Shown piece after piece: positions 1 through 64,000 of a stretch of 64,000 nucleotides of DNA. Position numbers and translations under genes: made by a program. Positions within the stretch are counted from its first letter, which is position 1. Each line of letters opens with the position of its first letter. The DNA comes from Paraburkholderia sp. D15. Lineage in GTDB: Bacteria > Pseudomonadota > Gammaproteobacteria > Burkholderiales > Burkholderiaceae. The DNA is taken from assembly GCF_029910215.1 (NCBI RefSeq), contig NZ_CP110396.1:3274876-3338875 (forward strand), read 5' to 3'. Under the pieces are notes generated by a model. The model had not been told where the DNA came from, did no database searches, and was given only the letters and a program-made list of their open reading frames with translations.

Positions 1-39
1 GTCGTTGTCCTGCGCGGCGGAGAGAGTCGTATCGCTCAT
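1..39 (-). CDS. N-terminus of a gene leaving the window, probably ABC permease or ATPase
   Basis: An ATG on the minus strand (complement of 37-39) opens a frame reading MSDTTLSAAQDND before the window ends. It starts 3 bases after the stop of the SsuA-type binding protein and runs in the same direction, so it is most likely the next gene of that operon. Sulfonate ABC operons usually continue with the permease (SsuC) or ATPase (SsuB). The 13 visible residues have no diagnostic motif, so the family is inferred from position alone. Confidence 0.5.
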   Translation of the reverse strand, partial: MSDTTLSAAQDND

Positions 40-42
40 GCG

Positions 43-1116
43 TCAGGCCTGTTTCGGGCGTGTCGCCAGTTTCGCGTTTTCATCGGCGACGATCGCGCCG
101 AAGCCGGGCGCGATGTGATCGGCGATCTGATACGGCTGGCGGATCTGGCCGGTTTGATGGAAGTAGGCGATTTCCTTCTGCCAGCTCTCGATGTTCTGCG
201 GCGAGCCGGCCGGTTCATAGCGTGCGTACGTGCGGCTGACCTGCAACTGCGCGGCCGCGAGCGGGATATGCGAAAGCTCCGCGATATCGGCCGCCCATTT
301 CGCGGGGTCCTGCAACACGCGGTGTTTCGCGCGGATGATCCGGCGCGTCGCGTCTTCCAGCGCGAGTCTGCGCAGCGGATCCTCGACGGCCGAGGTCGGC
401 GCGTACACCAGGCCCGGCACCTCGACCACGTCCTTCAACGCGACCAGAATGCGCGCGTCGTGCTGCGTCTGCGCGATGGCCGTGTTCGGGTCCCAGACGA
501 CGAACGCGTCCACCTGATTGTTGACGAGCGCGGACAGGCCATCGGTGGTGTTCAGCGACAGCACGTTGTTGCGGTCGAACGGAATGCCCGCCTGTTCGAG
601 CGCGCGCGCCAGTTGATAGTGCTGCTTCGAATAGAACGGCAGCGCGATCTTGCGGCCGCGCAGATCCGCCACCGTGCGCACCGGCGAATCCTTCTTCACG
701 AGAATCGCGCTGCCGCCCTGACGGGTTTCCTGCCACGCGGCCAGAATGCTGATGCGCGAGCCGTTGCCGAGCGCGAACAGCACGCCGGTCTCGCCCCCTT
801 GCGCGATATCGACGCGGCTCGTGCGCAGCGCTTCGAGCAGCACGAGCGTCGAATCGAAGTCCGCCCATTTGATCTGGTAGGGCGCGCCGCGATCCTCGCC
901 CGAGGCGATCAGTTCGCGATGCAGGCCCACCTTGCTGGTGGAGCCGATCGTCAGCGTGATGCCGGACAGGTCCGCGCCGGCGGCCACCGCGAGTTGCAGC
1001 GGCGTCATCGCGAGCGCGCCGGCGGCGAGGCCGCCGAGCAGGAATTCGCGGCGCGATAGTGCTCGCGTGCCGGTGACGGCGGCGGTGAATGAACGGTTGC
1101 GTGCGTGATTGTTCAT
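43..1116 (-). CDS. Aliphatic sulfonate/taurine-type ABC substrate-binding protein (SsuA/TauA family), Tat-exported
   Basis: Predicted periplasmic solute-binding protein of 357 aa. The N-terminus has a twin-arginine signal (SRREFLLGG, arginines at 22-23) followed by an alanine/leucine-rich hydrophobic stretch, with likely cleavage near residue 45. The mature part has the two-lobe SsuA/TauA layout: LTIGSTSKVGLHRELIA at the start, DIAQGGETGVLFAL, then DAFVVWDP. The ATG start is chosen because it overlaps the stop of the upstream ATP-grasp gene by 4 bases; the longer upstream frame is just read-through of that gene. It is the fourth gene of a coupled operon with an exporter and two ligases, an unusual place for a sulfonate importer. 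The actual ligand could be another organosulfur or amino compound. Confidence 0.85.
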   Translation of the reverse strand: MNNHARNRSFTAAVTGTRALSRREFLLGGLAAGALAMTPLQLAVAAGADLSGITLTIGSTSKVGLHRELIASGEDRGAPYQIKWADFDSTLVLLEALRTSRVDIAQGGETGVLFALGNGSRISILAAWQETRQGGSAILVKKDSPVRTVADLRGRKIALPFYSKQHYQLARALEQAGIPFDRNNVLSLNTTDGLSALVNNQVDAFVVWDPNTAIAQTQHDARILVALKDVVEVPGLVYAPTSAVEDPLRRLALEDATRRIIRAKHRVLQDPAKWAADIAELSHIPLAAAQLQVSRTYARYEPAGSPQNIESWQKEIAYFHQTGQIRQPYQIADHIAPGFGAIVADENAKLATRPKQA

Positions 1117-2381
1117 GACTGGATCACCGCCTCCGCGTCCGAGAAGAAACGCGCTTCGATATCGCGGATACGATGGCAATCCGCGAGCAGGGCCTCGAAC
1201 GTCGCGTTGTACAGGCCGACGGTGCCGAGGGCCGTTTTCAGGTCGGTGGTGACGCTGAGCGTATCGCCAGGCTTCACCCATCGCTTGTGACCGACGAACG
1301 ACGGCAACGCCTCGATCGCCTCCCACGCGAAAGGTTTGTTCAATCGCCCCACGCGCGACGACAGCAGCAGCACATGACCGCAGAACCCGTTGAACACGGG
1401 GCGCTGGTTCAGCGCATCCGCGAAACGTTCGGGATTGAGCACGGTCGCGACCGTGGCGGACACGTGATTCTCGCCGTTCACCGCCGTGGTCAGACGCGGG
1501 TCGAGGCTGCCGTGCAGGCGCGCGTTCAGTTCGACGAGCGTCGGTCCGGCGGCGGTATCGATGATCTCCAGATGCGTGGGGCCGTGGCGCACGTCGAGCG
1601 CGTCGAGCACCTGCCGCGCGTAGCCGAGCAGCGCCGCGAAACGCGGCGCGGTGTGATCGACCACCAGCATCTTGTCCAGCCGCGGCGCGTGCGAGCGGTC
1701 GCGATGCACTTCCCACAGGCTCACCACCTTGTGGCGGCCGTCCACCGACACCGAATCGACGATGTACTCCTGGCCTTCGGAATAGGTCTGCACGATCACA
1801 TCTTCGTTCGGCTGGCCGTAGATGGATTGCGTGGCCAGCACATCGCGCGCGGCCGCTTCCACCTGGCCGAGGCTGCGGCAGATTTTCACGCCGGTCACGC
1901 CGGCGCTGCGCGACGGTTTGACGACCACCGGCAGTTGCCCGAGCGCACGGACCCAGCCGACCACGTCGTCGGCCGACCGCGAGCTGTATTGCGACGGCGC
2001 GCGCAAGCCCGCGCGCGTGACCCGCTCGTTCATCAGCACCTTGTCGCGCCGTGCCGCGGATGACGCGAGCGGATTGCGATGCGCGACATCCAGCCGTTCG
2101 GCCAGCGTGTCCGCGAGTTCGAGCGCCGCGTCGAGCCCGTGCAGCACCGCGCCGATCCTCAGATCGCGCAGTTGCGCGAGGGTGTGTTCCAGGTCGCCGT
2201 CGTGATGAATCGTGCGCACGTAGTCCGTCGCGACGAACTGATTGCGGTAAAGCTCCGGCAGATCCGGGCTGCTGATCACGTGCACGCAGCGAATGCCATA
2301 GGCGCGGAAGGCCGGCGCCAGATAGGCGGCGGTGGATGCGCCGTCGACGATCAGGACCGTATCGATGAAAGCGTACGTCAT
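1113..2381 (-). CDS. ATP-grasp ligase (second of two; probable amino acid/peptide ligase)
   Basis: A 422-aa ATP-grasp protein. The central nucleotide-binding segment is visible at 152-161 (VVVKPSRSAG). A swivel segment with QEYIVDSVSVDG lies at about 204-215, and the metal/ATP-binding signature HLEIIDTAAG then TLVELNARLHG runs from 270 to 291. Family knowledge: such enzymes form acyl phosphates from carboxylates and join them to amines, as in BacD-type L-amino-acid ligases. The ATG overlaps the preceding stop by 4 bases, as do its own stop and the next gene's start. It differs strongly from the neighbouring ATP-grasp protein, so it is not a recent tandem copy. Substrates cannot be read from sequence; joining an amino acid made by the divergent oxygenase is inference. 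Confidence 0.85.
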   Translation of the reverse strand: MTYAFIDTVLIVDGASTAAYLAPAFRAYGIRCVHVISSPDLPELYRNQFVATDYVRTIHHDGDLEHTLAQLRDLRIGAVLHGLDAALELADTLAERLDVAHRNPLASSAARRDKVLMNERVTRAGLRAPSQYSSRSADDVVGWVRALGQLPVVVKPSRSAGVTGVKICRSLGQVEAAARDVLATQSIYGQPNEDVIVQTYSEGQEYIVDSVSVDGRHKVVSLWEVHRDRSHAPRLDKMLVVDHTAPRFAALLGYARQVLDALDVRHGPTHLEIIDTAAGPTLVELNARLHGSLDPRLTTAVNGENHVSATVATVLNPERFADALNQRPVFNGFCGHVLLLSSRVGRLNKPFAWEAIEALPSFVGHKRWVKPGDTLSVTTDLKTALGTVGLYNATFEALLADCHRIRDIEARFFSDAEAVIQS

Positions 2382-3598
2382 GGGTGCCTCGCGGGAGTGT
2401 GGTGATGGGTGTAGATGAACGCGCGACGTTCGCGGCCGGGAATCACCTGCGCGCCGTAGGTCACGCTCAGGTTGTCGTCGTGCAGGCGGCCGCTGCCGCT
2501 GAACGCCCAGAGCGGCGGATCGTCGTCGAGCAGGAAATCGACGCGCGCGTAGCGATGCGGGCGGAACGTGCCGGGCAAGGTCACCGTGCGGCCTTCCAGC
2601 CTGTCGAGCAGCGCACCGACGATGTCGAAGCCGTACGCGTCCTTCACGATCGTGCAGATGAAGCTGCCCGCGATCCGCGCATTCAGCTCGACGATGTACG
2701 GCTCGCCGTCGTGCACGATGCAGTCGAGATGCACCGGGCCCCACGTGAGCCCCGATGCGGCAACCGCGCGGCGGCCCGCATCGATCAGCGCGGCGAGCGA
2801 CGCGTCGTCGAGTTCTAGATCGGACGAATAGCCGCGTTCGATGAAGCGCGTGCCTTTCGCCTTGCGCTTGAGCATCGCGCCGACATACGCGCCGTCGAAA
2901 AACTCCACGCAGTACTCCGGGCCCGCGACGAACTGTTCGATCAGCACCGTTTCGTCGTCGCCGCGTTGGCCGGCGAAGGCGTTCAGATGCTCATTCAGAT
3001 ACGCCTGCAACGCGCTCGCGTCGGCGCACAGCGCGACGCCGAAGCTTGATAGCCCTTCGACCGGTTTGACGACGATCGGGAAGGGCAGGTCGCCGCCGCC
3101 TGTCTGCCGTTGCCGTTGCCATTGCTGCAGCTCGCTGAGCGCGGCGATTCGCGACGAAGGCGTGCGAATGCCGGCCTCGTCGAAGAGCCGCTTCTGATTC
3201 GACTTGGCGATGTAATGCGCGACCTTCGCGGCGTCCGGGCCCGGCAGGCCGAGCGCTTCGCTCAGACGGCTCGCGAGGCGCGCGTACTTCTCGTTGGTCG
3301 TGACGATCAACGGTCGTACTTGCGGGTAGTGCGCGTCGATCCACGCCAATACCGTGTCGAAATCCGGCGGCAACGCGACGATGCGCGCTTGCGGCGGAAA
3401 CACGCCGGCCGGTATATCGTCGGGCGCGGTGACGATGGTCACGTCGAAGCCGCGGGCCAGCGCCGCATCGACGAACGCGAGACTGGTGCCGGTGCGCAGC
3501 GTGCCGACCAGCAGCAACGCGCGAGCGGTGCCGAGGTGAGCCGTGGTGTCGCTCGACGATGCGGGCGTCAACTGCGGAAGGGGAGTCGGTGCGTTCAT
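2378..3598 (-). CDS. ATP-grasp ligase (first of two; L-amino-acid ligase type)
   Basis: A 406-aa ATP-grasp enzyme. After an N-terminal Rossmann-like pre-ATP-grasp domain (ALLLVGTLRTG, about 27-36) come IVVKPVEGLSSFGV (175-188), the EQFVAGPEYCVE swivel (221-232) and the Mg/ATP signature HLDCIVHDGEPYIVELNARI (290-309). This pattern is typical of dipeptide-forming carboxylate-amine ligases. The start at 3598 is preferred over an ATG nine codons upstream because it gives the same 4-base overlap seen at the operon's other junctions. It lies directly behind the exporter gene, which suggests the ligated product is exported. Argininosuccinate-lyase-type resistance ligases or carbamoyl-phosphate-synthase-like domains are less likely given length and motifs. 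Confidence 0.87.
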   Translation of the reverse strand: MNAPTPLPQLTPASSSDTTAHLGTARALLLVGTLRTGTSLAFVDAALARGFDVTIVTAPDDIPAGVFPPQARIVALPPDFDTVLAWIDAHYPQVRPLIVTTNEKYARLASRLSEALGLPGPDAAKVAHYIAKSNQKRLFDEAGIRTPSSRIAALSELQQWQRQRQTGGGDLPFPIVVKPVEGLSSFGVALCADASALQAYLNEHLNAFAGQRGDDETVLIEQFVAGPEYCVEFFDGAYVGAMLKRKAKGTRFIERGYSSDLELDDASLAALIDAGRRAVAASGLTWGPVHLDCIVHDGEPYIVELNARIAGSFICTIVKDAYGFDIVGALLDRLEGRTVTLPGTFRPHRYARVDFLLDDDPPLWAFSGSGRLHDDNLSVTYGAQVIPGRERRAFIYTHHHTPARHP

Positions 3599-5010
3599 TT
3601 CTGGCGTAAGGTGAGAAGGATGCACACCACCAGCAAGCCGGTGGCAAAGAGAAACGCGTGCGATGCGCCGGCGGCGATAGCCTGCGCATTGCCGCTGACG
3701 AGCGCGCCGAGCAACGCGACGCCGATTGCGGCGCCCACTTGCCGGCCCGTATTCAGAATCGCCGAAGCGATGCCGGACTGGCCCGCTTCGACATGGCCGA
3801 GCAGAAACGCGGTCAACGCGGGAATCGCGATGCCGCCGCCGATCGCCATCAACGCGAGCCCCGGCACCAGCGCGGGATACGCGCTACGCCCGAGCAGCAA
3901 ACCCAGCGACAGATAGCCGATGGCCGACGCGCAGAGCCCCACGACGATCGTCGTCCGGAAGCCGAAGCGCACTGACAGCTTCGCACTGGCGATGTTGGCC
4001 AGCATGATGATGGTGAGCGGAAACAGCGCCATGCCCGCCTGCGTCGCCGTATAACCCTGGCTGCGCTGGAAATACAGGCTCAGCGAAAAGATCAGCCCGT
4101 AGAACGCGAGATTGGACAACGCGCCGACCACGACCGCGCCTGGAAAACCGGGAATGCGGAAGAACGCGAGCGGCAGCATCGGCGCGGGATGCCGGCGCTC
4201 CAGCGCGACGAACGCGACACCGAGCAGCGCGGCCGACACCAGTCCGCCCCACACCCACGGATCGCTCCACCCATACGCGCCGCTGCCGATGATCGACGCC
4301 GTCAACACGCCGAGCGTGACGATCGCCACGAGTTGACCGGCCGGATCGAGCCGGCGGCTCGCGCTGCGCGTCGATTCGCGCACGAAGCGATAGGTGAGCC
4401 ACAGCGTCAATACGCACACCGGCAGATTGATCAGGAAGATCGCGCGCCAGCCGAAGTGATCGATCAGCAATCCGCCGAGCGTCGGACCCGCCGCGCTAAT
4501 CAGACCGCCGGTCGCGCTCCACCAGCTGACCGCCTTCACGCGCGACGCGGCATGCCCCGCGCAGGCGTGCGTGATCAACGACAGCGAGGTGGGCAGAATC
4601 AGCGCGGCCGCCGCGCCTTGCACCACACGCGCGACGATCAGCGTGGCGAGGTTGGGCGCGAGCGCGCAGCCGAGCGAGGCGAGCAGAAAAAGCGCGAGGC
4701 CGTAGCCGAAGAGCCGCTTGCTGCCCAACCGGTCCGCCAGCGAACCCGAGCTCAGCAGCAACGACGCAAACGACAACGTATAAGCATCGACCACCCATTG
4801 AAGGCCATGTACCGTCGAATCGAACGAATGACCTAACGCGGGAATCGCGACATTAACGACGGTCACGTCTAATTGAACGATGGAAAAGCCGATACTCGCG
4901 GCCGCGACGGTCGGGAAAATACGCGGCGCTTTATATGCCGTATTTGCCGGATTATGCGTTTGCGCATCGGCGAAACCATTGCTGGCGGGTTTTTCCGCGA
5001 CAGCCGTCAT
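3595..5010 (-). CDS. DHA2-family MFS exporter (EmrB/QacA type, 14 TM)
   Basis: A 471-aa inner-membrane drug:H+ antiporter homologue. It has the TM1 family signature IVQLDVTVVNVAIPALG, the TM2-TM3 loop SLADRLGSKRLFGYG (motif A), VVQGAAAALILPTSL, and the TM5 motif C region with GPTLGGLLIDHFGWR, then many hydrophobic segments consistent with 14 helices. It is the promoter-proximal gene of the leftward operon, and its stop overlaps the first ATP-grasp start by 4 bases. Exporters placed first before ligase genes usually give self-protection or secretion of a peptide product; that role here is inference. About 320 AT-richer bases separate it from the divergent oxygenase gene. Confidence 0.9.
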   Translation of the reverse strand: MTAVAEKPASNGFADAQTHNPANTAYKAPRIFPTVAAASIGFSIVQLDVTVVNVAIPALGHSFDSTVHGLQWVVDAYTLSFASLLLSSGSLADRLGSKRLFGYGLALFLLASLGCALAPNLATLIVARVVQGAAAALILPTSLSLITHACAGHAASRVKAVSWWSATGGLISAAGPTLGGLLIDHFGWRAIFLINLPVCVLTLWLTYRFVRESTRSASRRLDPAGQLVAIVTLGVLTASIIGSGAYGWSDPWVWGGLVSAALLGVAFVALERRHPAPMLPLAFFRIPGFPGAVVVGALSNLAFYGLIFSLSLYFQRSQGYTATQAGMALFPLTIIMLANIASAKLSVRFGFRTTIVVGLCASAIGYLSLGLLLGRSAYPALVPGLALMAIGGGIAIPALTAFLLGHVEAGQSGIASAILNTGRQVGAAIGVALLGALVSGNAQAIAAGASHAFLFATGLLVVCILLTLRQK

Positions 5011-5332
5011 ACCTGCTCCCGTTATCGATCTCGATGACGGAGACTAACGACGATCCTGCATCAGGACAAATGATAAGAAGTGATTTGATAAGCACATTTT
5101 CATTTTCAATTCAAAACGCATTGCTGTTCGATTCAGCATCTTTCACGTTGCAGCGAATATCGGCAAAAACGGCATGCGTATATTCAATTATTTTGTTTTG
5201 ATTTGCTTTTTTATCGTTTTGAATTGTTTCTCCGGAGCCCTAGGCTATGCCCTGCATCGGGTTACTGTTCGCTGTGCGATGCGTGCAAACCAACGTCATT
5301 TTCTCCGTCGACAACCCTTCCGGGAAATTTTC
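5011..5332. promoter_or_regulatory. AT-rich divergent promoter region between exporter operon and oxygenase
   Basis: 322 bases between two divergent starts, visibly AT-richer than its surroundings, especially 5080-5240 with runs of T and A. It must hold promoters for both transcription units. A frame for the rightward gene could extend into it from 5174, but the implied N-terminus is a hydrophobic, AT-coded stretch unlike the rest of the protein, so I treat it as noncoding. No clear palindrome was recognised. Confidence 0.55.
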
Positions 5333-6436
5333 ATGACTTACTCCGCAGATGAACGAATCGTCCTGACTGCCGCCGAATCGAGTCAGATTCGCAGCGCGTT
5401 GACCAGCCTGCCGTACGACCCCGCCGGCGGCGCCGACTATATCGGCGCGTTACGGCGCATCGCGTACTCGACCTTGCCCGAGCGCTTACTGGCCGCGATC
5501 GAACGAACCAAATTGCCGGCGGCCAGTGCCAACGGCTCGCTGGAAATCGACAACCTGCCGATCGACGCGGATATCAGCGGCAGTCCGCAATTCACCGAAA
5601 CGGGCCGTAGTTTCAAGGGCGGCGTGCTGAGCGAGAACGTACTGGTCGCATTGGGCGCGCTGGCGGGCGAACCGTATTCGATCGCTCACGAAGGCCGTGA
5701 GCTGGTGAACAATCTCACGCCGCACAAGGAGACCGCGCACGACTACACGGGGCTCGGTTCCGAGGTCGAACTGGATTTCCATATCGAGAACGCGGCGCAG
5801 GCGCACATGCCGGAAGGCGATACGTCGCCGTTCGCGCTGCTGCTGCTCGGCATCCGCAGCGAGCCGCAAGGCGGTCCGCACACGCGTCTCGCCGATGCGC
5901 GCCGCGCGCTGGGACTGCTGTCGGATGAAGACATCGAATATCTGTACGGCCGCCATTACATCATTCGCGTGCCGTACCGCTGGCGCGGCGCGACGCCGAC
6001 GCCGCGCGACAACACGGATCTGAGCGCGGTGCTGTCCGGCCCGGTGGAGTCGCCGCGCGTGACGGTCGCGTTCTATCCGGACATGGTGCTGGCCGCGAAT
6101 GCGCGCGCCAAGCTGGCGCTCGACAATCTGTACCAGGCGATCCGCGAGGTGTCATTCGGCGTGCAGATCACGCCGGGCAAGCTGGTGCTGATCAATAACA
6201 GCTTCACGCTGCATTCGCGCGATCGGTTCGCGCCGCAATACGATGCGAACGATCGCGCGTACCGCTGGGTGCAGCGTGTGTTCGTCGCGCGCAGTCTGTG
6301 GAATTTCCGCTCGTTCACGCGTCTGCATGACCGGGTGTTCGATCCGAAGAATCTGTCGCAGCCGGCGGCCGCCCATGCGGCGATCGCGACGCCGGCACCG
6401 GCACCGGTGCGGCGCGAGGCGGTGGCTGTCGCCTAG
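5333..6436 (+). CDS. Clavaminate synthase/asparagine hydroxylase-like Fe(II)/2-oxoglutarate oxygenase
   Basis: A 367-aa non-heme iron oxygenase. The facial triad is visible: H150 and E152 in LDFHIENAAQAH, and H294 in FTLHSRDRFAPQYD. R308 follows H294 by 14 residues, the usual spacing for the 2-oxoglutarate-binding arginine in clavaminate synthase and AsnO. The family beta-hydroxylates free amino acids such as Asn, Arg or Orn, or performs oxidative cyclisation. The ATG at 5333 with upstream GGGA is chosen over longer frames that enter AT-rich DNA. The last 20 or so residues are Ala/Pro-rich and probably disordered. It diverges from the exporter/ATP-grasp operon, consistent with hydroxylating an amino acid that the ligases then join. 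The substrate is unknown. Confidence 0.82.
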   Translation: MTYSADERIVLTAAESSQIRSALTSLPYDPAGGADYIGALRRIAYSTLPERLLAAIERTKLPAASANGSLEIDNLPIDADISGSPQFTETGRSFKGGVLSENVLVALGALAGEPYSIAHEGRELVNNLTPHKETAHDYTGLGSEVELDFHIENAAQAHMPEGDTSPFALLLLGIRSEPQGGPHTRLADARRALGLLSDEDIEYLYGRHYIIRVPYRWRGATPTPRDNTDLSAVLSGPVESPRVTVAFYPDMVLAANARAKLALDNLYQAIREVSFGVQITPGKLVLINNSFTLHSRDRFAPQYDANDRAYRWVQRVFVARSLWNFRSFTRLHDRVFDPKNLSQPAAAHAAIATPAPAPVRREAVAVA

Positions 6437-6539
6437 TCTGGATGGCGGCCATGGCGAGGGTGGCGCGGGTCACACGACGAACCCGGCGGGGTATCGGGTT
6501 CGGCGGCAGCCGGCGCGTCCGCCTTGCCCGCTCGTCACC

Positions 6540-6557
6540 GCTCATAACGTTATGAGC
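6540..6557. promoter_or_regulatory. Perfect 18-bp palindrome upstream of flavin monooxygenase gene
   Basis: GCTCATAACGTTATGAGC is a perfect inverted repeat with no spacer, 75 bases upstream of the monooxygenase ATG and about 100 bases after the oxygenase stop. No loop or U-tract follows, so it looks more like a dimeric regulator's operator than a terminator. The regulator is unknown. Confidence 0.5.
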
Positions 6558-6632
6558 TTTGCTTGGTTGTCGTGACGCGACGACACGGTTAACGTCGGCC
6601 GATCGCGCATCCCGACCACTGAACCCGACACC

Positions 6633-7982
6633 ATGAGCAAACGTAGCGGCCATCTGCGCCTCGGCGCGTTCCTTTATCCCGCCGGCCACCATATCGCGGC
6701 ATGGCGTCATCCGCGCGCGCAGGCCGACGCGGGCATCAATTTCCAGCACTACGTGAAGCTCGCGCAGACCGCCGAGGCCGCGAAGTTCGACCTCGTGTTT
6801 CTCGCCGACGGTGTCGGCACGCGCGGCGACGATGTCGACTTCCTGAGCCGCACCGCGCACAGCTACGTCGCGCAGTTCGAGCCGATCACCTTGCTGTCCG
6901 CGCTGGCCGCGGTGACCGAACGCATCGGTCTGGTCGGCACGGCGTCGACGAGTTTCAACGAGCCGTATCACATCGCGCGTAAATTCGCGTCGCTCGATCA
7001 CATCAGCGGCGGGCGCGCGGGCTGGAATCTGGTGACGTCGTCCAGCGAGCACGAGGCGAAGAACTTCAATCGCGAGCGGCATTTCGAGCATGCGGAACGC
7101 TACGAACGCGCGGCGGAATTCGCCGAAGTCACGGCCGGACTGTGGGATAGCTGGGAAGACGACGCGTTCGTGCGCGACAAGACCGCGGGCCGTTTCTTCG
7201 ATCCGGCGAAGCGGCATGTGCTGGATCACAAGGGACGGTTTTTTCAGGTCAAGGGGCCGTTGAACGTCGCGCGTTCGCCGCAGGGACATCCGGTCGTCGT
7301 GCAGGCCGGTTCGTCGGAGGCGGGCCGCGAGCTGGCGGCCCGCACCGCCGAGGTGATTTTCACCGCGCAGCAGCGGCTCGGCGACGCGGTGGATTTCTAC
7401 GCGGACGTGAAAGGCCGCATGCGCGCTTACGGCCGCGAACCGGACGATCTGAAGATCATGCCCGGCGTGCTGCCGATCGTCGGCCGCACGGAGAGCGAGG
7501 CGCGCGAGAAGTTCGAGCAGTTGCAGTCGCTGATCGATCCGAAGGTCGGCCTCGCGATGGTCGCGGGATTGACCGGTGGTTTCGATCTCTCGGGCTATCC
7601 GCTCGACGGTCCGATTCCCGAACTGCCCGAAACGAACGCGAGCAAGAGCCGCCAGGCGTTGACGATCGACCTCGCGCGACGCGAGAACCTGACGATCCGC
7701 CAACTCTATCTGCGCGTGGCGGGCGCGCGCGGACACTGGCAACTGGTGGGCACGGCCGCGCAGATCGTCGACCAGCTGGAAGAGCGTTTCGTGCATTACG
7801 GCGCGGACGGCTTCAACGTGATGCCGCCGGTGCTGCCGGATGGCCTGCGGGATTTCGTCGAACTGGTGTTGCCCGAACTGCGCCGCCGAGGATTGTTCCG
7901 CGACGAATACGAAGGGCGCACGCTGAGAGAGAACCTGGGGTTGCGGCGACCGGTGCATCGGCGCCCGGCGCATCGGTCATGA
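6633..7982 (+). CDS. NtaA/SnaA/DszA-family FMN-dependent monooxygenase
   Basis: A 449-aa bacterial-luciferase-like flavin monooxygenase using reduced FMN from a separate reductase. The family signature is clear: LGAFLYPAGHHIAAWRHP at the N-terminus, GLVGTASTSFNEPYHIARKF, the SGGRAGWNLVTSS loop, and GHPVVVQAGSSEAGRELAA in the middle. Known members oxidise nitrilotriacetate, pristinamycin precursor, dibenzothiophene sulfone or sulfonates. With a TauD-type gene convergent to it and an SsuA-type binding protein nearby, an organosulfur substrate is likely but not proven. The sequence offers no partner flavin reductase within this locus, so reduced flavin would have to come from elsewhere. Confidence 0.88.
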   Translation: MSKRSGHLRLGAFLYPAGHHIAAWRHPRAQADAGINFQHYVKLAQTAEAAKFDLVFLADGVGTRGDDVDFLSRTAHSYVAQFEPITLLSALAAVTERIGLVGTASTSFNEPYHIARKFASLDHISGGRAGWNLVTSSSEHEAKNFNRERHFEHAERYERAAEFAEVTAGLWDSWEDDAFVRDKTAGRFFDPAKRHVLDHKGRFFQVKGPLNVARSPQGHPVVVQAGSSEAGRELAARTAEVIFTAQQRLGDAVDFYADVKGRMRAYGREPDDLKIMPGVLPIVGRTESEAREKFEQLQSLIDPKVGLAMVAGLTGGFDLSGYPLDGPIPELPETNASKSRQALTIDLARRENLTIRQLYLRVAGARGHWQLVGTAAQIVDQLEERFVHYGADGFNVMPPVLPDGLRDFVELVLPELRRRGLFRDEYEGRTLRENLGLRRPVHRRPAHRS

Positions 7983-7994
7983 ACCGGATGTGAT

Positions 7995-8023
7995 CTCGTG
8001 ACCGGATCTGAACCGGTCACGAG
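7995..8023. terminator. Hairpin between convergent genes (bidirectional terminator candidate)
   Basis: A perfect 11-bp stem (CTCGTGACCGG and its complement) with a 7-base loop lies between the stops at 7982 (+) and 8029 (-). There is no long U-tract, so termination efficiency is uncertain. Confidence 0.55.
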
Positions 8024-8028
8024 CTTGA

Positions 8029-9000
8029 TCAATTCAACGCCACCGCCGCGGCCGCGCTCACCGGCGTGCCTTCCAGCGCGACCGACTGACGTCCGTCCGG
8101 CCCGGCCGGCACATCGCCGACCAGCGTCGTGCGATAGAGCTGGCGGTCGAAGTCGAGGTCGAAGATATCGGTCGGCGCGAGGTGCGCGGTGGCGCGGTTG
8201 TCCCAGAACGCGATGCTGCCCGCTTCCCACTTGAAGCGCACCGTGAATTCCGGCCGCGTCACGTGTTCCCACAGCAATTCGAGCAAGGCCTGGCCCTCGC
8301 GCGGCGTCACGTCCACGATCGACTTCAGAAAACTTGGGCTCACGTACAGCGCGCGCTCGCCGGTTTCCGGATGCACGCGCACCAGCGGATGCTCCGTCAC
8401 CAGCGTGCGTTCCTCGACGGCCTTGACGAACGCCTCGGTGCCGCTCGCGCCGGCCGGCGGCGTGAAGCGATGAATGCCGCGCAGACCGTCGACGAACGCA
8501 CGCAACGGCGCCGACAGCTTGTTGTACGCGGTCACGAGATCGGTCCACTGCGTGTCGCCGCCGTACGGCGGAATCGTCACGCCGCGCAGAATCGAGGCCC
8601 ATGGCGGATTGATGGCGGCGGTCACGTCGGTATGCCAGCCGGTCCACGGACGCCGCAGCGGCTCGCCTTCGAAACGCGTGGCCTTGCGGTACTTCGAGAT
8701 CGAATACACCTGCGGATGGCCGTCCACGTGGCCGAACACCGGATGCCCGACCGTCAGCTCGCCGAACTGCGCGGCGAACGCGATGTGCTGTTCGTGCGTC
8801 AGGAACTGCTCGCGGAAAAACACCACGCGCCATTTGAGCAACGCGGCGCGGATCTGGGCGACCTGGCCGGGGGCGAGCTGGCGCGTCAGATCGACGCCGT
8901 GAATCTCGGCGCCGATGTGCGCGGACAGCGGCTTGACGTCGATCGGCTGCGCACTTGATTGCGCGCTTGATTGCGTTTCCTGCACTGCGGCTGCGCTCAT
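8029..9000 (-). CDS. TauD/TfdA-family Fe(II)/2-oxoglutarate dioxygenase
   Basis: A 323-aa taurine-dioxygenase-like enzyme that would release sulfite from a sulfonate, or hydroxylate a related substrate, with 2-oxoglutarate and O2. Iron ligands are H123 and D125 in GWHTDVTAA and H273 in NRATAHLAPTD; the 2-oxoglutarate arginine is likely R290. The N-terminal IGAEIHGVDLTRQL is characteristic of the family. The start at 9000 is supported by an AGGAG ribosome site a few bases upstream; longer frames upstream enter the divergent promoter region. It is convergent with the flavin monooxygenase and divergent from the FAD monooxygenase. Alkylsulfatase (AtsK-type) activity is an alternative. Confidence 0.88.
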   Translation of the reverse strand: MSAAAVQETQSSAQSSAQPIDVKPLSAHIGAEIHGVDLTRQLAPGQVAQIRAALLKWRVVFFREQFLTHEQHIAFAAQFGELTVGHPVFGHVDGHPQVYSISKYRKATRFEGEPLRRPWTGWHTDVTAAINPPWASILRGVTIPPYGGDTQWTDLVTAYNKLSAPLRAFVDGLRGIHRFTPPAGASGTEAFVKAVEERTLVTEHPLVRVHPETGERALYVSPSFLKSIVDVTPREGQALLELLWEHVTRPEFTVRFKWEAGSIAFWDNRATAHLAPTDIFDLDFDRQLYRTTLVGDVPAGPDGRQSVALEGTPVSAAAAVALN

Positions 9001-9308
9001 GCGGGGCTCCTGCTGAAAGTGGGGGAAGTGTTCGTGTCGGGCTGAGTGGCCGTCGCATCTCACGTTAAATTTGCCGCGTCGCGAAGCCAACCAATCATTG
9101 CAAATAAGAAAAGCAGCGGACGTGCGAAACATGCGCGCGCTGCCGGTACGTACGAGCACGCGCATATCTAAAGCGGAAATTGTTGGTTTGGACCCGGCTC
9201 GTAGGCCGGGATACTGATGCCGCGACTGTCTGTGCATTGCTCGATCGTTGAACGCTTCGACGCATCCACGCTTCAACCCTTCAACCTCCTGACCGCGAGT
9301 CGACCACC
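9001..9308. promoter_or_regulatory. Divergent promoter region of TauD-type and FAD-monooxygenase genes
   Basis: 308 bases between divergent starts. It contains AT-rich stretches around 9090-9110 and 9165-9190, and a small hairpin CCCGGC/GCCGGG at 9193-9210. No coding sequence is convincing here. Confidence 0.45.
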
Positions 9309-10757
9309 ATGACGCAACCCCCGCATCCCGACCAACTCGCGCTCGACACCTTGCGCCTGATCGGCCCGGCGCCCGAGAACTGGGTGCCGCCGCGCGACGG
9401 TATCGACCATAACGTGGTGATCGTCGGGGGCGGGCAGAGCGGCACGGCGTTCGCGTTCGCGCTGCGGCGCGCGGGCATCGGTCAGGTCAGCGTGATCGAC
9501 GCGGCGCCGGACGAAACGCTCGCCGGCGTGTGGCTCACCCGCGCGCGGATGAACAAATTGCGTACGCCGAAAACGCTCGTCGGTCCCGAAGCGGGACTAC
9601 CGGGGCTGAGTTTTCAGGCGTGGTACGAAGCGCGTTTCGGCGCCGCGTCGTATGCGGAGATCGACCGCATTCCACGCACGCGTTGGGCCGACTACCTCGC
9701 CTGGTATCGGCATTTCCTGGAGATTCCGATTCGCTATGGCACGCGGCTCACCGCGATCGAACCGGTTGGCGAGCATTTCCGTTTGCATCTCGACGTACGT
9801 GACGGCGAAACGATTCGCCGTGTCGTCGAGACGACACGCAAGATCGTGCTCGGCAATGGCGTGGCCGGCAACGGCGCGCCTTACGTGCCGGACGCGCTGA
9901 AGCACCTGCCGTCCACGCACTTCGCCCACACCTCCGAGCCGATCGATTTCGCCGCGCTGCGCGGGCGTACCGTGGCCGTGGTCGGCGGCGCGGCGTCCGC
10001 GTTCGATGCAGCCGCCACGGCGCTGGAAGCCGGCGCCGCGCACGTGCATCTGTTCGCGCGCCGCGAGCGCCTCGCGAGTGTGCCAGTCAGCCGCACGCGC
10101 GCGTATCCCGGCGCTTACGACAATTACTTCCACCTGCCCGACGCGCTGCGCTGGTCGCAGGCGCGGCGCTTCCGGCGCGCGGGTTCGACGCCGCCGGCCG
10201 ATGCGATCGAACGCGCCACGCGCTTCGACGGCTTTCATCTGCATCTCGGCGCATCGTGGACGAATGCGAGCATTGACCACGGCCGCGTCGAAACGAACGT
10301 TGCGGGCGAAACCTTCGCGTTCGACTTCGTGATCGCGGGTACCGGCTACGCGATCGATCCAGCGCTGCGACCCGAACTCGCCGGAATCGCCGCGCACATC
10401 CGGCTATGGCGCGATCAGTACACGCCCGCCGCGAGCGAACAGGACGACGCGCTGGGCACGCATCCGTATCTCGGCGCGGCGCTCGAATATCTGGAGAAAA
10501 CGCCGGGTTCCGCGCCGTATCTGAAGCATATCCACGTGTACAACCCCGGCGCGTTCGTCAGCTTCGGCCTGCCGGTCGGCGACGTGCCGAGCATGAAACG
10601 CGACATTCCCGCCGTTGTGCAGCGCATTAGCCGCGACCTGTTCCTCGCCGATCTCGACGCGCACGAAGCGCGCATTCACGCCGACATCGCCGCCGATTTC
10701 GACGAGACGCTCTACGCGCGCAGCGTCTGGCAGCGCGATCGGGTGGATGCGGCTTGA
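9309..10757 (+). CDS. FAD/NAD(P)-dependent monooxygenase-like oxidoreductase
   Basis: A 482-aa two-dinucleotide-fold flavoprotein. The FAD Rossmann motif is at about residues 34-45 (VVIVGGGQSGTAFAF) and a second dinucleotide motif (TVAVVGGAASAFDAA) lies near the middle, followed by a basic ARRERLASVPVSRTRAYPG segment. The ATG-like GTGYAIDP turn occurs in the C-terminal third. This matches single-component flavin monooxygenases (FMO/N-hydroxylase-like) often found in organosulfur loci. It ends 15 bases before the stop of the convergent 10773-11696 gene. Substrate unknown; S- or N-oxygenation is plausible. Confidence 0.8.
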   Translation: MTQPPHPDQLALDTLRLIGPAPENWVPPRDGIDHNVVIVGGGQSGTAFAFALRRAGIGQVSVIDAAPDETLAGVWLTRARMNKLRTPKTLVGPEAGLPGLSFQAWYEARFGAASYAEIDRIPRTRWADYLAWYRHFLEIPIRYGTRLTAIEPVGEHFRLHLDVRDGETIRRVVETTRKIVLGNGVAGNGAPYVPDALKHLPSTHFAHTSEPIDFAALRGRTVAVVGGAASAFDAAATALEAGAAHVHLFARRERLASVPVSRTRAYPGAYDNYFHLPDALRWSQARRFRRAGSTPPADAIERATRFDGFHLHLGASWTNASIDHGRVETNVAGETFAFDFVIAGTGYAIDPALRPELAGIAAHIRLWRDQYTPAASEQDDALGTHPYLGAALEYLEKTPGSAPYLKHIHVYNPGAFVSFGLPVGDVPSMKRDIPAVVQRISRDLFLADLDAHEARIHADIAADFDETLYARSVWQRDRVDAA

Positions 10758-10772
10758 GGACGCGTCAAAACC

Positions 10773-11696
10773 TCAAGGCGGCCATTGCAGCTGCGCGCGA
10801 ATCTGCGCGGCGCGATCTTGCGCCGCGCGGCGAGTCGTATCAGGACCGCTCAGATATTGATCGACTTCCAGCGTACCGGTCTTGAAGCGGCTCAACTGCA
10901 GCAGCGCCAGCACGTTGCGCGTCAACTGATCGTCGATGCACGCGTTGGGCACCGCGCAGAACTGACTGAGCAGCGCGAGCGCGCCCGAGCGGCCGAGCGC
11001 GGCGAGCGTGAACACGCGATCGCCCAGCATCGCGCCGCTGCGCAGCGGAATCTCCATCCACTGATCGGGATGACGCGTCGCGAGCGCTAGCACCGCGCCG
11101 GGTTGGCCTGCATCGGCAGCCTGTCTGAGCAGTTCGTCCGCGTAATTCGGGCCGTGCCGGTCCGGCTCGCGGCAACGCAACGCCATCTCCTGCGCAGGCA
11201 GCGCATTGCGCTCGCACGCGTCGGCCCAGGCGGCCGCCTCGAATAGACCTTCCGCGTCGCTACGTCCCGCCAATGCGCCGAAATCGGGGAAGGCGAGTGC
11301 GCGTTGCAGCGCGTCGTCGAGCGAGTCGCTGAAGTTGCGCGCATCGGTCTGCGCGGCCAATCCGGTGCGCCCAGCGGATTCAAGCCGGGCCAGCACGTCG
11401 ATGCCCACCCGCGTGGACGATGCCGGTTCGGGCAACGCGGTCGCCTTCAAACCGACGCGGCTGGCGGGCGGACTCGCCTGCGCGTCGAGATCGGACTGCT
11501 GCCGCGACTGCCATTGCGCGACGTCCTGAACCGGCGCGTGCTCCCGCGACGGCCATTGCCCCATCAACGCGACGGTCAACGCGACGGTGGCGGCCGCGCA
11601 ACCCGACCATCCAATAACACGCCATAACCGCATGGCGACAGGGTTTTTCGCGTTCCGGAATGACATGGTGCCCGCATCCCCCATTAATTGCCGCAT
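10773..11696 (-). CDS. Hypothetical protein with one N-terminal membrane anchor
   Basis: A 307-aa protein not recognised by family. It has a short basic N-terminus, one hydrophobic segment at about residues 27-46 (VIGWSGCAAATVALTVALMG), a low-complexity Gln/Ser/Ala linker, then an alpha-helical, Ala/Leu-rich domain with repeated short helices suggesting a solenoid (Sel1/TPR-like) fold in the periplasm. A later ATG at codon 5 or 11 could be the true start. Cysteines in the C-terminal half (CERNALPAQEMALRC, QFCAVPNAC) could form disulfides. It is transcribed toward the FAD monooxygenase and away from the PraB-like gene; an envelope or matrix role is only a guess. Confidence 0.65.
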   Translation of the reverse strand: MRQLMGDAGTMSFRNAKNPVAMRLWRVIGWSGCAAATVALTVALMGQWPSREHAPVQDVAQWQSRQQSDLDAQASPPASRVGLKATALPEPASSTRVGIDVLARLESAGRTGLAAQTDARNFSDSLDDALQRALAFPDFGALAGRSDAEGLFEAAAWADACERNALPAQEMALRCREPDRHGPNYADELLRQAADAGQPGAVLALATRHPDQWMEIPLRSGAMLGDRVFTLAALGRSGALALLSQFCAVPNACIDDQLTRNVLALLQLSRFKTGTLEVDQYLSGPDTTRRAAQDRAAQIRAQLQWPP

Positions 11697-12628
11697 TGCC
11701 GGTTGAGAAACCGGCGCGTGGCGCTTTCTAAATTAGTTGGCCCGGCGACGAGAATACGCCAATTGCATCGCCAGTGATCGACTGAATGCCGTTGCGTTCG
11801 AATATACGATTCATTCGCTTGTTTAAAAAAATCGTCAAAGCAACGGAAATCAAAGGACTTGCGCGCGCCGGCGGTTTGGATCAAATGCTCTATATACAGG
11901 CGGCGCGCGCCGGACTACTGTGTGCCCACATAATTATTTGAATCAACCGGCCAATGACTGCGATGCACCGCAGCATTCTCAACACGACGAGGCGTGCGTT
12001 TGCACGGGCGACGCGCAATACATCGAGACGATTGCGCGATTCAGCCGCTTTTAAATGCAACGCGCATTTTCCGACTGGACAGATTGTCAGCCGTTCGGGC
12101 TGATCATTGCCACGCGGGGCATTTTAACGGTCTTGCGCATTACACGCGTATCAAACTGGCATAAAGCCGATGCGCTATGCCGGATGATTAACGGGCGCCG
12201 GTTATTTTTAAAAAAATATTCGTGGAGACGAGGGATGCGACTTTATAAGAGTTTGCGCGGCGTGCTAACCGCCGCCTTTATTCCGACCATGGGCCGTCGA
12301 TGAACGGTCCGAATCTGTCACCCACCACGCCGGCTTGAAAAAACGCGACCCGGCGGCGCCATTCGTCCGGCCCGCGCGGCCGGAACCGTGCGCAATGGAA
12401 ATGAAATCGCTTGAGGTTCGGCTTTCCTGACACACCACACCAGGTCATCAGGGGGCCGAACGACGCCGACGTCAGCCTGCATGAACGATGCGGGCCTGCC
12501 GAGCGGATCGCAGTTGTCAGGTGCTTAGCTAGATGCTTCAACAGGGCGGGCGGCGAGGTCCGTGGACACCGCTGCCTGCTGCCCAACTCCGGCAATGTCT
12601 TTACCCTTTTTTAACTGGAAGGTAAATC
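11697..12628. other. 932-base intergenic region without a convincing gene
   Basis: AT-richer than the flanks, particularly 11740-11930 and 12110-12260. Short frames exist (for example 12055-12303 rightward and 12278-12595 leftward) but have no recognisable protein features or good ribosome sites. A small hairpin TCAGCC/GGCTGA with a GTTC loop region lies at 12087-12103. The region presumably holds the promoter and 5' leader of the PraB-like gene and the promoter of the leftward hypothetical gene. Confidence 0.5.
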
Positions 12629-13111
12629 ATGAAGCTCATCAAAACGCTCGCTTGCAGCAGTGCACTCGCCATCGCTTTCGCCGCTGTCGCTCCGATCGCC
12701 GCCGCCGCGACGATCGGGCCGGCCGGTGCTTCGTTCAGCGCACCCGGCACGATCAACGTGTCGACGCCGATCGCGCAGAACGTCAGTTGCGGCATCACGC
12801 TCAGCGGTGTGGTCAGCAGCGATGGTACCTACGCGCAGATCAACTCCGTGGCGCTGACGGGCGGCGGGCTGTGCGGCGTGCCGCAGATCATCGGTCTGCC
12901 GTGGAAGCTCGTGGCGACCAGCACGACCGCCGGCAATGTGGCGAACGTCGGCTTCAGCGTGCTGGGCGCGAACTGCGGCCCGTCGACCATCAACGGTGCG
13001 TGGAGCAATGCAACCGACACGCTGAGCGCAAGCAATCAGCCGTTGACCGGCAATTGCAAGATCAACAGCCTGTCGGTCAGCCCGAACCCGGCGTTCACGG
13101 TCTCGCCGTAA
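12629..13111 (+). CDS. PraB-like secreted protein (activator of alkane oxidation family)
   Basis: A 160-aa small secreted protein. The signal peptide is clear (MKLIKTLACSSALAIAFAAV, cleaved after AAA near residue 26). The mature chain is rich in Ser, Thr, Gly, Asn and Val with four or more cysteines (SCGITL, GLCGVP, ANCGPS, GNCKI), which suggests a disulfide-stabilised beta fold. The layout matches PraA/PraB proteins of pseudomonads, described first as alkane-oxidation activators and later as surface/adhesion proteins; the assignment is by pattern memory. GGAAGG lies just upstream of the ATG. It converges on the exopolysaccharide synthase genes, which fits a surface role. Confidence 0.65.
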   Translation: MKLIKTLACSSALAIAFAAVAPIAAAATIGPAGASFSAPGTINVSTPIAQNVSCGITLSGVVSSDGTYAQINSVALTGGGLCGVPQIIGLPWKLVATSTTAGNVANVGFSVLGANCGPSTINGAWSNATDTLSASNQPLTGNCKINSLSVSPNPAFTVSP

Positions 13112-13123
13112 GCGGTGTGTGAG

Positions 13124-13148
13124 GCTTCGCCGGGCCGGCCGGCGAAGC
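13124..13148. terminator. Hairpin between convergent PraB-like and glycosyltransferase genes
   Basis: GCTTCGCCGG (13124-13133) pairs with CCGGCGAAGC (13139-13148) across a 5-base loop, 12 bases after the PraB-like stop. GC-rich stem, no U-tract; a terminator candidate for the rightward transcript. Confidence 0.5.
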
Positions 13149-13219
13149 TTCAGGCAGGGGATGCGAAGCAGCAGGCAGCGCGAAAGTCAGGGCAAAGGCG
13201 AGGGTAGCCGATGGCGCAA

Positions 13220-15415
13220 TCACTCACGCACGGTCGGTTCGTGCTGGATGCGCTGCTGTTCCTCGATCGCACGACGCAGCGCATCGCGTGAAATCACGTG
13301 ACGCGCCACCATGTAATCGCCGATCCGGCCATCGCGGTCGGGGCGATAGGTTTTCAGCGCGGCTTCGAACGCGGCGCGCGTGACCAGTCCCATTTCGATC
13401 AGCAGATCGCCGAGCAGAGGCACGCCGCGTACGGGCGACTCGCCGCTCGTTTCATCCTCGCTGCCGTTATCCGTTGCGCTCCACGTTCCGCCGGCCACCA
13501 GTTGTTGCCCGACGTCGCGCAGAATCCGCAGCCCTTGCGACACCTCGCTCTCGCGCACGATGTGCACCGTCACCGTGTGACCCGACAGGTCGTGCAACTC
13601 GGCGAGCGCTTCATCGCCAGGCAGACTCGCGGCCGCGAGAATCAGATGACCGTCTTCGTCGATGCCTTGCGGCAGCACGCGCAGGCGCACCAGCACGTCG
13701 ATCGGCAGGATGTCGCGCGAGGATTCCAGCAGCGCGGCGTCGAAACGTCCGCGCGGCAGATCGGACTGGAAGGCGATCGCCTCGGCGAGCGTTTCCTCGT
13801 CGAGCCAGCCGCGCGCCATCAGCACGCGGCCGAGCGGCGCCTCGCGCGCGTGCCGGTCGTTCAGCGCGAGTTCGAGCTTGCGTTCGTCGATCGCCTGCCA
13901 CGAGAGCAGCAACTCGCCGAGGTTCTGACGCGTGTTGCGCAGACCGTCGGCGCTCGGAAAATCGTGCATGGTCTTGTCCCACGCAAGCCGCTTGCCGGTG
14001 ATCACGTGCACGAGAAACAGCCGCCACGCGCGAAACACCGCGAGAAAATTGACGAAATTGCCGATCACCATGCGCGGCACCGACAGCACGCCATGCTCCC
14101 AGCCGTACAGACGCGTGGTGAAGATCACGCGCTGCACGACCCGCAGCCCGAGCGACACGAAGTTTGCCGCCAGCAGGAACTGCGTCCATGTCGAGTCGAT
14201 GAAGGGCGACGGAAACAGGTTCGGCGCGAGTCCGATGAACGACGCCATCGCGAACAGCAGGAACTGCAGGACGAGCAGATACGCGAGCATGCCGACGAAT
14301 GCGGTCACCACGCCCTTCCGGTCGCGCAGCAACAGATAGCGATTCGCGATCGAGCCGCTCCAGCCGGTCTGTTTCCAGCCTTGCAAACCGATACCCAGGG
14401 TCCAGCGCGCGCGCTGCCGGTACGCGGTGCGCAGCGTGTCGGGAAAGAATTCGCGCACGCACAGCGGCATGGTGACGGTGATGTCGCGCTCGGGACCGAG
14501 CCCGAACCACGAGCGTCGGCGCGTCGCGTACTGCACCGGAAAGCGCGGAAAGATCGAGTGCATGCCGAGCCGGCTGATGCGCGAGCCGACGTCGTAATCC
14601 TCGGTGAGACTTTCGGTATTGAACGGCTGGCTTTGCGTTTCCTCGATCAGCGCGAGCATCGCGCGTCGCGAGAAGCAGGTGCCGACACCCGCCGAGGGCA
14701 CCGAGCCGGCAAGACTTTCGCGCACCACGAGATCCTTCGCGTGCCACTCGGCGAATTCGTCCATATAGGTGCCGGCCACCAGTTCGTACCAGTCGCGCTC
14801 CAGCGACGCGACCGGCAACTGGATCATGTCCTTGCGCGGCAGCAGATAGTTGAAGAACTTCAGTTCGAGCGGATGCAGCACGTCCTCGCTGTCGTGCATG
14901 ACCACGCCGGCGAACTCGGTGCCGGCCTCGAACTCGTAGTGCAGGATCGCCTGCACGATCCAGTTCAGACAGTCCGCCTTGCAGGTCGGGCCGTCGTGCG
15001 GCACCTCGACGCGATGCAGATGCTTGTAGCGATGCCGCATCCGCTCGACCTCGGCGATGGTGGCCGGATCGTTCTGATAGGTGCCGACGAACACCGTGTA
15101 CGCGCGGTAGTCGAGCACGCGCACCATGTCCTCGATCATCGCGGCGATCACGTCGTGTTCCTGCCACGCGGGAATCATGATCGCGATCGGCTGTTCCTCG
15201 CGCTGATGCAGTTGCGCGGCGGTCAGCGGCTTGTACTGCCGCTCGACCGTGAAGTGCCGGACCGCCTGGCGGATCCAGTACCAGAGATCGATGAACAGAT
15301 CGTCGAGACTGGATAGCAGAATGATCGCCGCGACCACCGTCGCGACCTGTTCGAGCGTCTGGTAGTACTGCGCGAGCAGAACCGCGCCGTACCATTTCAG
15401 CGTCGCGAGAATCAC
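13220..15415 (-). CDS. NfrB-like membrane glycosyltransferase with C-terminal MshEN (c-di-GMP-binding-type) modules
   Basis: A 731-aa inner-membrane GT2 glycosyltransferase. Two N-terminal hydrophobic segments precede the catalytic domain, which shows IPAWQE (81-86), HDSED (174-178, the D-x-D-like site), TEDYD (271-275) and QRARW (334-338), the processive-synthase set. Membrane helices follow at about 370-470. The C-terminal part carries a T2SSE_N/MshEN-like domain (NLGELLLSWQAID to LILAAASLPGDEAL, about 498-625) and a second half-repeat near 675-725. E. coli NfrB has the same GT plus MshEN layout, binds c-di-GMP and makes an exopolysaccharide. The GTG start overlaps the BcsB-like stop by 4 bases. 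The sugar made is unknown. Confidence 0.85.
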   Translation of the reverse strand: MILATLKWYGAVLLAQYYQTLEQVATVVAAIILLSSLDDLFIDLWYWIRQAVRHFTVERQYKPLTAAQLHQREEQPIAIMIPAWQEHDVIAAMIEDMVRVLDYRAYTVFVGTYQNDPATIAEVERMRHRYKHLHRVEVPHDGPTCKADCLNWIVQAILHYEFEAGTEFAGVVMHDSEDVLHPLELKFFNYLLPRKDMIQLPVASLERDWYELVAGTYMDEFAEWHAKDLVVRESLAGSVPSAGVGTCFSRRAMLALIEETQSQPFNTESLTEDYDVGSRISRLGMHSIFPRFPVQYATRRRSWFGLGPERDITVTMPLCVREFFPDTLRTAYRQRARWTLGIGLQGWKQTGWSGSIANRYLLLRDRKGVVTAFVGMLAYLLVLQFLLFAMASFIGLAPNLFPSPFIDSTWTQFLLAANFVSLGLRVVQRVIFTTRLYGWEHGVLSVPRMVIGNFVNFLAVFRAWRLFLVHVITGKRLAWDKTMHDFPSADGLRNTRQNLGELLLSWQAIDERKLELALNDRHAREAPLGRVLMARGWLDEETLAEAIAFQSDLPRGRFDAALLESSRDILPIDVLVRLRVLPQGIDEDGHLILAAASLPGDEALAELHDLSGHTVTVHIVRESEVSQGLRILRDVGQQLVAGGTWSATDNGSEDETSGESPVRGVPLLGDLLIEMGLVTRAAFEAALKTYRPDRDGRIGDYMVARHVISRDALRRAIEEQQRIQHEPTVRE

Positions 15416-17598
15416 GGCTTGGCCTTGTGTTTGCGGCGCGAGTGGCGTGCGAACAGGATCAGCACGATCAGCAGCACCAGCAGCAGCGCCGGAATGCCCC
15501 AGCGGACCCAGTGACGCGTGACCCACTCGGTGCTCGACTCGCCGCTCGCGCTGAGATCGTCAGGGTGCACGGTGTCGAACTGCTTCAGCACGCCGGTCGA
15601 ATCGACCACCGCGATGTCGCCGCGCGACAGTTGCAGCTTGTCGGTCAGCACCGGCGCGTCGCCGGTCGAGCGGTAGACGATGCCGCTTTGCTCGCCCGAT
15701 CGCGCGACGCTCACCACCGCGAGCTTGCTGAGGCCGGACACGTCGATCAGTTTGTCGCCGGCGGGCGAGGTCAGCATCAGGTGATCGCTGGAGAATTCCG
15801 CGTGATTCTTTTCGTCGGCGAGCTTCACGTCCGCCGCGAGGAACGGACCGTCGGGGCTCGCGTCCGCGCCTTGCGCGGCGACCGAGAATTTCGCCGGCAG
15901 CGGCGCGATGCCGGCCGCGCCCGTCAGCGTCGCGAGACGCGGCACGCTGTGCACGGCGTCGTCGAGATAGGCGGGCGGCACGATCACCGTCGCCGACGAC
16001 GCGTAGCGCGCGGCCATGCCGACGAAGTCGTCGTCGGGCGTGGCATGCGCGAGCTTCAGGTAGCTGCTCGGCAGCACCGACACCGGATACGACTGACGCG
16101 CCTGGCAACCGGCGTCCGGCTGACGGCGGAAGGTGACGCGCAGATTGTTGGTGCGGGCGAGCGCGTAGCGCGGAATCGCCAGTTCGAGGCGTTGACGGCG
16201 GCCGTCCACGTCGAGCAGCTTCGCGCCGATCATCACGTCGTTGAAGTAGACGGTCGCGGTCGCGCGGCCGTCCGACAGCGTCGGCGACGCGGCGAGGTCG
16301 AGCACCACCGCTTTCGGCAGACGTCCGCCGCCGGAGGCCGCGGCCATGTCGAAGCTGGTTTCCCACGACGCCGTATCGTGCACGTCGATACTGCGCGGCA
16401 GGCCGCCGAGATCGACCAGCGGAATCGCGTCGCCGTGCAGGCGCGCGCCGAAATCGATCTGATGGACGACGACCCGGTTCGACACGTCGATCGGCCGCCA
16501 GCCGCGTGCGAGCACGCCCGCGCCCGCGTTGTCGCCGATCACGATCACCGCGCGGCCGCCCAGATGCGCGACGCGCGCCTCGCCTCGGGCGAGCGGCGTG
16601 GCGACCGGATCGATGGCGCGCGCGCGCCAGGCGTCGAATTCGGCGAGCGCTTGCGGCGCGGCCGTGGCGATCTGCGCGCGCAACGCGTCGATGCCGGCGC
16701 TCAGCGCGCTTTGCAGCGCTTTGTCCGCGACGATCACGTCCGGACCGAACGCGGCGCGCGGGCCGAGCGCGAGCACCGCGCCCAGTTCGGCCGGGTTGGC
16801 GATCGCATGCTGACCGCCGCCGGCCAGCGCGTCGAAAGCGGGCAGGCCTTGCAGACCCGCGGGGATCGTCACGCCGCTCAGGTCCACCGTCGAGCCCACG
16901 CGCGGCAGCGTCTGCATGACCGGACGCTTGCCGTCGCGTTGCAGCAGCGCGTTGGTGCGCCATGCGGTGTCGAACGAGGCCGCGTCGAGATGCGTGCCGC
17001 TGATCGCGAGCAGCGGCGCGTACGGCAGCGCGCTCCAGGCGGTGCGCAGATCGTGCACGTCGGCGGGATTGAAGCGATACGACAGACGCGTGCTCGGATC
17101 GACGCGCAGCAGGTTGCCGATCGCGGTCTGGTCGGTGCAGACGTTGTCGTTGATCACCGACGCGAAGCCGAGACCGAGGCGCACATAGCCGGCGGCACGC
17201 GGCGCGCCGTCCACGCCGATGCTCATCGCCGCGCCGCCGTTGGCCTCGGTGAACGAGCGCGCCAGTACCGGCGAGCCGTCGAGCGACAGCAGCATGGTGG
17301 TGCGGCCACCGTCGCCGCGGACATACGCGCCGTCGAATTGCAGCGTGGCGTCGGAGATCGGCACGTCGGCCGGCACCGGCAGGAAGAACTCGCGCCGCGT
17401 ATCGGGCGCGGTCAGCGTGACGCTGGTCAGCAGACCGAGTTCCTTCAGCGAGACGGTGCGTGTTTCGCTGATGCCCTCGCCGAGTTGCGTGAAGGCGCCG
17501 GCCACGTCGGCGGCGGCAGCGTGACAGAGGTTCGCGCACAGCGCGAGGACAAGCGCGAACGCGGTATGCGGCGCGCGCGGCCGACGGATGCGATTCAT
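15412..17598 (-). CDS. BcsB-like periplasmic subunit of exopolysaccharide synthase
   Basis: A 728-aa protein with a cleavable signal peptide (positive MNRIRRPRAP then a hydrophobic stretch ending CHA near residue 28). It has a long periplasmic region and a single C-terminal TM helix (WGIPALLLVLLIVLILFA, about 700-717) followed by basic residues. Beta-sandwich segments such as REFFLPVPADVPISDATLQF, GRATATVYFNDVMIGAKLL and NNLRVTFRRQPDAGC are typical of BcsB, the cellulose-synthase co-polymerase that guides glycan through the periplasm. Downstream and coupled to it by a 4-base overlap is an NfrB-like transferase instead of BcsA, so cellulose itself is not implied. No BcsC-like or NfrA-like outer-membrane exporter lies nearby. 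Confidence 0.8.
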   Translation of the reverse strand: MNRIRRPRAPHTAFALVLALCANLCHAAAADVAGAFTQLGEGISETRTVSLKELGLLTSVTLTAPDTRREFFLPVPADVPISDATLQFDGAYVRGDGGRTTMLLSLDGSPVLARSFTEANGGAAMSIGVDGAPRAAGYVRLGLGFASVINDNVCTDQTAIGNLLRVDPSTRLSYRFNPADVHDLRTAWSALPYAPLLAISGTHLDAASFDTAWRTNALLQRDGKRPVMQTLPRVGSTVDLSGVTIPAGLQGLPAFDALAGGGQHAIANPAELGAVLALGPRAAFGPDVIVADKALQSALSAGIDALRAQIATAAPQALAEFDAWRARAIDPVATPLARGEARVAHLGGRAVIVIGDNAGAGVLARGWRPIDVSNRVVVHQIDFGARLHGDAIPLVDLGGLPRSIDVHDTASWETSFDMAAASGGGRLPKAVVLDLAASPTLSDGRATATVYFNDVMIGAKLLDVDGRRQRLELAIPRYALARTNNLRVTFRRQPDAGCQARQSYPVSVLPSSYLKLAHATPDDDFVGMAARYASSATVIVPPAYLDDAVHSVPRLATLTGAAGIAPLPAKFSVAAQGADASPDGPFLAADVKLADEKNHAEFSSDHLMLTSPAGDKLIDVSGLSKLAVVSVARSGEQSGIVYRSTGDAPVLTDKLQLSRGDIAVVDSTGVLKQFDTVHPDDLSASGESSTEWVTRHWVRWGIPALLLVLLIVLILFARHSRRKHKAKP

Positions 17599-18267
17599 GA
17601 GCGGTGTGGTGTCGAAGAGGAAGGAAGACCGGACGGCGGCGCGGCGCCTTGCACGACGGCTCGCATGACGATGACGCAGGTACGGGCGAGCAGGCGAGGC
17701 GACCGCATGCCGTGCGGTGCGCGAACGATGCGTGGCGCTAGAGGTTGCCGCCGCGATGCTGGAAAAACCGCGTGCCTGCCTGATACCTCGTATTCGATGT
17801 CGCCACGTTTGTTGTAATCATCGCGCGCTTGTTCTGATTTATAACGCAATGGATTTTAAACAGACGAAGGACAGGCTCCGGTCATTAAAAATGTAAAAAA
17901 TATTAACCGGGAAAAATTGCCGTGAAACAGCTGATTTTCAGGTTGATAAGTAGATTTAACTCATCCCGTGAGACGCTTTGCTGGCGAGCCTTCCGGCGTT
18001 TCTTACGCGGCGTGGAATCAGCTCAGGAAAAATCTCCCGAGTGATATAGATGCAGCGCGCCGGCATTTTTATTAATTGCGATTTCGGATACATAGTGAAT
18101 CGCTTTTTAATTAAATCAGACGATTAAACGAGCCGCTTCGGCGCAAGCGGCGCGTAATCAAAACCGCGTGTCGATGCAAAGGCGTCTGGCCGTGACGAGT
18201 AGTGGGAATGCGCGGTCGCGGGGGGGTGCCGGCATGCGACCGCGTGATGTTGCCGTGGCTTCGCGCG
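17599..18267. other. 669-base intergenic region upstream of BcsB-like gene
   Basis: No convincing gene. The part 17820-18130 is strikingly AT-rich relative to its neighbours. It probably contains the promoter of the BcsB/NfrB-like operon and the 3' end of the nitronate monooxygenase transcript. I see no clear operator. Confidence 0.5.
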
Positions 18268-19263
18268 TCAGGCGGCGGCGCGCTGGCGTCGCGTGTCCGG
18301 CGTATTCAATACGCGCTGACGTGCGGCTCGATACTCGTCGGCGAAACGCGCGATCAACTCCGCCGTGGGCACGACCCGTTTGATCGCGCCGACGCCCTGG
18401 CCCGCTCCCCAGATGTCGCGCCACGCCTTGGCCTTGCTGCTGCCGCCCGAGCCGAAATTCATCGTGGACGGATCGGACTGCGGCAGCGCATCCGGGTCCA
18501 GCCCGGCATTGGCGATGCTCTGCCTCAGGTAGTTGCCGTGCACGCCGGTGAACAGGTTCGAATACACGATGTCCGAGGCGCTGCTGTCCACGATCATCTG
18601 CTTGTAGCGTTCGTCGGCATTGGCTTCGGTCGTCGCGATGAAGGCCGAGCCCACGTAGGCGAGGTCGGCGCCCGCGGCCTGCGCGGCGAGGATCGCGTCG
18701 CCGCTGGCGATCGCGCCGGACAGCGCCAGCGGGCCGTCGAACCATTCGCGAATCTCGTGCAGCAGCGCGAACGGCGAGAGCCGGCCGGCGTGCCCGCCGG
18801 CGCCGGTGGCCACCGCGATCAGACCGTCCGCGCCCTTGCCGATCGCTTTCTTCGCGAAGGTGTTGTCGATCACGTCGTGCAGCACGATTCCGCCATACGC
18901 GTGCGCCGAGCGATTCACGTCCTCGCGCGCGCCCAGCGAGGTGATGGTGATCGGCACCCGGTATTTCGCGCAGAGTTCGAGGTCGCGTTCCAGCCGGTCG
19001 TTCGACTTGTGCACGATCTGATTGACCGCGAACGGCGCGGCGGGCCGCTCGGGGTGGCGGGCATCGTGATCCGCGAGTTCGGTCGTGATGCGGTCCAGCC
19101 ACTCGTCGAGCAACGATTCCGTGCGCGCGTTGAGGGCCGGAAACGAGCCGACGACGCCCGCCTTGCATTGCGCGATGACGAGCTCGGGATTGGAAATGAT
19201 GAAGAGCGGCGAGGCGATCATCGGCAGCGCCAGACGGCCTTCGAGCATGAGGGGGAGGGACAT
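18268..19263 (-). CDS. Nitronate monooxygenase (2-nitropropane dioxygenase-like)
   Basis: A 331-aa FMN-binding TIM-barrel enzyme that oxidises alkyl nitronates to carbonyl compounds and nitrite; cytoplasmic. Visible motifs are LPMIASPLFIISNPELVIA at the N-terminus, FAVNQIVHKSNDR, the VATGAGGHAGRLSPFALL flavin/catalytic loop, and ALSGAIASGDAILAAQAAGADLAYVGSAF, which forms the FMN phosphate site. The start at 19263 is supported by GGAG upstream; the longer frame merely runs through the neighbouring gene. It follows the NTF2-like gene by 62 bases, probably as one transcript divergent from a PadR regulator. Enoyl-ACP reductase FabK is an alternative in the superfamily but less likely. Confidence 0.88.
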   Translation of the reverse strand: MSLPLMLEGRLALPMIASPLFIISNPELVIAQCKAGVVGSFPALNARTESLLDEWLDRITTELADHDARHPERPAAPFAVNQIVHKSNDRLERDLELCAKYRVPITITSLGAREDVNRSAHAYGGIVLHDVIDNTFAKKAIGKGADGLIAVATGAGGHAGRLSPFALLHEIREWFDGPLALSGAIASGDAILAAQAAGADLAYVGSAFIATTEANADERYKQMIVDSSASDIVYSNLFTGVHGNYLRQSIANAGLDPDALPQSDPSTMNFGSGGSSKAKAWRDIWGAGQGVGAIKRVVPTAELIARFADEYRAARQRVLNTPDTRRQRAAA

Positions 19264-19325
19264 GGGGTCTCCGGTGATGTTCAGTGGGCACCGGCGTGTG
19301 CCGGTGCTGGCGTGATTGCGGCGTG

Positions 19326-19784
19326 TCAGGCGGGATCGGGTTTGCCCGTCAGGACCGCCTGCGCGGACGCGAGCCGTGCGCCCATCTGGCCGCCGAGCGC
19401 CTGCAGCCCGCTCATCGGACGGACCATGACCTCGAATTCCTCGATCGCGCCGTGCTCGTCGAAGCGCAGCATATCGATGCCCTTGAGCGACTTGCCGTCC
19501 ACCTCCGCGCTGAACTCCAGCACCACGCTGCGCCCGTCCGTATCGACGAACTCGCGGTGATACCGGAAGTTGCCGAAGACGGTATTGACGGTGGACAGGA
19601 TCAGCTTGAGCGCGGCCTTGCCCGCGTAAGGCGTATGCGCGACCGGCGAGCGGAATACGACGTTCTCCGCCAGCAGCGGTTCGAGCCCTTCCATCGAGCC
19701 GCGTTGAATCAGTTGATGCCATGCCGACAGCGTGCGCTGCGCGGCGTCGGATAATCGTTGCGCTTCCATGCGGGTGTTCTCCAT
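19326..19784 (-). CDS. NTF2/SnoaL-like fold protein
   Basis: A 152-aa protein with the nuclear-transport-factor-2-like pattern: an N-terminal helix pair (TLSAWHQLIQRGSMEGLEPLLAENVVF), PYAGKAALKLILSTV, and beta strands ending GIDMLRFDEHGAIEEFEVMVRP. Members of this fold are small ligand-binding or isomerase/dehydratase proteins. A second ATG five codons in could also be the start. It is first in the operon with the nitronate monooxygenase, and its promoter region carries two PadR-type palindromes, so a role in handling the same xenobiotic is likely. Function unknown. Confidence 0.75.
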   Translation of the reverse strand: MENTRMEAQRLSDAAQRTLSAWHQLIQRGSMEGLEPLLAENVVFRSPVAHTPYAGKAALKLILSTVNTVFGNFRYHREFVDTDGRSVVLEFSAEVDGKSLKGIDMLRFDEHGAIEEFEVMVRPMSGLQALGGQMGARLASAQAVLTGKPDPA

Positions 19785-19864
19785 GACGATGAGGTGATGG
19801 ACCGTTGCGGATGGTGATGCCGCCGGCCGGTTCGCGTCGAGCCGGCGTGGCGCAGTCGGTCAAC

Positions 19865-19880
19865 ATGCAACTGGTTGCAT
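19865..19880. promoter_or_regulatory. PadR-type operator, distal copy
   Basis: ATGCAACTGGTTGCAT: 7-bp arms ATGCAAC/GTTGCAT around TG. It lies in the divergent region between the NTF2/nitronate monooxygenase operon and the padR-family gene. PadR-family repressors commonly bind ATGCAAC-type inverted repeats. Confidence 0.7.
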
Positions 19881-19910
19881 AAATTGGAGAATAACCAGGC
19901 CCCCGACGAT

Positions 19911-19926
19911 ATGCAACTGGATGCAT
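19911..19926. promoter_or_regulatory. PadR-type operator, proximal copy
   Basis: ATGCAACTGGATGCAT repeats the first operator with one changed base, 46 bases downstream. It sits 42 bases before the padR-family ATG, suited to autoregulation. Confidence 0.68.
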
Positions 19927-19967
19927 ATCAATTTACGAGTGGGCCATCTGCCGCTACACTCTTCGCC

Positions 19968-20519
19968 ATGTCTATCCAACACGCTCTTCTCATCTCATTG
20001 CTGGAGAAACCGTCCACCGGCTACGACCTCGCGCGTCGTTTCGACAAGTCGATCGGTTATTTCTGGCATGCCAGCCATCAGCAGATCTATCGGGAACTGG
20101 GCCGCATGACCGAGGCAGGTTGGCTCAGCGCAACCGAAGACAGCGACGGCGGCAAGCGGCTGCGCTGGCTATATCGCGTGCTGGCGCCGGGCAAGGCCGA
20201 GCTGGCGCGCTGGGTATCCGAACCGGTCGAGGAAGGCGATGCGAGCCGTGCGCTGCTGATCAAGCTGAGAGCCGAGGCGGTGATTGGCCCGCATGGCGTG
20301 GACGAAGAACTGCGCCGGCTGATCGTCGAACATCAGGGCCGGCTGGACCACTATCTGGAGATCGAGCAGCGCGATTTCGCGGCTCGCCGCATGTCCCACG
20401 CGCAGAAGCTGCAGCATGCGGTGCTGCGCGCCGGCATCCTGACCGAGCAGGGGTGGCTGCAGTGGGCGAACGAGGTTTTGCCCGTCGTGGAAGCGGCGAA
20501 ACGCAGCGCAAGGAAATGA
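19968..20519 (+). CDS. PadR-family transcriptional regulator
   Basis: A 183-aa regulator with the PadR winged-helix N-terminus (MSIQHALLISLLEKPSTGYDLARRF, then GYFWHASHQQIYRELGRMTEAGWL) and a helical C-terminal dimerisation domain of the Vir_act_alpha_C type (LIKLRAEAVIGPHGVDEEL onward). The ATG at 19968 matches the usual PadR start; the longer frame upstream would read through the operators. It is divergent from the NTF2/nitronate monooxygenase pair, with two copies of an ATGCAAC palindrome between them, so repression of that pair and of itself is likely. It stops 16 bases before the convergent LysR stop. Confidence 0.88.
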   Translation: MSIQHALLISLLEKPSTGYDLARRFDKSIGYFWHASHQQIYRELGRMTEAGWLSATEDSDGGKRLRWLYRVLAPGKAELARWVSEPVEEGDASRALLIKLRAEAVIGPHGVDEELRRLIVEHQGRLDHYLEIEQRDFAARRMSHAQKLQHAVLRAGILTEQGWLQWANEVLPVVEAAKRSARK

Positions 20520-20535
20520 TGCCGGTGGGCGGCGT

Positions 20536-21552
20536 CTAATCCGCCGCGAAATCGGCTGGGAAATCCGCTGCGAAGTCCGCTGTGACCCTGGCTGTGACGC
20601 CGCCCGTGACACTGTGTCCCGTCCGGCGACGTTTGCGCGCCGGCCGCTCGGCAGCCGGCGTCGCATCGCTCAGCAGATCGATCACCTTGCCGCGTAGCCA
20701 GCGGCTCGCCTGGTCCTGTTCGCTGCTGCGATGCCAGTACAGATGCCATTCCAGGCGCGGCAACTTGAACGGCAAGTCGAACACGCGCGCATCGTAACGT
20801 TGCAGCAATTGCACGGGTCCGGTCAGCGCGAGGTCCGTGCGCAACGCGACGAGCGGTGCGACCAGATAGTGCTGCACGCGCATGCGGATCTGCCGCTCCT
20901 TGCCGAGCTTCTTGAGTTCGGCGTCGACGAAACCGCTGCCCTGACGGCGGCTCGATACCTGAATGTGGCCGAGCGCGAGATAGTCGCGCATGCTGAGCGT
21001 GCGGCCCGCGAACGGATGATCGTGGCGCAGCATGCAGGCATAGCGGTCGCTGCCGAGCGGCGTCTGACGCAGTTGCGGATCGTCGAGCAGCGGCACGTCG
21101 ATCGCGAAATCCACCTTGCCGGTCGCGAGTGCCGCCGACACCTCGCTGCGCGGCGTGAAATAACACTCGATGTTCATGCCCGGCGCTTCCTGCTGAAGCA
21201 CTTCACCGAGCGCGGGCAGCAGGATCGCCTCGGTCAGATCGGGCATGCTGAGCCGGAACGTGCGTTCGGACCGGGCCGGCTCGAAGACCTCGCCTTCGGT
21301 GGCACTCGCCTCCAGCAATTGCAGCGCTTCCCGCACCCGGCCGATGATGTTCTCGGTCAGCGGCGTCGGCACCATGCCGGACGGCGTGCTGACGAACAAC
21401 GCGTCGCCGAACGTCTTGCGCAGACGCGCGAGCGCATTGCTGACCGCCGGTTGCGTGATGAACAGCGCCTCGGCGGCACGCGTCAGGTTGCGCTTTTCGT
21501 AGATCGATTCGAATACGACGAACAGGTTGAGATCCAGCTTCGGTGGACGCAT
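20536..21552 (-). CDS. LysR-family regulator with a repetitive C-terminal tail
   Basis: A 338-aa LysR-type regulator: N-terminal wHTH (LDLNLFVVFESIYEKRNLTRAAEALFITQ..VSNALARLR, about 7-50) and a substrate-binding domain of the NodD/NahR subgroup. Beyond the usual end at about 305 there is a basic stretch (RPARKRRRTGHS) and then a low-complexity tail with repeated ADF units coded by imperfect 12-bp repeats at 20540-20600. It lies downstream of the acyl-CoA dehydrogenase operon in the same direction with a gap of about 90 bases, so it may regulate that operon. The inducer is unknown. Confidence 0.85.
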   Translation of the reverse strand: MRPPKLDLNLFVVFESIYEKRNLTRAAEALFITQPAVSNALARLRKTFGDALFVSTPSGMVPTPLTENIIGRVREALQLLEASATEGEVFEPARSERTFRLSMPDLTEAILLPALGEVLQQEAPGMNIECYFTPRSEVSAALATGKVDFAIDVPLLDDPQLRQTPLGSDRYACMLRHDHPFAGRTLSMRDYLALGHIQVSSRRQGSGFVDAELKKLGKERQIRMRVQHYLVAPLVALRTDLALTGPVQLLQRYDARVFDLPFKLPRLEWHLYWHRSSEQDQASRWLRGKVIDLLSDATPAAERPARKRRRTGHSVTGGVTARVTADFAADFPADFAAD

Positions 21553-21642
21553 GGGACAGTCTCCGTTTGCCCGTCATCTTAAACGAGAGCGGTGTTTTGC
21601 CACGCGTCCACTTGTGGGGGTGCTTCAGGTGATTCGGTTATT

Positions 21643-22893
21643 TCAGTTGCGCAGCGGCGCGTTCAGATAATCCGCCGCTGAAGCCGCCTTCGCCGCGCCG
21701 GCCGCGATTTCCATGCGGGCGATCGCTTGCAGATGCACTTCGTCGGGACCATCGGCGTAACGCAACGCGCGCGCCCAGGTCCAGTGATCGGCGAGCGGCG
21801 TGTCGGGGCTCACGCCCATCGCGCCGAATACCTGCATCGCGCGATCGCAGACGGTGGCGTAGACCTGCGGCACCAGTGCCTTGATCATCGAGATTTCCTT
21901 GCGGGCCGCCTTCGCGCCCACTTCGTCGAGCAGCCACGCGGTTCTCAATACGAAAAGCCGGGCCTGGTCGATTTCGATCCGCGACTTCGCGATCCATTCG
22001 CCGACCGTGCCATGCTGGTGCAGATACTTGCCGAAGGTCTTGCGTTCCTGGGCCCGCGCCACCATCAGTTCGAGCGCGAGTTCGGCCGCGCCGATCGAAC
22101 GCATGCAGTGGTGAATCCGTCCCGGGCCGAGACGCGCCTGCGCGAGCGTGAAACCGCTGCCTTCCTCGCCGAGCAGGTTGGATGCCGGCACGCGCACGTT
22201 GCTGAAGGTGATCTCGCAGTGGCCCTCGGGCGACACGTGGTTCATCACCGGGATGTTGCGCACGATCTTGACGCCGGGTGTGCCGGCAGGCACCAGAATC
22301 ATGCTTTGCTGACGATGACTCTCGGCATCCGGGTCCGTTTTGCCCATCACGATGAAGAGCTGACAATTCGGGTGCGCGGCGTTGGTGATGAACCATTTGC
22401 GGCCGTTGATCACGTAGTCGTCGCCGTCGCGGCGGATCGACGTGGTGATGTTGGTCGCGTCGGAAGAGGGCACGTCCGGCTCCGTCATCGCGAAGGCCGA
22501 ACGAATGCGGCCCTCGAGCAGCGGGACCAGCCAGGCGTCGCGTTGCTCGGGCGTGGCGAACATGTGCAGCAATTCCATGTTGCCGGTGTCGGGCGCATTG
22601 CAGTTGAAGACTTCGGACGCCCAGCCGATGCGTCCCATGATCTCCGCGAGCGGCGCGTATTCGAGGTTGGTGAGCCGCGTGCCGGGTTCGTCCTCGCGAA
22701 GATGCGGCAGGAACAGATTCCACAGGCCTTCGGCTTTGGCGAGCGCCTTCAGGTCTTCCATGAACGAGACCGGGTACTGACCCGCGTGCACTTCGTCGAG
22801 CCATTGCCGTTGACGCGGGACGATGTGTTCGTCCATGAAGCGGCTCACCCGGTCGATCAGGTCCTGCACTTTGGGGCTGTAGGCAAAATTCAT
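21643..22893 (-). CDS. Acyl-CoA dehydrogenase (ACAD10/11-like)
   Basis: A 416-aa FAD acyl-CoA dehydrogenase. Seen are the N-terminal helical domain, AFAMTEPDVPSSDATNI (flavin/substrate strand), DYVINGRKWFITNAAHP, the LGPGRIHHCMRSIG helix, and RKTFGKYLHQHGTVGEWIAK. These resemble the C-terminal domain of ACAD10/ACAD11 and LvaC-type enzymes. It is last in an operon with an APH-like kinase and an SDR, the same trio used for 4-hydroxyacyl-CoA breakdown, so it may act on phosphorylated or hydroxylated acyl-CoA rather than in ordinary beta-oxidation. That role is inference from context. Confidence 0.87.
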   Translation of the reverse strand: MNFAYSPKVQDLIDRVSRFMDEHIVPRQRQWLDEVHAGQYPVSFMEDLKALAKAEGLWNLFLPHLREDEPGTRLTNLEYAPLAEIMGRIGWASEVFNCNAPDTGNMELLHMFATPEQRDAWLVPLLEGRIRSAFAMTEPDVPSSDATNITTSIRRDGDDYVINGRKWFITNAAHPNCQLFIVMGKTDPDAESHRQQSMILVPAGTPGVKIVRNIPVMNHVSPEGHCEITFSNVRVPASNLLGEEGSGFTLAQARLGPGRIHHCMRSIGAAELALELMVARAQERKTFGKYLHQHGTVGEWIAKSRIEIDQARLFVLRTAWLLDEVGAKAARKEISMIKALVPQVYATVCDRAMQVFGAMGVSPDTPLADHWTWARALRYADGPDEVHLQAIARMEIAAGAAKAASAADYLNAPLRN

Positions 22894-22917
22894 GATGGAT
22901 TTCTCGCGATGGGTGGG

Positions 22918-23682
22918 TCAGATCGTCAGGCCGCCGTCGACCACGATGCATTCGCCGTTCGTATAGCTCGATGCATCGGAGACGAGATACAGCACGGTGC
23001 CGGCCATGTCCTGAGGTTCGCCGTGACGGCGCAGCGGAATGGCTTCGATCCAGCGTTCGTAGACAGCCTTGTTTTCGAACAGCGCGCCGGCGAATTTCGT
23101 CTTCGTGAGGCCGGGCAGCAGCGCGTTGACGCGAATGCCGAGCGGCCCGCATTCCTTCGCGAAGGCTTTGGTCATGTTGACCACCGCGGCCTTCGTGATC
23201 GAGTAGATGCCTTGCATGTCGCCGGGTTGCAGCGCATTGACCGAGGCGGTGTTGACGATCGCGCCGCGGCCTTGCGCTTTCATCAGCTTGCCGGCTTCGA
23301 CCGACATGAAGAAGTAGCCGCGCACGTTGACCTCGACGGTCTTGTTGTAAGCGGCGAGATCGGTGTCGAGAATATGGCCGTAGTACGGATTCGCCGCCGC
23401 GTTGTTGACGAGGATGTCGAGACGGCCATGCTTGTCGCGGATATGGGCAAAGATCGCGGCGATGTCGTCCATCCGCCCGACGTGGCAGGCAAATGACTCG
23501 GCGCTGCCGCCCGCGGCGCGCACTTCGGCGGCGACCGTCTCGCAGTCGTCGAGCTTGCGGCTCGATACGATCACGTGAGCGCCTTGCCCGGCCAGCAGCT
23601 TCGCGATCGCTTCGCCGATGCCACGGCTCGCGCCGGTGACGAGGGCGATGCGGCCAGTGAGGTCAAACAGGTTCGTCGGCAA
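22918..23682 (-). CDS. Short-chain dehydrogenase/reductase (3-oxoacyl reductase type)
   Basis: A 254-aa classical SDR. The cofactor motif TGASRGIG lies at about 17-24, NNAA near 92, the catalytic Ser in NTASVNALQPGD, and the YSITK catalytic pair near 160. A VDGGLTI C-terminus completes the fold. It uses NAD(P)H to interconvert alcohol and ketone, probably on an acyl-CoA or hydroxy acid. It lies 24 bases upstream of the acyl-CoA dehydrogenase start, so the two are co-transcribed. LvaD-like or 3-hydroxyacyl-CoA dehydrogenase roles fit equally. Confidence 0.87.
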   Translation of the reverse strand: MPTNLFDLTGRIALVTGASRGIGEAIAKLLAGQGAHVIVSSRKLDDCETVAAEVRAAGGSAESFACHVGRMDDIAAIFAHIRDKHGRLDILVNNAAANPYYGHILDTDLAAYNKTVEVNVRGYFFMSVEAGKLMKAQGRGAIVNTASVNALQPGDMQGIYSITKAAVVNMTKAFAKECGPLGIRVNALLPGLTKTKFAGALFENKAVYERWIEAIPLRRHGEPQDMAGTVLYLVSDASSYTNGECIVVDGGLTI

Positions 23683-23721
23683 GCTTGTCTCCTGAGTTTG
23701 GAATCGTTGCTGGAAAATGGA

Positions 23722-24756
23722 TCAGTCGAGCAACTCGGCGGCAAGCTGCGCGAGCGGTTCGACCATGCTGCCCACCTCGTGAGCGTCGGCGCTCGATGCA
23801 TTGCCTTGCAACGCGCGTGCTCTCACGCCCTGGGCGATGGAGGCGAGGCGAAAGAAGCTGAACGCCAGATAGAAATTCCAGCTCGCGATGCCCGGCAAAC
23901 CGCGCAGTTCGCAGTAGCGCGCGATCATGGCTGCTTCGTCCGGAATGCCGAGGGCCGCACGGTCTTGACCACGCAAGCCGGGAATCTTGCCCTTCGCCGG
24001 CAGACGCAGGCACATGCAGAAATACGCGAGGTCGGCGAGCGGATCGCCGAGCGTGGACAGCTCCCAGTCGAGCACGGCGCGCACCCGTGGCGCGTCGTGC
24101 TCGAAGATCAGGTTGTCCAGCCGGAAGTCGCCGTGCACGAGTGAGGGGCGCGGCGAATCGGCCGGGCAATGCGCGGGCAGCCATGCGATCAGCGCTTCCA
24201 TCGGCGCGATCTTTCCGGTTTCGGCGGCGCGGTACTGGCGTGTCCATAATTCGATCTGCCGCTGGAAATAATTGCCGGGGCGGCCGTAATCGGTGAGGCC
24301 GACCGCGTCGACATTCACGTCGTGCAACGCGGCCAGCGTCTCGATGATGGACGCGAAATAGTCGCCCCGCGCGTCGCGTTCGATGTCCGGCAACGCGGGG
24401 TTCCAGAAGATGCGGCCGTCCTCGTAGCTCATCAGATAGAACAGGCTGCCGGTGATCTCGCGGTTCTCGCACAGATGCCAGGCACGCGCGACGGGGACCG
24501 GCGTCGGCGCCAGCGCGCGCAGCACGCGAAACTCGCGGTCCACCGCGTGCGCCGACTTGAGTAACTGGCCGGACGGCTGGCGGCGCAGCACGTAGCGCGC
24601 GTCCGGCGTCGCGAGCAGGAAGGTGGGGTTCGACTGGCCGCCGGCGAATTTTGTCGCTTGCACCGGGCCGGCGAATCCCGGCACGTGCTGCTGCAGATAA
24701 GGCGTCAATACGTCGAGATCGAGGTCGACGGTCGGGCTGGGCGTTTCGCGCGTCAT
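23722..24756 (-). CDS. APH/ACAD10-like phosphotransferase (acyl-CoA-linked kinase)
   Basis: A 344-aa protein-kinase-like phosphotransferase of the aminoglycoside/choline-kinase fold. Visible are the glycine-rich FAGGQSNPTFLL, YVLRRQPSGQLLKSAHAVDREFRVL (nucleotide Lys and helix Glu), catalytic LVHGDFRLDNLIFE, and the metal-binding VLDWELSTLGDPLADLAY. This is the form found as the N-terminal domain of ACAD10/11 and as LvaA, which phosphorylate 4-hydroxyacyl-CoA. It is not expected to be an antibiotic kinase. The ATG at 24756 is used because the longer frame reads through the phosphatase gene. The SDR and dehydrogenase follow in the same direction. Confidence 0.85.
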   Translation of the reverse strand: MTRETPSPTVDLDLDVLTPYLQQHVPGFAGPVQATKFAGGQSNPTFLLATPDARYVLRRQPSGQLLKSAHAVDREFRVLRALAPTPVPVARAWHLCENREITGSLFYLMSYEDGRIFWNPALPDIERDARGDYFASIIETLAALHDVNVDAVGLTDYGRPGNYFQRQIELWTRQYRAAETGKIAPMEALIAWLPAHCPADSPRPSLVHGDFRLDNLIFEHDAPRVRAVLDWELSTLGDPLADLAYFCMCLRLPAKGKIPGLRGQDRAALGIPDEAAMIARYCELRGLPGIASWNFYLAFSFFRLASIAQGVRARALQGNASSADAHEVGSMVEPLAQLAAELLD

Positions 24757-24782
24757 GGTATCGGTCGGGATCGGAAGTGGGA

Positions 24783-25460
24783 CTAGCTGTAGGTCAGATA
24801 GGCGTGACGCTGCGGATCGTCGAGATGCGCGACCGTGTTGAAGGTCGACAACTGGCACGACTCGCGATTGAAGAAGCACTGCGTGACGCTGCTGTTGCGG
24901 ATCTGCAGGTTGAGTTCGACCGCCATCGCGTCGGGCGCCTGCAGCAGTTGCTGCACGAATGCGCCGATCACGCCGCCGGATGTGACGACGAGAACGCGGC
25001 GCGCGTCGCCTTGCTGGATCGCGTCGCGTGCGGCGGCGACGCGTTGCTGGAATGCGTGCCACGTTTCCGGCGCGCGGTCGTCGAGTTCGCCGCGCGACCA
25101 TGCGTGCAGTATCTGGCGTAGCGCCTTGAAGAATTCGCGCGGTTGCTCACGTGCGCGTGATGCGATTTCGCGATGCGTGGCGTCGTCCATTGCGCGAAAT
25201 AGCGCGTGGAAATCGTATTCGTCGAGACCGGGATGAACCGTGCATTCGGGCGGCGTATCCGGCATCGCACGACGGATGGCGGCGAGCGTTTGCGTGTGAC
25301 GCGTGAGCGTGCCGGTGATCACGCGGTCGAAGCGAATACCGTTGCGGGCGAAGTGCTCGCCTAGCCAGAGGCTTTGCCGTTCGCCGCGTTCGGAGAGCTG
25401 GTCGTAGTTGTCGGCGCCGAACGAAGCCTGTCCGTGCCGCACCAGAAAGAGTTCCGCCAT
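24783..25460 (-). CDS. Histidine phosphatase family protein
   Basis: A 225-aa phosphoglycerate-mutase-like phosphatase. The catalytic LVRHGQASFG (R8, H9) and the supporting TRHTQTLAAI segment are present. The second core motif reads VTSGGVIGA (159-167), with Ser where classical members have His in SHGG. The family commonly dephosphorylates small metabolites via a phosphohistidine. It is first in the operon with the APH-like kinase, SDR and acyl-CoA dehydrogenase; removing phosphate from an off-pathway intermediate is a plausible role. Its ATG faces 444 bases of intergenic DNA that should hold the operon promoter. Confidence 0.82.
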   Translation of the reverse strand: MAELFLVRHGQASFGADNYDQLSERGERQSLWLGEHFARNGIRFDRVITGTLTRHTQTLAAIRRAMPDTPPECTVHPGLDEYDFHALFRAMDDATHREIASRAREQPREFFKALRQILHAWSRGELDDRAPETWHAFQQRVAAARDAIQQGDARRVLVVTSGGVIGAFVQQLLQAPDAMAVELNLQIRNSSVTQCFFNRESCQLSTFNTVAHLDDPQRHAYLTYS

Positions 25461-25904
25461 CGATATCCCGCGCAGGAGGAGAAGGATGCAGAATAGCGGC
25501 GGCGGAGATATTGATGAAGTTTATTTAAATGATGGACGGGTATTCATTGCGGTGATTGCATGCTATGAAGAAAACGACCGTATCACCACGCCTTCCCGCT
25601 CCAGTGCCTCGGGTACGTTGACCGCCATCCTTCTGGCACCGGTCGCGCCGCAAGTCGGCGCCATCGTTCGATAGGTTTGGCGTATCAAACGCATCCGCTG
25701 TTCGGAATTTACAGATCTTATTGGCAGCTCGACAGTAGGGTCACGCGCCCCAACACGGCACTCGCATGACCCACTAGTCTTCTGACGCGTTCGCGCCGGC
25801 TGGCGACACGCAAGCACCGCCGCTCAAACTGAAACGCAGCGAAGTCTCGGGGATATTGCGCAGCCCTCGGGGCGGCATTGTTATCGATTTCGATCCGGAC
25901 AATC
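25461..25904. other. 444-base divergent intergenic region
   Basis: It lies between the histidine-phosphatase operon and the alpha/beta hydrolase gene. Codon-like stretches occur on both strands, including a leftward frame ending near 25563, but none has a start, ribosome site or recognisable family. It is AT-richer around 25500-25590. It presumably holds both promoters. Confidence 0.45.
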
Positions 25905-26768
25905 ATGCCAAGCTTGAACACCAACGCCGCACCTGACGCCACCCGCCCATCGATCAAGTCGGAAACCCACGCGGCGCTCACGCTGACGACCGTCGATCTG
26001 GACGTGCAGGGCGTCGGATTAAAACTGTCGACGATGTTCCGGCCCGGCCCGAAGCCGCCGATTCTATTCCTGCACGGCTTCGGCTCGACCAAGGAGGACT
26101 ATGCCGACATCGTCCTGCATCCCGAGTTCGATGGGCATGCTGTCATTGCCTACGACGCTCCCGGCTGTGGCGCGTCGGAATGCACCGACCTCAAGAAGAT
26201 TTCGATCCCATTTCTCGTGGAAACGGCACGCGGTCTACTCGCGCATTTCTCCGTGGACACCTTTCATGTGGTGGGCCATTCGATGGGCGGATTGACGGCG
26301 CTCATGCTGGCCGACGCCGAGCCTGATCGCGTACTCGGTTTTGCCGACATCGAAGGCAATGTCGCGCCCGAAGATTGTTTCCTGAGCCGTCAGGTCGTCG
26401 ATTTTCCGAACGATGACGACGACGTCTTCTTCGAAAAATTTATCGAAAGGACGTGGCATTCGAACCACTACGCGTCGGCGCTTTACGCGGCGGATCTACG
26501 TCATCGAGTGCGGGCTGGCGCGGTGAAGGGCATCTTCGCGTCGATGGTCGAGTTGTCCGACCATGGACATCTGATGGAGCGCTTCCTGGCGCTTCCCTGC
26601 CCAACGCTGTTCATGCACGGGGAGCAGAACGACGGTCTGTCCTACTTGCCGAAGCTTCGCGAAAACGGCGTGACGGTTGCAAGGATTCAATCCTGTGGCC
26701 ATTTTCCGATGTACTCGAATCCCGTCGAGATGTGGCGCACGCTCTCACGCTTTTTCGGTTACTCGTAA
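25905..26768 (+). CDS. Alpha/beta hydrolase
   Basis: A 287-aa alpha/beta-fold hydrolase. The oxyanion strand FLHGFGSTKEDY (55-66), nucleophile elbow GHSMGG (S126), a likely acid in TLFMHGEQND, and the final histidine in SCGHFPMYSNP make a complete Ser-Asp-His arrangement. ATG 25905 is preferred to a TTG nine codons upstream. No signal peptide, so cytoplasmic. It precedes the Liv-type binding protein by 143 bases on the same strand and may process the imported compound. Ester, lactone or thioester substrates are all possible. Confidence 0.82.
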   Translation: MPSLNTNAAPDATRPSIKSETHAALTLTTVDLDVQGVGLKLSTMFRPGPKPPILFLHGFGSTKEDYADIVLHPEFDGHAVIAYDAPGCGASECTDLKKISIPFLVETARGLLAHFSVDTFHVVGHSMGGLTALMLADAEPDRVLGFADIEGNVAPEDCFLSRQVVDFPNDDDDVFFEKFIERTWHSNHYASALYAADLRHRVRAGAVKGIFASMVELSDHGHLMERFLALPCPTLFMHGEQNDGLSYLPKLRENGVTVARIQSCGHFPMYSNPVEMWRTLSRFFGYS

Positions 26769-26911
26769 AAGCTGAAGCAAACATCGACTCGCTCGAACAG
26801 GCGCTTCTGTCGACGCGCGCAGATCGCACCGGTTGCTTCATACCGGCACCTTATACGAGTCAAGGTGCCGTCCCTCCTATACGAAGACTCGAGACAGACA
26901 AGAGGCATGTT

Positions 26912-28057
26912 ATGAACACCAGGATTCGTGAACTGCTGTCGATCGGCGTTGCGGTCGCTCTATCCAGTGGCGGCGTCGCTACCGCTTCCGCGGACGAAGT
27001 CGTGAAAATCGGTCACGTTGCTCCGTTGACCGGCGGCATTGCGCATATGGGCAAAGACAACGAAAACGGCGCGCGCCTGGCTGTCGAGGAAATCAACGCC
27101 AAAGGCCTCACGATCGGCGGCCAGAAAATCACGCTGCAACTCGACGCGCAAGACGACGCGGCCGATCCGCGTACGGCAACCCAGGTCGCGCAAAGGCTGG
27201 TGGACGACAACGTCGTGGGCGTCGTCGGACATTTGACTTCGGGTACGTCCATTCCCGCTTCGAAGATCTACAGCGATGCAGGTATCGTGCAGATTTCGCC
27301 GTCGTCGACCAATCCGGCCTATACGCAGCAAGGTTTCAAAACCACTTACCGGGTCGTCGCGACCGACGCCCAGCAAGGTCCGGCATTGGCCAACTACGCT
27401 GCGAAAGATCTGAAGGTGAAAAGCGTCGCGATCGTCGACGATGCCACCCAATACGGCCAGGGTCTCGCGAACGAATTCGAAAGGACGGCGAAGTCGCTAG
27501 GTCTGAACGTGATGTCGCACGACGCCACCAACGACAAGGCCGTCGACTTCCGCGCGATTCTGACGAAGATCAAGGGAGAGAATCCCGATGCGATCATGTA
27601 CGGCGGTTCGGACTCCACGGGCGGTCCGTTCGCGAAACAGGCGAAACAACTGGGCGTGCGCGCCAAGATTCTGGCGGGCGATGGCTTATGTACCGACAAG
27701 CTGTCCGACCTGGCCGGCGACGCCACCGACAACATCATCTGTTCGGAAGCAGGGGTAGCGCTCGAAAAAATGGTCGGCGGCAAGACGTTCGAAGCAAAGT
27801 ATAAGAAGCGCTTCGGGCAACCCATCCAGATCGATGCGCCGTTTGCCTATGACGCGGTGTACATCATCGTGGACGCGATGAAGCGTTCGCAATCGGTCTC
27901 GCCCGCGAAAATTCTGGCCGCCATGCCGGATACGGACTATCACGGCGTGGTTGGCGAAACGACTTTCGACTCGAAAGGCGATTTGCGTCACGGTGTAATC
28001 TCGCTCTATGTCTTCAAGGCGGGCAAGAAGACGCTGCTCGACGTCGTGAAGATGTGA
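26912..28057 (+). CDS. Branched-chain amino acid-type ABC substrate-binding protein (LivK/LivJ family)
   Basis: A 381-aa periplasmic binding protein. The signal peptide spans the start to about residue 28 (ASA then DEVVKIGHVAPLTGG). Family features are HMGKDNENGARLAVEEINAKG, LDAQDDAADPRTATQVAQRLV, VVGHLTSGTSIPAS, and DAPFAYDAVYIIVDAM at the C-terminus. Liv permease and ATPase genes (livHMGF) are not nearby, so it is an orphan receptor that would use a permease encoded elsewhere. The ATG at 26912 is used; the longer frame overlaps the hydrolase gene. Ligand unknown; aromatic acids or amides are bound by many paralogues. Confidence 0.88.
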   Translation: MNTRIRELLSIGVAVALSSGGVATASADEVVKIGHVAPLTGGIAHMGKDNENGARLAVEEINAKGLTIGGQKITLQLDAQDDAADPRTATQVAQRLVDDNVVGVVGHLTSGTSIPASKIYSDAGIVQISPSSTNPAYTQQGFKTTYRVVATDAQQGPALANYAAKDLKVKSVAIVDDATQYGQGLANEFERTAKSLGLNVMSHDATNDKAVDFRAILTKIKGENPDAIMYGGSDSTGGPFAKQAKQLGVRAKILAGDGLCTDKLSDLAGDATDNIICSEAGVALEKMVGGKTFEAKYKKRFGQPIQIDAPFAYDAVYIIVDAMKRSQSVSPAKILAAMPDTDYHGVVGETTFDSKGDLRHGVISLYVFKAGKKTLLDVVKM

Positions 28058-28739
28058 TTGTCGTATTTCCGCCGTTCGTATCTTTGAAAGTGGACATTAA
28101 CGGCGCATTAACACAGTCAGGGTCGAGCTAACCTGCAACTCCGGTGGAGCAGGTTAAGTTCGACCTTGTCACGTGACTGGACGCACGTATGCCGACGCGC
28201 AGGTACACCGTGCCATTCAAACCTCTCGCCCTGTCCATATTCCATACCAGGCAGGGGTTCTGGCGATTCCACGCTGCGTCGTCAATCACGGAAAACGCGG
28301 GATAGCATGTCAAAACATGCAGCCTGAAGGACTCGACCGATTAGCCCCGCAGTGTCTGGACGGAATCGCTACCTTCAGGGCTACCTGATGACGGTTTTGC
28401 CCCAAGCCATGCCACGCCAATCGTGTTCAGGGTAAACACCAAATTTCCCGGATATGTCGAGCCTATATCGTGACGTCACACCGGCAACGCGGCCGGCATC
28501 TCTGATCAACTATCGAGCGGCGACAGCCGGCAACCTGCGTATCGTGTCGCAAGACTAAACACCCCTCGCATGACTCGCGCGAAGTGACGCATGAACCGCA
28601 TGGCGAAGAAATTTTCCAGGCAACGCATCCGCACGTCGATACGAAATAGGGAATGCGAAAACGCTCTACATCAGACAATATTTCTTCAGTAAATCCGTTC
28701 GCGTCGGCACTCGTTTTCAATCACTGGAACAGAAGACAA
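28058..28739. other. 682-base intergenic region with a long hairpin and no clear gene
   Basis: After the binding-protein stop there is an insertion-sequence-like motif (28087-28099) and a long hairpin (28121-28165). The remainder is of mixed composition with only short frames lacking features. The last 100 bases are AT-richer and likely carry the promoter of the aminotransferase gene. Confidence 0.5.
28121..28165. terminator. Long imperfect hairpin downstream of LivK-like gene
   Basis: GGTCGAGCTAACCTGC (28121-28136) pairs with GCAGGTTAAGTTCGACC (28149-28165), one small bulge, across a 12-base loop. It sits 64 bases past the binding-protein stop and is followed by TTGTC. It could terminate transcription or be a relic of a mobile element's inverted repeats. 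Confidence 0.5.
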
Positions 28740-30029
28740 ATGCAGAACATTTCAACATGCGATCGAAAGGCACTCGACGAACTCCATAGCACGTTGAAGG
28801 TGCGCTACAGCTCGCTTCAGCATCTAAAACTGAATCTGAATATTGCACGGGGCGTTCCGTCTCCCGAGCAGGTTGAGCTTTCCGATGATCTATTGAGTTT
28901 GCCAGGCGCGGCGGACTTCATGTCGGCAGACGGCGTGGATGTGCGCAACTACATGGGGCAACAAGGATTGCGCGAGGTCAGGGCGCTTTTTTCGGAAAGC
29001 ATGGAGATCAGTCCCGAGAACCTCGTGGTCGACGGGAATTCCAGCCTGGCGCTTATGTACGATTGCGTGAGTCACGCATGGAGGGCAGGCGTGAATGGCG
29101 GTACACCGTGGCATCGGGTGCGAGGCGGAGTCGCATTTCTCTGCCCGGTTCCGGGATACGACCGCCATTTTTCGATATGCGAGGCGTTCGGCATCAGGAT
29201 GATTCCAGTCCCCATGCATGCCGATGGGCCGGATGTCGAATTCGTGCGGGACGCCGTCGCCGGCGATGAATCGATAAAGGGGATGTGGTGCGTGCCGAAG
29301 TACAGCAACCCAACCGGCGCCACGTACTCGGAAAGCAAGATACGCGCACTCGCCTCGATGCGCACTGCCGCAGACGACTTCCGCCTGTTCTGGGACAACG
29401 CATATTGGCTGCATCATCTTACCGATGAAGCCGTACAGATCGCGAATGTCGTTGCCTTATGCGAGGAGTATGGGAACGAAAACAGGCCGTTGGTCTTCGG
29501 CTCCACGTCGAAGATAACCTTCGCGGGCGCCGGCTTGTCCATGCTGGGCAGTTCCCGCGAGAACATCCGGTGGTGGCTGCGTCATGCCTCGGTGCGAAGC
29601 GTTGGACCCGATAAGGTCAACCAGCTTCGTCACTTGAGATTCCTGCGCAATTCAGACGGTTTGAAGGCGCTGATGCAACGTCACAAGGAACTTCTGGCGC
29701 CGCGCTTCGGCATTGTCGAGCGGAATTTCCGCAGGTTGCTGGAAGGAACTGGCGTGGCATCCTGGACGCAGCCAAAGGGCGGGTACTTCATTACGCTGAA
29801 TGTATTACATGGAACGGCGAAGCGCGTTGTCGAGTTATCGAAACAGGCGGGCGTCACGTTGACGCCCGCGGGAGCGCCGTTCCCCGGCGGGATTGATCCT
29901 ACCGACAGTGTGCTCAGAATTGCGCCGTCGTCGCTTGCCGTTGACGATGTCGGCCAGGCTGCCGAGGTTGTCGCGGTATCGGCACTCCTGGCAGCAGCGG
30001 AGTTGCGATTGCGTCAGCTAGCGGAATAG
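28740..30029 (+). CDS. Fold-type I aminotransferase (aspartate aminotransferase PF12897-like)
   Basis: A 429-aa PLP enzyme. The internal aldimine lysine is in VFGSTSKITFAGAGLS (about 285). CVPKYSNPTGATYSE supplies the conserved Asn-Pro-Thr-Gly segment, FRLFWDNAYW the pyridine-ring Asp, and VLRIAPSSL the C-terminal carboxylate-binding Arg. Length and the FAGAG motif fit the PF12897 aspartate-aminotransferase-like subgroup rather than AspC or MocR; no DNA-binding domain is fused. ATG 28740 is chosen, with AGAAGA upstream. It faces a convergent MFS gene across a strong hairpin. The amino donor and acceptor cannot be told from sequence. Confidence 0.82.
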   Translation: MQNISTCDRKALDELHSTLKVRYSSLQHLKLNLNIARGVPSPEQVELSDDLLSLPGAADFMSADGVDVRNYMGQQGLREVRALFSESMEISPENLVVDGNSSLALMYDCVSHAWRAGVNGGTPWHRVRGGVAFLCPVPGYDRHFSICEAFGIRMIPVPMHADGPDVEFVRDAVAGDESIKGMWCVPKYSNPTGATYSESKIRALASMRTAADDFRLFWDNAYWLHHLTDEAVQIANVVALCEEYGNENRPLVFGSTSKITFAGAGLSMLGSSRENIRWWLRHASVRSVGPDKVNQLRHLRFLRNSDGLKALMQRHKELLAPRFGIVERNFRRLLEGTGVASWTQPKGGYFITLNVLHGTAKRVVELSKQAGVTLTPAGAPFPGGIDPTDSVLRIAPSSLAVDDVGQAAEVVAVSALLAAAELRLRQLAE

Positions 30030-30039
30030 GCGCAGAAAT

Positions 30040-30067
30040 CCGATTCCGTCCGTGAGGACGGAATCGG
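30040..30067. terminator. Perfect 12-bp hairpin between convergent genes
   Basis: CCGATTCCGTCC (30040-30051) pairs perfectly with GGACGGAATCGG (30056-30067) around a GTGA tetraloop. It starts 10 bases after the aminotransferase stop and 36 bases from the convergent MFS stop, so it can serve both transcripts. No U-tract. Confidence 0.65.
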
Positions 30068-30102
30068 GCCACCCATTTGATTCACGCCAATCCGTTCGCT
30101 TC

Positions 30103-31464
30103 TTAAGCTCGACCGGCGGTGGCCGTGACGGGCAGAAGTCTCGCCGCACTTATCCCGACCAGCGCACAGACCATCCCGGCTACGAACACACCCACATACG
30201 AGTGGGTGACGTCGATGAAGTAGCCGGACACCACGGGCGCCAATGAGCCACAAATCTGAGCGACCGTGTTCATCAAGCCGCCGATTGGCCCCGCGGCGGT
30301 AGTGGGAAAAAGCGTGGTGGTCAGCGGCCAGACGATGATCCACATGTTGACGAATATCGAGAACAAAACCGCCGTGGCCAGTACTACCCATGCGGGCACC
30401 CAGCGGGGGCCCAGTAGGGTATAGCTCACGAAGAGCAGGCAGATCAGCGCAACGATGGAGAGTGAAATCATCAGCGACCGTCGATGTCCGAAGCGGTCCG
30501 AGGCGAGGCCCGCGAGCGGCTGGCACAATGCCGCGGGAACTGCCGCGACAAACGCCCACAGATATCCGGCGTGACCGATTTTTATCTGATACGTGGAGAC
30601 AAGAAACGCTGCAAACCACGTCCACACAAAATACTTGCAAGCGATAAATCCGGTGTAGGAGACGGTCAGAACATACGGGTAGCGCGAATGCTTCATGATG
30701 TTCCAGAACGACGCCATGGAAGCGTCAACGTCCGGCTCCGCATGTTTCGCTTTCGACTTGTTCCCGTCGAGGGAGATCAGACCGATCTGCTCCGGCTTGT
30801 CGCGAAGCACGAGGGGAACGACCACGATCATGATCAGGCCGGGAATGGCCGAATAGAGAAATCCCGACTGGATCATCGAAAGCCCGAACAGGGAAACGCT
30901 GCCGGTGATGAGTACCGGCATGAGTGCGCCACCCGCTCCGGTACCCAGTGCGCCGCCCATCGCCATCAGTCCCGTTTGAGTTCCGCGTAGCGCCGGTGAA
31001 AACCATCGCGCCAGCATCGGGTTCACGGGCACCCAGACAGCTGCCGCACCCAGACCGATCAGGGCTCTGGCCAGAATGGCGAGCGCGACGCTATTCGCGT
31101 GAACGGCAAAGGCAATGCTGGCAAATGCGATCAAACCGGTGCCCAGGGTCACGGTCCAGCGCGCGCCGAGCCAACGTTCACTGACCACGCCCCACGGCAA
31201 CTGACCGACCGCATACGCAATCAGGAAAGACGCATCGATCCAGCCGATCGTCGATGCACTCCATCCGTTTTCCCGTTGCAGGATAGGAATCACCGTCGGA
31301 ATGTTGTACCGCATGAACAGATCGATGAAATAGGCGACCCATGCAACCAGCAGGATGTACCACGACCGGCGGTAGGCACGTGGCAATTCGATTGCCGACT
31401 GTTCGCCGGACAAAACAGCGGGGGCGTCTCCACGATTTCTATTTAGCAGACTCTGTACCACCAT
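30103..31464 (-). CDS. MFS transporter (anion:cation symporter-like)
   Basis: A 453-aa MFS permease. Twelve hydrophobic segments can be counted by eye. The TM1 region (YILLVAWVAYFIDLFMRYNIP), the loop GVVSERWLGARWTVTLGTG with motif-A character, GLGAAAVWVPVNPMLARWF and DRFGHRRSLMIS place it near the organic-anion symporters (ACS/phthalate or sugar-acid type). A long central cytoplasmic loop (DKPEQIGLISLDGNKSKAKH) is usual. It probably imports a carboxylate, perhaps the substrate of the neighbouring aminotransferase or 2-oxo-acid enzymes; that link is inferred from position only. Confidence 0.82.
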   Translation of the reverse strand: MVVQSLLNRNRGDAPAVLSGEQSAIELPRAYRRSWYILLVAWVAYFIDLFMRYNIPTVIPILQRENGWSASTIGWIDASFLIAYAVGQLPWGVVSERWLGARWTVTLGTGLIAFASIAFAVHANSVALAILARALIGLGAAAVWVPVNPMLARWFSPALRGTQTGLMAMGGALGTGAGGALMPVLITGSVSLFGLSMIQSGFLYSAIPGLIMIVVVPLVLRDKPEQIGLISLDGNKSKAKHAEPDVDASMASFWNIMKHSRYPYVLTVSYTGFIACKYFVWTWFAAFLVSTYQIKIGHAGYLWAFVAAVPAALCQPLAGLASDRFGHRRSLMISLSIVALICLLFVSYTLLGPRWVPAWVVLATAVLFSIFVNMWIIVWPLTTTLFPTTAAGPIGGLMNTVAQICGSLAPVVSGYFIDVTHSYVGVFVAGMVCALVGISAARLLPVTATAGRA

Positions 31465-31980
31465 TACGGCTGTCTCCTTACGTACCGTTCATGCACGGCT
31501 CTGTTTGATATGGCGTACTGCGCCGATGTCTTGGGTTTGCCGTTAGCGAACGCGTGCATCGGCCAGCATCCCAGTGTCGGTTGCCGGCTGCCGGGCGCCA
31601 ATGATTGATTCTGGAAGTCCCCGTTAGGCGAGGGCTAACGGGTCGATGCGTGAACAGATGGTGGGGGCGACTGTCGGGTTGCTGTCCGGTTCTTTCCCAC
31701 AGGCTTGGTCAGGCGCTAGCGTGACGTTTCGACGTGTCGAACTGCGACGCGGAACCATACGCTGACCGTATGGAAGCATTCCTCATAAAAAAATATACAG
31801 AACGTTTTTCAGGTTCGATACTGATCGGGATTAACCTTATGCCGGTCATGCCGGGCATCTCCAGCGCAGCGCAACGTGCGTTGTTCATTGCAAGGCGACA
31901 CCGCCCGCTGGTCTGATGAAATCGCGGCAGTACTTGCCGTAGCCGCTCAATTTACTTACGTACCTGTACGGAGCAGTCGC
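31465..31980. promoter_or_regulatory. Divergent promoter region, MFS gene and pyruvate dehydrogenase E1 gene
   Basis: 516 bases between divergent starts. A hairpin CCCGTTAG/CTAACGGG with a 7-base loop lies at 31620-31642, and an AT-rich run at 31785-31815 may belong to a promoter. Short frames (for example 31734-31916) lack support. Confidence 0.5.
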
Positions 31981-34689
31981 ATGACGAATATGTCGAAGCG
32001 TGAACAGTCGATACTCGCCAGTATCCAGACCACGGAAGACGGCGATCCGCAGGAGACGGCGGAATGGCTGTCGGCGCTGGACGCCGTCGTTCATCACGTC
32101 GGCCGCGATCGCGCCCAGTATCTCTTCGACCGTCTTGCGTCGCACGCGCTCGCCAACGGAATCGCGACGGCCCGCGCGAGCGTGACGCCCTATACGAACA
32201 CCATTCCCGTCGAGCAGCAGCCGCCTTATCCGGGCGATATCGGCATCGAGGAAAAACTCGCCGCCGCGCTGCGCTGGAACGCGCTGGCCATGGTGGTGCG
32301 GGCCAACCGGGCCTATGGCGAGCTGGGCGGCCATATTGCCAGCTACGCGTCGGCGGCCGATCTGTTCGAAGTCGGCTTCAATCATTTCTTCCGTGCAGCC
32401 AATCACGAAACGGGTGGCGACCTGGTCTATTTCCAGCCTCACTCGTCGCCGGGCGTGTACGCGCGCGCCTATCTCGAGGGGTTTCTCGACGAAAAGAACC
32501 TTGAGCACTACCGGCAGGAAATCACGGGCCCAGGGCTCTGTTCCTATCCTCACCCGTGGCTGATGCCGGACTTCTGGCAATTCCCAACGGGCTCGATGGG
32601 GATCGGTCCGATCAACTCGATCTACCAGGCGCGCTTCATGCGCTACCTGCACAATCGCGGTCTCGCTAAAACCGAGGGCCGCAAGGTATGGGGATTCTTC
32701 GGCGACGGCGAGATGGATGAACCCGAATCCATCGGCGCGTTGTCGCTGGCATCCCGCGAAAGCCTGGACAACCTGGTGTTCGTGATCAACTGCAATCTTC
32801 AGCGGCTCGACGGACCGGTGCGCAGTAACGGCCGGATCATCGACGAACTCGAAGCCCAGTTCACCGGCGCGGGTTGGAACGTCATCAAGGTGGTATGGGG
32901 TTCGGATTGGGACGAACTGTTCGCGCGCGATCGCACGGGTGCGCTGCTGCGCGCCTTCAATCACACGGTCGACGGCCAGTTCCAGACCTTCTCCGCCAAC
33001 GACGGCGCCTATAACCGGGAGCGCTTCTTCGGCCAGAACCCGGAACTGGCAGCGCTGGCCGCTCACCTGAGCACGGACGATATCGACCGCCTGCGCCGTG
33101 GCGGCCACGACGTGCGCAAGCTTCACGCTGCGTACGACCGCGCCCTCAAGCACGAGGGACAGCCGACCGTGATTCTCGCGAAGACGATGAAAGGCTTCGG
33201 CATGGGCGCAATCGGCCAGGGGCGAATGACGACGCACCAGCAGAAGAAGCTCGACATCGAGCAACTGAAGGCATTCCGCGACCGCTTCCGCTTGCCGCTG
33301 ACCGACGACGATGTCGATCACGTGCGCTTCTACAAGCCGGCCGACTCGACGCCGGAAATGCGCTACCTGCACGAAAAGCGCGCCGCGCTCGGCGGTTATC
33401 TGCCGCGCCGCCGTAAAGTGGCGTCGCAACCGTTGACCGTGCCGGCGCTGTCGTCCTGGGGGCAATTCGCGCTGGATTCGAACGGCAAGGAAACGTCGAC
33501 GACGATGGCGATCGTCCGCATGTTGACGGGGCTGCTGAAGGATCCGTCGCTCGGCTCCCGCGTCGTGCCGATCGTCGCGGACGAAGCGCGCACCTTCGGC
33601 ATGGCGAACATGTTCCGGCAGGTCGGCATCTACTCGCCGCTGGGGCAACTGTACGAGCCGGAAGATCTCGGCTCGATGCTGTACTACCGTGAAGATACCG
33701 GCGGTCAGATACTGGAAGAGGGGATTTCGGAAGCGGGCGCCGTATCGTCATGGATCGCGGCGGCCACGTCGTACAGCGTGCACGACACGCAGATGCTGCC
33801 GTTCTACATCTACTACTCGATGTTCGGTTTCCAGCGGATCGGCGACCTGATCTGGGCAGCCGCGGATCAACGCGCGCGTGGGTTCCTCGTGGGCGCGACG
33901 TCGGGCAAGACGACGCTCGGCGGCGAAGGGCTTCAGCACCAGGACGGAAGCAGCCTGCTGGTGGCGTCGACCGTACCGAACTGCCGCGCCTACGACCCGG
34001 CTTTTGCCTACGAGATCGCGATCATCGTCGACGAAGGCATGCGGCAGATGATCGAACAACAGCAAGACGTCTTCTACTACCTGACGGTCACGAACGAGAA
34101 CTATGCGCAGCCGTCGCTCGCCGACGAGCAGCAGGTGCGCGAAGGCGTGCTCAAGGGCATGTATCTGCTGGACCCGGCGAAACGCGATACGGCACAGGTG
34201 CAGTTGCTGGGCGCCGGTGCGATTCTCGGTGAAGTCATCGCCGCTGCCGGCATGCTGAAGGACGACTGGAACATCGATGCGGCCGTGTGGAGCGTGACGA
34301 GCTTTACGGAACTGCATCGCGACGGCGCGGCAGCGGAGCGCACTCAACGGCTGTTCCAGGACGGGGCGCAGATAACACCGTACGTCACCGCGGCACTCGA
34401 CGGTTCGCGAGGACCGGTGATCGCGGCAACCGACTACGTTCGCGCGCTGCCGGAAATGATCCGCGCCTACGTGCCGCGCAAGTACGTCACGCTCGGCACC
34501 GACGGCTTCGGCCGTAGCGACACGCGCGCCGCGCTGCGCGCATTCTTCGAAGTCGACCGCGCGTCGATCGCGCTGGCCGCATTGAAAGCGCTGGTCGACG
34601 AACGGAGCCTCGATGAAGGTGTGCTGATCGAGGCGAGCAGCAAATACGGCAAGGCGGACAGTAACCGCGTGGAGCCGTGGTTGCGGTGA
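31981..34689 (+). CDS. aceE: Homodimeric pyruvate dehydrogenase E1 (AceE/MdeB type), second-copy context
   Basis: A 902-aa thiamine-diphosphate E1 that decarboxylates pyruvate or a close 2-oxo acid and passes the acyl group to an E2. Visible are IPVEQQPPYPGDIGIEEKL, GHIASYASAADLFEVGFNHFF, the ThDP/Mg motif GDGEMDEPE ending in NCNLQRLDGPV, and the C-terminal transketolase half with PFYIYYSMFGFQRIGDL. Length is normal for AceE (about 890). No E2 or E3 gene lies beside it, unlike the usual aceEF-lpdA operon, so it either borrows the housekeeping E2 or serves 2-oxobutyrate like MdeB. The adjacent acetolactate-synthase-like gene suggests shared pyruvate chemistry. Confidence 0.88.
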   Translation: MTNMSKREQSILASIQTTEDGDPQETAEWLSALDAVVHHVGRDRAQYLFDRLASHALANGIATARASVTPYTNTIPVEQQPPYPGDIGIEEKLAAALRWNALAMVVRANRAYGELGGHIASYASAADLFEVGFNHFFRAANHETGGDLVYFQPHSSPGVYARAYLEGFLDEKNLEHYRQEITGPGLCSYPHPWLMPDFWQFPTGSMGIGPINSIYQARFMRYLHNRGLAKTEGRKVWGFFGDGEMDEPESIGALSLASRESLDNLVFVINCNLQRLDGPVRSNGRIIDELEAQFTGAGWNVIKVVWGSDWDELFARDRTGALLRAFNHTVDGQFQTFSANDGAYNRERFFGQNPELAALAAHLSTDDIDRLRRGGHDVRKLHAAYDRALKHEGQPTVILAKTMKGFGMGAIGQGRMTTHQQKKLDIEQLKAFRDRFRLPLTDDDVDHVRFYKPADSTPEMRYLHEKRAALGGYLPRRRKVASQPLTVPALSSWGQFALDSNGKETSTTMAIVRMLTGLLKDPSLGSRVVPIVADEARTFGMANMFRQVGIYSPLGQLYEPEDLGSMLYYREDTGGQILEEGISEAGAVSSWIAAATSYSVHDTQMLPFYIYYSMFGFQRIGDLIWAAADQRARGFLVGATSGKTTLGGEGLQHQDGSSLLVASTVPNCRAYDPAFAYEIAIIVDEGMRQMIEQQQDVFYYLTVTNENYAQPSLADEQQVREGVLKGMYLLDPAKRDTAQVQLLGAGAILGEVIAAAGMLKDDWNIDAAVWSVTSFTELHRDGAAAERTQRLFQDGAQITPYVTAALDGSRGPVIAATDYVRALPEMIRAYVPRKYVTLGTDGFGRSDTRAALRAFFEVDRASIALAALKALVDERSLDEGVLIEASSKYGKADSNRVEPWLR

Positions 34690-34940
34690 ACGCGATACGC
34701 CCGCCGGCGGCCTGTCAGCATATCCGGATGGCGAAGTGCCGCTTCGCTTCCCGATCGTGCCGTGGCGGCACGCATTCACCTCGATTTCGACACCACTCAC
34801 GGTCGTCGCCGAAATACCATCATTGAACGATTGATGCGATCGCCGCGCGCGGTCGCGATGTCGAAATGCAACGTGATCGAACGTGAAAATCTGCTGGACG
34901 GGCACGTTGCCGCCCAGTGTCATCTGGATCGGAGAGGGCA

Positions 34941-36710
34941 GTGAAAGTAGCGGAAATGGGAATCGAGCAGATCGCTAACGCGCGGGGCGCCAGCGACGGA
35001 ACGTTGTTGTCCGGCGCGCGAATGGTCGTGGCCGCGCTACTGCGCGAAGGTGTCGACACGGTCTGGGGCTATCCCGGCGGCGCCGTTCTGCCCATCTACG
35101 ATGCGCTCCAGGAAAATGAGCACGTCACTCACCTGCTGGTGCGTCACGAGCAGGCCGCGGTACATGCCGCGGACGGATACGCACGCGCCACCGGCGAGGT
35201 CGGCGTTGCGCTCGTCACGTCGGGTCCGGGCGTGACCAATGCGGTGACCGGTATCGCGACCGCGTATTTCGACTCCATCCCGATCGTGGTGATCGCCGGC
35301 AACGTGCCGTCGGCGTCGATCGGTACGGACGCCTTCCAGGAATGCGATACGGTCGGGATTACCCGATCGATCGTCAAGCATAACTTTCTCGTGCTGGGTA
35401 TCGAGCATCTTGCGCTTACGCTGAAGAAAGCATTTCACATCGCACGCACGGGCCGTCCTGGTCCAGTCGTCGTGGACATTCCGAAGGACGTGCTGCAGGC
35501 GATCGCCGAATTCGTCTATCCGGAACAGGTCCAGATTCGATCCTGCCGCGAGCGTACCGACGCGCATCCCGCACAGATCCGCCGCGCGGCGAGGGCGCTC
35601 AGAACCGCGCACCGTCCCTGCATCTTCGTGGGCGGCGGCGCCATCGCGGCACAGGCAAGCGAAGAGATCGTGGCGCTCGCGCGGCTTCTCGATGCACCTG
35701 TCACGAATACGCTCATGGCGCTCGGCGCGATACCCGGCAGCGACGCGCGCTGCCTCGGCATGCCGGGCATGCACGGCACCTATGAAGCCAACATGGCGAT
35801 GCAGAACTGCGACGTGATGATTGCGCTGGGCGCGCGCTTCGACGATCGCGTCATCGGCGATCCGGACGATTTTCTGAAGCACGACCGCTCGATCATTCAC
35901 GTGGATATCGACCCGGCCACGATCGACAAGCGGGTGAAGGTCGATATTCCGATCGTGGGCGACGCGAAGGCTGTGGTCCGCACGATCCTCAAGCATCTGC
36001 ACGACGAGCCGCCCGCGTTGACCGGCCGCGATCAGTGGTGGCACGACATCGGCGCCTGGCGGGACCGGCGCTGTCTTGCGTATAAGCGTGACGACCGTTT
36101 GATCAAGCCGCAGTTCGTGATCGAAAAATTGTGGGAGATCACCGGCGGCGAGGCCTACGTGTGCTCGGACGTCGGGCAGCATCAGATGTGGGCGGCTCAA
36201 CTCTATGCGTTCAATCGCCCCCGTCGATGGATCAACTCCGGCGGACTGGGAACGATGGGAGTCGGATTGCCCTACGCAATGGGGGTGAAACGCGCGTTTC
36301 CGGACGCGGACGTGGTGACGGTGACCGGCGACGGTTCGATCCAGATGTGCATTCAGGAGTTGTCGACCTGCAAGCAGTACGACCTCGGCGTCAAGATCGT
36401 TTCGCTGAACAACGGCTATCTCGGCATGGTCAGGCAATTGCAGCATGTCCATTACGGCGACCGGTTTTCGCAGTCGTACATGGACGCATTGCCGGATTTC
36501 GCGGCACTGGCTCGCGCCTATGGACATGTGGGTCTGCGCATCGAGCGCCCGGGCGATGTCGAAGCGGCCCTGCGCGAATCGCTCGCGCTGAAGGATCGCA
36601 CCGTCTTCATGGATTTCGCGATCGACGGCTCGGAGAACGTGTGGCCGATGGTGCGCGCGGGGTCAGGCCTGACCGACATGTTGCTGAGTTCGAACGATAT
36701 CGAGTACTAG
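34941..36710 (+). CDS. ilvB: Acetolactate synthase large subunit-like ThDP enzyme
   Basis: A 589-aa ThDP enzyme of the IlvB family. The catalytic Glu is in LLVRHEQAAVHAADGYAR; GLGTMGVGLPYAMG and the ThDP motif GDGSIQMCIQELSTCKQ..NNGYLGMVRQ are intact, and GRPGPVVVDIPKDV is typical of acetolactate synthase. A GTG at 34941 with GGAG six bases upstream is the preferred start; GTG 34917 or ATG 34956 are alternatives. No IlvN regulatory subunit follows, so it may be a catabolic or unregulated form. It is 251 bases downstream of the E1 gene on the same strand. Sulfoacetaldehyde acetyltransferase or glyoxylate carboligase are related alternatives, but the match to IlvB is closest. Confidence 0.82.
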   Translation: MKVAEMGIEQIANARGASDGTLLSGARMVVAALLREGVDTVWGYPGGAVLPIYDALQENEHVTHLLVRHEQAAVHAADGYARATGEVGVALVTSGPGVTNAVTGIATAYFDSIPIVVIAGNVPSASIGTDAFQECDTVGITRSIVKHNFLVLGIEHLALTLKKAFHIARTGRPGPVVVDIPKDVLQAIAEFVYPEQVQIRSCRERTDAHPAQIRRAARALRTAHRPCIFVGGGAIAAQASEEIVALARLLDAPVTNTLMALGAIPGSDARCLGMPGMHGTYEANMAMQNCDVMIALGARFDDRVIGDPDDFLKHDRSIIHVDIDPATIDKRVKVDIPIVGDAKAVVRTILKHLHDEPPALTGRDQWWHDIGAWRDRRCLAYKRDDRLIKPQFVIEKLWEITGGEAYVCSDVGQHQMWAAQLYAFNRPRRWINSGGLGTMGVGLPYAMGVKRAFPDADVVTVTGDGSIQMCIQELSTCKQYDLGVKIVSLNNGYLGMVRQLQHVHYGDRFSQSYMDALPDFAALARAYGHVGLRIERPGDVEAALRESLALKDRTVFMDFAIDGSENVWPMVRAGSGLTDMLLSSNDIEY

Positions 36711-36735
36711 CCTGACACCTTCCTGCACGCCCGAT

Positions 36736-36777
36736 CCGGCGACGACGACCGCTTTTTAAAGCCGGTCGTCGCGCCGG
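36736..36777. terminator. Large hairpin between convergent ilvB-like and aminotransferase genes
   Basis: CCGGCGACGACGACC pairs with GGTCGTCGCGCCGG, one bulged base, around a T/A-rich centre at about 36751-36761. It begins 26 bases after the ilvB-like stop and ends 30 bases before the stop of the convergent gene. A bidirectional terminator is the simplest reading. Confidence 0.6.
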
Positions 36778-36806
36778 CGAGAACCGCGTCGTGACAACTC
36801 GTCCCG

Positions 36807-38021
36807 TTAGCGCACGGAGACGCAGAAGCGCCGGATCGCTTCGCAAGCCCTCTCGAGCGACGCATCGTCGAGCGCATAGGCGATGCGGATGAACGGTCCC
36901 AACCCGAACGCGCTGCCATGGACAACCGCGACGCCGGCCTCGTTCAACAACGCGACGGCGACGTCTTCATCGCTGTCGAGCTTGACGCCTGCCGCGCTGG
37001 TGCGCCCGATCAAACCCTCGCACGAGGCGAATGCGTAGAACGCGCCCCCGGGCGTCGCGCAGCTGAGACCGGGCGTGGCGTTCAGCGACGCGACCATCCT
37101 GTCCCGGCGACGCTCGAACACCGCGCGGGTGTCGTGCACGAAGTCCTTCGGTCCGCTCAACGCAGCCAGCGCCGCGTACTGCGAGATCGAGCAGGCCGCG
37201 GACGTCTGCTGCCCCTGAAGCTTCTCCATCGCATCGAGCAGCCAGCGGGGGCCGGTGGCGAAGCCGATGCGCCAGCCCGTCATCGCGTAGGCTTTCGACA
37301 CGCCGTTCATGGTCAGCGTACGCGCCTGCAAACGCGGTTCGACTGCCGCGATCGTATGGAATGCCGCGCCGTCGAAAATCAAATGCTCGTAGATGTCGTC
37401 GGCCAGCACGTGCACGTGCGGATGATCCAGCAGCACGCCGGCGAGCGCGGCCAGTTCCTCGCGCGTGTAGACCGCGCCGGTCGGATTCGACGGCGAGTTC
37501 AGGATCAGCCAGCGCGTGCGTGGCGTGATGGCCTCGCGCAGTGCGCGGGGCGTCAGCTTGAAACCGCTCGCCGCGCCGCACGACACGATGACGGGTGTCG
37601 CGCCCACCATCTGGACCATCTCCGGATAGCTGACCCAATACGGCGCGGGCACGATCACTTCGTCGCCTTCGTTCAGCGTGGCGGCCAGCGCGTTGTAGAT
37701 CACCTGCTTGCCGCCGCTGCAAACGATGGTGTCCTGCCAGCCGACCTCCAGCCCGTTCTCCGTGCGGAATTTTTCGGCGACCGCTTCGCGCAGCGCGCGC
37801 ATGCCGGCGACCTGGGTGTAGCGCGTATGGCCGGCGTGAATCGCCGCGATGGCGGCCTCGCGCACGTGCGCCGGCGTATCGAAGTCAGGCTCGCCGGCAC
37901 TCAACGAAATCACCGTCGCGCCGGACGCCCGGCGCGACGCGACGCGGTCCATCATCCGGTACGTCGCCGAGGGTTGCGCCTTGGCCTGGTGCACATTCAG
38001 AAAGGGACGCTCGCCGCTCAT
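36807..38021 (-). CDS. Class I aminotransferase (AspC/aspartate-prephenate type)
   Basis: A 404-aa PLP aminotransferase. The internal aldimine Lys is in MNGVSKAYAMTGWRIG (about 240), ILNSPSNPTGAVYT carries the conserved Asn-Pro, VLADDIYEHLIF the pyridine Asp/Tyr, and FIRIAYALDD the substrate-carboxylate Arg. Length and motifs match the I-gamma aspartate aminotransferases. Its ATG overlaps the stop of an upstream RraA-family gene by 4 bases, making it last in a four-gene coupled operon. It may supply 4-hydroxy-2-oxo acids to those aldolase-like enzymes, for example by transaminating a 4-hydroxyglutamate analogue; this is inference. Confidence 0.87.
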   Translation of the reverse strand: MSGERPFLNVHQAKAQPSATYRMMDRVASRRASGATVISLSAGEPDFDTPAHVREAAIAAIHAGHTRYTQVAGMRALREAVAEKFRTENGLEVGWQDTIVCSGGKQVIYNALAATLNEGDEVIVPAPYWVSYPEMVQMVGATPVIVSCGAASGFKLTPRALREAITPRTRWLILNSPSNPTGAVYTREELAALAGVLLDHPHVHVLADDIYEHLIFDGAAFHTIAAVEPRLQARTLTMNGVSKAYAMTGWRIGFATGPRWLLDAMEKLQGQQTSAACSISQYAALAALSGPKDFVHDTRAVFERRRDRMVASLNATPGLSCATPGGAFYAFASCEGLIGRTSAAGVKLDSDEDVAVALLNEAGVAVVHGSAFGLGPFIRIAYALDDASLERACEAIRRFCVSVR

Positions 38022-38668
38022 TTCAGCGTTCTCCAGTGCGTGAGGCCGAGCAGTTCGAGCGTCTTCGCGCCGTTGGCGAGCTTCTGCATCATCGCCGCTT
38101 CCTTCGCCGCGCGTTCCTCGCCCGCCACGATCGTGCGTTCGGCGTGCGCCGCCGGAATCACGATGACGCCGTCGTCGTCGGCCACCGCGAGGTCGCCGGG
38201 CGCCACCCGCACGCCGGTAAAGGTGATCGGCTGGCCGACCGACGGCACGCTGGCCTTCACCGTGCCGCGCACGCTGATGCCGCGCGAGAACACCGGGAAG
38301 TTCCGGCTACGCAAGGCCGCCAGGTCCCGCACGCCGCCGTCGATGATCAGCCCGGCCACACCGGCGGCCTCGGCGGCGACCGTCAACACTTCACCCCAGT
38401 AACCGGCGACGAAGTTCGACGTGCTCACCACCAGCACGGCGCCGCGCGGCACCTGTTCCATCGCGACGTGAATGCCCAGGTTGTCGCCGGGCGAACATTC
38501 GAGCGGGAACGCCGGGGCGGCAATGAAGGCGCCGTCCCACACGCCGCGAATCAGCGGATCGGCGGCGCAGGGCAGCCCGGACGCCTCGAACAGCGTGGAG
38601 CTGCCGAGCTTGCGGCAGCGCTCGGCGAAATCGCCGGGCAGTTGGCTTGCGAGCGATTCCTGACTCAT
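38018..38668 (-). CDS. RraA-family protein, third copy (HMG/CHA aldolase-like)
   Basis: A 216-aa RraA-fold protein. Members are either metal-dependent 4-hydroxy-4-methyl-2-oxoglutarate/4-carboxy-4-hydroxy-2-oxoadipate aldolases, which release pyruvate, or RNase E inhibitors. The aldolase-type signature with Arg-Asp is visible as GLIIDGGVRDLAAL (about 115-128). SSTLFEASGLPC is the N-terminal helix motif and VAPGDLAVADDDGVIVIP the C-terminal strand. It is clearly diverged from the two upstream paralogues. Both of its ends overlap neighbours by 4 bases. An oxaloacetate decarboxylase side activity is known in the family. Confidence 0.8.
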   Translation of the reverse strand: MSQESLASQLPGDFAERCRKLGSSTLFEASGLPCAADPLIRGVWDGAFIAAPAFPLECSPGDNLGIHVAMEQVPRGAVLVVSTSNFVAGYWGEVLTVAAEAAGVAGLIIDGGVRDLAALRSRNFPVFSRGISVRGTVKASVPSVGQPITFTGVRVAPGDLAVADDDGVIVIPAAHAERTIVAGEERAAKEAAMMQKLANGAKTLELLGLTHWRTLK

Positions 38669-39330
38669 GACGATTTCCGTTGCAGCGTGTGATAGCCGAG
38701 ATTCTTGCGTGCCTGACCCAGCGTGTTGCCTTGAGACAGCTCGTCGCGGATGCGCTGTTCGGTGACCTCGATCTGGCGCGCGGTGGCGGCCACATCGCGG
38801 GCGCGCTCGCGCGGCACGACGACGACGCCGTTGACGTCGGCAATCACGATGTCGCGCGCGCACACGCGGGCCTGACCGATCGACACGGGCACGTTGATGC
38901 CGTCGACCTGCACGCGGTCCTTGCCGGTGCGCATGAAGCGTCCTTTGGTGAACATCGGGTAGTCGTCGCCGAGCGCCTTGCCGACATCGCGGCACACGCC
39001 GTCGATCACGGTGGCGCCGATTTTCCGCAGGCCCGAGTACAGGGTCATGATGTCGCCCCAGACGGTGCAGTCGGTGCGGCCGGCGTTGTCGATGACGACC
39101 ACGTCGCCCGGCGCCACCTCGTCGAGAAAGTCGCCGACGCTGCCGGCCGGCGTGCTGGCCGGAACATACTTGACGGTGAACGCGGGGCCGACCACCACGC
39201 GTCGATAATCGGCCAGCGGCATGATGCCGAAGCACTGGCCCGGCAAACCGAGCTTGTCCATCGCGTCGGACACGCCCGGCGTGTCGAGGCCCTCAAACAG
39301 GGCACACAGTTCCTGATCTTCCTGGTTCAT
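38665..39330 (-). CDS. RraA-family protein, second copy (HMG/CHA aldolase-like)
   Basis: A 221-aa RraA-fold protein with the N-terminal LDTPGVSDAMDKLGLPG, a central GDVVVIDNAGRTDCTVWGD loop contributing the GxxxxD element, and GATVIDGVCRDVG carrying the metal/substrate Arg-Asp. VSIGQARVCARDIVIADVNGVVVVP follows. The acidic residues expected for aldolase activity are present, so enzymatic function is more likely than RNase E regulation. It is longer at the C-terminus than typical RraA (about 160 aa), as in catabolic HMG-aldolase-like proteins. It sits between two paralogues with 4-base overlaps. Confidence 0.8.
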   Translation of the reverse strand: MNQEDQELCALFEGLDTPGVSDAMDKLGLPGQCFGIMPLADYRRVVVGPAFTVKYVPASTPAGSVGDFLDEVAPGDVVVIDNAGRTDCTVWGDIMTLYSGLRKIGATVIDGVCRDVGKALGDDYPMFTKGRFMRTGKDRVQVDGINVPVSIGQARVCARDIVIADVNGVVVVPRERARDVAATARQIEVTEQRIRDELSQGNTLGQARKNLGYHTLQRKSS

Positions 39331-39995
39331 TGCGCTTTGTTCTCCTTGATGGCGTCGAATTCCTTGTCGTGCATGACGTCCGCGACCGAGCGGCCGGCGC
39401 GCACCGCCTGCACCATGGCGTCCTGACGCCGCGTGATCCGCTCGCCCAGCTCGACGACTTCCTCGATGCGGCCGGCGGGCACGAACACCGTGCCGCACCG
39501 GTCGGCGATCACGTAGTCGTCTTCGCTGACCGTCACGCCGGCGAACCGCACTGGTTCACCGGAAGAGAGCTGGGCGACGCGGTTACGCGCGCTGATCATC
39601 GTGATGCCGCGGCCGTAGACCGGGTAGCCGATCGATTCGCTGCCTTCGATGTCGCGGCTCACGCCGTCGATCACGGAGCCGCGCACCTGCTTGTATTGCG
39701 CGGCGTTGGCGATGATGTCGCCCCAGCAGGAGATGCCTTCCAGGCCGCCGGCGATGACCAGCACCCGGTCGTCGGTGTCGATTTCGGCGATCACCGGCGT
39801 GATGATGTGCGCGGCCGTTTTCGCTTCGGTCTTCGGACCCAGCTGGATGGTGCTGGCCCGTCCGACGATCTTCGGGCAGTCCCACAGCGGCCGGATACCG
39901 ACCGTTGCCCCAGTCAGGCCGAGAAAATCCAGCGCGTCCGACACCGTATTGGTGTCGAGGGTCGCGAGTCGGTCGAGTAACGAGCGCTCCGTCAT
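39327..39995 (-). CDS. RraA-family protein, first copy (HMG/CHA aldolase-like)
   Basis: A 222-aa RraA-fold protein: LDTNTVSDALDFLGLTG at the N-terminus, DRVLVIAGGLEGISCWGD, and the signature GSVIDGVSRDIEG. It is first in the operon, about 100 bases from a divergent LysR gene. Between them are two identical 11-bp motifs, suggesting LysR-dependent control. Three diverged RraA paralogues in a row with an aminotransferase may form a hetero-oligomer or act on different 4-hydroxy-2-oxo acids. Substrate not deducible. Confidence 0.82.
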   Translation of the reverse strand: MTERSLLDRLATLDTNTVSDALDFLGLTGATVGIRPLWDCPKIVGRASTIQLGPKTEAKTAAHIITPVIAEIDTDDRVLVIAGGLEGISCWGDIIANAAQYKQVRGSVIDGVSRDIEGSESIGYPVYGRGITMISARNRVAQLSSGEPVRFAGVTVSEDDYVIADRCGTVFVPAGRIEEVVELGERITRRQDAMVQAVRAGRSVADVMHDKEFDAIKENKAQ

Positions 39996-40037
39996 GACAA
40001 GTCTCGATGTGGTTGTGAGGAGGCCAGTCTCACATCT

Positions 40038-40079
40038 ATAGTTCGATATGTATATTTTGAATTCCGGAATAGTTCGATA
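40038..40079. promoter_or_regulatory. Two 11-bp direct repeats, candidate LysR binding sites
   Basis: ATAGTTCGATA occurs exactly at 40038-40048 and again at 40069-40079, 31 bases apart (about three helical turns, same DNA face). Both lie in the 104-base gap between the divergent RraA operon and LysR gene. The spacing suits a LysR tetramer contacting recognition and activation sites. Confidence 0.6.
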
Positions 40080-40099
40080 CGCGGAGGCTATGAATAAAG

Positions 40100-41002
40100 A
40101 TGGTCAACTTTCGGCTCATTCGTCACCTGTGGCTCTTTCTGGCGGTCGCCGAGGAGGGCAATTTTGGGCGTGCCGCGCGGCGTCTGAACATGTCTCAGCC
40201 GCCCCTCACCGAGCAGATCCAGATACTCGAGCAGGCCTTGAAGGTGAAGCTGTTCGAGCGCTCGCGAAAGGGCGCGCAATTGACGCCGGTCGGCGCGGCG
40301 ATCCTGCCGGCGGTGAAAAAATTCGCCGATCAGCTCGAACGTCTGGAGTTTGCGGTCAGGGAGGCGGTGGAAGGAAATAGCGGACTGCTGACGATCGGCG
40401 CGATCACCTCGGCGATGGTCGACGTGCTGCCGCCGCTGGTCGCGCGGCTCAAGATCGAGTATCCGCAACTCACCATCTCCGTGCGCGAGATCGACAGCGC
40501 CGAGGCCGTGCCGGCCTTGCTCGCGGGGGATGTCGATCTGGCGTTCGCGCGTCTCGAGGGCGACCTCGCGCCGACCATCGAATCGACGCCGCTGAAGCAG
40601 GACCGCCTGGTGGTCGTGATGCCGAGCGAACATCCGATGGCCGGCTTGACGCGCATCCGCCTCGCCACGCTGTCCAACGAAAACTTCGTCATGTTTCCGC
40701 GGCACGTAAGTCCGGTTTATTTCGACAGCCTGATCGCGGCGTGCCGCGCCAACGGCTTTTCGCCGCGGATCCTGCATCACGTTCGCTCGGTGGCGTCGCA
40801 GGTTGCCTTCGTCTCCTGCGGACAGGGCGTTGCGCTGGTGCCGGAGTCCTTGCGGTCGCTCGCTTCGGAGAATGTCGTGTTCCGTCCGCTGAAGGAAAAC
40901 GTGAGCGTGGTGACCATTGGCATGGCATGGAGCACCGAGCGCGATAGCCCGCTCATTGCGTCGGTGTTGAGTTCGCTGGGGCGCCGCCGGGCGGGGACCT
41001 AG
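40100..41002 (+). CDS. LysR-family regulator of the RraA/aminotransferase operon
   Basis: A 300-aa LysR-type regulator. The wHTH is LWLFLAVAEEGNFGRAARRLNMSQPPLTEQIQILE (about 10-44), of the CatR/BenM-like type (SQPPLT). The effector domain contains GAITSAMVDVLPPLVARLK and GVALVPESLRSL. It is transcribed divergently from the RraA operon over a short shared promoter with two matching 11-bp motifs, so local activation of that operon by a 2-oxo acid or aromatic intermediate is likely. It stops 50 bases before the convergent aldehyde dehydrogenase stop. Confidence 0.87.
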   Translation: MVNFRLIRHLWLFLAVAEEGNFGRAARRLNMSQPPLTEQIQILEQALKVKLFERSRKGAQLTPVGAAILPAVKKFADQLERLEFAVREAVEGNSGLLTIGAITSAMVDVLPPLVARLKIEYPQLTISVREIDSAEAVPALLAGDVDLAFARLEGDLAPTIESTPLKQDRLVVVMPSEHPMAGLTRIRLATLSNENFVMFPRHVSPVYFDSLIAACRANGFSPRILHHVRSVASQVAFVSCGQGVALVPESLRSLASENVVFRPLKENVSVVTIGMAWSTERDSPLIASVLSSLGRRRAGT

Positions 41003-41052
41003 GCGGCGCTGTATTCATGGGCTCCAGGTCGACAGGCAAGCGTGACTGCAAG

Positions 41053-42486
41053 TCAATCGACGGTTTTGGCCCACACTGCCTGAGCATTGGTGAACTCGCG
41101 CAAACCGAAATGCGACAGCTCGCGTCCATAGCCACTCTTCTTCACGCCGCCCACGGGAATGCGCGGATTGGAAGCGGAGAAGCCGTTGATGAAAACGCCG
41201 CCCGTTTCGAGGCGTCGCGCAATGCGCTGGGCGAGGGCGACGTCATTCGTCCACAAGCTTCCACCGAGGCCGTAGTCGCTGGTATTGGCGAGCTCGATCG
41301 CATGTTCGGCGTTTTCGGCCACGGTGATCGCGGCGACTGGTCCGAAGGTTTCTTCATCGAAGGCAGCCATGCCGGGCGTGACATCGGCGAGAACAGTCGG
41401 CGCGTAGTAGTTGCCGGCACCTTCGGTTTTCTGGCCGCCGAGCAGCAGCGTCGCGCCGGCTTCGATCGTGCGCACGACCTGATCGTGTAGTTCGTCGCGC
41501 AGATCGGTACGCGCCATCGGCCCGATCGTGCTGGACGGGTCGAGCGGATCGCCGGCCTTCACCTGAGCGGCGGCGGCGACGAACTGGCGCGTGAATTCTT
41601 CCGCGATGGGTCGTTCGAGGATAAAGCGCTTCGCCGCGAGGCAAACCTGACCGGCGTTCTGGAAGCGCGCCTCGATCGCTGCCTTGACGGCCAGTTCGAT
41701 GTTCGCGTCGGCCAGCACGATGAACGCGTCGGCGCCGCCGAGTTCGAGCAGGGTCTTCTTGAGTGCCTTGCCCGCGGTCGATGCCACCGCCGATCCTGCC
41801 CGCATGCTGCCCGTGAGCGTGACGGCCGCCACGCGGGAATCTTCGATGACGCGCGCCACGGTCTCGTTGCCGGCGTTCAGGTTCGTGAACAGTCCGACCG
41901 GAAAACCGGCGGCTTCATACGCGTCCTGCAATGCGTACGCCGAGCCCATCACGTTGGCCGCGTGCTTGAGGATAAATCCGTTGCCCGACAGCATGATCGG
42001 GCCCGACGCGCGAATCACCTGCCAGAGCGGGAAATTCCACGGCATGACCGCGAGGATGGAACCGATCGGCAGGTAGGAGACGTGCACTTCGTCGTCGCCG
42101 TCGACCGGCGCGGCTTCGTCGGCGAGGTAAGCGGGACCGTGTTCGGCGATCCAGTCGATCGTCGCGGCGCACTTTTCGATTTCGGCTCGGGCGGCGGCGA
42201 GCGTCTTGCCCATTTCAGCGGTCATCAGCGATGCCAGCGTGTCGGACCGGTCGCGCAATGTAATCGCCAGACGGCGATAGGTCGCCACGCGTTCGGTCAT
42301 CGGCGTGGCGCGCCAGAGCTGGTAGGCCGCGGCGTTGTTCGCGAGCATGGCTTCGACTTCGTCAGCGGTCTGGAATGGGTAGTGCGCGATGAACTCGCCG
42401 GTGGCGGGATTGCGCGACGTTGCGCCGACGGTGAAGGGCGTATTCGGGTTCGTCAGGACGACGTTGTTCTCAATGCTTTTGTTCAC
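41053..42486 (-). CDS. NAD(P)-dependent aldehyde dehydrogenase (succinate-semialdehyde/Sad type)
   Basis: A 477-aa aldehyde dehydrogenase. The catalytic Cys is C282 in NAGQVCLAAKRF and the general base E248 in LLELGGADAF. MPWNFPLWQVIR and TGSMRAGSAVA form the cofactor site. The N-terminal NPATGEFIAHYPFQT and the AEMGKTL helix resemble Sad/YneI-type succinate semialdehyde dehydrogenases. It lies 137 bases behind the DJ-1/PfpI gene on the same strand, probably one transcript under the TetR operator. Together they look like an aldehyde detoxification unit. The precise substrate is uncertain. Confidence 0.87.
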   Translation of the reverse strand: MNKSIENNVVLTNPNTPFTVGATSRNPATGEFIAHYPFQTADEVEAMLANNAAAYQLWRATPMTERVATYRRLAITLRDRSDTLASLMTAEMGKTLAAARAEIEKCAATIDWIAEHGPAYLADEAAPVDGDDEVHVSYLPIGSILAVMPWNFPLWQVIRASGPIMLSGNGFILKHAANVMGSAYALQDAYEAAGFPVGLFTNLNAGNETVARVIEDSRVAAVTLTGSMRAGSAVASTAGKALKKTLLELGGADAFIVLADANIELAVKAAIEARFQNAGQVCLAAKRFILERPIAEEFTRQFVAAAAQVKAGDPLDPSSTIGPMARTDLRDELHDQVVRTIEAGATLLLGGQKTEGAGNYYAPTVLADVTPGMAAFDEETFGPVAAITVAENAEHAIELANTSDYGLGGSLWTNDVALAQRIARRLETGGVFINGFSASNPRIPVGGVKKSGYGRELSHFGLREFTNAQAVWAKTVD

Positions 42487-42623
42487 GACACCACCTCGTT
42501 GGACTAGTTAGAAGCCGGCTCTGCGTACAGGGAAAACCGATTGCCTGCCTGCCGCGTATTCCACACGGAGTCGCCAGACGGCAACCCCATGCAGACAGAT
42601 CAACACTTGCTATTCGCTACCCG

Positions 42624-43313
42624 TTATTTCGCGGCGAGCGCCGGGTGCTTGATCAGAATCGCCGCGGCCGACGACGACGAAGCCGGGTTCTGCCCCGTAA
42701 TCAGCAGACCGTCGGTGACGACATGCGACGCCCAGTCTTCGCCTTTCGAATACACGCCCCCCTTGGACTTGAGTTCGTCTTCCACGAGGAACGGCACGAT
42801 ATCGGTCAGGCCGACGGCCGCTTCCTCCGAGTTGGCGAAGCCGGTCACCTTCTTGCCGTCGACCAGCGGCTTGCCATCCGTCGCCTTGACGTGGCGCAGC
42901 ACGCCCGGCGCATGGCAGACCAGCGCGGCGGGCTTGCCGGCGGCGATGAAGGCCTCGATCAGGGCGATCGAGTTGCGGTCTTCAGCGAGATCCCACAGCG
43001 GACCATGACCGCCGGGGTAGAACACCGCATCGAAATCCGCCTGTGTGATCTGGTCGAGGCGCACGGTGGCGGCCAACTGCGCGGTCGCCTCGGCGTCGAG
43101 TTCAAAACGGCGCGTCATGTCGGTCTGATTGGCCGGCTCGTTGCTCTTCGGATCGAGCGGCGGCTGGCCGCCTTTGGGCGACGCCAGCACGATCTCCACG
43201 CCGGCTTCCTTGAATGTGTAGTAGGGGGCGGCCAGTTCTTCGAGCCAGAAACCCGTCTTGAGACCCGTGTTGCCCAGTTGGTCATGCGAGGTCAGAACCA
43301 TCAATACTTTCAT
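42624..43313 (-). CDS. DJ-1/PfpI (type 1 glutamine amidotransferase-like) protein
   Basis: A 229-aa DJ-1/PfpI-superfamily protein. The nucleophile elbow AALVCHAPGVL gives C133 followed by H134, and FYPGGHGPLWDLA is the preceding conserved loop. Length and the LDPKSNEP insertion match the Hsp31-like/ThiJ subgroup, whose members act as glyoxalase III (methylglyoxal to lactate) or protein deglycase. Paired with an aldehyde dehydrogenase and controlled by a TetR repressor, a reactive-aldehyde response is likely. Its ATG is about 50 bases from the 17-bp operator. Confidence 0.85.
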   Translation of the reverse strand: MKVLMVLTSHDQLGNTGLKTGFWLEELAAPYYTFKEAGVEIVLASPKGGQPPLDPKSNEPANQTDMTRRFELDAEATAQLAATVRLDQITQADFDAVFYPGGHGPLWDLAEDRNSIALIEAFIAAGKPAALVCHAPGVLRHVKATDGKPLVDGKKVTGFANSEEAAVGLTDIVPFLVEDELKSKGGVYSKGEDWASHVVTDGLLITGQNPASSSSAAAILIKHPALAAK

Positions 43314-43363
43314 GTCGTTTCTCCGTGGTGAGTCGGTGACGCGTTGAGTAAATTATCGATCTA

Positions 43364-43380
43364 GTAGACCAGTCGTCTAC
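43364..43380. promoter_or_regulatory. TetR operator upstream of DJ-1/aldehyde dehydrogenase genes
   Basis: GTAGACCAGTCGTCTAC: 6-bp inverted arms GTAGAC/GTCTAC with a 5-base centre. An almost identical site lies upstream of the TetR-family gene at 44060-44076. It is positioned to block the leftward promoter. Confidence 0.78.
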
Positions 43381-43390
43381 AAACAGATTC

Positions 43391-43416
43391 TAAAAAAAGC
43401 ACTTCCGGAGAAGTGC
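43391..43416 (-). terminator. Rho-independent terminator of the TetR-family gene
   Basis: Read on the minus strand, a 7-bp stem (GCACTTC/GAAGTGC, 43399-43416) with a 4-base loop is followed by seven T (43392-43398). It lies 18 bases past the TetR stop codon, a textbook intrinsic terminator. Confidence 0.8.
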
Positions 43417-43434
43417 GCTTGCTGACCCGATCGG

Positions 43435-44040
43435 TCAGCGGGTGAGGTGAAGCATGTGCTTCGTCGTTTTCATCGCGGTGTCGAAAGGCTTCATGTTGCG
43501 AACGATCTTCACCATGATGCTGGCGCCCAACCACAACTGATACAGGCTCTGCGCGACGCTCTGCCGATCGCCGTCGATCGAAAGCGATCCTTCGGCCACA
43601 CCGACCTCGATCGCATGCGCGAGCCGGCTAACGATTCCCGCCGTGCCGCGCTTCAGCGTGGCACGCATCGCTTCCGACATGTCCGCCACCTCGGCGCCCA
43701 GTTTGACCGCCAGACATTTGCCCTGACAGTCTTCGAACGACTGGGTTTCCTGCCAGATCCGGAAGTAGTTCAGCAACCGCTGCGCCATGTTCAGATCAGG
43801 TTGAGCCAGCGTCTGGTCGATGTCGGCCAGATACTCCTCGAAGTAGCTTTCGAGCAGCGCCACGCCGAACGCATCTTTCGAACCGAAGTAGTGGTAGAAC
43901 GATCCCTTCGGCACACCGGCCTCCGAGAGAATTTCATTCAGGCCAACGGCGGAAAAGCCCTTGGCGCCGATCAGCCGTTGACCCACGGCGATGATGTTCT
44001 CGCGGACGTCGGTAGTTTGAGCGGTGTTTGCGGTAGCCAT
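43435..44040 (-). CDS. TetR/AcrR-family repressor
   Basis: A 201-aa TetR regulator with the N-terminal HTH (ENIIAVGQRLIGAKGFSAVGLNEILSEAGVPKGSFYHYFGSKD, about 14-56) and a C-terminal domain of the TetR_C_16/NemR-like type including an SFEDCQGKC pair of cysteines. Cysteines at this place suggest thiol-based sensing of electrophiles, as in NemR. The ATG at 44040 matches family length; the longer frame would cover its own operator. It precedes a terminator and the DJ-1 gene. Matching palindromes before both genes indicate autoregulation plus control of the detoxification genes. Confidence 0.87.
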   Translation of the reverse strand: MATANTAQTTDVRENIIAVGQRLIGAKGFSAVGLNEILSEAGVPKGSFYHYFGSKDAFGVALLESYFEEYLADIDQTLAQPDLNMAQRLLNYFRIWQETQSFEDCQGKCLAVKLGAEVADMSEAMRATLKRGTAGIVSRLAHAIEVGVAEGSLSIDGDRQSVAQSLYQLWLGASIMVKIVRNMKPFDTAMKTTKHMLHLTR

Positions 44041-44059
44041 GGACGGACTATAGCTCACA

Positions 44060-44076
44060 GTAGACCGGTCGTCTAC
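44060..44076. promoter_or_regulatory. TetR operator, autoregulatory copy
   Basis: GTAGACCGGTCGTCTAC lies 20 bases upstream of the TetR ATG. It differs from the site at 43364-43380 at one base only, in the centre. It also lies within the divergent region shared with the LysR gene at 44151. Confidence 0.78.
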
Positions 44077-44150
44077 TAAAAATTTTCTAAGATCGATCGA
44101 TACGGTGCGACCTTTGCCGCCCGTATTGGACACGAGACCTTGACCCTGAC

Positions 44151-45068
44151 ATGAAACCCGATACGCCCGCGATTTCCGACCGTACCTTGAGCTACCTCGT
44201 CGCCCTGGCCACGCATGGCGGAATGCGGCAGGCGGCGCAATCGCTAGGGGTGAACGTGTCGACCATCAGCCGTCAACTGGCTGCCGTCGAAAGGGAACTC
44301 AAGCTCTCGCTGCTGACTCGCCACGGCCGCAATACCGTACTGACGGAGGTCGGTTCCGCGTTCGTCGAGTACAGCAACGAAAAGGAAAAGCTGGGGCAGA
44401 AGCTCAAGGCCCAGCTCGACGAGTATCGGTTCATGCGTCGTGGACACGTCACTCTCGGCGCCGGTGCGGGCATCGTGACGCATCTGATTGCGGGGTCGTT
44501 GAAACGGTTCAGCATCAAGTATCCCGAGATCAGAGTGGAAATTCGCAGCGGCCCGCAAGCGAAGCTCGTACAAATGGTCAGGGACGACATCGTGGATATC
44601 TGCATCTATAACGGCGCGTCCCTCGACCCCATCCTCAACTCGCGCCTTTTCCGGAGCGAGCCGCTGTGCGTGGTGGTCTCGACGCAGCACAAACTGGCAA
44701 GACGTGCCACGGTGCGGATCGAGGACATCCTGATGGAACGGCTTATCTTCTTGCCGGATAATTTCGCCGCTCAAATTTACGTCGATGAGATGCTGCGCGA
44801 GACGGGCGTCGACGTGTCGCCGGCCTATCGCGTCGACCGGTTCGAATCGGCGCTTTCCCTGGCGGCGGAAAACCTCGGCATCGCGTTCTCGTCGCCTGTT
44901 GGTGCGGCCGATAAGACGGCGACTGGCCGGGTTGTCGCCATTCCCATCGATCATCCGATCGCGCAGAAAGTCGACCACTACATTGCAACGCGGCTTGGCC
45001 GCAAGCTGATTCCCGCGGCCAATTACCTGTGGCGAGACATCATTCGTAGCGCGTCTTCCTCGCTATAG
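44151..45068 (+). CDS. LysR-family regulator
   Basis: A 305-aa LysR-type regulator. The wHTH is SYLVALATHGGMRQAAQSLGVNVSTISRQLAAVERELKLSLLTRHGRNTVLTEVG (about 12-66), followed by a coiled linker (EYSNEKEKLGQKLKAQLDEYR) and the periplasmic-binding-protein-like effector domain. It starts 110 bases from the TetR-family gene in the opposite direction. Its target is not obvious; the downstream secreted lipase gene on the same strand, 220 bases on, is the nearest candidate. Confidence 0.85.
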   Translation: MKPDTPAISDRTLSYLVALATHGGMRQAAQSLGVNVSTISRQLAAVERELKLSLLTRHGRNTVLTEVGSAFVEYSNEKEKLGQKLKAQLDEYRFMRRGHVTLGAGAGIVTHLIAGSLKRFSIKYPEIRVEIRSGPQAKLVQMVRDDIVDICIYNGASLDPILNSRLFRSEPLCVVVSTQHKLARRATVRIEDILMERLIFLPDNFAAQIYVDEMLRETGVDVSPAYRVDRFESALSLAAENLGIAFSSPVGAADKTATGRVVAIPIDHPIAQKVDHYIATRLGRKLIPAANYLWRDIIRSASSSL

Positions 45069-45092
45069 CTGATCGAGCAAGCCATATGGTTC

Positions 45093-45111
45093 TGTTGCAT
45101 TGCATGCAACA
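45093..45111. promoter_or_regulatory. Perfect inverted repeat upstream of secreted lipase gene
   Basis: TGTTGCAT and ATGCAACA flank a TGC centre (8-bp arms). It lies 24 bases past the LysR stop and 178 bases before the lipase ATG. The GTTGCAT/ATGCAAC half-sites are those of the PadR operators at 19865-19926 but in the reverse arrangement. It could be an operator or a weak hairpin. Confidence 0.5.
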
Positions 45112-45288
45112 TTCGCGTAGCGCCTCGATGCTGGATTCCGCACGACACCTGGACCATACTGCTCCAGATGTTGGACACGAGAAAATAGATCACACATCGC
45201 AATCGGGCTCATCACGCAATTGATTCCCGAAAGATTGTCTTTGCGCATTCCTCTCGCCCTGGCGCGATCCAATCAAGGAAAGAACCTG

Positions 45289-46518
45289 ATGTTCAATGCA
45301 AAACTCAGCGCACTGTTCATGCCCGTCATCGCCGTGGTTATCGGCACATCGGCGGTAGTCGCCGCACCGTTGCCGGTCACTGGCGATGGTGGCGTTCCCG
45401 CGTTTTACACGTGGCAGGAGACGGTTCCGGCGACGCCCGGCCAGATGCTGCGCACCGAACCGTTGACGCCGCAACAGAGCCTCACCGAGGCCGGCCAGAA
45501 TATCCGGATCCTGTACACATCCACCGACGGTATCGACAAACACACGCCGATCGTCGTGTCCGGCGCGCTGTTTTTGCCGAAAGGGACACCGCCACAAGGC
45601 GGCTGGCCGTTGATGGCATGGGCGCACGGTACGGTCGGTAGCGCCGATGTCTGCGCACCGTCGTTCACGAGCCGCAGCGAACGCGACAGCCGCTATCTGA
45701 ACTACTGGCTCGCGCAGGGCTACGCTGTTGTCGCGACTGACTATCAAGGTCTCGGCACACCCGGTCTGCATCCTTATGGACTCACGCGTCCGCTCGCGTA
45801 CGGCGTGCTCGACAGTATCCGTGCGGTCGCACATGACGGTTTCAACCTGTCGTCCCGCGTGGTCGTATTCGGGCAGTCTCAAGGCGGTCGCGCGGCCTTC
45901 GCGACGGCCGTCTATGCAAAGACCTACGCGCCCGAGCTGAACATCGTCGGCGTGGTCGCGACCGGCACGCCGTACGCGGCGGTTCACGAAACGGCCGACG
46001 ACGAGGAGCGGGCGAAAGCACACCGGTCAGTCGTTCCCACCTTTGGTTACGACATGCTGCGACTCAGCACGGCAACGCTGCTCGATCCTTCGTTCGTGCC
46101 CGCCGACTACCTGACCGAGCGCGCGATGCCCGCGTTCGAAACCAGTCAGCACGAATGCCTGCACGCCATCGAGCAGAGGATCGTTGCGGACAAGCTCACG
46201 TTCGACGACAGCTTCAAGCGCTCGCCGAAGCCGATGCTCGCGAAGATCAGCCGCGAGGCGGCGTATCCAACGTTGAAGTCGGATATTCCGATCTTCGTTG
46301 GAACCGGCGGCAAGGATCGCGATGTCTTTGTGCCGGGACAGGTTGCGCTTGTGACGGACGCATGCAAGGCGGGGGACCGGATCGAATGGCATCTGTATCC
46401 CGAACTCGACCATTCGGCGACCGTCAACGGTTCGCTTCCTGACTCCACGACGTTTGTCGCGAAGGCGTTTTCGGGTGAGCGTATTGGTGGGAATTGCGGG
46501 TCTTTGCCGAAGCATTAG
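45289..46518 (+). CDS. Secreted lipase/esterase (LIP family, alpha/beta hydrolase)
   Basis: A 409-aa exported alpha/beta hydrolase. The signal peptide ends near residue 26 (FMPVIAVVIGTSAVVAA). The mature enzyme shows WAHGTVGSADVCAPS for the oxyanion loop, the nucleophile S197 in VVFGQSQGGRAAF, and a C-terminal LDHSATVN histidine. Paired cysteines (CAPS, QHECLH, TDACKAG, GNCGS) suit a periplasmic or secreted enzyme. This matches the secretory lipase family (PF03583). AAGGAAAG upstream supports the ATG at 45289; the longer frame has no signal peptide. Substrates are probably acyl esters. Confidence 0.85.
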   Translation: MFNAKLSALFMPVIAVVIGTSAVVAAPLPVTGDGGVPAFYTWQETVPATPGQMLRTEPLTPQQSLTEAGQNIRILYTSTDGIDKHTPIVVSGALFLPKGTPPQGGWPLMAWAHGTVGSADVCAPSFTSRSERDSRYLNYWLAQGYAVVATDYQGLGTPGLHPYGLTRPLAYGVLDSIRAVAHDGFNLSSRVVVFGQSQGGRAAFATAVYAKTYAPELNIVGVVATGTPYAAVHETADDEERAKAHRSVVPTFGYDMLRLSTATLLDPSFVPADYLTERAMPAFETSQHECLHAIEQRIVADKLTFDDSFKRSPKPMLAKISREAAYPTLKSDIPIFVGTGGKDRDVFVPGQVALVTDACKAGDRIEWHLYPELDHSATVNGSLPDSTTFVAKAFSGERIGGNCGSLPKH

Positions 46519-46616
46519 AAGCATGATTTGCTGAAGCCGGTCGTAGAGCACGCAGGGAAGGGCAGCCCGCTATACTCGCGGCGACATCAACAACGACGGG
46601 GTTGCGGACAATGGCT

Positions 46617-47537
46617 TTACGTCATCTCCGCTTCTTCCCGCACAGACCACTCACGCACCCTGATCACCGCGTCGGCGAAAGCTTCTGGTGCTTCCTGCGG
46701 AAGGTTGTGCCCCGCGTCGACAACGCGATGTTCATGCCGCCCGACGAACATGGATGAGTGCCCAGCGGTTCCACCAGGTTTGAGCGGATCCGCCGTACCG
46801 TCGATAGTCACCGTCGGCACCTTCACCGCGGGTCTTTGTGCAATGCGATCTTCGAGCGACTGCAGTGTGGGATCTCCCGCCTCCAGTCCGACCAGGTTGC
46901 GGTAGCAGTGGATCACGATCGCCACGAAATCCGGGTTATCGAAAGAGGTCGCGGACTGGGCGAAAGTCGCTTCATCGAATTGCCAGCCCGGTGACCATTC
47001 GTTCCACAATATCCGGCACAGGTCGCGACGATGTTCTCGCAGGCACTCACGTCCGCGCTCGGTCTGGAAAAGATGCTGGTACCAGATGACGCGCTCGAGC
47101 GACGGCGCGACGCAATGTTGCTGTTGACTCACATCTATCACGTCGTAGCCTGCGTATGACACGAGGCCACTCGTTCGTTCCGGCCACAAAACCGCAGCCA
47201 CGCAGGACGCGTTGCCACCCCAGTCGAAACCTCCGAGGATCGGACGTTGCAGGCCGAGTGCGTCGGCGAGCTGGACGATGTCGCGTCCGCGGGCAGCCTG
47301 TTGGCCACTTCGCATGCAATCATCGGAGACAAAACGCGTTGGACCAAATCCGCGCGCATAGGGAGCAATGACCCTTGCGCCTGCCCGCACCAGAATGGTT
47401 GCGGCGTCATCGAATGAATGCACGTCGTAGGGGAAGCCGTGCGACAGGATGACCGGCCATCCACCGGGTGATCCATGCTCGATGTAACCGATCCGCAAGA
47501 CGCCGGTCTCGATGCTCTTTATCGCACGCTCAATCAT
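46617..47537 (-). CDS. Alpha/beta hydrolase with Asp nucleophile (epoxide hydrolase/dehalogenase-like)
   Basis: A 306-aa alpha/beta hydrolase. The oxyanion motif SHGFPYDVHSF (32-42), nucleophile elbow GGFDWGG with D105, and final DAGHNLPQEAPEAF histidine indicate the Asp-nucleophile branch (epoxide hydrolase, haloalkane or fluoroacetate dehalogenase). The start at 47537 overlaps the upstream epoxide-hydrolase gene by 8 bases, so the two are translationally coupled. It may act on the diol or a related substrate after the first enzyme. The exact reaction is unresolved. Confidence 0.8.
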   Translation of the reverse strand: MIERAIKSIETGVLRIGYIEHGSPGGWPVILSHGFPYDVHSFDDAATILVRAGARVIAPYARGFGPTRFVSDDCMRSGQQAARGRDIVQLADALGLQRPILGGFDWGGNASCVAAVLWPERTSGLVSYAGYDVIDVSQQQHCVAPSLERVIWYQHLFQTERGRECLREHRRDLCRILWNEWSPGWQFDEATFAQSATSFDNPDFVAIVIHCYRNLVGLEAGDPTLQSLEDRIAQRPAVKVPTVTIDGTADPLKPGGTAGHSSMFVGRHEHRVVDAGHNLPQEAPEAFADAVIRVREWSVREEAEMT

Positions 47538-48687
47538 GAAACACCCTCCCGCGGTATTGTTCCGTGACGGTGGAGACAAAGTCACGCAGATCGGCCAGCA
47601 TCGCGCCGGGCTGCTCCATGGCGGCGAAGTGTCCACCGGATGACATCTCGCTCCAATGAACGACGTGATAGGTCTTCTCGGCGAACGAGCGCGGTGGTGG
47701 CGGAAACACTGGATCGGGGAATGCCGCGACGCCGACGGGCACCCGGATACGTGCCCCTGCCGGAAAAACCTGCGAGCCTTCCAGCCGCTTGCCGTGATAG
47801 ATCCACGTCGCCGTCACGACCGACGATGACGCGATATAGAGCATGATATTGGTGAGCATCTGCTCTTCCGAAAACTTGCTCCAGATGTCGGGACTGCCAT
47901 TGGCCGTTGTCGGTAGATCGGCCCACCTGCCAAACTTTTCGAGTATCCAGCCGGCCACGCCGACAGGACTGTCGGCCATCGCCACGCCCAGCGTCTGGGG
48001 GCGGGTTTCCTGCTCATGGCTGTATCCGCTCTCCCAATCGAAGATTGCGTCCCGTCGCGCTACGAAGGCCTTTTCCTCGGGGGTAGTCGGTACAACATCC
48101 TCGGCAAGGAGATTGACCATGTTGAGGTGGATGCCGAGCAACGCGTCGGGTCGATCGTACGCCATCCAGCCCGCGATGCCGTGTCCCCAGTCTCCACCCT
48201 GAACGAAGTAACGCGACTGTCCAAACAGTCGAACCATCAGTCCTTGCATGAGCTCGGCAGCCCGACGCGGGCCGATCACGCCGGTGACCGGTTTGGAGAA
48301 GGCGAAGCCCGGCAGCGAGGGAACGATGACATCGTGTCCATCGGCGGCGAGCGGTCCCCAAAGCCGTTCAAACTCGAGAAACGAGCCGGGCCAGCCGTGG
48401 AGAAGAAGAATCGGTGGCCTTGCACCATTCCCACGAAAGTGAAGGAAGTGAATGCACTCGCCGTCGATATCGATCGTGAAGTGGGGGAGTTGATTGAGGT
48501 CTCGCTCGACCTGTCGCCAGTCGAACGTTTTTTCCCAGTAAGTGACGAGACGCTTGAGGTCGTCGAGACCTACGCCTGATTTCCAGCCGCCTGTATCGGG
48601 CAACTGGCCCCAGTCATAGGCTTTGACCTTTGCCTCGATGGTTGCAAGACGCTCTTCCGGTAAGTGGATCGTGTAACGAGAGGCCAT
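47530..48687 (-). CDS. Epoxide hydrolase (microsomal-type, EHN domain)
   Basis: A 385-aa epoxide hydrolase converting epoxides to diols. An N-terminal EHN domain (about 1-110, with DWRQVERDLNQLPHFTIDIDG) precedes the alpha/beta core: LLLHGWPGSFLEF (95-107), nucleophile D166 in QGGDWGHGIAG, and the C-terminal GGHFAAMEQP histidine. Length is right for the bacterial microsomal-EH family; no membrane anchor. It is first of a two-gene operon divergent from a LysR regulator 189 bases away, which probably controls it. Confidence 0.88.
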   Translation of the reverse strand: MASRYTIHLPEERLATIEAKVKAYDWGQLPDTGGWKSGVGLDDLKRLVTYWEKTFDWRQVERDLNQLPHFTIDIDGECIHFLHFRGNGARPPILLLHGWPGSFLEFERLWGPLAADGHDVIVPSLPGFAFSKPVTGVIGPRRAAELMQGLMVRLFGQSRYFVQGGDWGHGIAGWMAYDRPDALLGIHLNMVNLLAEDVVPTTPEEKAFVARRDAIFDWESGYSHEQETRPQTLGVAMADSPVGVAGWILEKFGRWADLPTTANGSPDIWSKFSEEQMLTNIMLYIASSSVVTATWIYHGKRLEGSQVFPAGARIRVPVGVAAFPDPVFPPPPRSFAEKTYHVVHWSEMSSGGHFAAMEQPGAMLADLRDFVSTVTEQYRGRVFHD

Positions 48688-48876
48688 GAATATCCTTTGA
48701 GAAGGCCGCGTGACCGACGCGCGCCAATGACGCCGTTGTCCGCAAGTCCGGTTCCCGGTACCGGAGGTTGACTTTCCTCATTGCATTGTTTTACGCAATA
48801 CTAGGCGCTCGGTAGCTACACGTGTATCCCCTCAATCCGCCAAATACTTTTGCGTTGCACGCACAAGCGAGTTCTT

Positions 48877-49764
48877 ATGGATATTGCCGGCGACCTTGAA
48901 ATCTTTACGTTGGTGGCTGAAACCCGCAGCTTTTCAGCGGCAGGTCGCCATCTCAATCTCGCACCGTCTTCGATCGCGCGCATAGTCGATCGCATCGAAG
49001 CGCGCCTGGGCGTTCGCTTGCTGCTACGAACAACCCGAGCGCTGACCGTGACGGCGGAAGGCGCAACTTATCTGTCGTCGGCCCGGCGGATTCTTGCCGA
49101 TCTCAAGGAAACCGAACAACTGATCACGGACCAGAGTTCGCCGAGAGGGCGCCTTCGGGTAAGCGGGTCGATCGTGTATGGAAAAACTTTTCTCGTGCCG
49201 CTTCTGGGCGACTTCATTCAAAGGTATCCGGGGATCCTCGTCGACATCAGCCTTACCGACACTGTCGTGGACATTGCCGCGGGCCAGGCCGACGTTGCTT
49301 TGCGGGTAGGCCCGCTTCCCGACGGCCCGCTGACTGCACGCAAACTGGGCGAGACGCACAAGGTCATCGTCGCGTCTCCTGGGTATCTGGCTCGGCGCGG
49401 GACACCTTCGATACCGGAGGACCTGATCGACCACGACTGCATCAATTTCAACTTCAAACGCGCGACGTCTGGCTGGCCGTTTCGCAAGGATGGCGATGAC
49501 TATTCGCTGTTGGTCAAGGGCAGCGTGCAGACCAATAACGGCGACACTCAGGCTCAGCTCGCCGTGGAAGGAATCGGTATAGCGCGCGTATGCGCTGAGA
49601 CGGTCGATCGACAGATTGAGGCCGGCCATCTGGTTCCGCTATTGGAGGCGTTTAATCCGGGCGATGGCGAGGAGATTCATGCCGTGTTCGTCGGCGGTGC
49701 GCACATGCCGGCGCGTGTGCGGTGCTTTGTCGATTACCTGGTGTCGGCTTTTGCTGCCCGATAA
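48877..49764 (+). CDS. LysR-family regulator divergent from epoxide hydrolases
   Basis: A 295-aa LysR-type regulator of the DmlR/PecT-like group. The wHTH is LEIFTLVAETRSFSAAGRHLNLAPSSIARIVDRIEARLGVRLLLRTTRALTVTAEG (about 6-60). ATG 48877 is the usual family start (MDIAGDLEIF); a frame nine codons longer lacks support. It is divergent from the two-gene hydrolase operon, so repression or activation of it is likely. The 189-base shared promoter region is AT-richer near 48785-48830. Nothing lies immediately downstream on the same strand. Confidence 0.86.
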   Translation: MDIAGDLEIFTLVAETRSFSAAGRHLNLAPSSIARIVDRIEARLGVRLLLRTTRALTVTAEGATYLSSARRILADLKETEQLITDQSSPRGRLRVSGSIVYGKTFLVPLLGDFIQRYPGILVDISLTDTVVDIAAGQADVALRVGPLPDGPLTARKLGETHKVIVASPGYLARRGTPSIPEDLIDHDCINFNFKRATSGWPFRKDGDDYSLLVKGSVQTNNGDTQAQLAVEGIGIARVCAETVDRQIEAGHLVPLLEAFNPGDGEEIHAVFVGGAHMPARVRCFVDYLVSAFAAR

Positions 49765-50058
49765 CTGGGCGGTCGACGGGCGGTGTCGGGTGGGAATGCT
49801 GGTCGCTGGGAAGCGGACGTTTGAACATGGCTAAAAGCGGACATTACAACTTAGCCACTACAATTCAAAATTGTTGCTAATTTATATTATGTTAAATCAA
49901 ACAATAACCCGCTCAAGTCCCTAAACCCCCGATCCCCGCCACCCATCCGCGCCCATTCCTGCTCGTTGCGGACACGCCCACCGTTTGCCGCCACAACCTC
50001 GAAGAGTCGGATGAACTCCGTTTCACGGCTCACCCGACTGCATGTGCCGATATCCCGA
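49765..50058. other. Intergenic region with an insertion-sequence-like relic
   Basis: Nearly 300 bases between the convergent LysR and DoxX stops. It contains two close copies of an AAGCGGAC(G/A)TT motif (49811-49821 and 49836-49846) and an AT-rich tract at 49860-49910. No gene is credible. The motif resembles termini of some transposable elements but no transposase is present. Confidence 0.4.
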
Positions 50059-50484
50059 TCAACCGTCAGCAATCGGTCGAGCGTACAACGCCGCACCGTC
50101 ATTCGATGTGCTGCGAGCCTGCACGAACAACACCGCGAAACTACCGACCAACGCAACGTTCTTCAGAAAATTGTAGAGCTGGTTATCGTATTTCGGGCCT
50201 TCCGCATTCCAGAACTGATGCGCCGACAACGCAGTCAGGAAAGTGAAGCAGGCCATGACCACGCAGACTTCGCGTAGACGCCAGCCGGAAATCAACGCGA
50301 GACCGCCGCCAATCTCCAGCAATACCGTCAGCGGCAACACAAGCTCAGGCATCGGCAAACCCAACGCGCCGAAATAGCCGAGCATGGCTTTCCAGGCCAG
50401 CAGTTTTCGCACGCCTGCAACGATGAATAGTGACGCTATCAACACACGGCTAAACAGCAAGATAACTCGATCGGTCTGTTTCAT
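50059..50484 (-). CDS. DoxX-family membrane protein
   Basis: A 141-aa inner-membrane protein with four hydrophobic segments: RVLIASLFIVAGVRKLL, MPELVLPLTVLLEIGGGLALI, VCVVMACFTFLTAL and NFLKNVALVGSFAVLFV. The short loop ending WNAEGPKYDNQLYNFLKN is characteristic of DoxX/DoxD-like proteins. Their biochemical role is unclear; many accompany catabolic or redox operons. ATG 50484 is chosen from family length. It is the last gene of the meta-cleavage operon, 31 bases behind the aldolase gene. Confidence 0.82.
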   Translation of the reverse strand: MKQTDRVILLFSRVLIASLFIVAGVRKLLAWKAMLGYFGALGLPMPELVLPLTVLLEIGGGLALISGWRLREVCVVMACFTFLTALSAHQFWNAEGPKYDNQLYNFLKNVALVGSFAVLFVQARSTSNDGAALYARPIADG

Positions 50485-50515
50485 TGAATTGTCCGGGAAA
50501 ATTGAGGGATAACAA

Positions 50516-51541
50516 TCAGGATGTGCTTCGTTCGAGCAGATCGAGCGCGACATCGACAATCATGTCTTCCTGTCCGCCGACCATCTTCCGTCTGCCCAAC
50601 TCGACGAGAATGTCCACCGTCTTGAGGCCGTGTCGGCTCGCCGCGATTTCGGCATGACGCAGAAAGCTCGAATACACACCCGCATAACCGAGCGCGAGCG
50701 TTTCGCGGTCCACGCGCACTGGACGATCCTGCAACGGACGCACGAGGTCGTCGGCAGCATCCATCAGGCCGTAAAGATCGCAACCGTGACTCCAGCCCTG
50801 ACGTTCGGCCGCTGCAATGAACACTTCGAGCGGCGCATTTCCCGCGCCGGCGCCCATTCCCGCAAGACTTGCATCGATGCGGTCGCAGCCCTCTTCCACC
50901 GCCACCAGCGAATTCGCGACACCGAGACTCAGGTTGTGATGCGCATGCATGCCGGTTTCCGTTTCCGGCTTGAGCGTGTCCTTGAACGCGCGAAACCGGT
51001 CGCGCACCTCCTGCATGCCGAGCGCCCCGCCCGAATCGACCACATAGACACAGGTCGCGCCGTAACTCTCCATAAGCTTCGCCTGTTCGGCGAGTTTGTG
51101 CGGGGCGATCATGTGACTCATCATCAGAAAGCCGACCGTGTCCATGCCGAGTTCGCGCGCGAACTCCAGATGCTGGCGAGCGATGTCCGCTTCACTGCAG
51201 TGCGTGGCGATCCGTACGACGCGAGCACCCGCGTCGTAGGCGTGACGCAGATCGTGCGTCGTGCCGATGCCTGGAATCAGCAGCGTGGCGATCTTTGCGC
51301 GGCTCACACTCTCCGCCGCGGCGGCAATCCATTCGACGTCGCTGTGCGCACCGAAGCCGTAATTGAAGCTCGAGCCTTCGATGCCATCGCCGTGCGCCAC
51401 TTCGATACTGTCGACGCCCGCGCGATCCAGCGCCGACGCGATCGCCTTCACGTTGGCCACGCTGTACTGATGCCGGACCGCATGACTGCCGTCACGTAGC
51501 GTCACGTCCGAGATGTAGAGTTTCTTATTCGTGGTGTTCAT
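50516..51541 (-). CDS. dmpG: 4-hydroxy-2-oxovalerate aldolase
   Basis: A 341-aa DRE-TIM aldolase that splits 4-hydroxy-2-oxovalerate into pyruvate and acetaldehyde, the last carbon-cleaving step of the meta pathway. The N-terminal [18 protein letters not shown] carries the Arg/Asp metal-site residues. [14 protein letters not shown] supplies the two histidine ligands, and [11 protein letters not shown] is conserved. DmpG/BphI enzymes form a channelled complex with the acylating acetaldehyde dehydrogenase, encoded here immediately upstream with no intergenic base. Length matches the family (about 340-345). Confidence 0.95.
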
Positions 51542-52507
51542 TTAAACAGTCTCCTTGTGGCCTCGCGCAACACCGGCCGCGAGACGGCGGCGCGCCATCA
51601 TGTCGCCACACGCGAGCGCCGCCGAAGTCATGATGTCGAGATTGCCCGCGTAGGAAGGCAGATAGTGCGCGGCGCCCTCCACTTCGAGAAACACCGAGAC
51701 CTTCAATCCGTGTCGTGGACCGAGGCCGGGTATGTTGAGCGGCGTCTCTGGCGGAACCGGTTCGAACTGCACTTTCTGTTTAAGACGGTAACCGGGCACA
51801 TACGCTTGCACACGGTCGACCATCTTCACGATACTTTCTTCGATGGCATGCATGTCGGCCGCCTCGCACAACACGAATACCGTGTCGCGCATGATCAACG
51901 GCGGTTCGGCCGGATTGAGCACGATGATCGCCTTGCCTCGCGTTGCGCCGCCCAGCTTTTCGATCGCATGGCGCGTGGTCTCGGTGAATTCGTCTATGTT
52001 GGCGCGCGTGCCGGGTCCCGCCGACCGGCTCGAAATTGCCGCGACAATTTCCGCGTAATGAACCTTCGCGACACTGGACACCGCCGCGACGATCGGAATC
52101 GTCGCCTGGCCGCCGCAGGTCACCATGTTCATGTTGGCCGCGTTCTCGGCCTCCAGATTGATCGCGGGAATCACGTACGGGCCGATCGCGGCGGGCGTCA
52201 GATCGATCACCTGAACGCCGTGCGCCTGCAGGACCTCGTCATGACGCCGATGCGCGCTCGCGGACGTGGCGTCGAACACGATGTCGATGTCCTTGAACAC
52301 GTCGAGCTTCAGCAGCCCATCGAGCCCTTCGGCGGTCGTCGCCACGCCCAACCGCTGCGCGCGCGCCAGGCCATCCGATTGCGGATCGACACCGACCATC
52401 GCGCCCATTTCCAGATGCCTGCCGTTGCGCATGACCTTGATCATCAAGTCCGTGCCAATATTTCCCGGCCCAATGATCGCCACCTTCACCTTGTCGTTCA
52501 TGTCCAT
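51542..52507 (-). CDS. dmpF: Acetaldehyde dehydrogenase (acylating)
   Basis: A 321-aa enzyme oxidising acetaldehyde to acetyl-CoA with NAD and CoA. The Rossmann start [15 protein letters not shown], the catalytic cysteine in [13 protein letters not shown], and [21 protein letters not shown] are diagnostic of DmpF/BphJ. Start choice is uncertain: 52507 gives a family-like length, an ATG two codons later is possible, and an upstream ATG at 52546 would extend it by 13 codons and lie 4 bases from the preceding stop. It ends directly against the aldolase ATG, as expected for the channelling pair. Confidence 0.93.
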
Positions 52508-52550
52508 TCCAGAGTCGCGTTTCAGATAATCTTCGTCGGTAGGCATCGCG

Positions 52551-53318
52551 TCATGCCTTCACGTGAAAGCCGGCACGACCGAGTCTTTCCATCTCGACCG
52601 AAACATGCTGGCCGGGCTTGATCCATTCGGCCGGCGTGGCGCCGCCCGCCATCACGATCCAGCCTGCCTGCAACGGCTCGCCGGCCTGCGCCGACAAACG
52701 CGCGGCCGCGACCAGCGAGCGCAGCGGATGGCCAAGCAACGCAGCGGTCGAGCCGACCTGCACGACGCGTCCGTCGATCGTGACGGTGAGGCCGAGATTG
52801 GCGAAATCGATACCCGGATCGCACCACGGTCCGATCACGAATCCACTCGACGATGCGTTGTCCGCGATCACCTCGGGCAGCGTGAACTTGAAGTCCTTGT
52901 AGCGCGAGTCGATGATTTCCAGCGCGGGTGCAATGGCTTCGACGGCGGCGAGCGCTTGCGGGCCCGTGACGTCGCCGGCAAGCGGGCGCTTCAGCACGAA
53001 CGCGATTTCCGGCTCCACACGCGGATGGACGTAGCGCGAAAAGTCGATTGCCGTGCCCTCCTCGACCTGCATGCCGTCGGTAAGGCGCCCCCAGATCACA
53101 TCGGAGAGGCCCATCTGAATCATTTTCGCGCGGCTCGTGAAGCCCATTTTCACGCCGACCCGCCACTCGCCGCGTGCGATGCGCCGCTCCACCGAGGCAG
53201 CCTGGATCGCATAAGCGTGTTCGAGCGACAGACGGCTTTCCAGATCGAACTGGGACACTTCGGTTGCATGGTGCGCGGCCTCGTCGAGCAGCGTCGCGTA
53301 TTCGATAATCTGGCTCAT
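52551..53318 (-). CDS. dmpH: 4-oxalocrotonate (2-oxo-3-hexenedioate) decarboxylase
   Basis: A 255-aa member of the hydratase/decarboxylase fold. [21 protein letters not shown] matches the DmpH form of the conserved loop, against the [11 protein letters not shown] form in the neighbouring hydratase. [13 protein letters not shown] supplies the acidic metal ligands, [11 protein letters not shown] and [12 protein letters not shown] follow. It converts 2-oxo-3-hexenedioate to 2-oxopent-4-enoate and normally forms a complex with the hydratase. The start overlaps the hydratase stop by 4 bases. Confidence 0.9.
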
Positions 53319-54133
53319 TGACGTGCCTCGCCCGCATGGTGTGATGAATCGGCCTCGAATACCGCTCGCACCGAACCCAGACCGTTGATGCGCGTTTCGA
53401 AGATGTCGCCCGGTTTGACCGCCGCCATGGGCCCGAGCGCGCCGGATAGCACCAGGTCGCCCGCCTTGAGCGGCGTACCCAGCGCGGCCATGGTGCGGGC
53501 GAGCCACACCACCGCATTGACCGGGTGACCGAGGCAGGCCGCGCCCGCGCCAACCGAGACCGGCTCGCCGCGCAACTCCATCACCATGCCGCACAAGCGC
53601 AGGTCCAATTCGGACAGCTTGCGCGGCGTATTGCCGAGCACATACGCCGACGACGACGCGTTATCGGCAATCGTGTCGGTAATGCGGATATTCCAGTCCG
53701 CAATCCGGCTGCCGACGATTTCCAGCGCGGGCAACGCGTATTCGATTGCGTTCAGCACGTCGATCTGGCCGGGATTCGGGACGTCGATATCGCGGCCGAT
53801 CACGAATGCCACTTCCGCTTCGATCTTCGGTTGCGTGAGAATGGAAACAGGCACGGGTTCGCCATCGCCGTAACCCATGTCGTCGAACAGCATGCCGAAA
53901 TCCGGCTGCGCGACGCCAAGTTGCTTCTGCACCGCCACCGAGGTCAAGCCGATCTTGCAGCCGACGAGGCGCCGTCCCTCAGCCAGCCGGCGTTCGGTAT
54001 TGACACGCTGAATCGCGTAGGCGTCTTCAATGCGGAGTTGCGGATACGTTTCGCGCAAGGGGGCGATGTAGCGTCCGCTGCGAGCCGCTTCGGCCAATGC
54101 ATTCGCGGCACGTTCGATCAGTTCGGACGTCAT
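53315..54133 (-). CDS. dmpE: 2-oxopent-4-enoate hydratase
   Basis: A 272-aa hydratase adding water to 2-oxopent-4-enoate to give 4-hydroxy-2-oxovalerate. Diagnostic segments are [41 protein letters not shown] (metal-binding acids), [13 protein letters not shown] and [16 protein letters not shown]. The ATG overlaps the tautomerase stop by 4 bases, and its stop overlaps the decarboxylase start likewise. It is paralogous to that next gene (same fold, about the same length), the usual DmpE-DmpH pairing. Confidence 0.92.
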
Positions 54134-54342
54134 TTCGCTTTTTCTCCCGCGACAGCGACGAGTTCGTCCCTGGTCTGGTCGCCGATGGCCCAATGCGTGG
54201 CCCGCGTTTCCGTCGCGACCACCCGAATACTGCCGAGCGGTGCGTTCAGCGTTTCATGCACGGCGCGCGCGACGGCTTTCACGCAAGCTTTGACGGTCGC
54301 GTCGTCGCGCCCTTCGAGAAGGGTGATATGAACGATTGGCAT
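54130..54342 (-). CDS. dmpI: 4-oxalocrotonate tautomerase
   Basis: A 70-aa tautomerase. After Met removal the N-terminal proline ([12 protein letters not shown]) is the catalytic base. A second arginine in the RATHWAIG region corresponds to the substrate-binding positions. The length is slightly above the classical 62-residue enzymes. It ketonises 2-hydroxymuconate for the decarboxylase downstream. It lies 85 bases after the semialdehyde dehydrogenase gene and overlaps the hydratase start by 4 bases. Confidence 0.9.
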
Positions 54343-54427
54343 GGTTTTCCTGTGCGCGTGATGTCTTGCGCGTTGGTGGATGACTGATTCGGCGTGGTGA
54401 AAAAATCCGGCGTGGTGGTTGTCACGC

Positions 54428-55897
54428 TCAGAGCTTCACGCACACGTTGCGCAGTTCGGTGTAGAACTCCATCGAATGAACCCCGCCCTCACGTCCGATC
54501 CCGGATGCCTTCGAACCGCCGAACGGTGTGCGCAGATCGCGGAGGAACCACGAATTGATCCAGCACAGTCCCACGTCGATCGCGGCGGCAAGCCGATGCG
54601 CCGTGCCGATATTGCTGGTCCAGACCGACGTGCAGAGTCCATATTCGCTGGCATTGGCGAGCGCGATCGCTTCTTCCTCGGTGTCGAAGGGCGCGATATG
54701 ACAGCATGGCCCGAAGATTTCGTCCTTGATGACGGTCGAGTCGTCACGCAACCCGGTCCAGATGGTCGGTTCGATCCACGCACCTTCGCGTAACTGACGT
54801 GGCACGTCGGGCACGCCGCCGCCCGTCACGATGGTTGCGCCGTCTTCCTTTGCCCGCGCGTAATACGACAGCACCTTGCTCTGATGCTGTTTCGAAATCA
54901 GTGGACCGAAATTGATACCGTCCGCGTGAGGATCGCCAGGGCGCAGTGCTTCGGCGCGCGTCTTCAGCGCGGCAACGAAGCGCTCGAACAACGGCCGCTG
55001 CACGTAGACGCGTTCGGTGCCGAGACACACCTGCCCGGTATTGGCGAATGCCGACCGCGCGACGCCTTCGACCGCCTTGTCGAAATCGCAATCGGCAAAG
55101 ACCAGCGCCGCGTTCTTTCCGCCGAGTTCGAACGACACCGGCCGCGTGCCTTGCGCGGCCGCGCGCATGATCGCTTCGCCAGTACGCGTTTCCCCCGTGA
55201 AGGTGATGGCCTGCACATGCGGATGCGTGGTGAGAAACTCTCCCGCCGAATCGGGTCCAAAACCATGCACGACGTTGTACACGCCGGCCGGAACACCCGC
55301 TTCGTTCATGACCTCGCCAAGTAACGTGGCGGTGCCGGGCGTTTCTTCCGACGGCTTGACGATCACCGTATTGCCGCACGCAAGCGCCGGACCGACCTTC
55401 CATGTCATCAGCAATAGCGGCAAATTCCACGGGCAGATCACGCCGACCACACCGCGCGGCACGCGGATCGCGTAGTTGAGTGCACGACCGCCATCCGGCG
55501 TGGTCATCTCGAACGACTCGCCCGGTACGTTCTTGACGACGTCGGCAAAGATACGAAAATTCGCCGCGCCGCGCGGAATGTCGAGATGACTCGCGAGCGA
55601 TACCGGCTTGCCGGTATCGGCAATCTCGGCAGCCAGAAAATCGTCGAAGCGTTTGTCGATGCCGTCGGCGACCGCATGAAGCAGTTCGACGCGGTCCTCC
55701 ACGCTAAAACGTCCCCATGGACCAGCCAGCGCGTCGCGCGCGGCCCGCACGGCCGCGTCCACCTCCGCGGCGCCCGCTTCGTGGACGCGGCCGATCAGGC
55801 TGCCGTTCACCGGATTGATGTTGTCGAATTGGCGGTCGGTCGAAACCCATTGTCCGCCGATGAAATTTTGAAACGATGCGGTATCTCGCTGATTCAT
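54428..55897 (-). CDS. dmpC: 2-hydroxymuconic semialdehyde dehydrogenase
   Basis: A 489-aa NAD-dependent aldehyde dehydrogenase. General base E257 (VSFELGGKNAALVF) and catalytic C291 (NTGQVCLGTERVYV) are in place, along with ICPWNLPLLLMTWKVGPALA and the C-terminal SGIGREGGVHSMEFYTE typical of the DmpC/XylG/AmnC group. It oxidises 2-hydroxymuconic semialdehyde to 2-hydroxymuconate and so commits the pathway to the 4-oxalocrotonate branch; no ring-fission hydrolase (DmpD) is present. ATG 55897 is chosen by family alignment; it lies 20 bases after the decarboxylase-like gene. Confidence 0.92.
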   Translation of the reverse strand: MNQRDTASFQNFIGGQWVSTDRQFDNINPVNGSLIGRVHEAGAAEVDAAVRAARDALAGPWGRFSVEDRVELLHAVADGIDKRFDDFLAAEIADTGKPVSLASHLDIPRGAANFRIFADVVKNVPGESFEMTTPDGGRALNYAIRVPRGVVGVICPWNLPLLLMTWKVGPALACGNTVIVKPSEETPGTATLLGEVMNEAGVPAGVYNVVHGFGPDSAGEFLTTHPHVQAITFTGETRTGEAIMRAAAQGTRPVSFELGGKNAALVFADCDFDKAVEGVARSAFANTGQVCLGTERVYVQRPLFERFVAALKTRAEALRPGDPHADGINFGPLISKQHQSKVLSYYARAKEDGATIVTGGGVPDVPRQLREGAWIEPTIWTGLRDDSTVIKDEIFGPCCHIAPFDTEEEAIALANASEYGLCTSVWTSNIGTAHRLAAAIDVGLCWINSWFLRDLRTPFGGSKASGIGREGGVHSMEFYTELRNVCVKL

Positions 55898-55917
55898 ATC
55901 GATGTCTTTCAGTAAAG

Positions 55918-56619
55918 TCACAATTCGGGGTCGCCTGCGCTCAGGTATTCCCACATCCGTTCGATGATTCGCCCGGAGCGGGTGGCACGCTGACTGGCTG
56001 CGTCGACCGGCACCACGCCCGTGGTTCGATCGAGCCCGCTTGCCAGCACATCGAGTTCGACGCGCGCCGCGTCTTCCAGATACCAGGTCAGTACGACGAG
56101 TTCCTCGAGCGATCCGGCCGCGGTAACCGTGCCGTTGCCTCGCATCACCACGCCGGAGGCGGTGCCCATCGTCTCGATCACTGCACGGGCCTGGGCCTCG
56201 GAACGGATCAGTTGCGGGTCGTCCCAAAGCGGCACGCCGGGCGCGAAATAGCAGCCGAATCCGTGGCGCGCTTTCGGCGTCAGGCCGAGCGTGGAAAGCG
56301 ACATCAGCTTCGGCGGCATGGTCCGGGCGACTGCGCGGATTTCGGGGCGCGCCCGGTAAATCTGCTGATGCAACCGCACTTCGCCGAGCACGCCGTCGGG
56401 TAGTTCGCCGTCGACGGGCACCACGACTCCCGACTCGCCCACCGCGATCAAGCCCATGGGTCTTGCGGCACACACGAGGAATCTCGCGGCGTCGAGCCGC
56501 ACGCTGCAATGGCCGTAGGCGTGAACCAGGCCGGCACGCGCCAGCGCACGAGCTGCGACACGCACGTGCCGATCCGCCTTCTGGAAGGCCAGATCATCAA
56601 TCGCAGTGTCGAGCTTCAT
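55918..56619 (-). CDS. Class II aldolase-like decarboxylase (2-hydroxy-3-carboxymuconic semialdehyde decarboxylase type)
   Basis: A 233-aa class II aldolase/adducin-fold protein. AYGHCSVRLDAARFLVC matches the N-terminal core. Where metal-dependent aldolases have the H-x-H pair, this protein reads AVARTMPPKLMSLSTLG, and the third ligand position reads VMRGNGTVTAAGSLEEL, so the usual zinc histidines appear absent. Cumate CmtD and the 2,3-dihydroxybenzoate-pathway decarboxylase belong to this fold and remove the carboxyl left after 3,4-cleavage. Its position right behind the extradiol dioxygenase (4-base overlap) and before the semialdehyde dehydrogenase fits exactly that step. Confidence 0.75.
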   Translation of the reverse strand: MKLDTAIDDLAFQKADRHVRVAARALARAGLVHAYGHCSVRLDAARFLVCAARPMGLIAVGESGVVVPVDGELPDGVLGEVRLHQQIYRARPEIRAVARTMPPKLMSLSTLGLTPKARHGFGCYFAPGVPLWDDPQLIRSEAQARAVIETMGTASGVVMRGNGTVTAAGSLEELVVLTWYLEDAARVELDVLASGLDRTTGVVPVDAASQRATRSGRIIERMWEYLSAGDPEL

Positions 56620-57479
56620 ACGGAAAACTCGGCGATGTCGGGTTTCGCCCCCCACGTGCAGAAGCCTTCAGGGCCGAAAGGAAACTGACGAGGCACGTGC
56701 GTGGTTTCTTCTTCCGGATGAATCATTCGGACACCCGTGGAGTATTCGTAGATCATGCCGTCCGGTCCCGCGAAGTACAGAAACATCGCGTTGGAAGTCG
56801 GGTGACGTCCCGGTCCGAAACGGATCGGCACGCGCTGTTCCAGGAGGAAGTAATACGAGCGCATCAGATCGTCGATACTGCCGACCTGGAAATTGACGTG
56901 CTGGACACCGGGATATTCGGAAGGGAATAACGCGATCTTGTGGTGAACTTCGTCGATACGCAGAAGCGGCGCATCGCCGATGCGGTCCGACACTCGGGCG
57001 TTACACACCGTGGTCCAGAATGCTTCGTCGCGGATCGGATTGGTGGTCCGCAAACCGACATGGCTGAACGCGTCGATGCCTGCGTCGCGGGTACCGTGAT
57101 ATCGCCGGCTGCTCGCCTGCGGCCTCAGAACGAGCTCGATCCGGTTGCCGGATGGGTCGTGAAAAACGATGTGGTCGAACACGCGCCGCTCTTCGTTCTC
57201 ATCCGCCGTGCCACGACGCACGTCCATGTGAAGCGCTTCGAGTTGGGCCGCGGCTGCGTCGAGTTGTGCCGGACTGGTGACCTCGAACGCGACCGTATGA
57301 TCCTGGGGATCCCCGTCGAAATAACATACCGAGTGATCGCGGCTGTCGCTGCGAAAATACACGCGGCCGTTTTCGCGGCGCACGAGTTGAAGTCCGAGGA
57401 TGGTTTGGGCGTAGCGCGACGCTCCCTCGATGTCGCGCGTGCCAAGTCTCACGTAGCGAATGTCATGCAGATTGATCAC
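56616..57479 (-). CDS. Extradiol ring-cleavage dioxygenase (VOC fold; 2,3-dihydroxybenzoate 3,4-dioxygenase candidate)
   Basis: A 287-aa two-domain vicinal-oxygen-chelate dioxygenase. Fe(II) ligands are H140 (AFSHVGLRT), H194 (VQHVNFQV) and E245 (MIYEYSTG), all in the C-terminal domain as in catechol 2,3-dioxygenases. It starts with GTG at 57479, supported by GGAGAC five bases upstream and conserved in the duplicated copy at 61498. It opens the meta-cleavage operon. The coupled decarboxylase gene implies that its ring-fission product carries an extra carboxyl, so a carboxylated catechol (2,3-dihydroxybenzoate or an alkyl analogue such as dihydroxycumate) is the likeliest substrate. Simple catechol cleavage is the alternative. 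Confidence 0.87.
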   Translation of the reverse strand: MINLHDIRYVRLGTRDIEGASRYAQTILGLQLVRRENGRVYFRSDSRDHSVCYFDGDPQDHTVAFEVTSPAQLDAAAAQLEALHMDVRRGTADENEERRVFDHIVFHDPSGNRIELVLRPQASSRRYHGTRDAGIDAFSHVGLRTTNPIRDEAFWTTVCNARVSDRIGDAPLLRIDEVHHKIALFPSEYPGVQHVNFQVGSIDDLMRSYYFLLEQRVPIRFGPGRHPTSNAMFLYFAGPDGMIYEYSTGVRMIHPEEETTHVPRQFPFGPEGFCTWGAKPDIAEFSV

Positions 57480-57484
57480 CGGCT

Positions 57485-57601
57485 GTCTCCGATTGAATCT
57501 TCCGTTCTTGCCCTGCGGGGCTAAGCTGTGTCGAAAGATTAGTCGGCGGCCTGCTATGACGCTAACGAATTATGTGAATTTCAGATATTTACGCCGTGAA
57601 T
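57485..57601 (-). promoter_or_regulatory. Promoter region of the meta-cleavage operon (copy R1 of a duplicated block)
   Basis: This 117-base block fills the gap between the LysR stop and the dioxygenase GTG. It aligns without gaps to 61503-61619 at 90 of 117 positions (hand count). The best-kept parts are the ribosome site (complement of GTCTCCGATTGAAT) and AATTCACATAATTCGTT on the minus strand, an AATT-flanked candidate regulator site. Leftward promoter elements must lie here. Confidence 0.75.
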
Positions 57602-58540
57602 TCAACTACGCGGTCTGGCTGCCTCGGCATCGTGAAACAGCGAGAAAATCCGCGTGCGTAGCCATTGATGTCCCGCGTCGTGCTGGTAACGTTCGTGCCA
57701 GATTTCCGCGATGTCGAAAGACGGCGTATCGAATGGCAGCGCAAACGTGCTTAACGCCGATGACGCCTGAAGCGCATCGGCGAGCCGGCTCGGCACGCAA
57801 ATGAGTAGATCGCTGGCGGCGATCAGTGCGGATAGCCCCATCGAATGCGCGAGATGCACACTGACCTGCCGCGGCTTGCCCTGTTGTTCGAACAGTCGCT
57901 CGACGGCGTTCTCGAATACCGCGTGGCTCCCGGCCGTCGGTGTATAGACCGCGTGAGCGGCATCGAGAAAGCGCTTGAGCGTGAGCTTCGAATGGATGGT
58001 GGGATGTTCGCGCCGAACCATCGCGACATAGTGCTCGCGAAACAGGCGTCGCTCGTGAAAGCCGCTGCTGAAATTCATGAACAGTCCGATAGCGAGGTCG
58101 ATACCGCTGATCGCCATGGCCTGCTGCGCTTCTTTCTGCGTCGTCTCGACGGTCACGATCTTCAGGTTGGGCGCGCTCACGGCCAGGTCCGCCATCAGGC
58201 GTGGAATGAACACCATCTGGCCAATATCGCTCACGTAGATGTGAAACGTGCGGTCGGATGTCGATGGATCGAAACTGCTTTTCGTTTCGACGGCGTCACG
58301 GATCGTCGACAGGCCGTCGCTGATCGGACGTGCAAGCGTTTGCGCGAACTCGGTCGGCAGCATGCCGTCCGACGTCTTGACGAAGAGCGGATCGTCGAAG
58401 GCGGTGCGTAGACGCTTGAGTGCGTTGCTGACCGCTGACTGCGTCAGACGTAATTCTTCCGCGGCGCGCGTGGTACTGCGTGTGCGCAGCAATGCGTCGA
58501 AAACGGGGAGAAGGTTCAGGTCGAGATTGCGTAGGTTCAC
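57602..58540 (-). CDS. LysR-family regulator of the meta-cleavage operon (NahR/DntR-like)
   Basis: A 312-aa LysR-type regulator with wHTH LDLNLLPVFDALLRTRSTTRAAEELRLTQSAVSNALKRLR (about 7-46), DDPLFVKTSDGMLPT, and an effector domain of the NahR/NodD/LinR subgroup, which responds to aromatic acids such as salicylate. It lies immediately upstream of the dioxygenase gene in the same direction, with only the conserved 117-base block between. It is therefore likely to bind that block, and also its duplicate near the MFS gene, to coordinate catabolism and uptake. Direct evidence for binding is lacking. Confidence 0.87.
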   Translation of the reverse strand: MNLRNLDLNLLPVFDALLRTRSTTRAAEELRLTQSAVSNALKRLRTAFDDPLFVKTSDGMLPTEFAQTLARPISDGLSTIRDAVETKSSFDPSTSDRTFHIYVSDIGQMVFIPRLMADLAVSAPNLKIVTVETTQKEAQQAMAISGIDLAIGLFMNFSSGFHERRLFREHYVAMVRREHPTIHSKLTLKRFLDAAHAVYTPTAGSHAVFENAVERLFEQQGKPRQVSVHLAHSMGLSALIAASDLLICVPSRLADALQASSALSTFALPFDTPSFDIAEIWHERYQHDAGHQWLRTRIFSLFHDAEAARPRS

Positions 58541-58658
58541 GGCGTCTCCTCGAGCGTGCCCGCTCGGCAGTCTTACTGTCGGCTGGCATTATCACATTGC
58601 CGGCGCGGTGACACGCAGCGCGCCGGCATGATGCGGCTCGAAGACGGCAAGTCGTCGC

Positions 58659-59795
58659 CTAGAACAGATGCCGGATACCCACCATCATTCCAAGTTGCCC
58701 CATGCCCTGCCCCGGCGTCGTTCCGCCACCGCCCTGACTGATGGTGTAGGCGGCATGCGCACTGTTGAAGAGATAACCACCCTGCAGGTAAACCGCCGTG
58801 GCCTTCGATAACAGGTAGGTCGTACGGGCCATGGCCAACGTGCCTCGCGTATCGTGCTCGGCGTTGACGATGCGGTAGACGCCGCCCTCCACGGGCAGTT
58901 GCGGCAGCACGTAATACGAAGCGGTCAGGTAAAACATATCGGACTTCACTGCCGGCGTCGGCGTTTGCGTCGAAACACGCCGGCCGAGCCAGCCGCCGCC
59001 CAACTTGACCGGCCCGATATTCGCGTAGCCATTCAGTTGTTCGCGCACGTCTTTGGCCGCGGGTGACGTGAATGCCGCGGGTGCAACGCCGTCGAAGAAA
59101 TTCGTTGCGGCAAGCGCACCGCCACGTTGCTCGTCGTAAGCCGCGGCGACACCGAAGCTCGATGTATCGTATCGAAGCAGAGCCGACCATTGCCGGCACT
59201 GAACGAAGCTGCCCGCCACGGAGCCCGCGCAGGTACCCTGCCCCGGCGAGTTGCCCGTCCCCGCCGAGTCACGACCGAACGAATAAGTCAGTCCCGCCGT
59301 CACGCCCCGGTAAACACCCTTCCACGCGAACGTATTGTCGCTGCGTGCATTCGGGACGTACGTGTCGAGCGAGCCCAGACCACTGTAGATGTCCGGCCCC
59401 AGCAGATCGGAATCCAGCGACGCCCAGTAGGTCATCGTGTACTGGCGCCCGAACGTCAGCGTGCCGAAGGGCCCTTTGAATCCGACCCACGCCTGACGCC
59501 CGAACAGACGCCCGCCCTGATTCGACGTGCCTGATGTCACGTTAAAACCGCTCTCTACATCGAAAATCGCCGCAAGGCCGCCGCCAAGATCCTCCGTCCC
59601 GCGCAAGCCCCATCGCGACGGCAACTCGCCGGTAACGGCCGGAATTCGAACCACACGATCGCCGGTCTTGTTCGCATGGGTAACGAGTTCGACACCAGTA
59701 TCCACGATCCCGTATAACGTCACGCTGCTTTGCGCAAAACCAGTGGAACAGCAAGCGCTCGCCAACGTGATTAAAACCACCTGTTTTGCCTTCAT
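58659..59795 (-). CDS. OmpC-family outer-membrane porin (Burkholderiales type)
   Basis: A 378-aa trimeric porin homologue. The signal peptide MKAKQVVLITLASACCSTGFA is followed by the family start QSSVTLYGIVDTGVELV. SRWGLRGTEDLGGGLAAIFDVESGF, RLFGRQAWVGFKGPFGTLTFGRQY (constriction-loop side) and the C-terminal phenylalanine of GIRHLF, needed for outer-membrane assembly, are present. It probably admits aromatic acids. It is transcribed in the same direction as the MFS importer 61 bases upstream, so outer- and inner-membrane uptake are likely co-expressed. Confidence 0.92.
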   Translation of the reverse strand: MKAKQVVLITLASACCSTGFAQSSVTLYGIVDTGVELVTHANKTGDRVVRIPAVTGELPSRWGLRGTEDLGGGLAAIFDVESGFNVTSGTSNQGGRLFGRQAWVGFKGPFGTLTFGRQYTMTYWASLDSDLLGPDIYSGLGSLDTYVPNARSDNTFAWKGVYRGVTAGLTYSFGRDSAGTGNSPGQGTCAGSVAGSFVQCRQWSALLRYDTSSFGVAAAYDEQRGGALAATNFFDGVAPAAFTSPAAKDVREQLNGYANIGPVKLGGGWLGRRVSTQTPTPAVKSDMFYLTASYYVLPQLPVEGGVYRIVNAEHDTRGTLAMARTTYLLSKATAVYLQGGYLFNSAHAAYTISQGGGGTTPGQGMGQLGMMVGIRHLF

Positions 59796-59855
59796 TGTCT
59801 CCTCCTCGAACCACGTTTAATTTTTTGATCCACTCGAAGTGGTGTGACGCGCCTG

Positions 59856-61244
59856 TCAGGCGTTTCCGTCATTTACGTATTCACTGACTCGACCGGTCAC
59901 GGATACATCCCGCTCGCCCGGCGAATCCGTTCGCTGCGTCAACCTTGCAAGCAGGATCAGCGACACCGCACCCGCAAGCGCCGGAATCGCGATCACGTTG
60001 AATAGCATCTGACCTTGACCGAGTTGCGCGATCAGCGACGCGCCGGCCATCGACCCGATGATCGAGCCGATCCGGCCATTGGCCATCGCCCAACTCACGC
60101 CGGTCGCTCTCGCCGTAGTCGGATAAATACTCGCCGACAACAAGTTCAGACCGTTTTGCGCACCCGCTATACAGAAGCCCACCAGAAAGACGGCCGCGCC
60201 GAGTTCCACCGCATTGGTGAGCGCGAAACCCACCAGCACGATCGCCGCTGCCGCGCCGAGGTAGCCCACGGACAGCACCCAATAGGCCCCAAGCCGGTCC
60301 ATCAGCAACGCGATGACGATCGCGCCGAATGTGCCGCCCAACGGCACCATCGCACCGATGCGCGCCGCGCTGGCGATGTCGTAGCCGGCATCCTTGAAAA
60401 TGCTTGGCAACCAGCTCGTGAGTAGATAGAACACGAACAGCGAGCAGAAGAACGCCCCCCACAACAACAGCGTGCGGGGCGTCCGTCCCTCGGCGAACAA
60501 CTGCGTGACCGGCGACTGACGGATAACCGGCCGCTCGGGCTCGACGAAGGTAACCGCGTCCCAGCCACCCGTGCCCGTGATCTTTGCCACGACCGCGGCA
60601 AGCCTCGCCTGGTGACGGGGGTTGACCGCCATGAAGCGAACGGATTCCGGAAGCCAGCGGGCGAGCATCGGCAACATCAGCAACGGCACGACGCCTCCCA
60701 CCACCAGAAGCCCGCGCCAGCCGAACGCGGGAATCACGTGACTGGCCACCTCGCCGCCGAGTGCCAGCCCGGTCGTGAAGCCGCTGTAGCTGAGCGTCAC
60801 CATCAACATGCGGCGACGCGCGGGCGAATACTCCGAGCTCAAGGTGATGCAGGTCGGCATTGCGCCGCCGAGGCCAATTCCGGTGAGAAAGCGCAGTATC
60901 GTCAGCATGCCGATCGACTGCGACGCGGCCGATGCCAACGTGCCCAGACTGAACACGAGAACCGAGAAAAGCAGTACCTTTTTGCGGCCGAAAGTATCGG
61001 CGACCGGCCCTACCAGGAAACTGCCGCACATCAGACCGAACAGCCCCGCGCCGAATGCCGGCGAAAGCTGGCTCGCCTGCAAGCCCCACTCCTTGCGCAC
61101 CAGCGGTGCGATGTAGCCGATTCCCGCGGCATCGAAACCGTCCACGAGGACGATCAGAAAACACATCACCAATACGACAACCTGAAAGCGCGACAGCTTT
61201 GCGTGATCGATGATTGCGCCGACGTCGGCGGTTTTGCCATTCAT
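59856..61244 (-). CDS. Aromatic acid:H+ symporter (AAHS-family MFS, PcaK/BenK-like)
   Basis: A 462-aa, 12-TM permease. The diagnostic TM1 segment VDGFDAAGIGYIAPLVRKEWG, the motif-A loop GPVADTFGRKKVLLFS, FLTGIGLGGAMPTCITLSSEYSPARRR, and the second-half repeat LMDRLGAYWVLSVG all fit the AAHS family that imports protocatechuate, benzoate or related aromatic acids. It heads a transport unit with the porin and should supply the carboxylated catechol substrate of the meta pathway. Upstream lie a short leader frame, a hairpin and a copy of the dioxygenase promoter block, suggesting shared regulation. Confidence 0.9.
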   Translation of the reverse strand: MNGKTADVGAIIDHAKLSRFQVVVLVMCFLIVLVDGFDAAGIGYIAPLVRKEWGLQASQLSPAFGAGLFGLMCGSFLVGPVADTFGRKKVLLFSVLVFSLGTLASAASQSIGMLTILRFLTGIGLGGAMPTCITLSSEYSPARRRMLMVTLSYSGFTTGLALGGEVASHVIPAFGWRGLLVVGGVVPLLMLPMLARWLPESVRFMAVNPRHQARLAAVVAKITGTGGWDAVTFVEPERPVIRQSPVTQLFAEGRTPRTLLLWGAFFCSLFVFYLLTSWLPSIFKDAGYDIASAARIGAMVPLGGTFGAIVIALLMDRLGAYWVLSVGYLGAAAAIVLVGFALTNAVELGAAVFLVGFCIAGAQNGLNLLSASIYPTTARATGVSWAMANGRIGSIIGSMAGASLIAQLGQGQMLFNVIAIPALAGAVSLILLARLTQRTDSPGERDVSVTGRVSEYVNDGNA

Positions 61245-61370
61245 TTTTAGCCTCTGATCAAGTTGGAAGTGATCGTTCGACGGCGATGCCGCCTGTCTTC
61301 CAGAAAGGGGCGCGGCTTTTCATTCGCGCAGATCGCTCGCGCGGACGTAGCCCTGTTTGCGGAAGGTAGA

Positions 61371-61389
61371 GACGCTGCCCGGCAGCGTC
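61371..61389. terminator. Hairpin in the MFS leader (attenuator-like)
   Basis: GACGCTGC and GCAGCGTC (8-bp arms) flank a CCG loop region. On the minus strand it begins 8 bases after the stop of the 33-codon leader frame and lies 127 bases before the MFS ATG. There is only a weak pyrimidine run after it, so attenuation is speculative. Confidence 0.4.
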
Positions 61390-61396
61390 ATCGGAG

Positions 61397-61498
61397 TCAG
61401 CGCGGTGACGAAGCGTCGCTGAAGAAAACGTCGATAAGTGGCGGCATCAATGGCGCGCGCGCCGGGCAAACATGACGAATGTCGGACAAATCGATCAT
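61397..61498 (-). pseudogene. Short leader frame derived from the dioxygenase 5' end
   Basis: A 33-codon frame starting MIDLSDIRHV, against MINLHDIRYV at the start of the dioxygenase at 57479. It follows the duplicated promoter block with the same GGAGAC ribosome site. Similarity ends after about ten codons and the frame closes at TGA 61397. It is probably the truncated 5' end of a duplicated dioxygenase gene, possibly still translated as a leader peptide ahead of the MFS gene. Confidence 0.6.
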
Positions 61499-61502
61499 GG
61501 CA

Positions 61503-61619
61503 GTCTCCGATTGAATTATTTGTTCGCGCCCAATGGGGCGAAACTTTGTCGAGAGATTAGCCAGGGGGGCGCCATGACACGAACGAATTATGTGAATTGC
61601 AGGTATTTACAGCATGAAT
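61503..61619 (-). promoter_or_regulatory. Duplicated meta-operon promoter block (copy R2) upstream of MFS importer
   Basis: Gap-free alignment to 57485-57601 with 90 of 117 bases identical (hand count). It includes ACGAATTATGTGAATT, the GTCTCCGATTGAAT segment and an AGATTAG core. It lies about 260 bases upstream of the MFS ATG in the orientation that would drive MFS and porin transcription. Confidence 0.72.
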
Positions 61620-61916
61620 ATCGGTGCGCGCGGAAAAGCGCGGCGAACCGAAAAAGTTTTATGCGGAATAAATTCAACGCCGCACATCGACAACGCGCAA
61701 CTACACAACGCTCGCCAGGCTTTCCCCACCCCCACCCCATCAGGAAAACCCCTACCCCACCCCGATTTCCATGCAATCCGGCTAAGACGCAAAACCTTAA
61801 CTTGACTTGCCAATTCACTCGTGTAGAAATCCTCCAAAAGCAAAAACAACACGAAATAAGAAGAACAAAAACAAGACGCCCACCTCCCCAGAAAATACAT
61901 CGGATACCTATGCATT
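61620..61916. promoter_or_regulatory. Intergenic region upstream of the 309-aa gene
   Basis: About 300 bases with a C-rich, purine-poor tract (about 61710-61770) and an A-rich tract (61830-61890), unlike neighbouring coding DNA. No gene is supported on either strand. It likely carries the promoter of the 61917 gene. Confidence 0.4.
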
Positions 61917-62846
61917 ATGCAAAAGCTCTCCAATGAAGCTGCGGTGAAGTTAGAGAAAACGTCGTCGGAAACGCAGCAGGCCACTGCGCCGATCTATCCA
62001 ACCTACGGGGTTCACAATCCTCCGCAATACAGCCCGTGCGCCGCGCCGGACTGTCTGTACGGACGCACGCCCGGCGAACCGTCGGACCCGATCCTGCCGC
62101 TGTACTGGTCGGCGAAATGGAAGATGTATCGCGTGTACAACCGGTACGCCGAATACCCGCCGCCTTATGACGGCGCGCCGCCGCATCCGCTGAAAGAAGG
62201 CGTGGATTACGAGGTATCGAACGGCGCGAGCTATTACGACAGCACGTGGGTCGGACCGAACGGCGAGCAAGGCGCGATGATGGAGTACTACGAGGATCGC
62301 GCGCTGCCGATCTTCCCCGGCTCGAACCATTACAGCTGCGCGTACATCTCGCTCGGCGACAACGCCTACTTCCTGACCTTCGAGAACAACCGCCCCACCA
62401 ACATGGTGCCGGTGTGCCTGTTCTCGGCGCTGAACCATCCGCCGATGCGCGACTTCATCAAGCATCTGCCCTACAGCAAGGGCGACAGCGAACGGCTCGA
62501 CGGCCGCGTACAGGGCTATTCGTTCTGGACAAGCCCCGACGGCAAACGCCCGCCGATTCAGGTCGGCGCCAGCCCGGACCATACGAAGGAAGGCGCGGCG
62601 TTGTTCGGCTACGCGTTCCACAGCCACTGGACCGAACACAAAGGCAGCGACGGCAAACCCGAGCTCTACCGGCTCCCGCAATCGTTCTACTTCTCCGGAT
62701 GGCCGGAGACTCCGCCGAACGCACCGATCGTCAGCCAGAACTTCTACGACTTCTCGTTCGAGAAGCCCGACCCGAAAGAGACGTGGGATCTCGTCGCACG
62801 AATGGCGCAGGGCCAACCCATTCCGGTCTGCCAGTTCGGCTCCTGA
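61917..62846 (+). CDS. Unrecognised 309-aa cytoplasmic protein paired with a ferritin-like protein
   Basis: I do not recognise the family. The 309-aa chain has no signal peptide or membrane helix and is rich in Pro, Tyr, Trp and Asn (CAAPDCLYGRTPGEPSDP, PLYWSAKWKMYRVYNRYAEYPPPYDG). It has several His/Cys residues in conserved-looking loops (GSNHYSCAYISLGD, FHSHWTEHKGSDGKPELY), which suggests a compact globular beta-rich enzyme or binding protein. The ATG has only a weak ribosome site. Coding quality is high throughout. It is followed 87 bases later by a VioB/RebD-type ferritin-like gene, so a joint role in oxidative chemistry is plausible but unproven. Confidence 0.7.
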   Translation: MQKLSNEAAVKLEKTSSETQQATAPIYPTYGVHNPPQYSPCAAPDCLYGRTPGEPSDPILPLYWSAKWKMYRVYNRYAEYPPPYDGAPPHPLKEGVDYEVSNGASYYDSTWVGPNGEQGAMMEYYEDRALPIFPGSNHYSCAYISLGDNAYFLTFENNRPTNMVPVCLFSALNHPPMRDFIKHLPYSKGDSERLDGRVQGYSFWTSPDGKRPPIQVGASPDHTKEGAALFGYAFHSHWTEHKGSDGKPELYRLPQSFYFSGWPETPPNAPIVSQNFYDFSFEKPDPKETWDLVARMAQGQPIPVCQFGS

Positions 62847-62864
62847 TACGGTTTTGAAGAAAAA

Positions 62865-62885
62865 GGCGTAGCGCACCGCTACGCC
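62865..62885. terminator. Hairpin between the 309-aa gene and the ferritin-like gene
   Basis: GGCGTAGCG (62865-62873) pairs perfectly with CGCTACGCC (62877-62885). The A-run lies before it (62860-62864), so the terminator arrangement with a U-tract is for minus-strand transcripts; rightward transcripts may be only attenuated or stabilised. Confidence 0.5.
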
Positions 62886-62933
62886 ACGACAATCTGTCCC
62901 GACCACCACCGCAATACCATTACGGAGGCTAAA

Positions 62934-64000
62934 TTGATTCGCCTAGCCGTTAAGAAACCGACGACCATAGAAGACGCACGCTCGCAGCTGCAAACGGCGA
63001 TCGGCGTCGAATTCGGCACGCTGCCGCCTTATCTTTATGCGCTGTACTCGATCCCGCCGCAGACCAATCCGGAATCGAACCAGCTGATCCGCTCGGTGGC
63101 GCTGCAGGAAATGATCCACATGTGCCTCGCGTGCAACATCCTGAACGCACTGGGCGGCAATCCGGTCATTCAGGTGCAGCAATATCCCGGTCCGCTTCCG
63201 GGCGACATCGGCCCGAACAATACGCCGTTGACCGTGCATCTGTATCCGTTCTCGAAGGAAGCGCTCGCGCAGGGCATGGCGATCGAGGAGCCCGTGGATC
63301 CGCCGGATTATCAGGTCATGACGGCGACCCTGCTCGGGGAAACGGGGCCCAAGGCGGTAACGATCGGCGAGTTCTACGGCGCGCTCGACCTGTTTCTCTC
63401 CACCCTGCCCCCGACCGCGTGGACACCGAACCGCAACCAGATCGTCGACAACCAGTTCTTTCCTGGGCAGCTCTACGCGGTCAACAACTATGCGGACGCG
63501 CACAAGGCGATCACACAGATCGTCTCCGAGGGTGAAGGCACGAACGAAGGTACGAAGAAAGGCTCCAAAGAAGGCACGCAATACAATCCGATCGACTTTC
63601 AGGATCAGCCGGCGCACTACTTCCGCTTCGGAGAAATCTTCCACGAGCGCGTGCTGACCAAAGATCTCGCCAACCCGCTGGGCTACACATGGGGACCGGC
63701 GCGTATCGAAGTCACATGGCCGCCTGCCGGTCACATCATGGCCGACCCCGGTCAGCACGATTTCTCGCACGAACCACCGGCAGCGCAAGCCGCGCAAGCG
63801 GCCTGCAACCAGACCTTCTCGCTGATGATCGAGGCGCTTCAACGCGCGGTCGAGGGCGTGGAAGGCGCGCTCGGCGAAGGTGTGCGCCACATGTTCGATC
63901 TGCGCATGGCTGCGCTGCATGCGTTCACGGTGCCGTTGAATAACGGCCAGGTCGCCGGTCCCGCGTTTCTCCACGTGCCCACTGTCCACGGAGACAAATA
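62934..64000 (+). CDS. Ferritin-like protein, VioB/RebD iminophenylpyruvate dimer synthase-type (PF12902-like), at window edge
   Basis: It begins with TTG at 62934, strongly supported by GGAGG at 62924-62928, and stays open to the window end. The last two bases are TA, so it either stops exactly there or continues. The 355 visible residues contain the di-iron ferritin-like pattern: TAIGVEFGTLPPYLYALYS (first Glu), QEMIHMCLACNIL (E-x-x-H), TIGEFYGALD (Glu) and FRFGEIFHERVL (E-x-x-H). This is the fold of the VioB N-terminal region and related stand-alone proteins. A low-complexity EGEGTNEGTKKGSKEGT insert lies before the last pair. The partner gene lies upstream; tryptophan-oxidase or other violacein genes are not seen. 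Confidence 0.75.
   Translation, partial: MIRLAVKKPTTIEDARSQLQTAIGVEFGTLPPYLYALYSIPPQTNPESNQLIRSVALQEMIHMCLACNILNALGGNPVIQVQQYPGPLPGDIGPNNTPLTVHLYPFSKEALAQGMAIEEPVDPPDYQVMTATLLGETGPKAVTIGEFYGALDLFLSTLPPTAWTPNRNQIVDNQFFPGQLYAVNNYADAHKAITQIVSEGEGTNEGTKKGSKEGTQYNPIDFQDQPAHYFRFGEIFHERVLTKDLANPLGYTWGPARIEVTWPPAGHIMADPGQHDFSHEPPAAQAAQAACNQTFSLMIEALQRAVEGVEGALGEGVRHMFDLRMAALHAFTVPLNNGQVAGPAFLHVPTVHGDK

Follow-up and report, generated by a model that had tools for sequence, protein, structure and literature searches.

Amide bonds in small peptides can be formed without a nonribosomal peptide synthetase (NRPS). This is the case for dapdiamide/herbicolin I from Pantoea, tabtoxin relies on an ATP-grasp dipeptide ligase, TabS (TabS/TblF), and in the fungal E-64 pathway (Cp1A, Cp1B, Cp1D) an Fe(II)/2-oxoglutarate (2OG) oxygenase makes an unusual acid before stand-alone amide-forming enzymes act, the first being an ATP-grasp ligase (PMC12568646). 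Two different ATP-grasp ligases, PnaB and PnaC, serve for the dipeptide and the tripeptide in the phosphonoalamides of Streptomyces (PMC11867202). Pantoea also carries the small antibiotic clusters PNP-1 to PNP-5, some of which are reported to be linked to mobile elements. Several small Pantoea clusters lacking NRPS and PKS genes are reported to be missed by mining programs (PMC7744662), and clusters without such genes are easily overlooked by genome mining.

Here we describe a locus of Paraburkholderia sp. D15, located at one end of a window of 64,000 nucleotides (the whole stretch of DNA that was analysed), in which an exporter and two dissimilar ATP-grasp ligases, AG1 and AG2, form a leftward operon that diverges from an Fe(II)/2OG oxygenase. 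The locus is a family without prior description, of a known kind of pathway: a search by titles and abstract openings, covering few subscription papers and not the primary PNP-2 and PNP-3 ones, returned no paper describing it and no known product. We favor, with some confidence, the view that it serves to make, without an NRPS, a small peptide or pseudopeptide for export, one amino acid of which is hydroxylated and probably non-cationic.

We take the dapdiamide/herbicolin I cluster to combine a DdaF/PRK07206-type ATP-grasp enzyme with a partner ligase, an oxygenase and an MFS transporter; one of its two ligases is an ATP-grasp enzyme, whereas D15 has two ATP-grasp ligases and carrier, peptidase and ABC genes in addition. 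The original prediction had likened the locus to dapdiamide and tabtoxin, which we take as no more than a resemblance: AG2 lies far under the cutoff of the DdaF equivalog NF041595 (227.1 against 840 bits). The tabtoxin cluster includes a clavaminate-synthase-like oxygenase and an exporter, and pairs a single ligase with a beta-lactam synthetase-like enzyme (TabS/TblF, TblC); the beta-lactam synthetase-like enzyme is absent among the D15 proteins scanned. Unlike in the phosphonoalamide cluster, no phosphonate gene occurs among these same proteins; here the unusual residue may come from an oxygenase. The E-64 pathway differs in being fungal, in using another ATP-grasp family and in making its second bond with an ANL-family enzyme, while PNP-1 differs from the D15 cluster in its gene table, the part of its description that was compared.

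Organization of the locus and its leftward extension

All four genes, their positions and the ligase motifs given in the original prediction are present in the sequence (Table 1). Its boundaries had to be moved, however: read from the genome interval 3258000-3276500, the operon goes on beyond the window on its left side. ATGA overlaps join MFS to AG1, AG1 to AG2 and AG2 to the solute-binding protein (SBP) gene within the window, and are found at four operon junctions in total. The region between the oxygenase and MFS genes is presumed to be a two-way promoter, and no sigma-70-like match was found in it.

Table 1. Features of the locus and of its continuation, numbered from base 1 of the window (negative positions lie to its left).
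Feature	Position	Strand	Remarks
Fe(II)/2-oxoglutarate oxygenase	5333..6436	+	367 aa, clavaminate-synthase-like; start at ATG 5333
Divergent intergenic region	5011..5332	.	43% GC, against 65-66% on either side
MFS exporter, DHA2-type by resemblance	3595..5010	-	471 aa; Pfam MFS_1 5.6e-54
AG1, ATP-grasp ligase	2378..3598	-	406 aa from ATG at 3598; KPVEGLSSFG and VELNARIAGS
AG2, ATP-grasp ligase, PRK07206/DdaF-like	1113..2381	-	422 aa; KPSRSAG and VELNARLHG
SsuA-family solute-binding protein (SBP)	43..1116	-	TIGR01728 119.6 bits, under the cutoff of 163.5
SsuC-like permease, first codons	1..39	-	remainder outside the window
SsuC-like permease	to -809	-	operon continuation
SsuB-like protein	to -1654	-	operon continuation
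Bile-acid-symporter-like carrier	to -2753	-	operon continuation
M14-like zinc carboxypeptidase X	-2750 to -4426	-	operon continuation

The genes that follow AG2 encode a sulfonate-type (SsuABC-like) ABC importer, which raises the alternative that the locus makes an amide conjugate with a sulfonate or another imported acid, a ligase coupling this acid to a (hydroxy)amino acid before export by the MFS protein. The SBP, SsuC-like and SsuB-like genes do trail AG2 on the same strand in both D15 and P. bryophila, with identities of 93, 90 and 81% between the two, the SBP gene overlaps AG2 in D15, and the carrier gene that comes after them adjoins AG1 in Burkholderia as well. However, among 33 loci searched, close ABC matches are confined to those of P. 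bryophila, with at most 34% identity in other organisms; for the SBP, the one match elsewhere is a distant 32% (L015). Organosulfur genes, moreover, also border the locus at its opposite end in the window, where the flank is not conserved between D15 and P. bryophila and the TauD genes beside the two loci are only 32% identical. We thus regard a sulfonate conjugate as quite improbable, and whether the SBP is a pathway member as uncertain.

The extension also encodes protein X, in which H328, E331, N360 and H421 are invariant (6/6); we take its H-x-x-E, NPDG and second His to be the M14 zinc carboxypeptidase motif. Pfam PF00246 scores 13.0, 19.0 and 17.4 bits on three homologues, under the gathering score of 21.6. 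Protein X could cleave the peptide, either for self-protection or for recycling. PADLOC matched none of the five proteins given to it to anti-phage defence.

The ligases, the oxygenase and a proposed pathway

The possibility that the ATP-grasp proteins might group with primary-metabolism enzymes (Ddl, PurD, PurK, biotin carboxylase) had been raised with the original prediction; instead, the top solved match of each is an L-amino acid ligase. Among such ligases (BL00235, 3vot; BacD; 4wd3, presumably RizA; the 30vh enzyme), AG1 is best matched by BL00235, both by profile and by fold, with 22% identity over the fold. Below this first match several of the primary-metabolism enzymes outscore the remaining amino acid ligases, and AG1 shows no clear preference for amino acid ligases over Ddl or purine enzymes. 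Its E313, N315 and R317 (numbering of the 415-aa ORF), presumably ATP/Mg residues, are invariant in 9/9 rows of each alignment. AG2 exceeds the cutoff of NF005543 (316.7 against 302 bits), and its best PDB match is the 30vh L-amino acid ligase (1.4e-61, 211.5 bits over 8-410), followed by two entries also named L-amino acid ligase (48.8 and 34.5 bits), the top other match reaching 26.6 bits. AG1 and AG2 are thus likely to be two L-amino acid ligases. For the MFS exporter, the EmrB-type (DHA2 permease) family TIGR00711 is the top of 50 families at 210.3 bits, below its cutoff of 230.2, and the label "DHA2-type" denotes a resemblance.

The oxygenase matches Pfam TauD (4.2e-10) and, best in the PDB, AsnO (1e-16), while staying below every NCBIfam equivalog cutoff (VioC, 68.6/418.6; Cs1, 87.5/450; GntD, 91.5/345 bits); its homologues, 46-94% identical to the D15 protein, form a separate group. 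Aligned to AsnO, it has the HxE...H metal triad and distal Arg of clavaminate-synthase-like enzymes, and shares HxE...H and R-W-x-Q-R type motifs with AsnO, lysine 3-hydroxylase (6f2a), clavaminate synthase and L-arginine beta-hydroxylase. Of the residues H150, E152, H294 and R308 originally proposed, the first three (367-aa numbering) are invariant in 12/12 aligned homologues, but R308 is replaced in two loci (L023 and L082); R311 and R315, the R-W-x-Q-R pair in the HMMER alignment to AsnO, are invariant in 12/12, and R311, rather than R308, is the residue most likely to bind 2OG. The AlphaFold model of the oxygenase is weak (pLDDT 53.5), and for this reason our reading of the pocket is taken from sequence alignment. 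In that alignment E120 falls on AsnO E125, and an invariant Tyr248 stands where 6f2a and clavaminate synthase 1 have Asp, so that Tyr takes the place of the acidic residue expected to bind a cationic side chain. The substrates of the nearest solved oxygenases are presumably amino acids or, in the case of clavaminate synthase, compounds derived from them. With this likely amino acid oxygenase, whose pocket is unusual, and the two likely L-amino acid ligases, the gene set offers concrete, testable enzymes.

In the pathway that we propose, the oxygenase would hydroxylate (or otherwise oxidize) an amino acid in its free form, probably a non-cationic one; AG2 and AG1 would then each form one amide bond, ATP phosphorylating a carboxylate that an amine then attacks, to give a di- or tripeptide; and the DHA2-type transporter would expel this peptide. 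A modified di- or tripeptide made without an NRPS is what had been predicted, and the gene set, the co-occurrence described below and the amino acid ligase matches agree with it; what had to be corrected is the assignment of the arginine and the boundaries.

Distribution, selection and additional genes in relatives

The locus recurs outside this strain, as the original prediction needed it to. Across a sample of 398 Burkholderiaceae genomes, AG1 and AG2 are found in the same 25, all of which (25/25) also carry the oxygenase, itself present in 28. These 25 are not independent events since 22 of them belong to one genus (g12). All four genes are together in 18/20 named loci from Paraburkholderia, Burkholderia, Robbsia, Pantoea and Erwinia, one with AG1 16 kb away. 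The oxygenase occurs in 25 of 65 genomes of a single genus, recognized as Burkholderia by contig coordinates that it shares with named loci. Since Pantoea, Erwinia and Rahnella have the cluster as well, the exported metabolite, so far undescribed, may be widespread. The AG1 match in one genome (G141) contains one stop.

Wherever dS could be computed (it could not in 4 of 24 comparisons), each of the four genes has a dN much smaller than its dS, which, together with the four homologues in 18/20 loci, argues that the locus is not a chance assembly. The dN/dS ratio is 0.06-0.19 between D15 and P. bryophila and 0.11-0.24 between B. pyrrocinia and B. metallica; it is higher, 0.30-0.55, between D15 and B. 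pyrrocinia, where dS may be saturated. In 6/6 pairs dN rises from oxygenase to AG2, MFS and AG1, the last two being tied in one pair. AG1, diverging fastest, probably selects the partner that varies, and a conserved core would be built by the oxygenase together with AG2.

Some relatives carry more genes. In Pantoea alfalfae, P. agglomerans FL1, Rahnella and B. cepacia LK29 the cluster has two further neighbours, an alpha-oxoamine synthase and a luciferase-like monooxygenase, the LK29 pair being about 55% and 41% identical to that of Pantoea/Rahnella, and in G298 the monooxygenase is reduced to a C-terminal piece after X. The full pathway might therefore need both enzymes for a larger scaffold, and D15 would hold a reduced version that has lost them. 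This we consider unlikely: among the 28 oxygenase-bearing genomes the synthase is found at 54% identity in G391 only, with distant matches (38-41%) on other contigs in G164 and G323, whereas the reduced set prevails, has intact frames and shows low dN/dS, and so probably works without synthase and monooxygenase. The D15 genome has no clear synthase orthologue, its best match being only 24% identical (8.9e-13). A luciferase-like monooxygenase in the window (6633-7982) was rejected as a cluster gene; it shares 28% identity with the Pantoea enzyme and is the weakest of four D15-genome matches to it.

The four genes have stayed together in two orders, and the oxygenase, MFS and AG2 trees match in that they separate {Paraburkholderia, Burkholderia} from {Robbsia, Enterobacterales} (86/90 for the oxygenase, 100/100 for MFS and AG2); Robbsia is a flagged long branch in 3/4 trees, and the deep order of AG1 is ambiguous. 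This retention speaks against a reading in which oxygenase and ligases serve separate tasks, the use of an amino acid as a nutrient and the making of an unrelated dipeptide, as does the finding of ligases without oxygenase in 0/398 genomes at the thresholds used. The oxygenase does occur without ligases in 3/28 genomes (G025; G044, at 47%; G323), hence its link with peptide formation is not universal: alone, it lies beside a methyltransferase in Trinickia, with a membrane carrier and a hydroxyacid dehydrogenase in G044, and with LysR, MFS, an AstE/AspA-like hydrolase and an amino-acid-type SBP in G323. On balance, separate tasks seem very improbable to us.

Peptide synthesis being the preferred reading, we tentatively raise, as a possibility that we would not yet back, that the locus stands for a widespread, undescribed family whose peptide metabolites would share one core, made by oxygenase and AG2, and differ in a partner selected by the fast-evolving AG1. 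The family would have moved as a unit between Burkholderiaceae and Enterobacterales, been elaborated in some strains by the synthase and monooxygenase, and gained self-protection in some hosts from the cytoplasmic M14-like carboxypeptidase. The four genes are also carried on plasmids in Burkholderia, Pantoea and Rahnella.

Layout of the locus and its leftward extension

The DHA2-type exporter (MFS) and the two unlike ATP-grasp ligases (AG1 and AG2) run leftward and the Fe(II)/2-oxoglutarate (2OG) oxygenase rightward, all four located as originally predicted, on contig C2 of an 8.33 Mb genome in 3 contigs. The oxygenase frame as listed opens at 5174, giving a 53-residue upstream extension; the later ATG is where its homologues start. 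The MFS/AG1, AG1/AG2 and AG2/SBP junctions (SBP, an SsuA-family solute-binding protein) all share ATGA overlaps, as is typical of translationally coupled genes. The leftward operon stands but is longer than first described: same-strand genes run on left of the window, encoding an SsuC-like permease, an SsuB-like ATPase, a bile-acid-symporter-like carrier and protein X, an M14-like peptidase, with ATGA at the carrier/protein X junction.

Features of the locus (window coordinates; negative values lie left of window base 1)
Feature	Position	Strand	Remarks
Exporter (MFS)	3595-5010	-	
AG1	2378-3598	-	
AG2	1113-2381	-	
SBP	43-1116	-	
Oxygenase	5333-6436	+	
Protein X	-4426 to -2750 (L090:12450-14126)	-	558 aa; M14 zinc-carboxypeptidase motifs

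Paraburkholderia bryophila is the nearest named relative at the locus (oxygenase 92-94% identical), which makes a Paraburkholderia the most likely host. Only in P. bryophila loci, among 33 searched, do the three ABC genes all have close counterparts. The carrier is only distantly like bile-acid symporters: a Burkholderia homologue reaches 19.8 of 24.3 bits and the window genome's own copy has no Pfam match, being 65% identical to the carrier adjoining AG1 in B. pyrrocinia and 84-86% to that of P. bryophila. Protein X falls below Pfam cutoffs (M14, 13.0-19.0 of 21.6 bits); its H328-x-x-E331, N360-P-D-G and H421 are invariant in 6/6 homologues, the layout of M14 zinc carboxypeptidases. At window 6633-10757, genes for an NtaA/DmoA monooxygenase, a TauD-like dioxygenase and an FAD oxidoreductase resemble organosulfur scavenging genes.

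Co-occurrence across genomes

Among 398 sampled Burkholderiaceae genomes, the oxygenase is found in 28 (E 1e-60), AG2 in 25 (E 1e-60) and AG1 in 25 (E 1e-50). Both ligases mark the same 25 genomes, all within the oxygenase's 28, so that the co-conservation anticipated outside this strain is borne out for the three genes. These are not 25 independent cases because 22 belong to one genus, Burkholderia, where 25/65 genomes carry the oxygenase. A phylum sample gave the oxygenase in 2/398, the window's own and one 39% identical with one stop. Three genomes have the oxygenase beyond the 25. In a Trinickia (G025), no ligase lies near. In G044 (L082:9478-12420) the oxygenase, 47% identical, has genes for a Mem_trans carrier and for a 2-hydroxyacid dehydrogenase as neighbours. 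In G323 (L088:8799-13831) ligases are missing, and the oxygenase is accompanied by an AstE/AspA-like hydrolase, another MFS and a LysR gene 56% like that of the cluster; the enzyme may be put to another use there. The G323 match contains one TAA, which falls in the C-terminal tail since the frame stays open over 352 residues. A Vibrio mediterranei plasmid (L102:9001-9549) has an oxygenase stretch 38% identical, with no ligase annotated nearby.

A genome scan yielded 20 named loci, 18 with all four genes (AG1 being 16 kb away from AG2 in B. lata); the full set is missing, within 10 kb on each side, from Trinickia soli and Candidatus Burkholderia humilis. The latter (L028:10162-10536) keeps a 124-aa oxygenase piece, 73% identical, the other genes being absent from the stretch inspected. 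Cluster genes also occur on plasmids of B. pyrrocinia, B. cenocepacia, Pantoea alfalfae, P. agglomerans and Rahnella sikkimica, and a B. arboris plasmid record also gave a match. On the Rahnella plasmid (L006:15459-16723), AG2 is split over two frames and its neighbour genes have open frames.

Protein X matches 6/30 oxygenase-bearing genomes (4 full length, one 71-residue remnant, one weak 30-residue match). It occurs in 4/249 sampled family genomes, two of which are not among the oxygenase carriers: in G246 it overlaps a class-V aminotransferase gene, and in G190 an M20 peptidase gene lies 3 kb away.

Selection, probable transfer and decay

dN/dS was estimated by NG86 for six pairs and four genes; 4/24 comparisons, all deep, gave no dS. 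Ratios for oxygenase, AG2, MFS and AG1 were 0.06, 0.10, 0.14 and 0.19 between the window and P. bryophila, 0.11, 0.13, 0.24 and 0.16 between B. pyrrocinia and B. metallica, and 0.31, 0.30, 0.38 and 0.55 between the window and B. pyrrocinia, where dS may be saturated. dN itself rises from oxygenase through AG2 and MFS to AG1 in 6/6 pairs, MFS and AG1 being equal (0.055) in B. pyrrocinia/B. metallica.

Trees separate Paraburkholderia and Burkholderia from Robbsia and Enterobacterales (support 86/90 for the oxygenase, 100/100 for MFS, 100/100 for AG2); the deep order of the AG1 tree is not settled, and in every tree but that of AG2 Robbsia is flagged as a long branch. Robbsia (G052) is a Burkholderiaceae genus, within the window's family, yet it groups with Enterobacterales, and the simplest reading is that the unit moved between orders.

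Three further genes belong to the cluster in Pantoea alfalfae, P. agglomerans FL1 and Rahnella. They encode a third ligase paralogous to AG1 (38-44% identical), an alpha-oxoamine synthase that scores 485.3 bits against NF005697 (cutoff 342) and a monooxygenase of the NtaA/DmoA type. Pantoea Mb-10 has just part of the third ligase, and all three are absent from the Erwinia aphidicola and Robbsia loci. In B. cepacia LK29, the synthase (about 55%) and monooxygenase (about 41%) directly follow protein X. G298 retains protein X with the LK29-type monooxygenase reduced to residues 322-452, and about 70 residues of protein X remain in B. metallica; the Burkholderia clusters therefore look trimmed from that end.

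Probable oxygenase substrate and proposed pathway

Among enzymes of solved structure the oxygenase is closest to AsnO (1e-16), and it also matches lysine 3-hydroxylase, clavaminate synthases and arginine beta-hydroxylase. Its E120, R311 and R315, invariant in 12/12 homologues, align to AsnO E125, R301 and R305, of which R301 binds 2OG, and R305 and E125 the amino acid. The window enzyme reads F-Y-P-D against F-D-Q-D in lysine 3-hydroxylase and Y-D-R-E in clavaminate synthase 1, and Tyr248 is invariant within its group. If the Asp aligned to Tyr248 is what binds the substrate's cationic end, the group, with Tyr in its place, should prefer a non-cationic side chain.

A literature search found no paper on this locus, and in the main text of a paper surveying 12 antibiotic clusters of Pantoea, 'ATP-grasp' and 'dioxygenase' have 0 occurrences each, of little weight because that paper names few genes. 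We file the locus as an undescribed family within an already known class, the peptide clusters that use ATP-grasp ligases independently of an NRPS. Going further than gene content and fold, we infer that the oxygenase most likely modifies a free amino acid, that AG2 and AG1 most likely each form one amide with ATP, and that the exporter most likely pumps the product out of the cell; protein X may cut the product inside the cell. The phosphonoalamide pathway, where a division of labour between two ligases is established (PMC11867202), is a precedent for AG1 with AG2, and the E-64 pathway, where an ATP-grasp ligase is fed with an oxygenase-made building block (PMC12568646), one for the oxygenase with the ligases.
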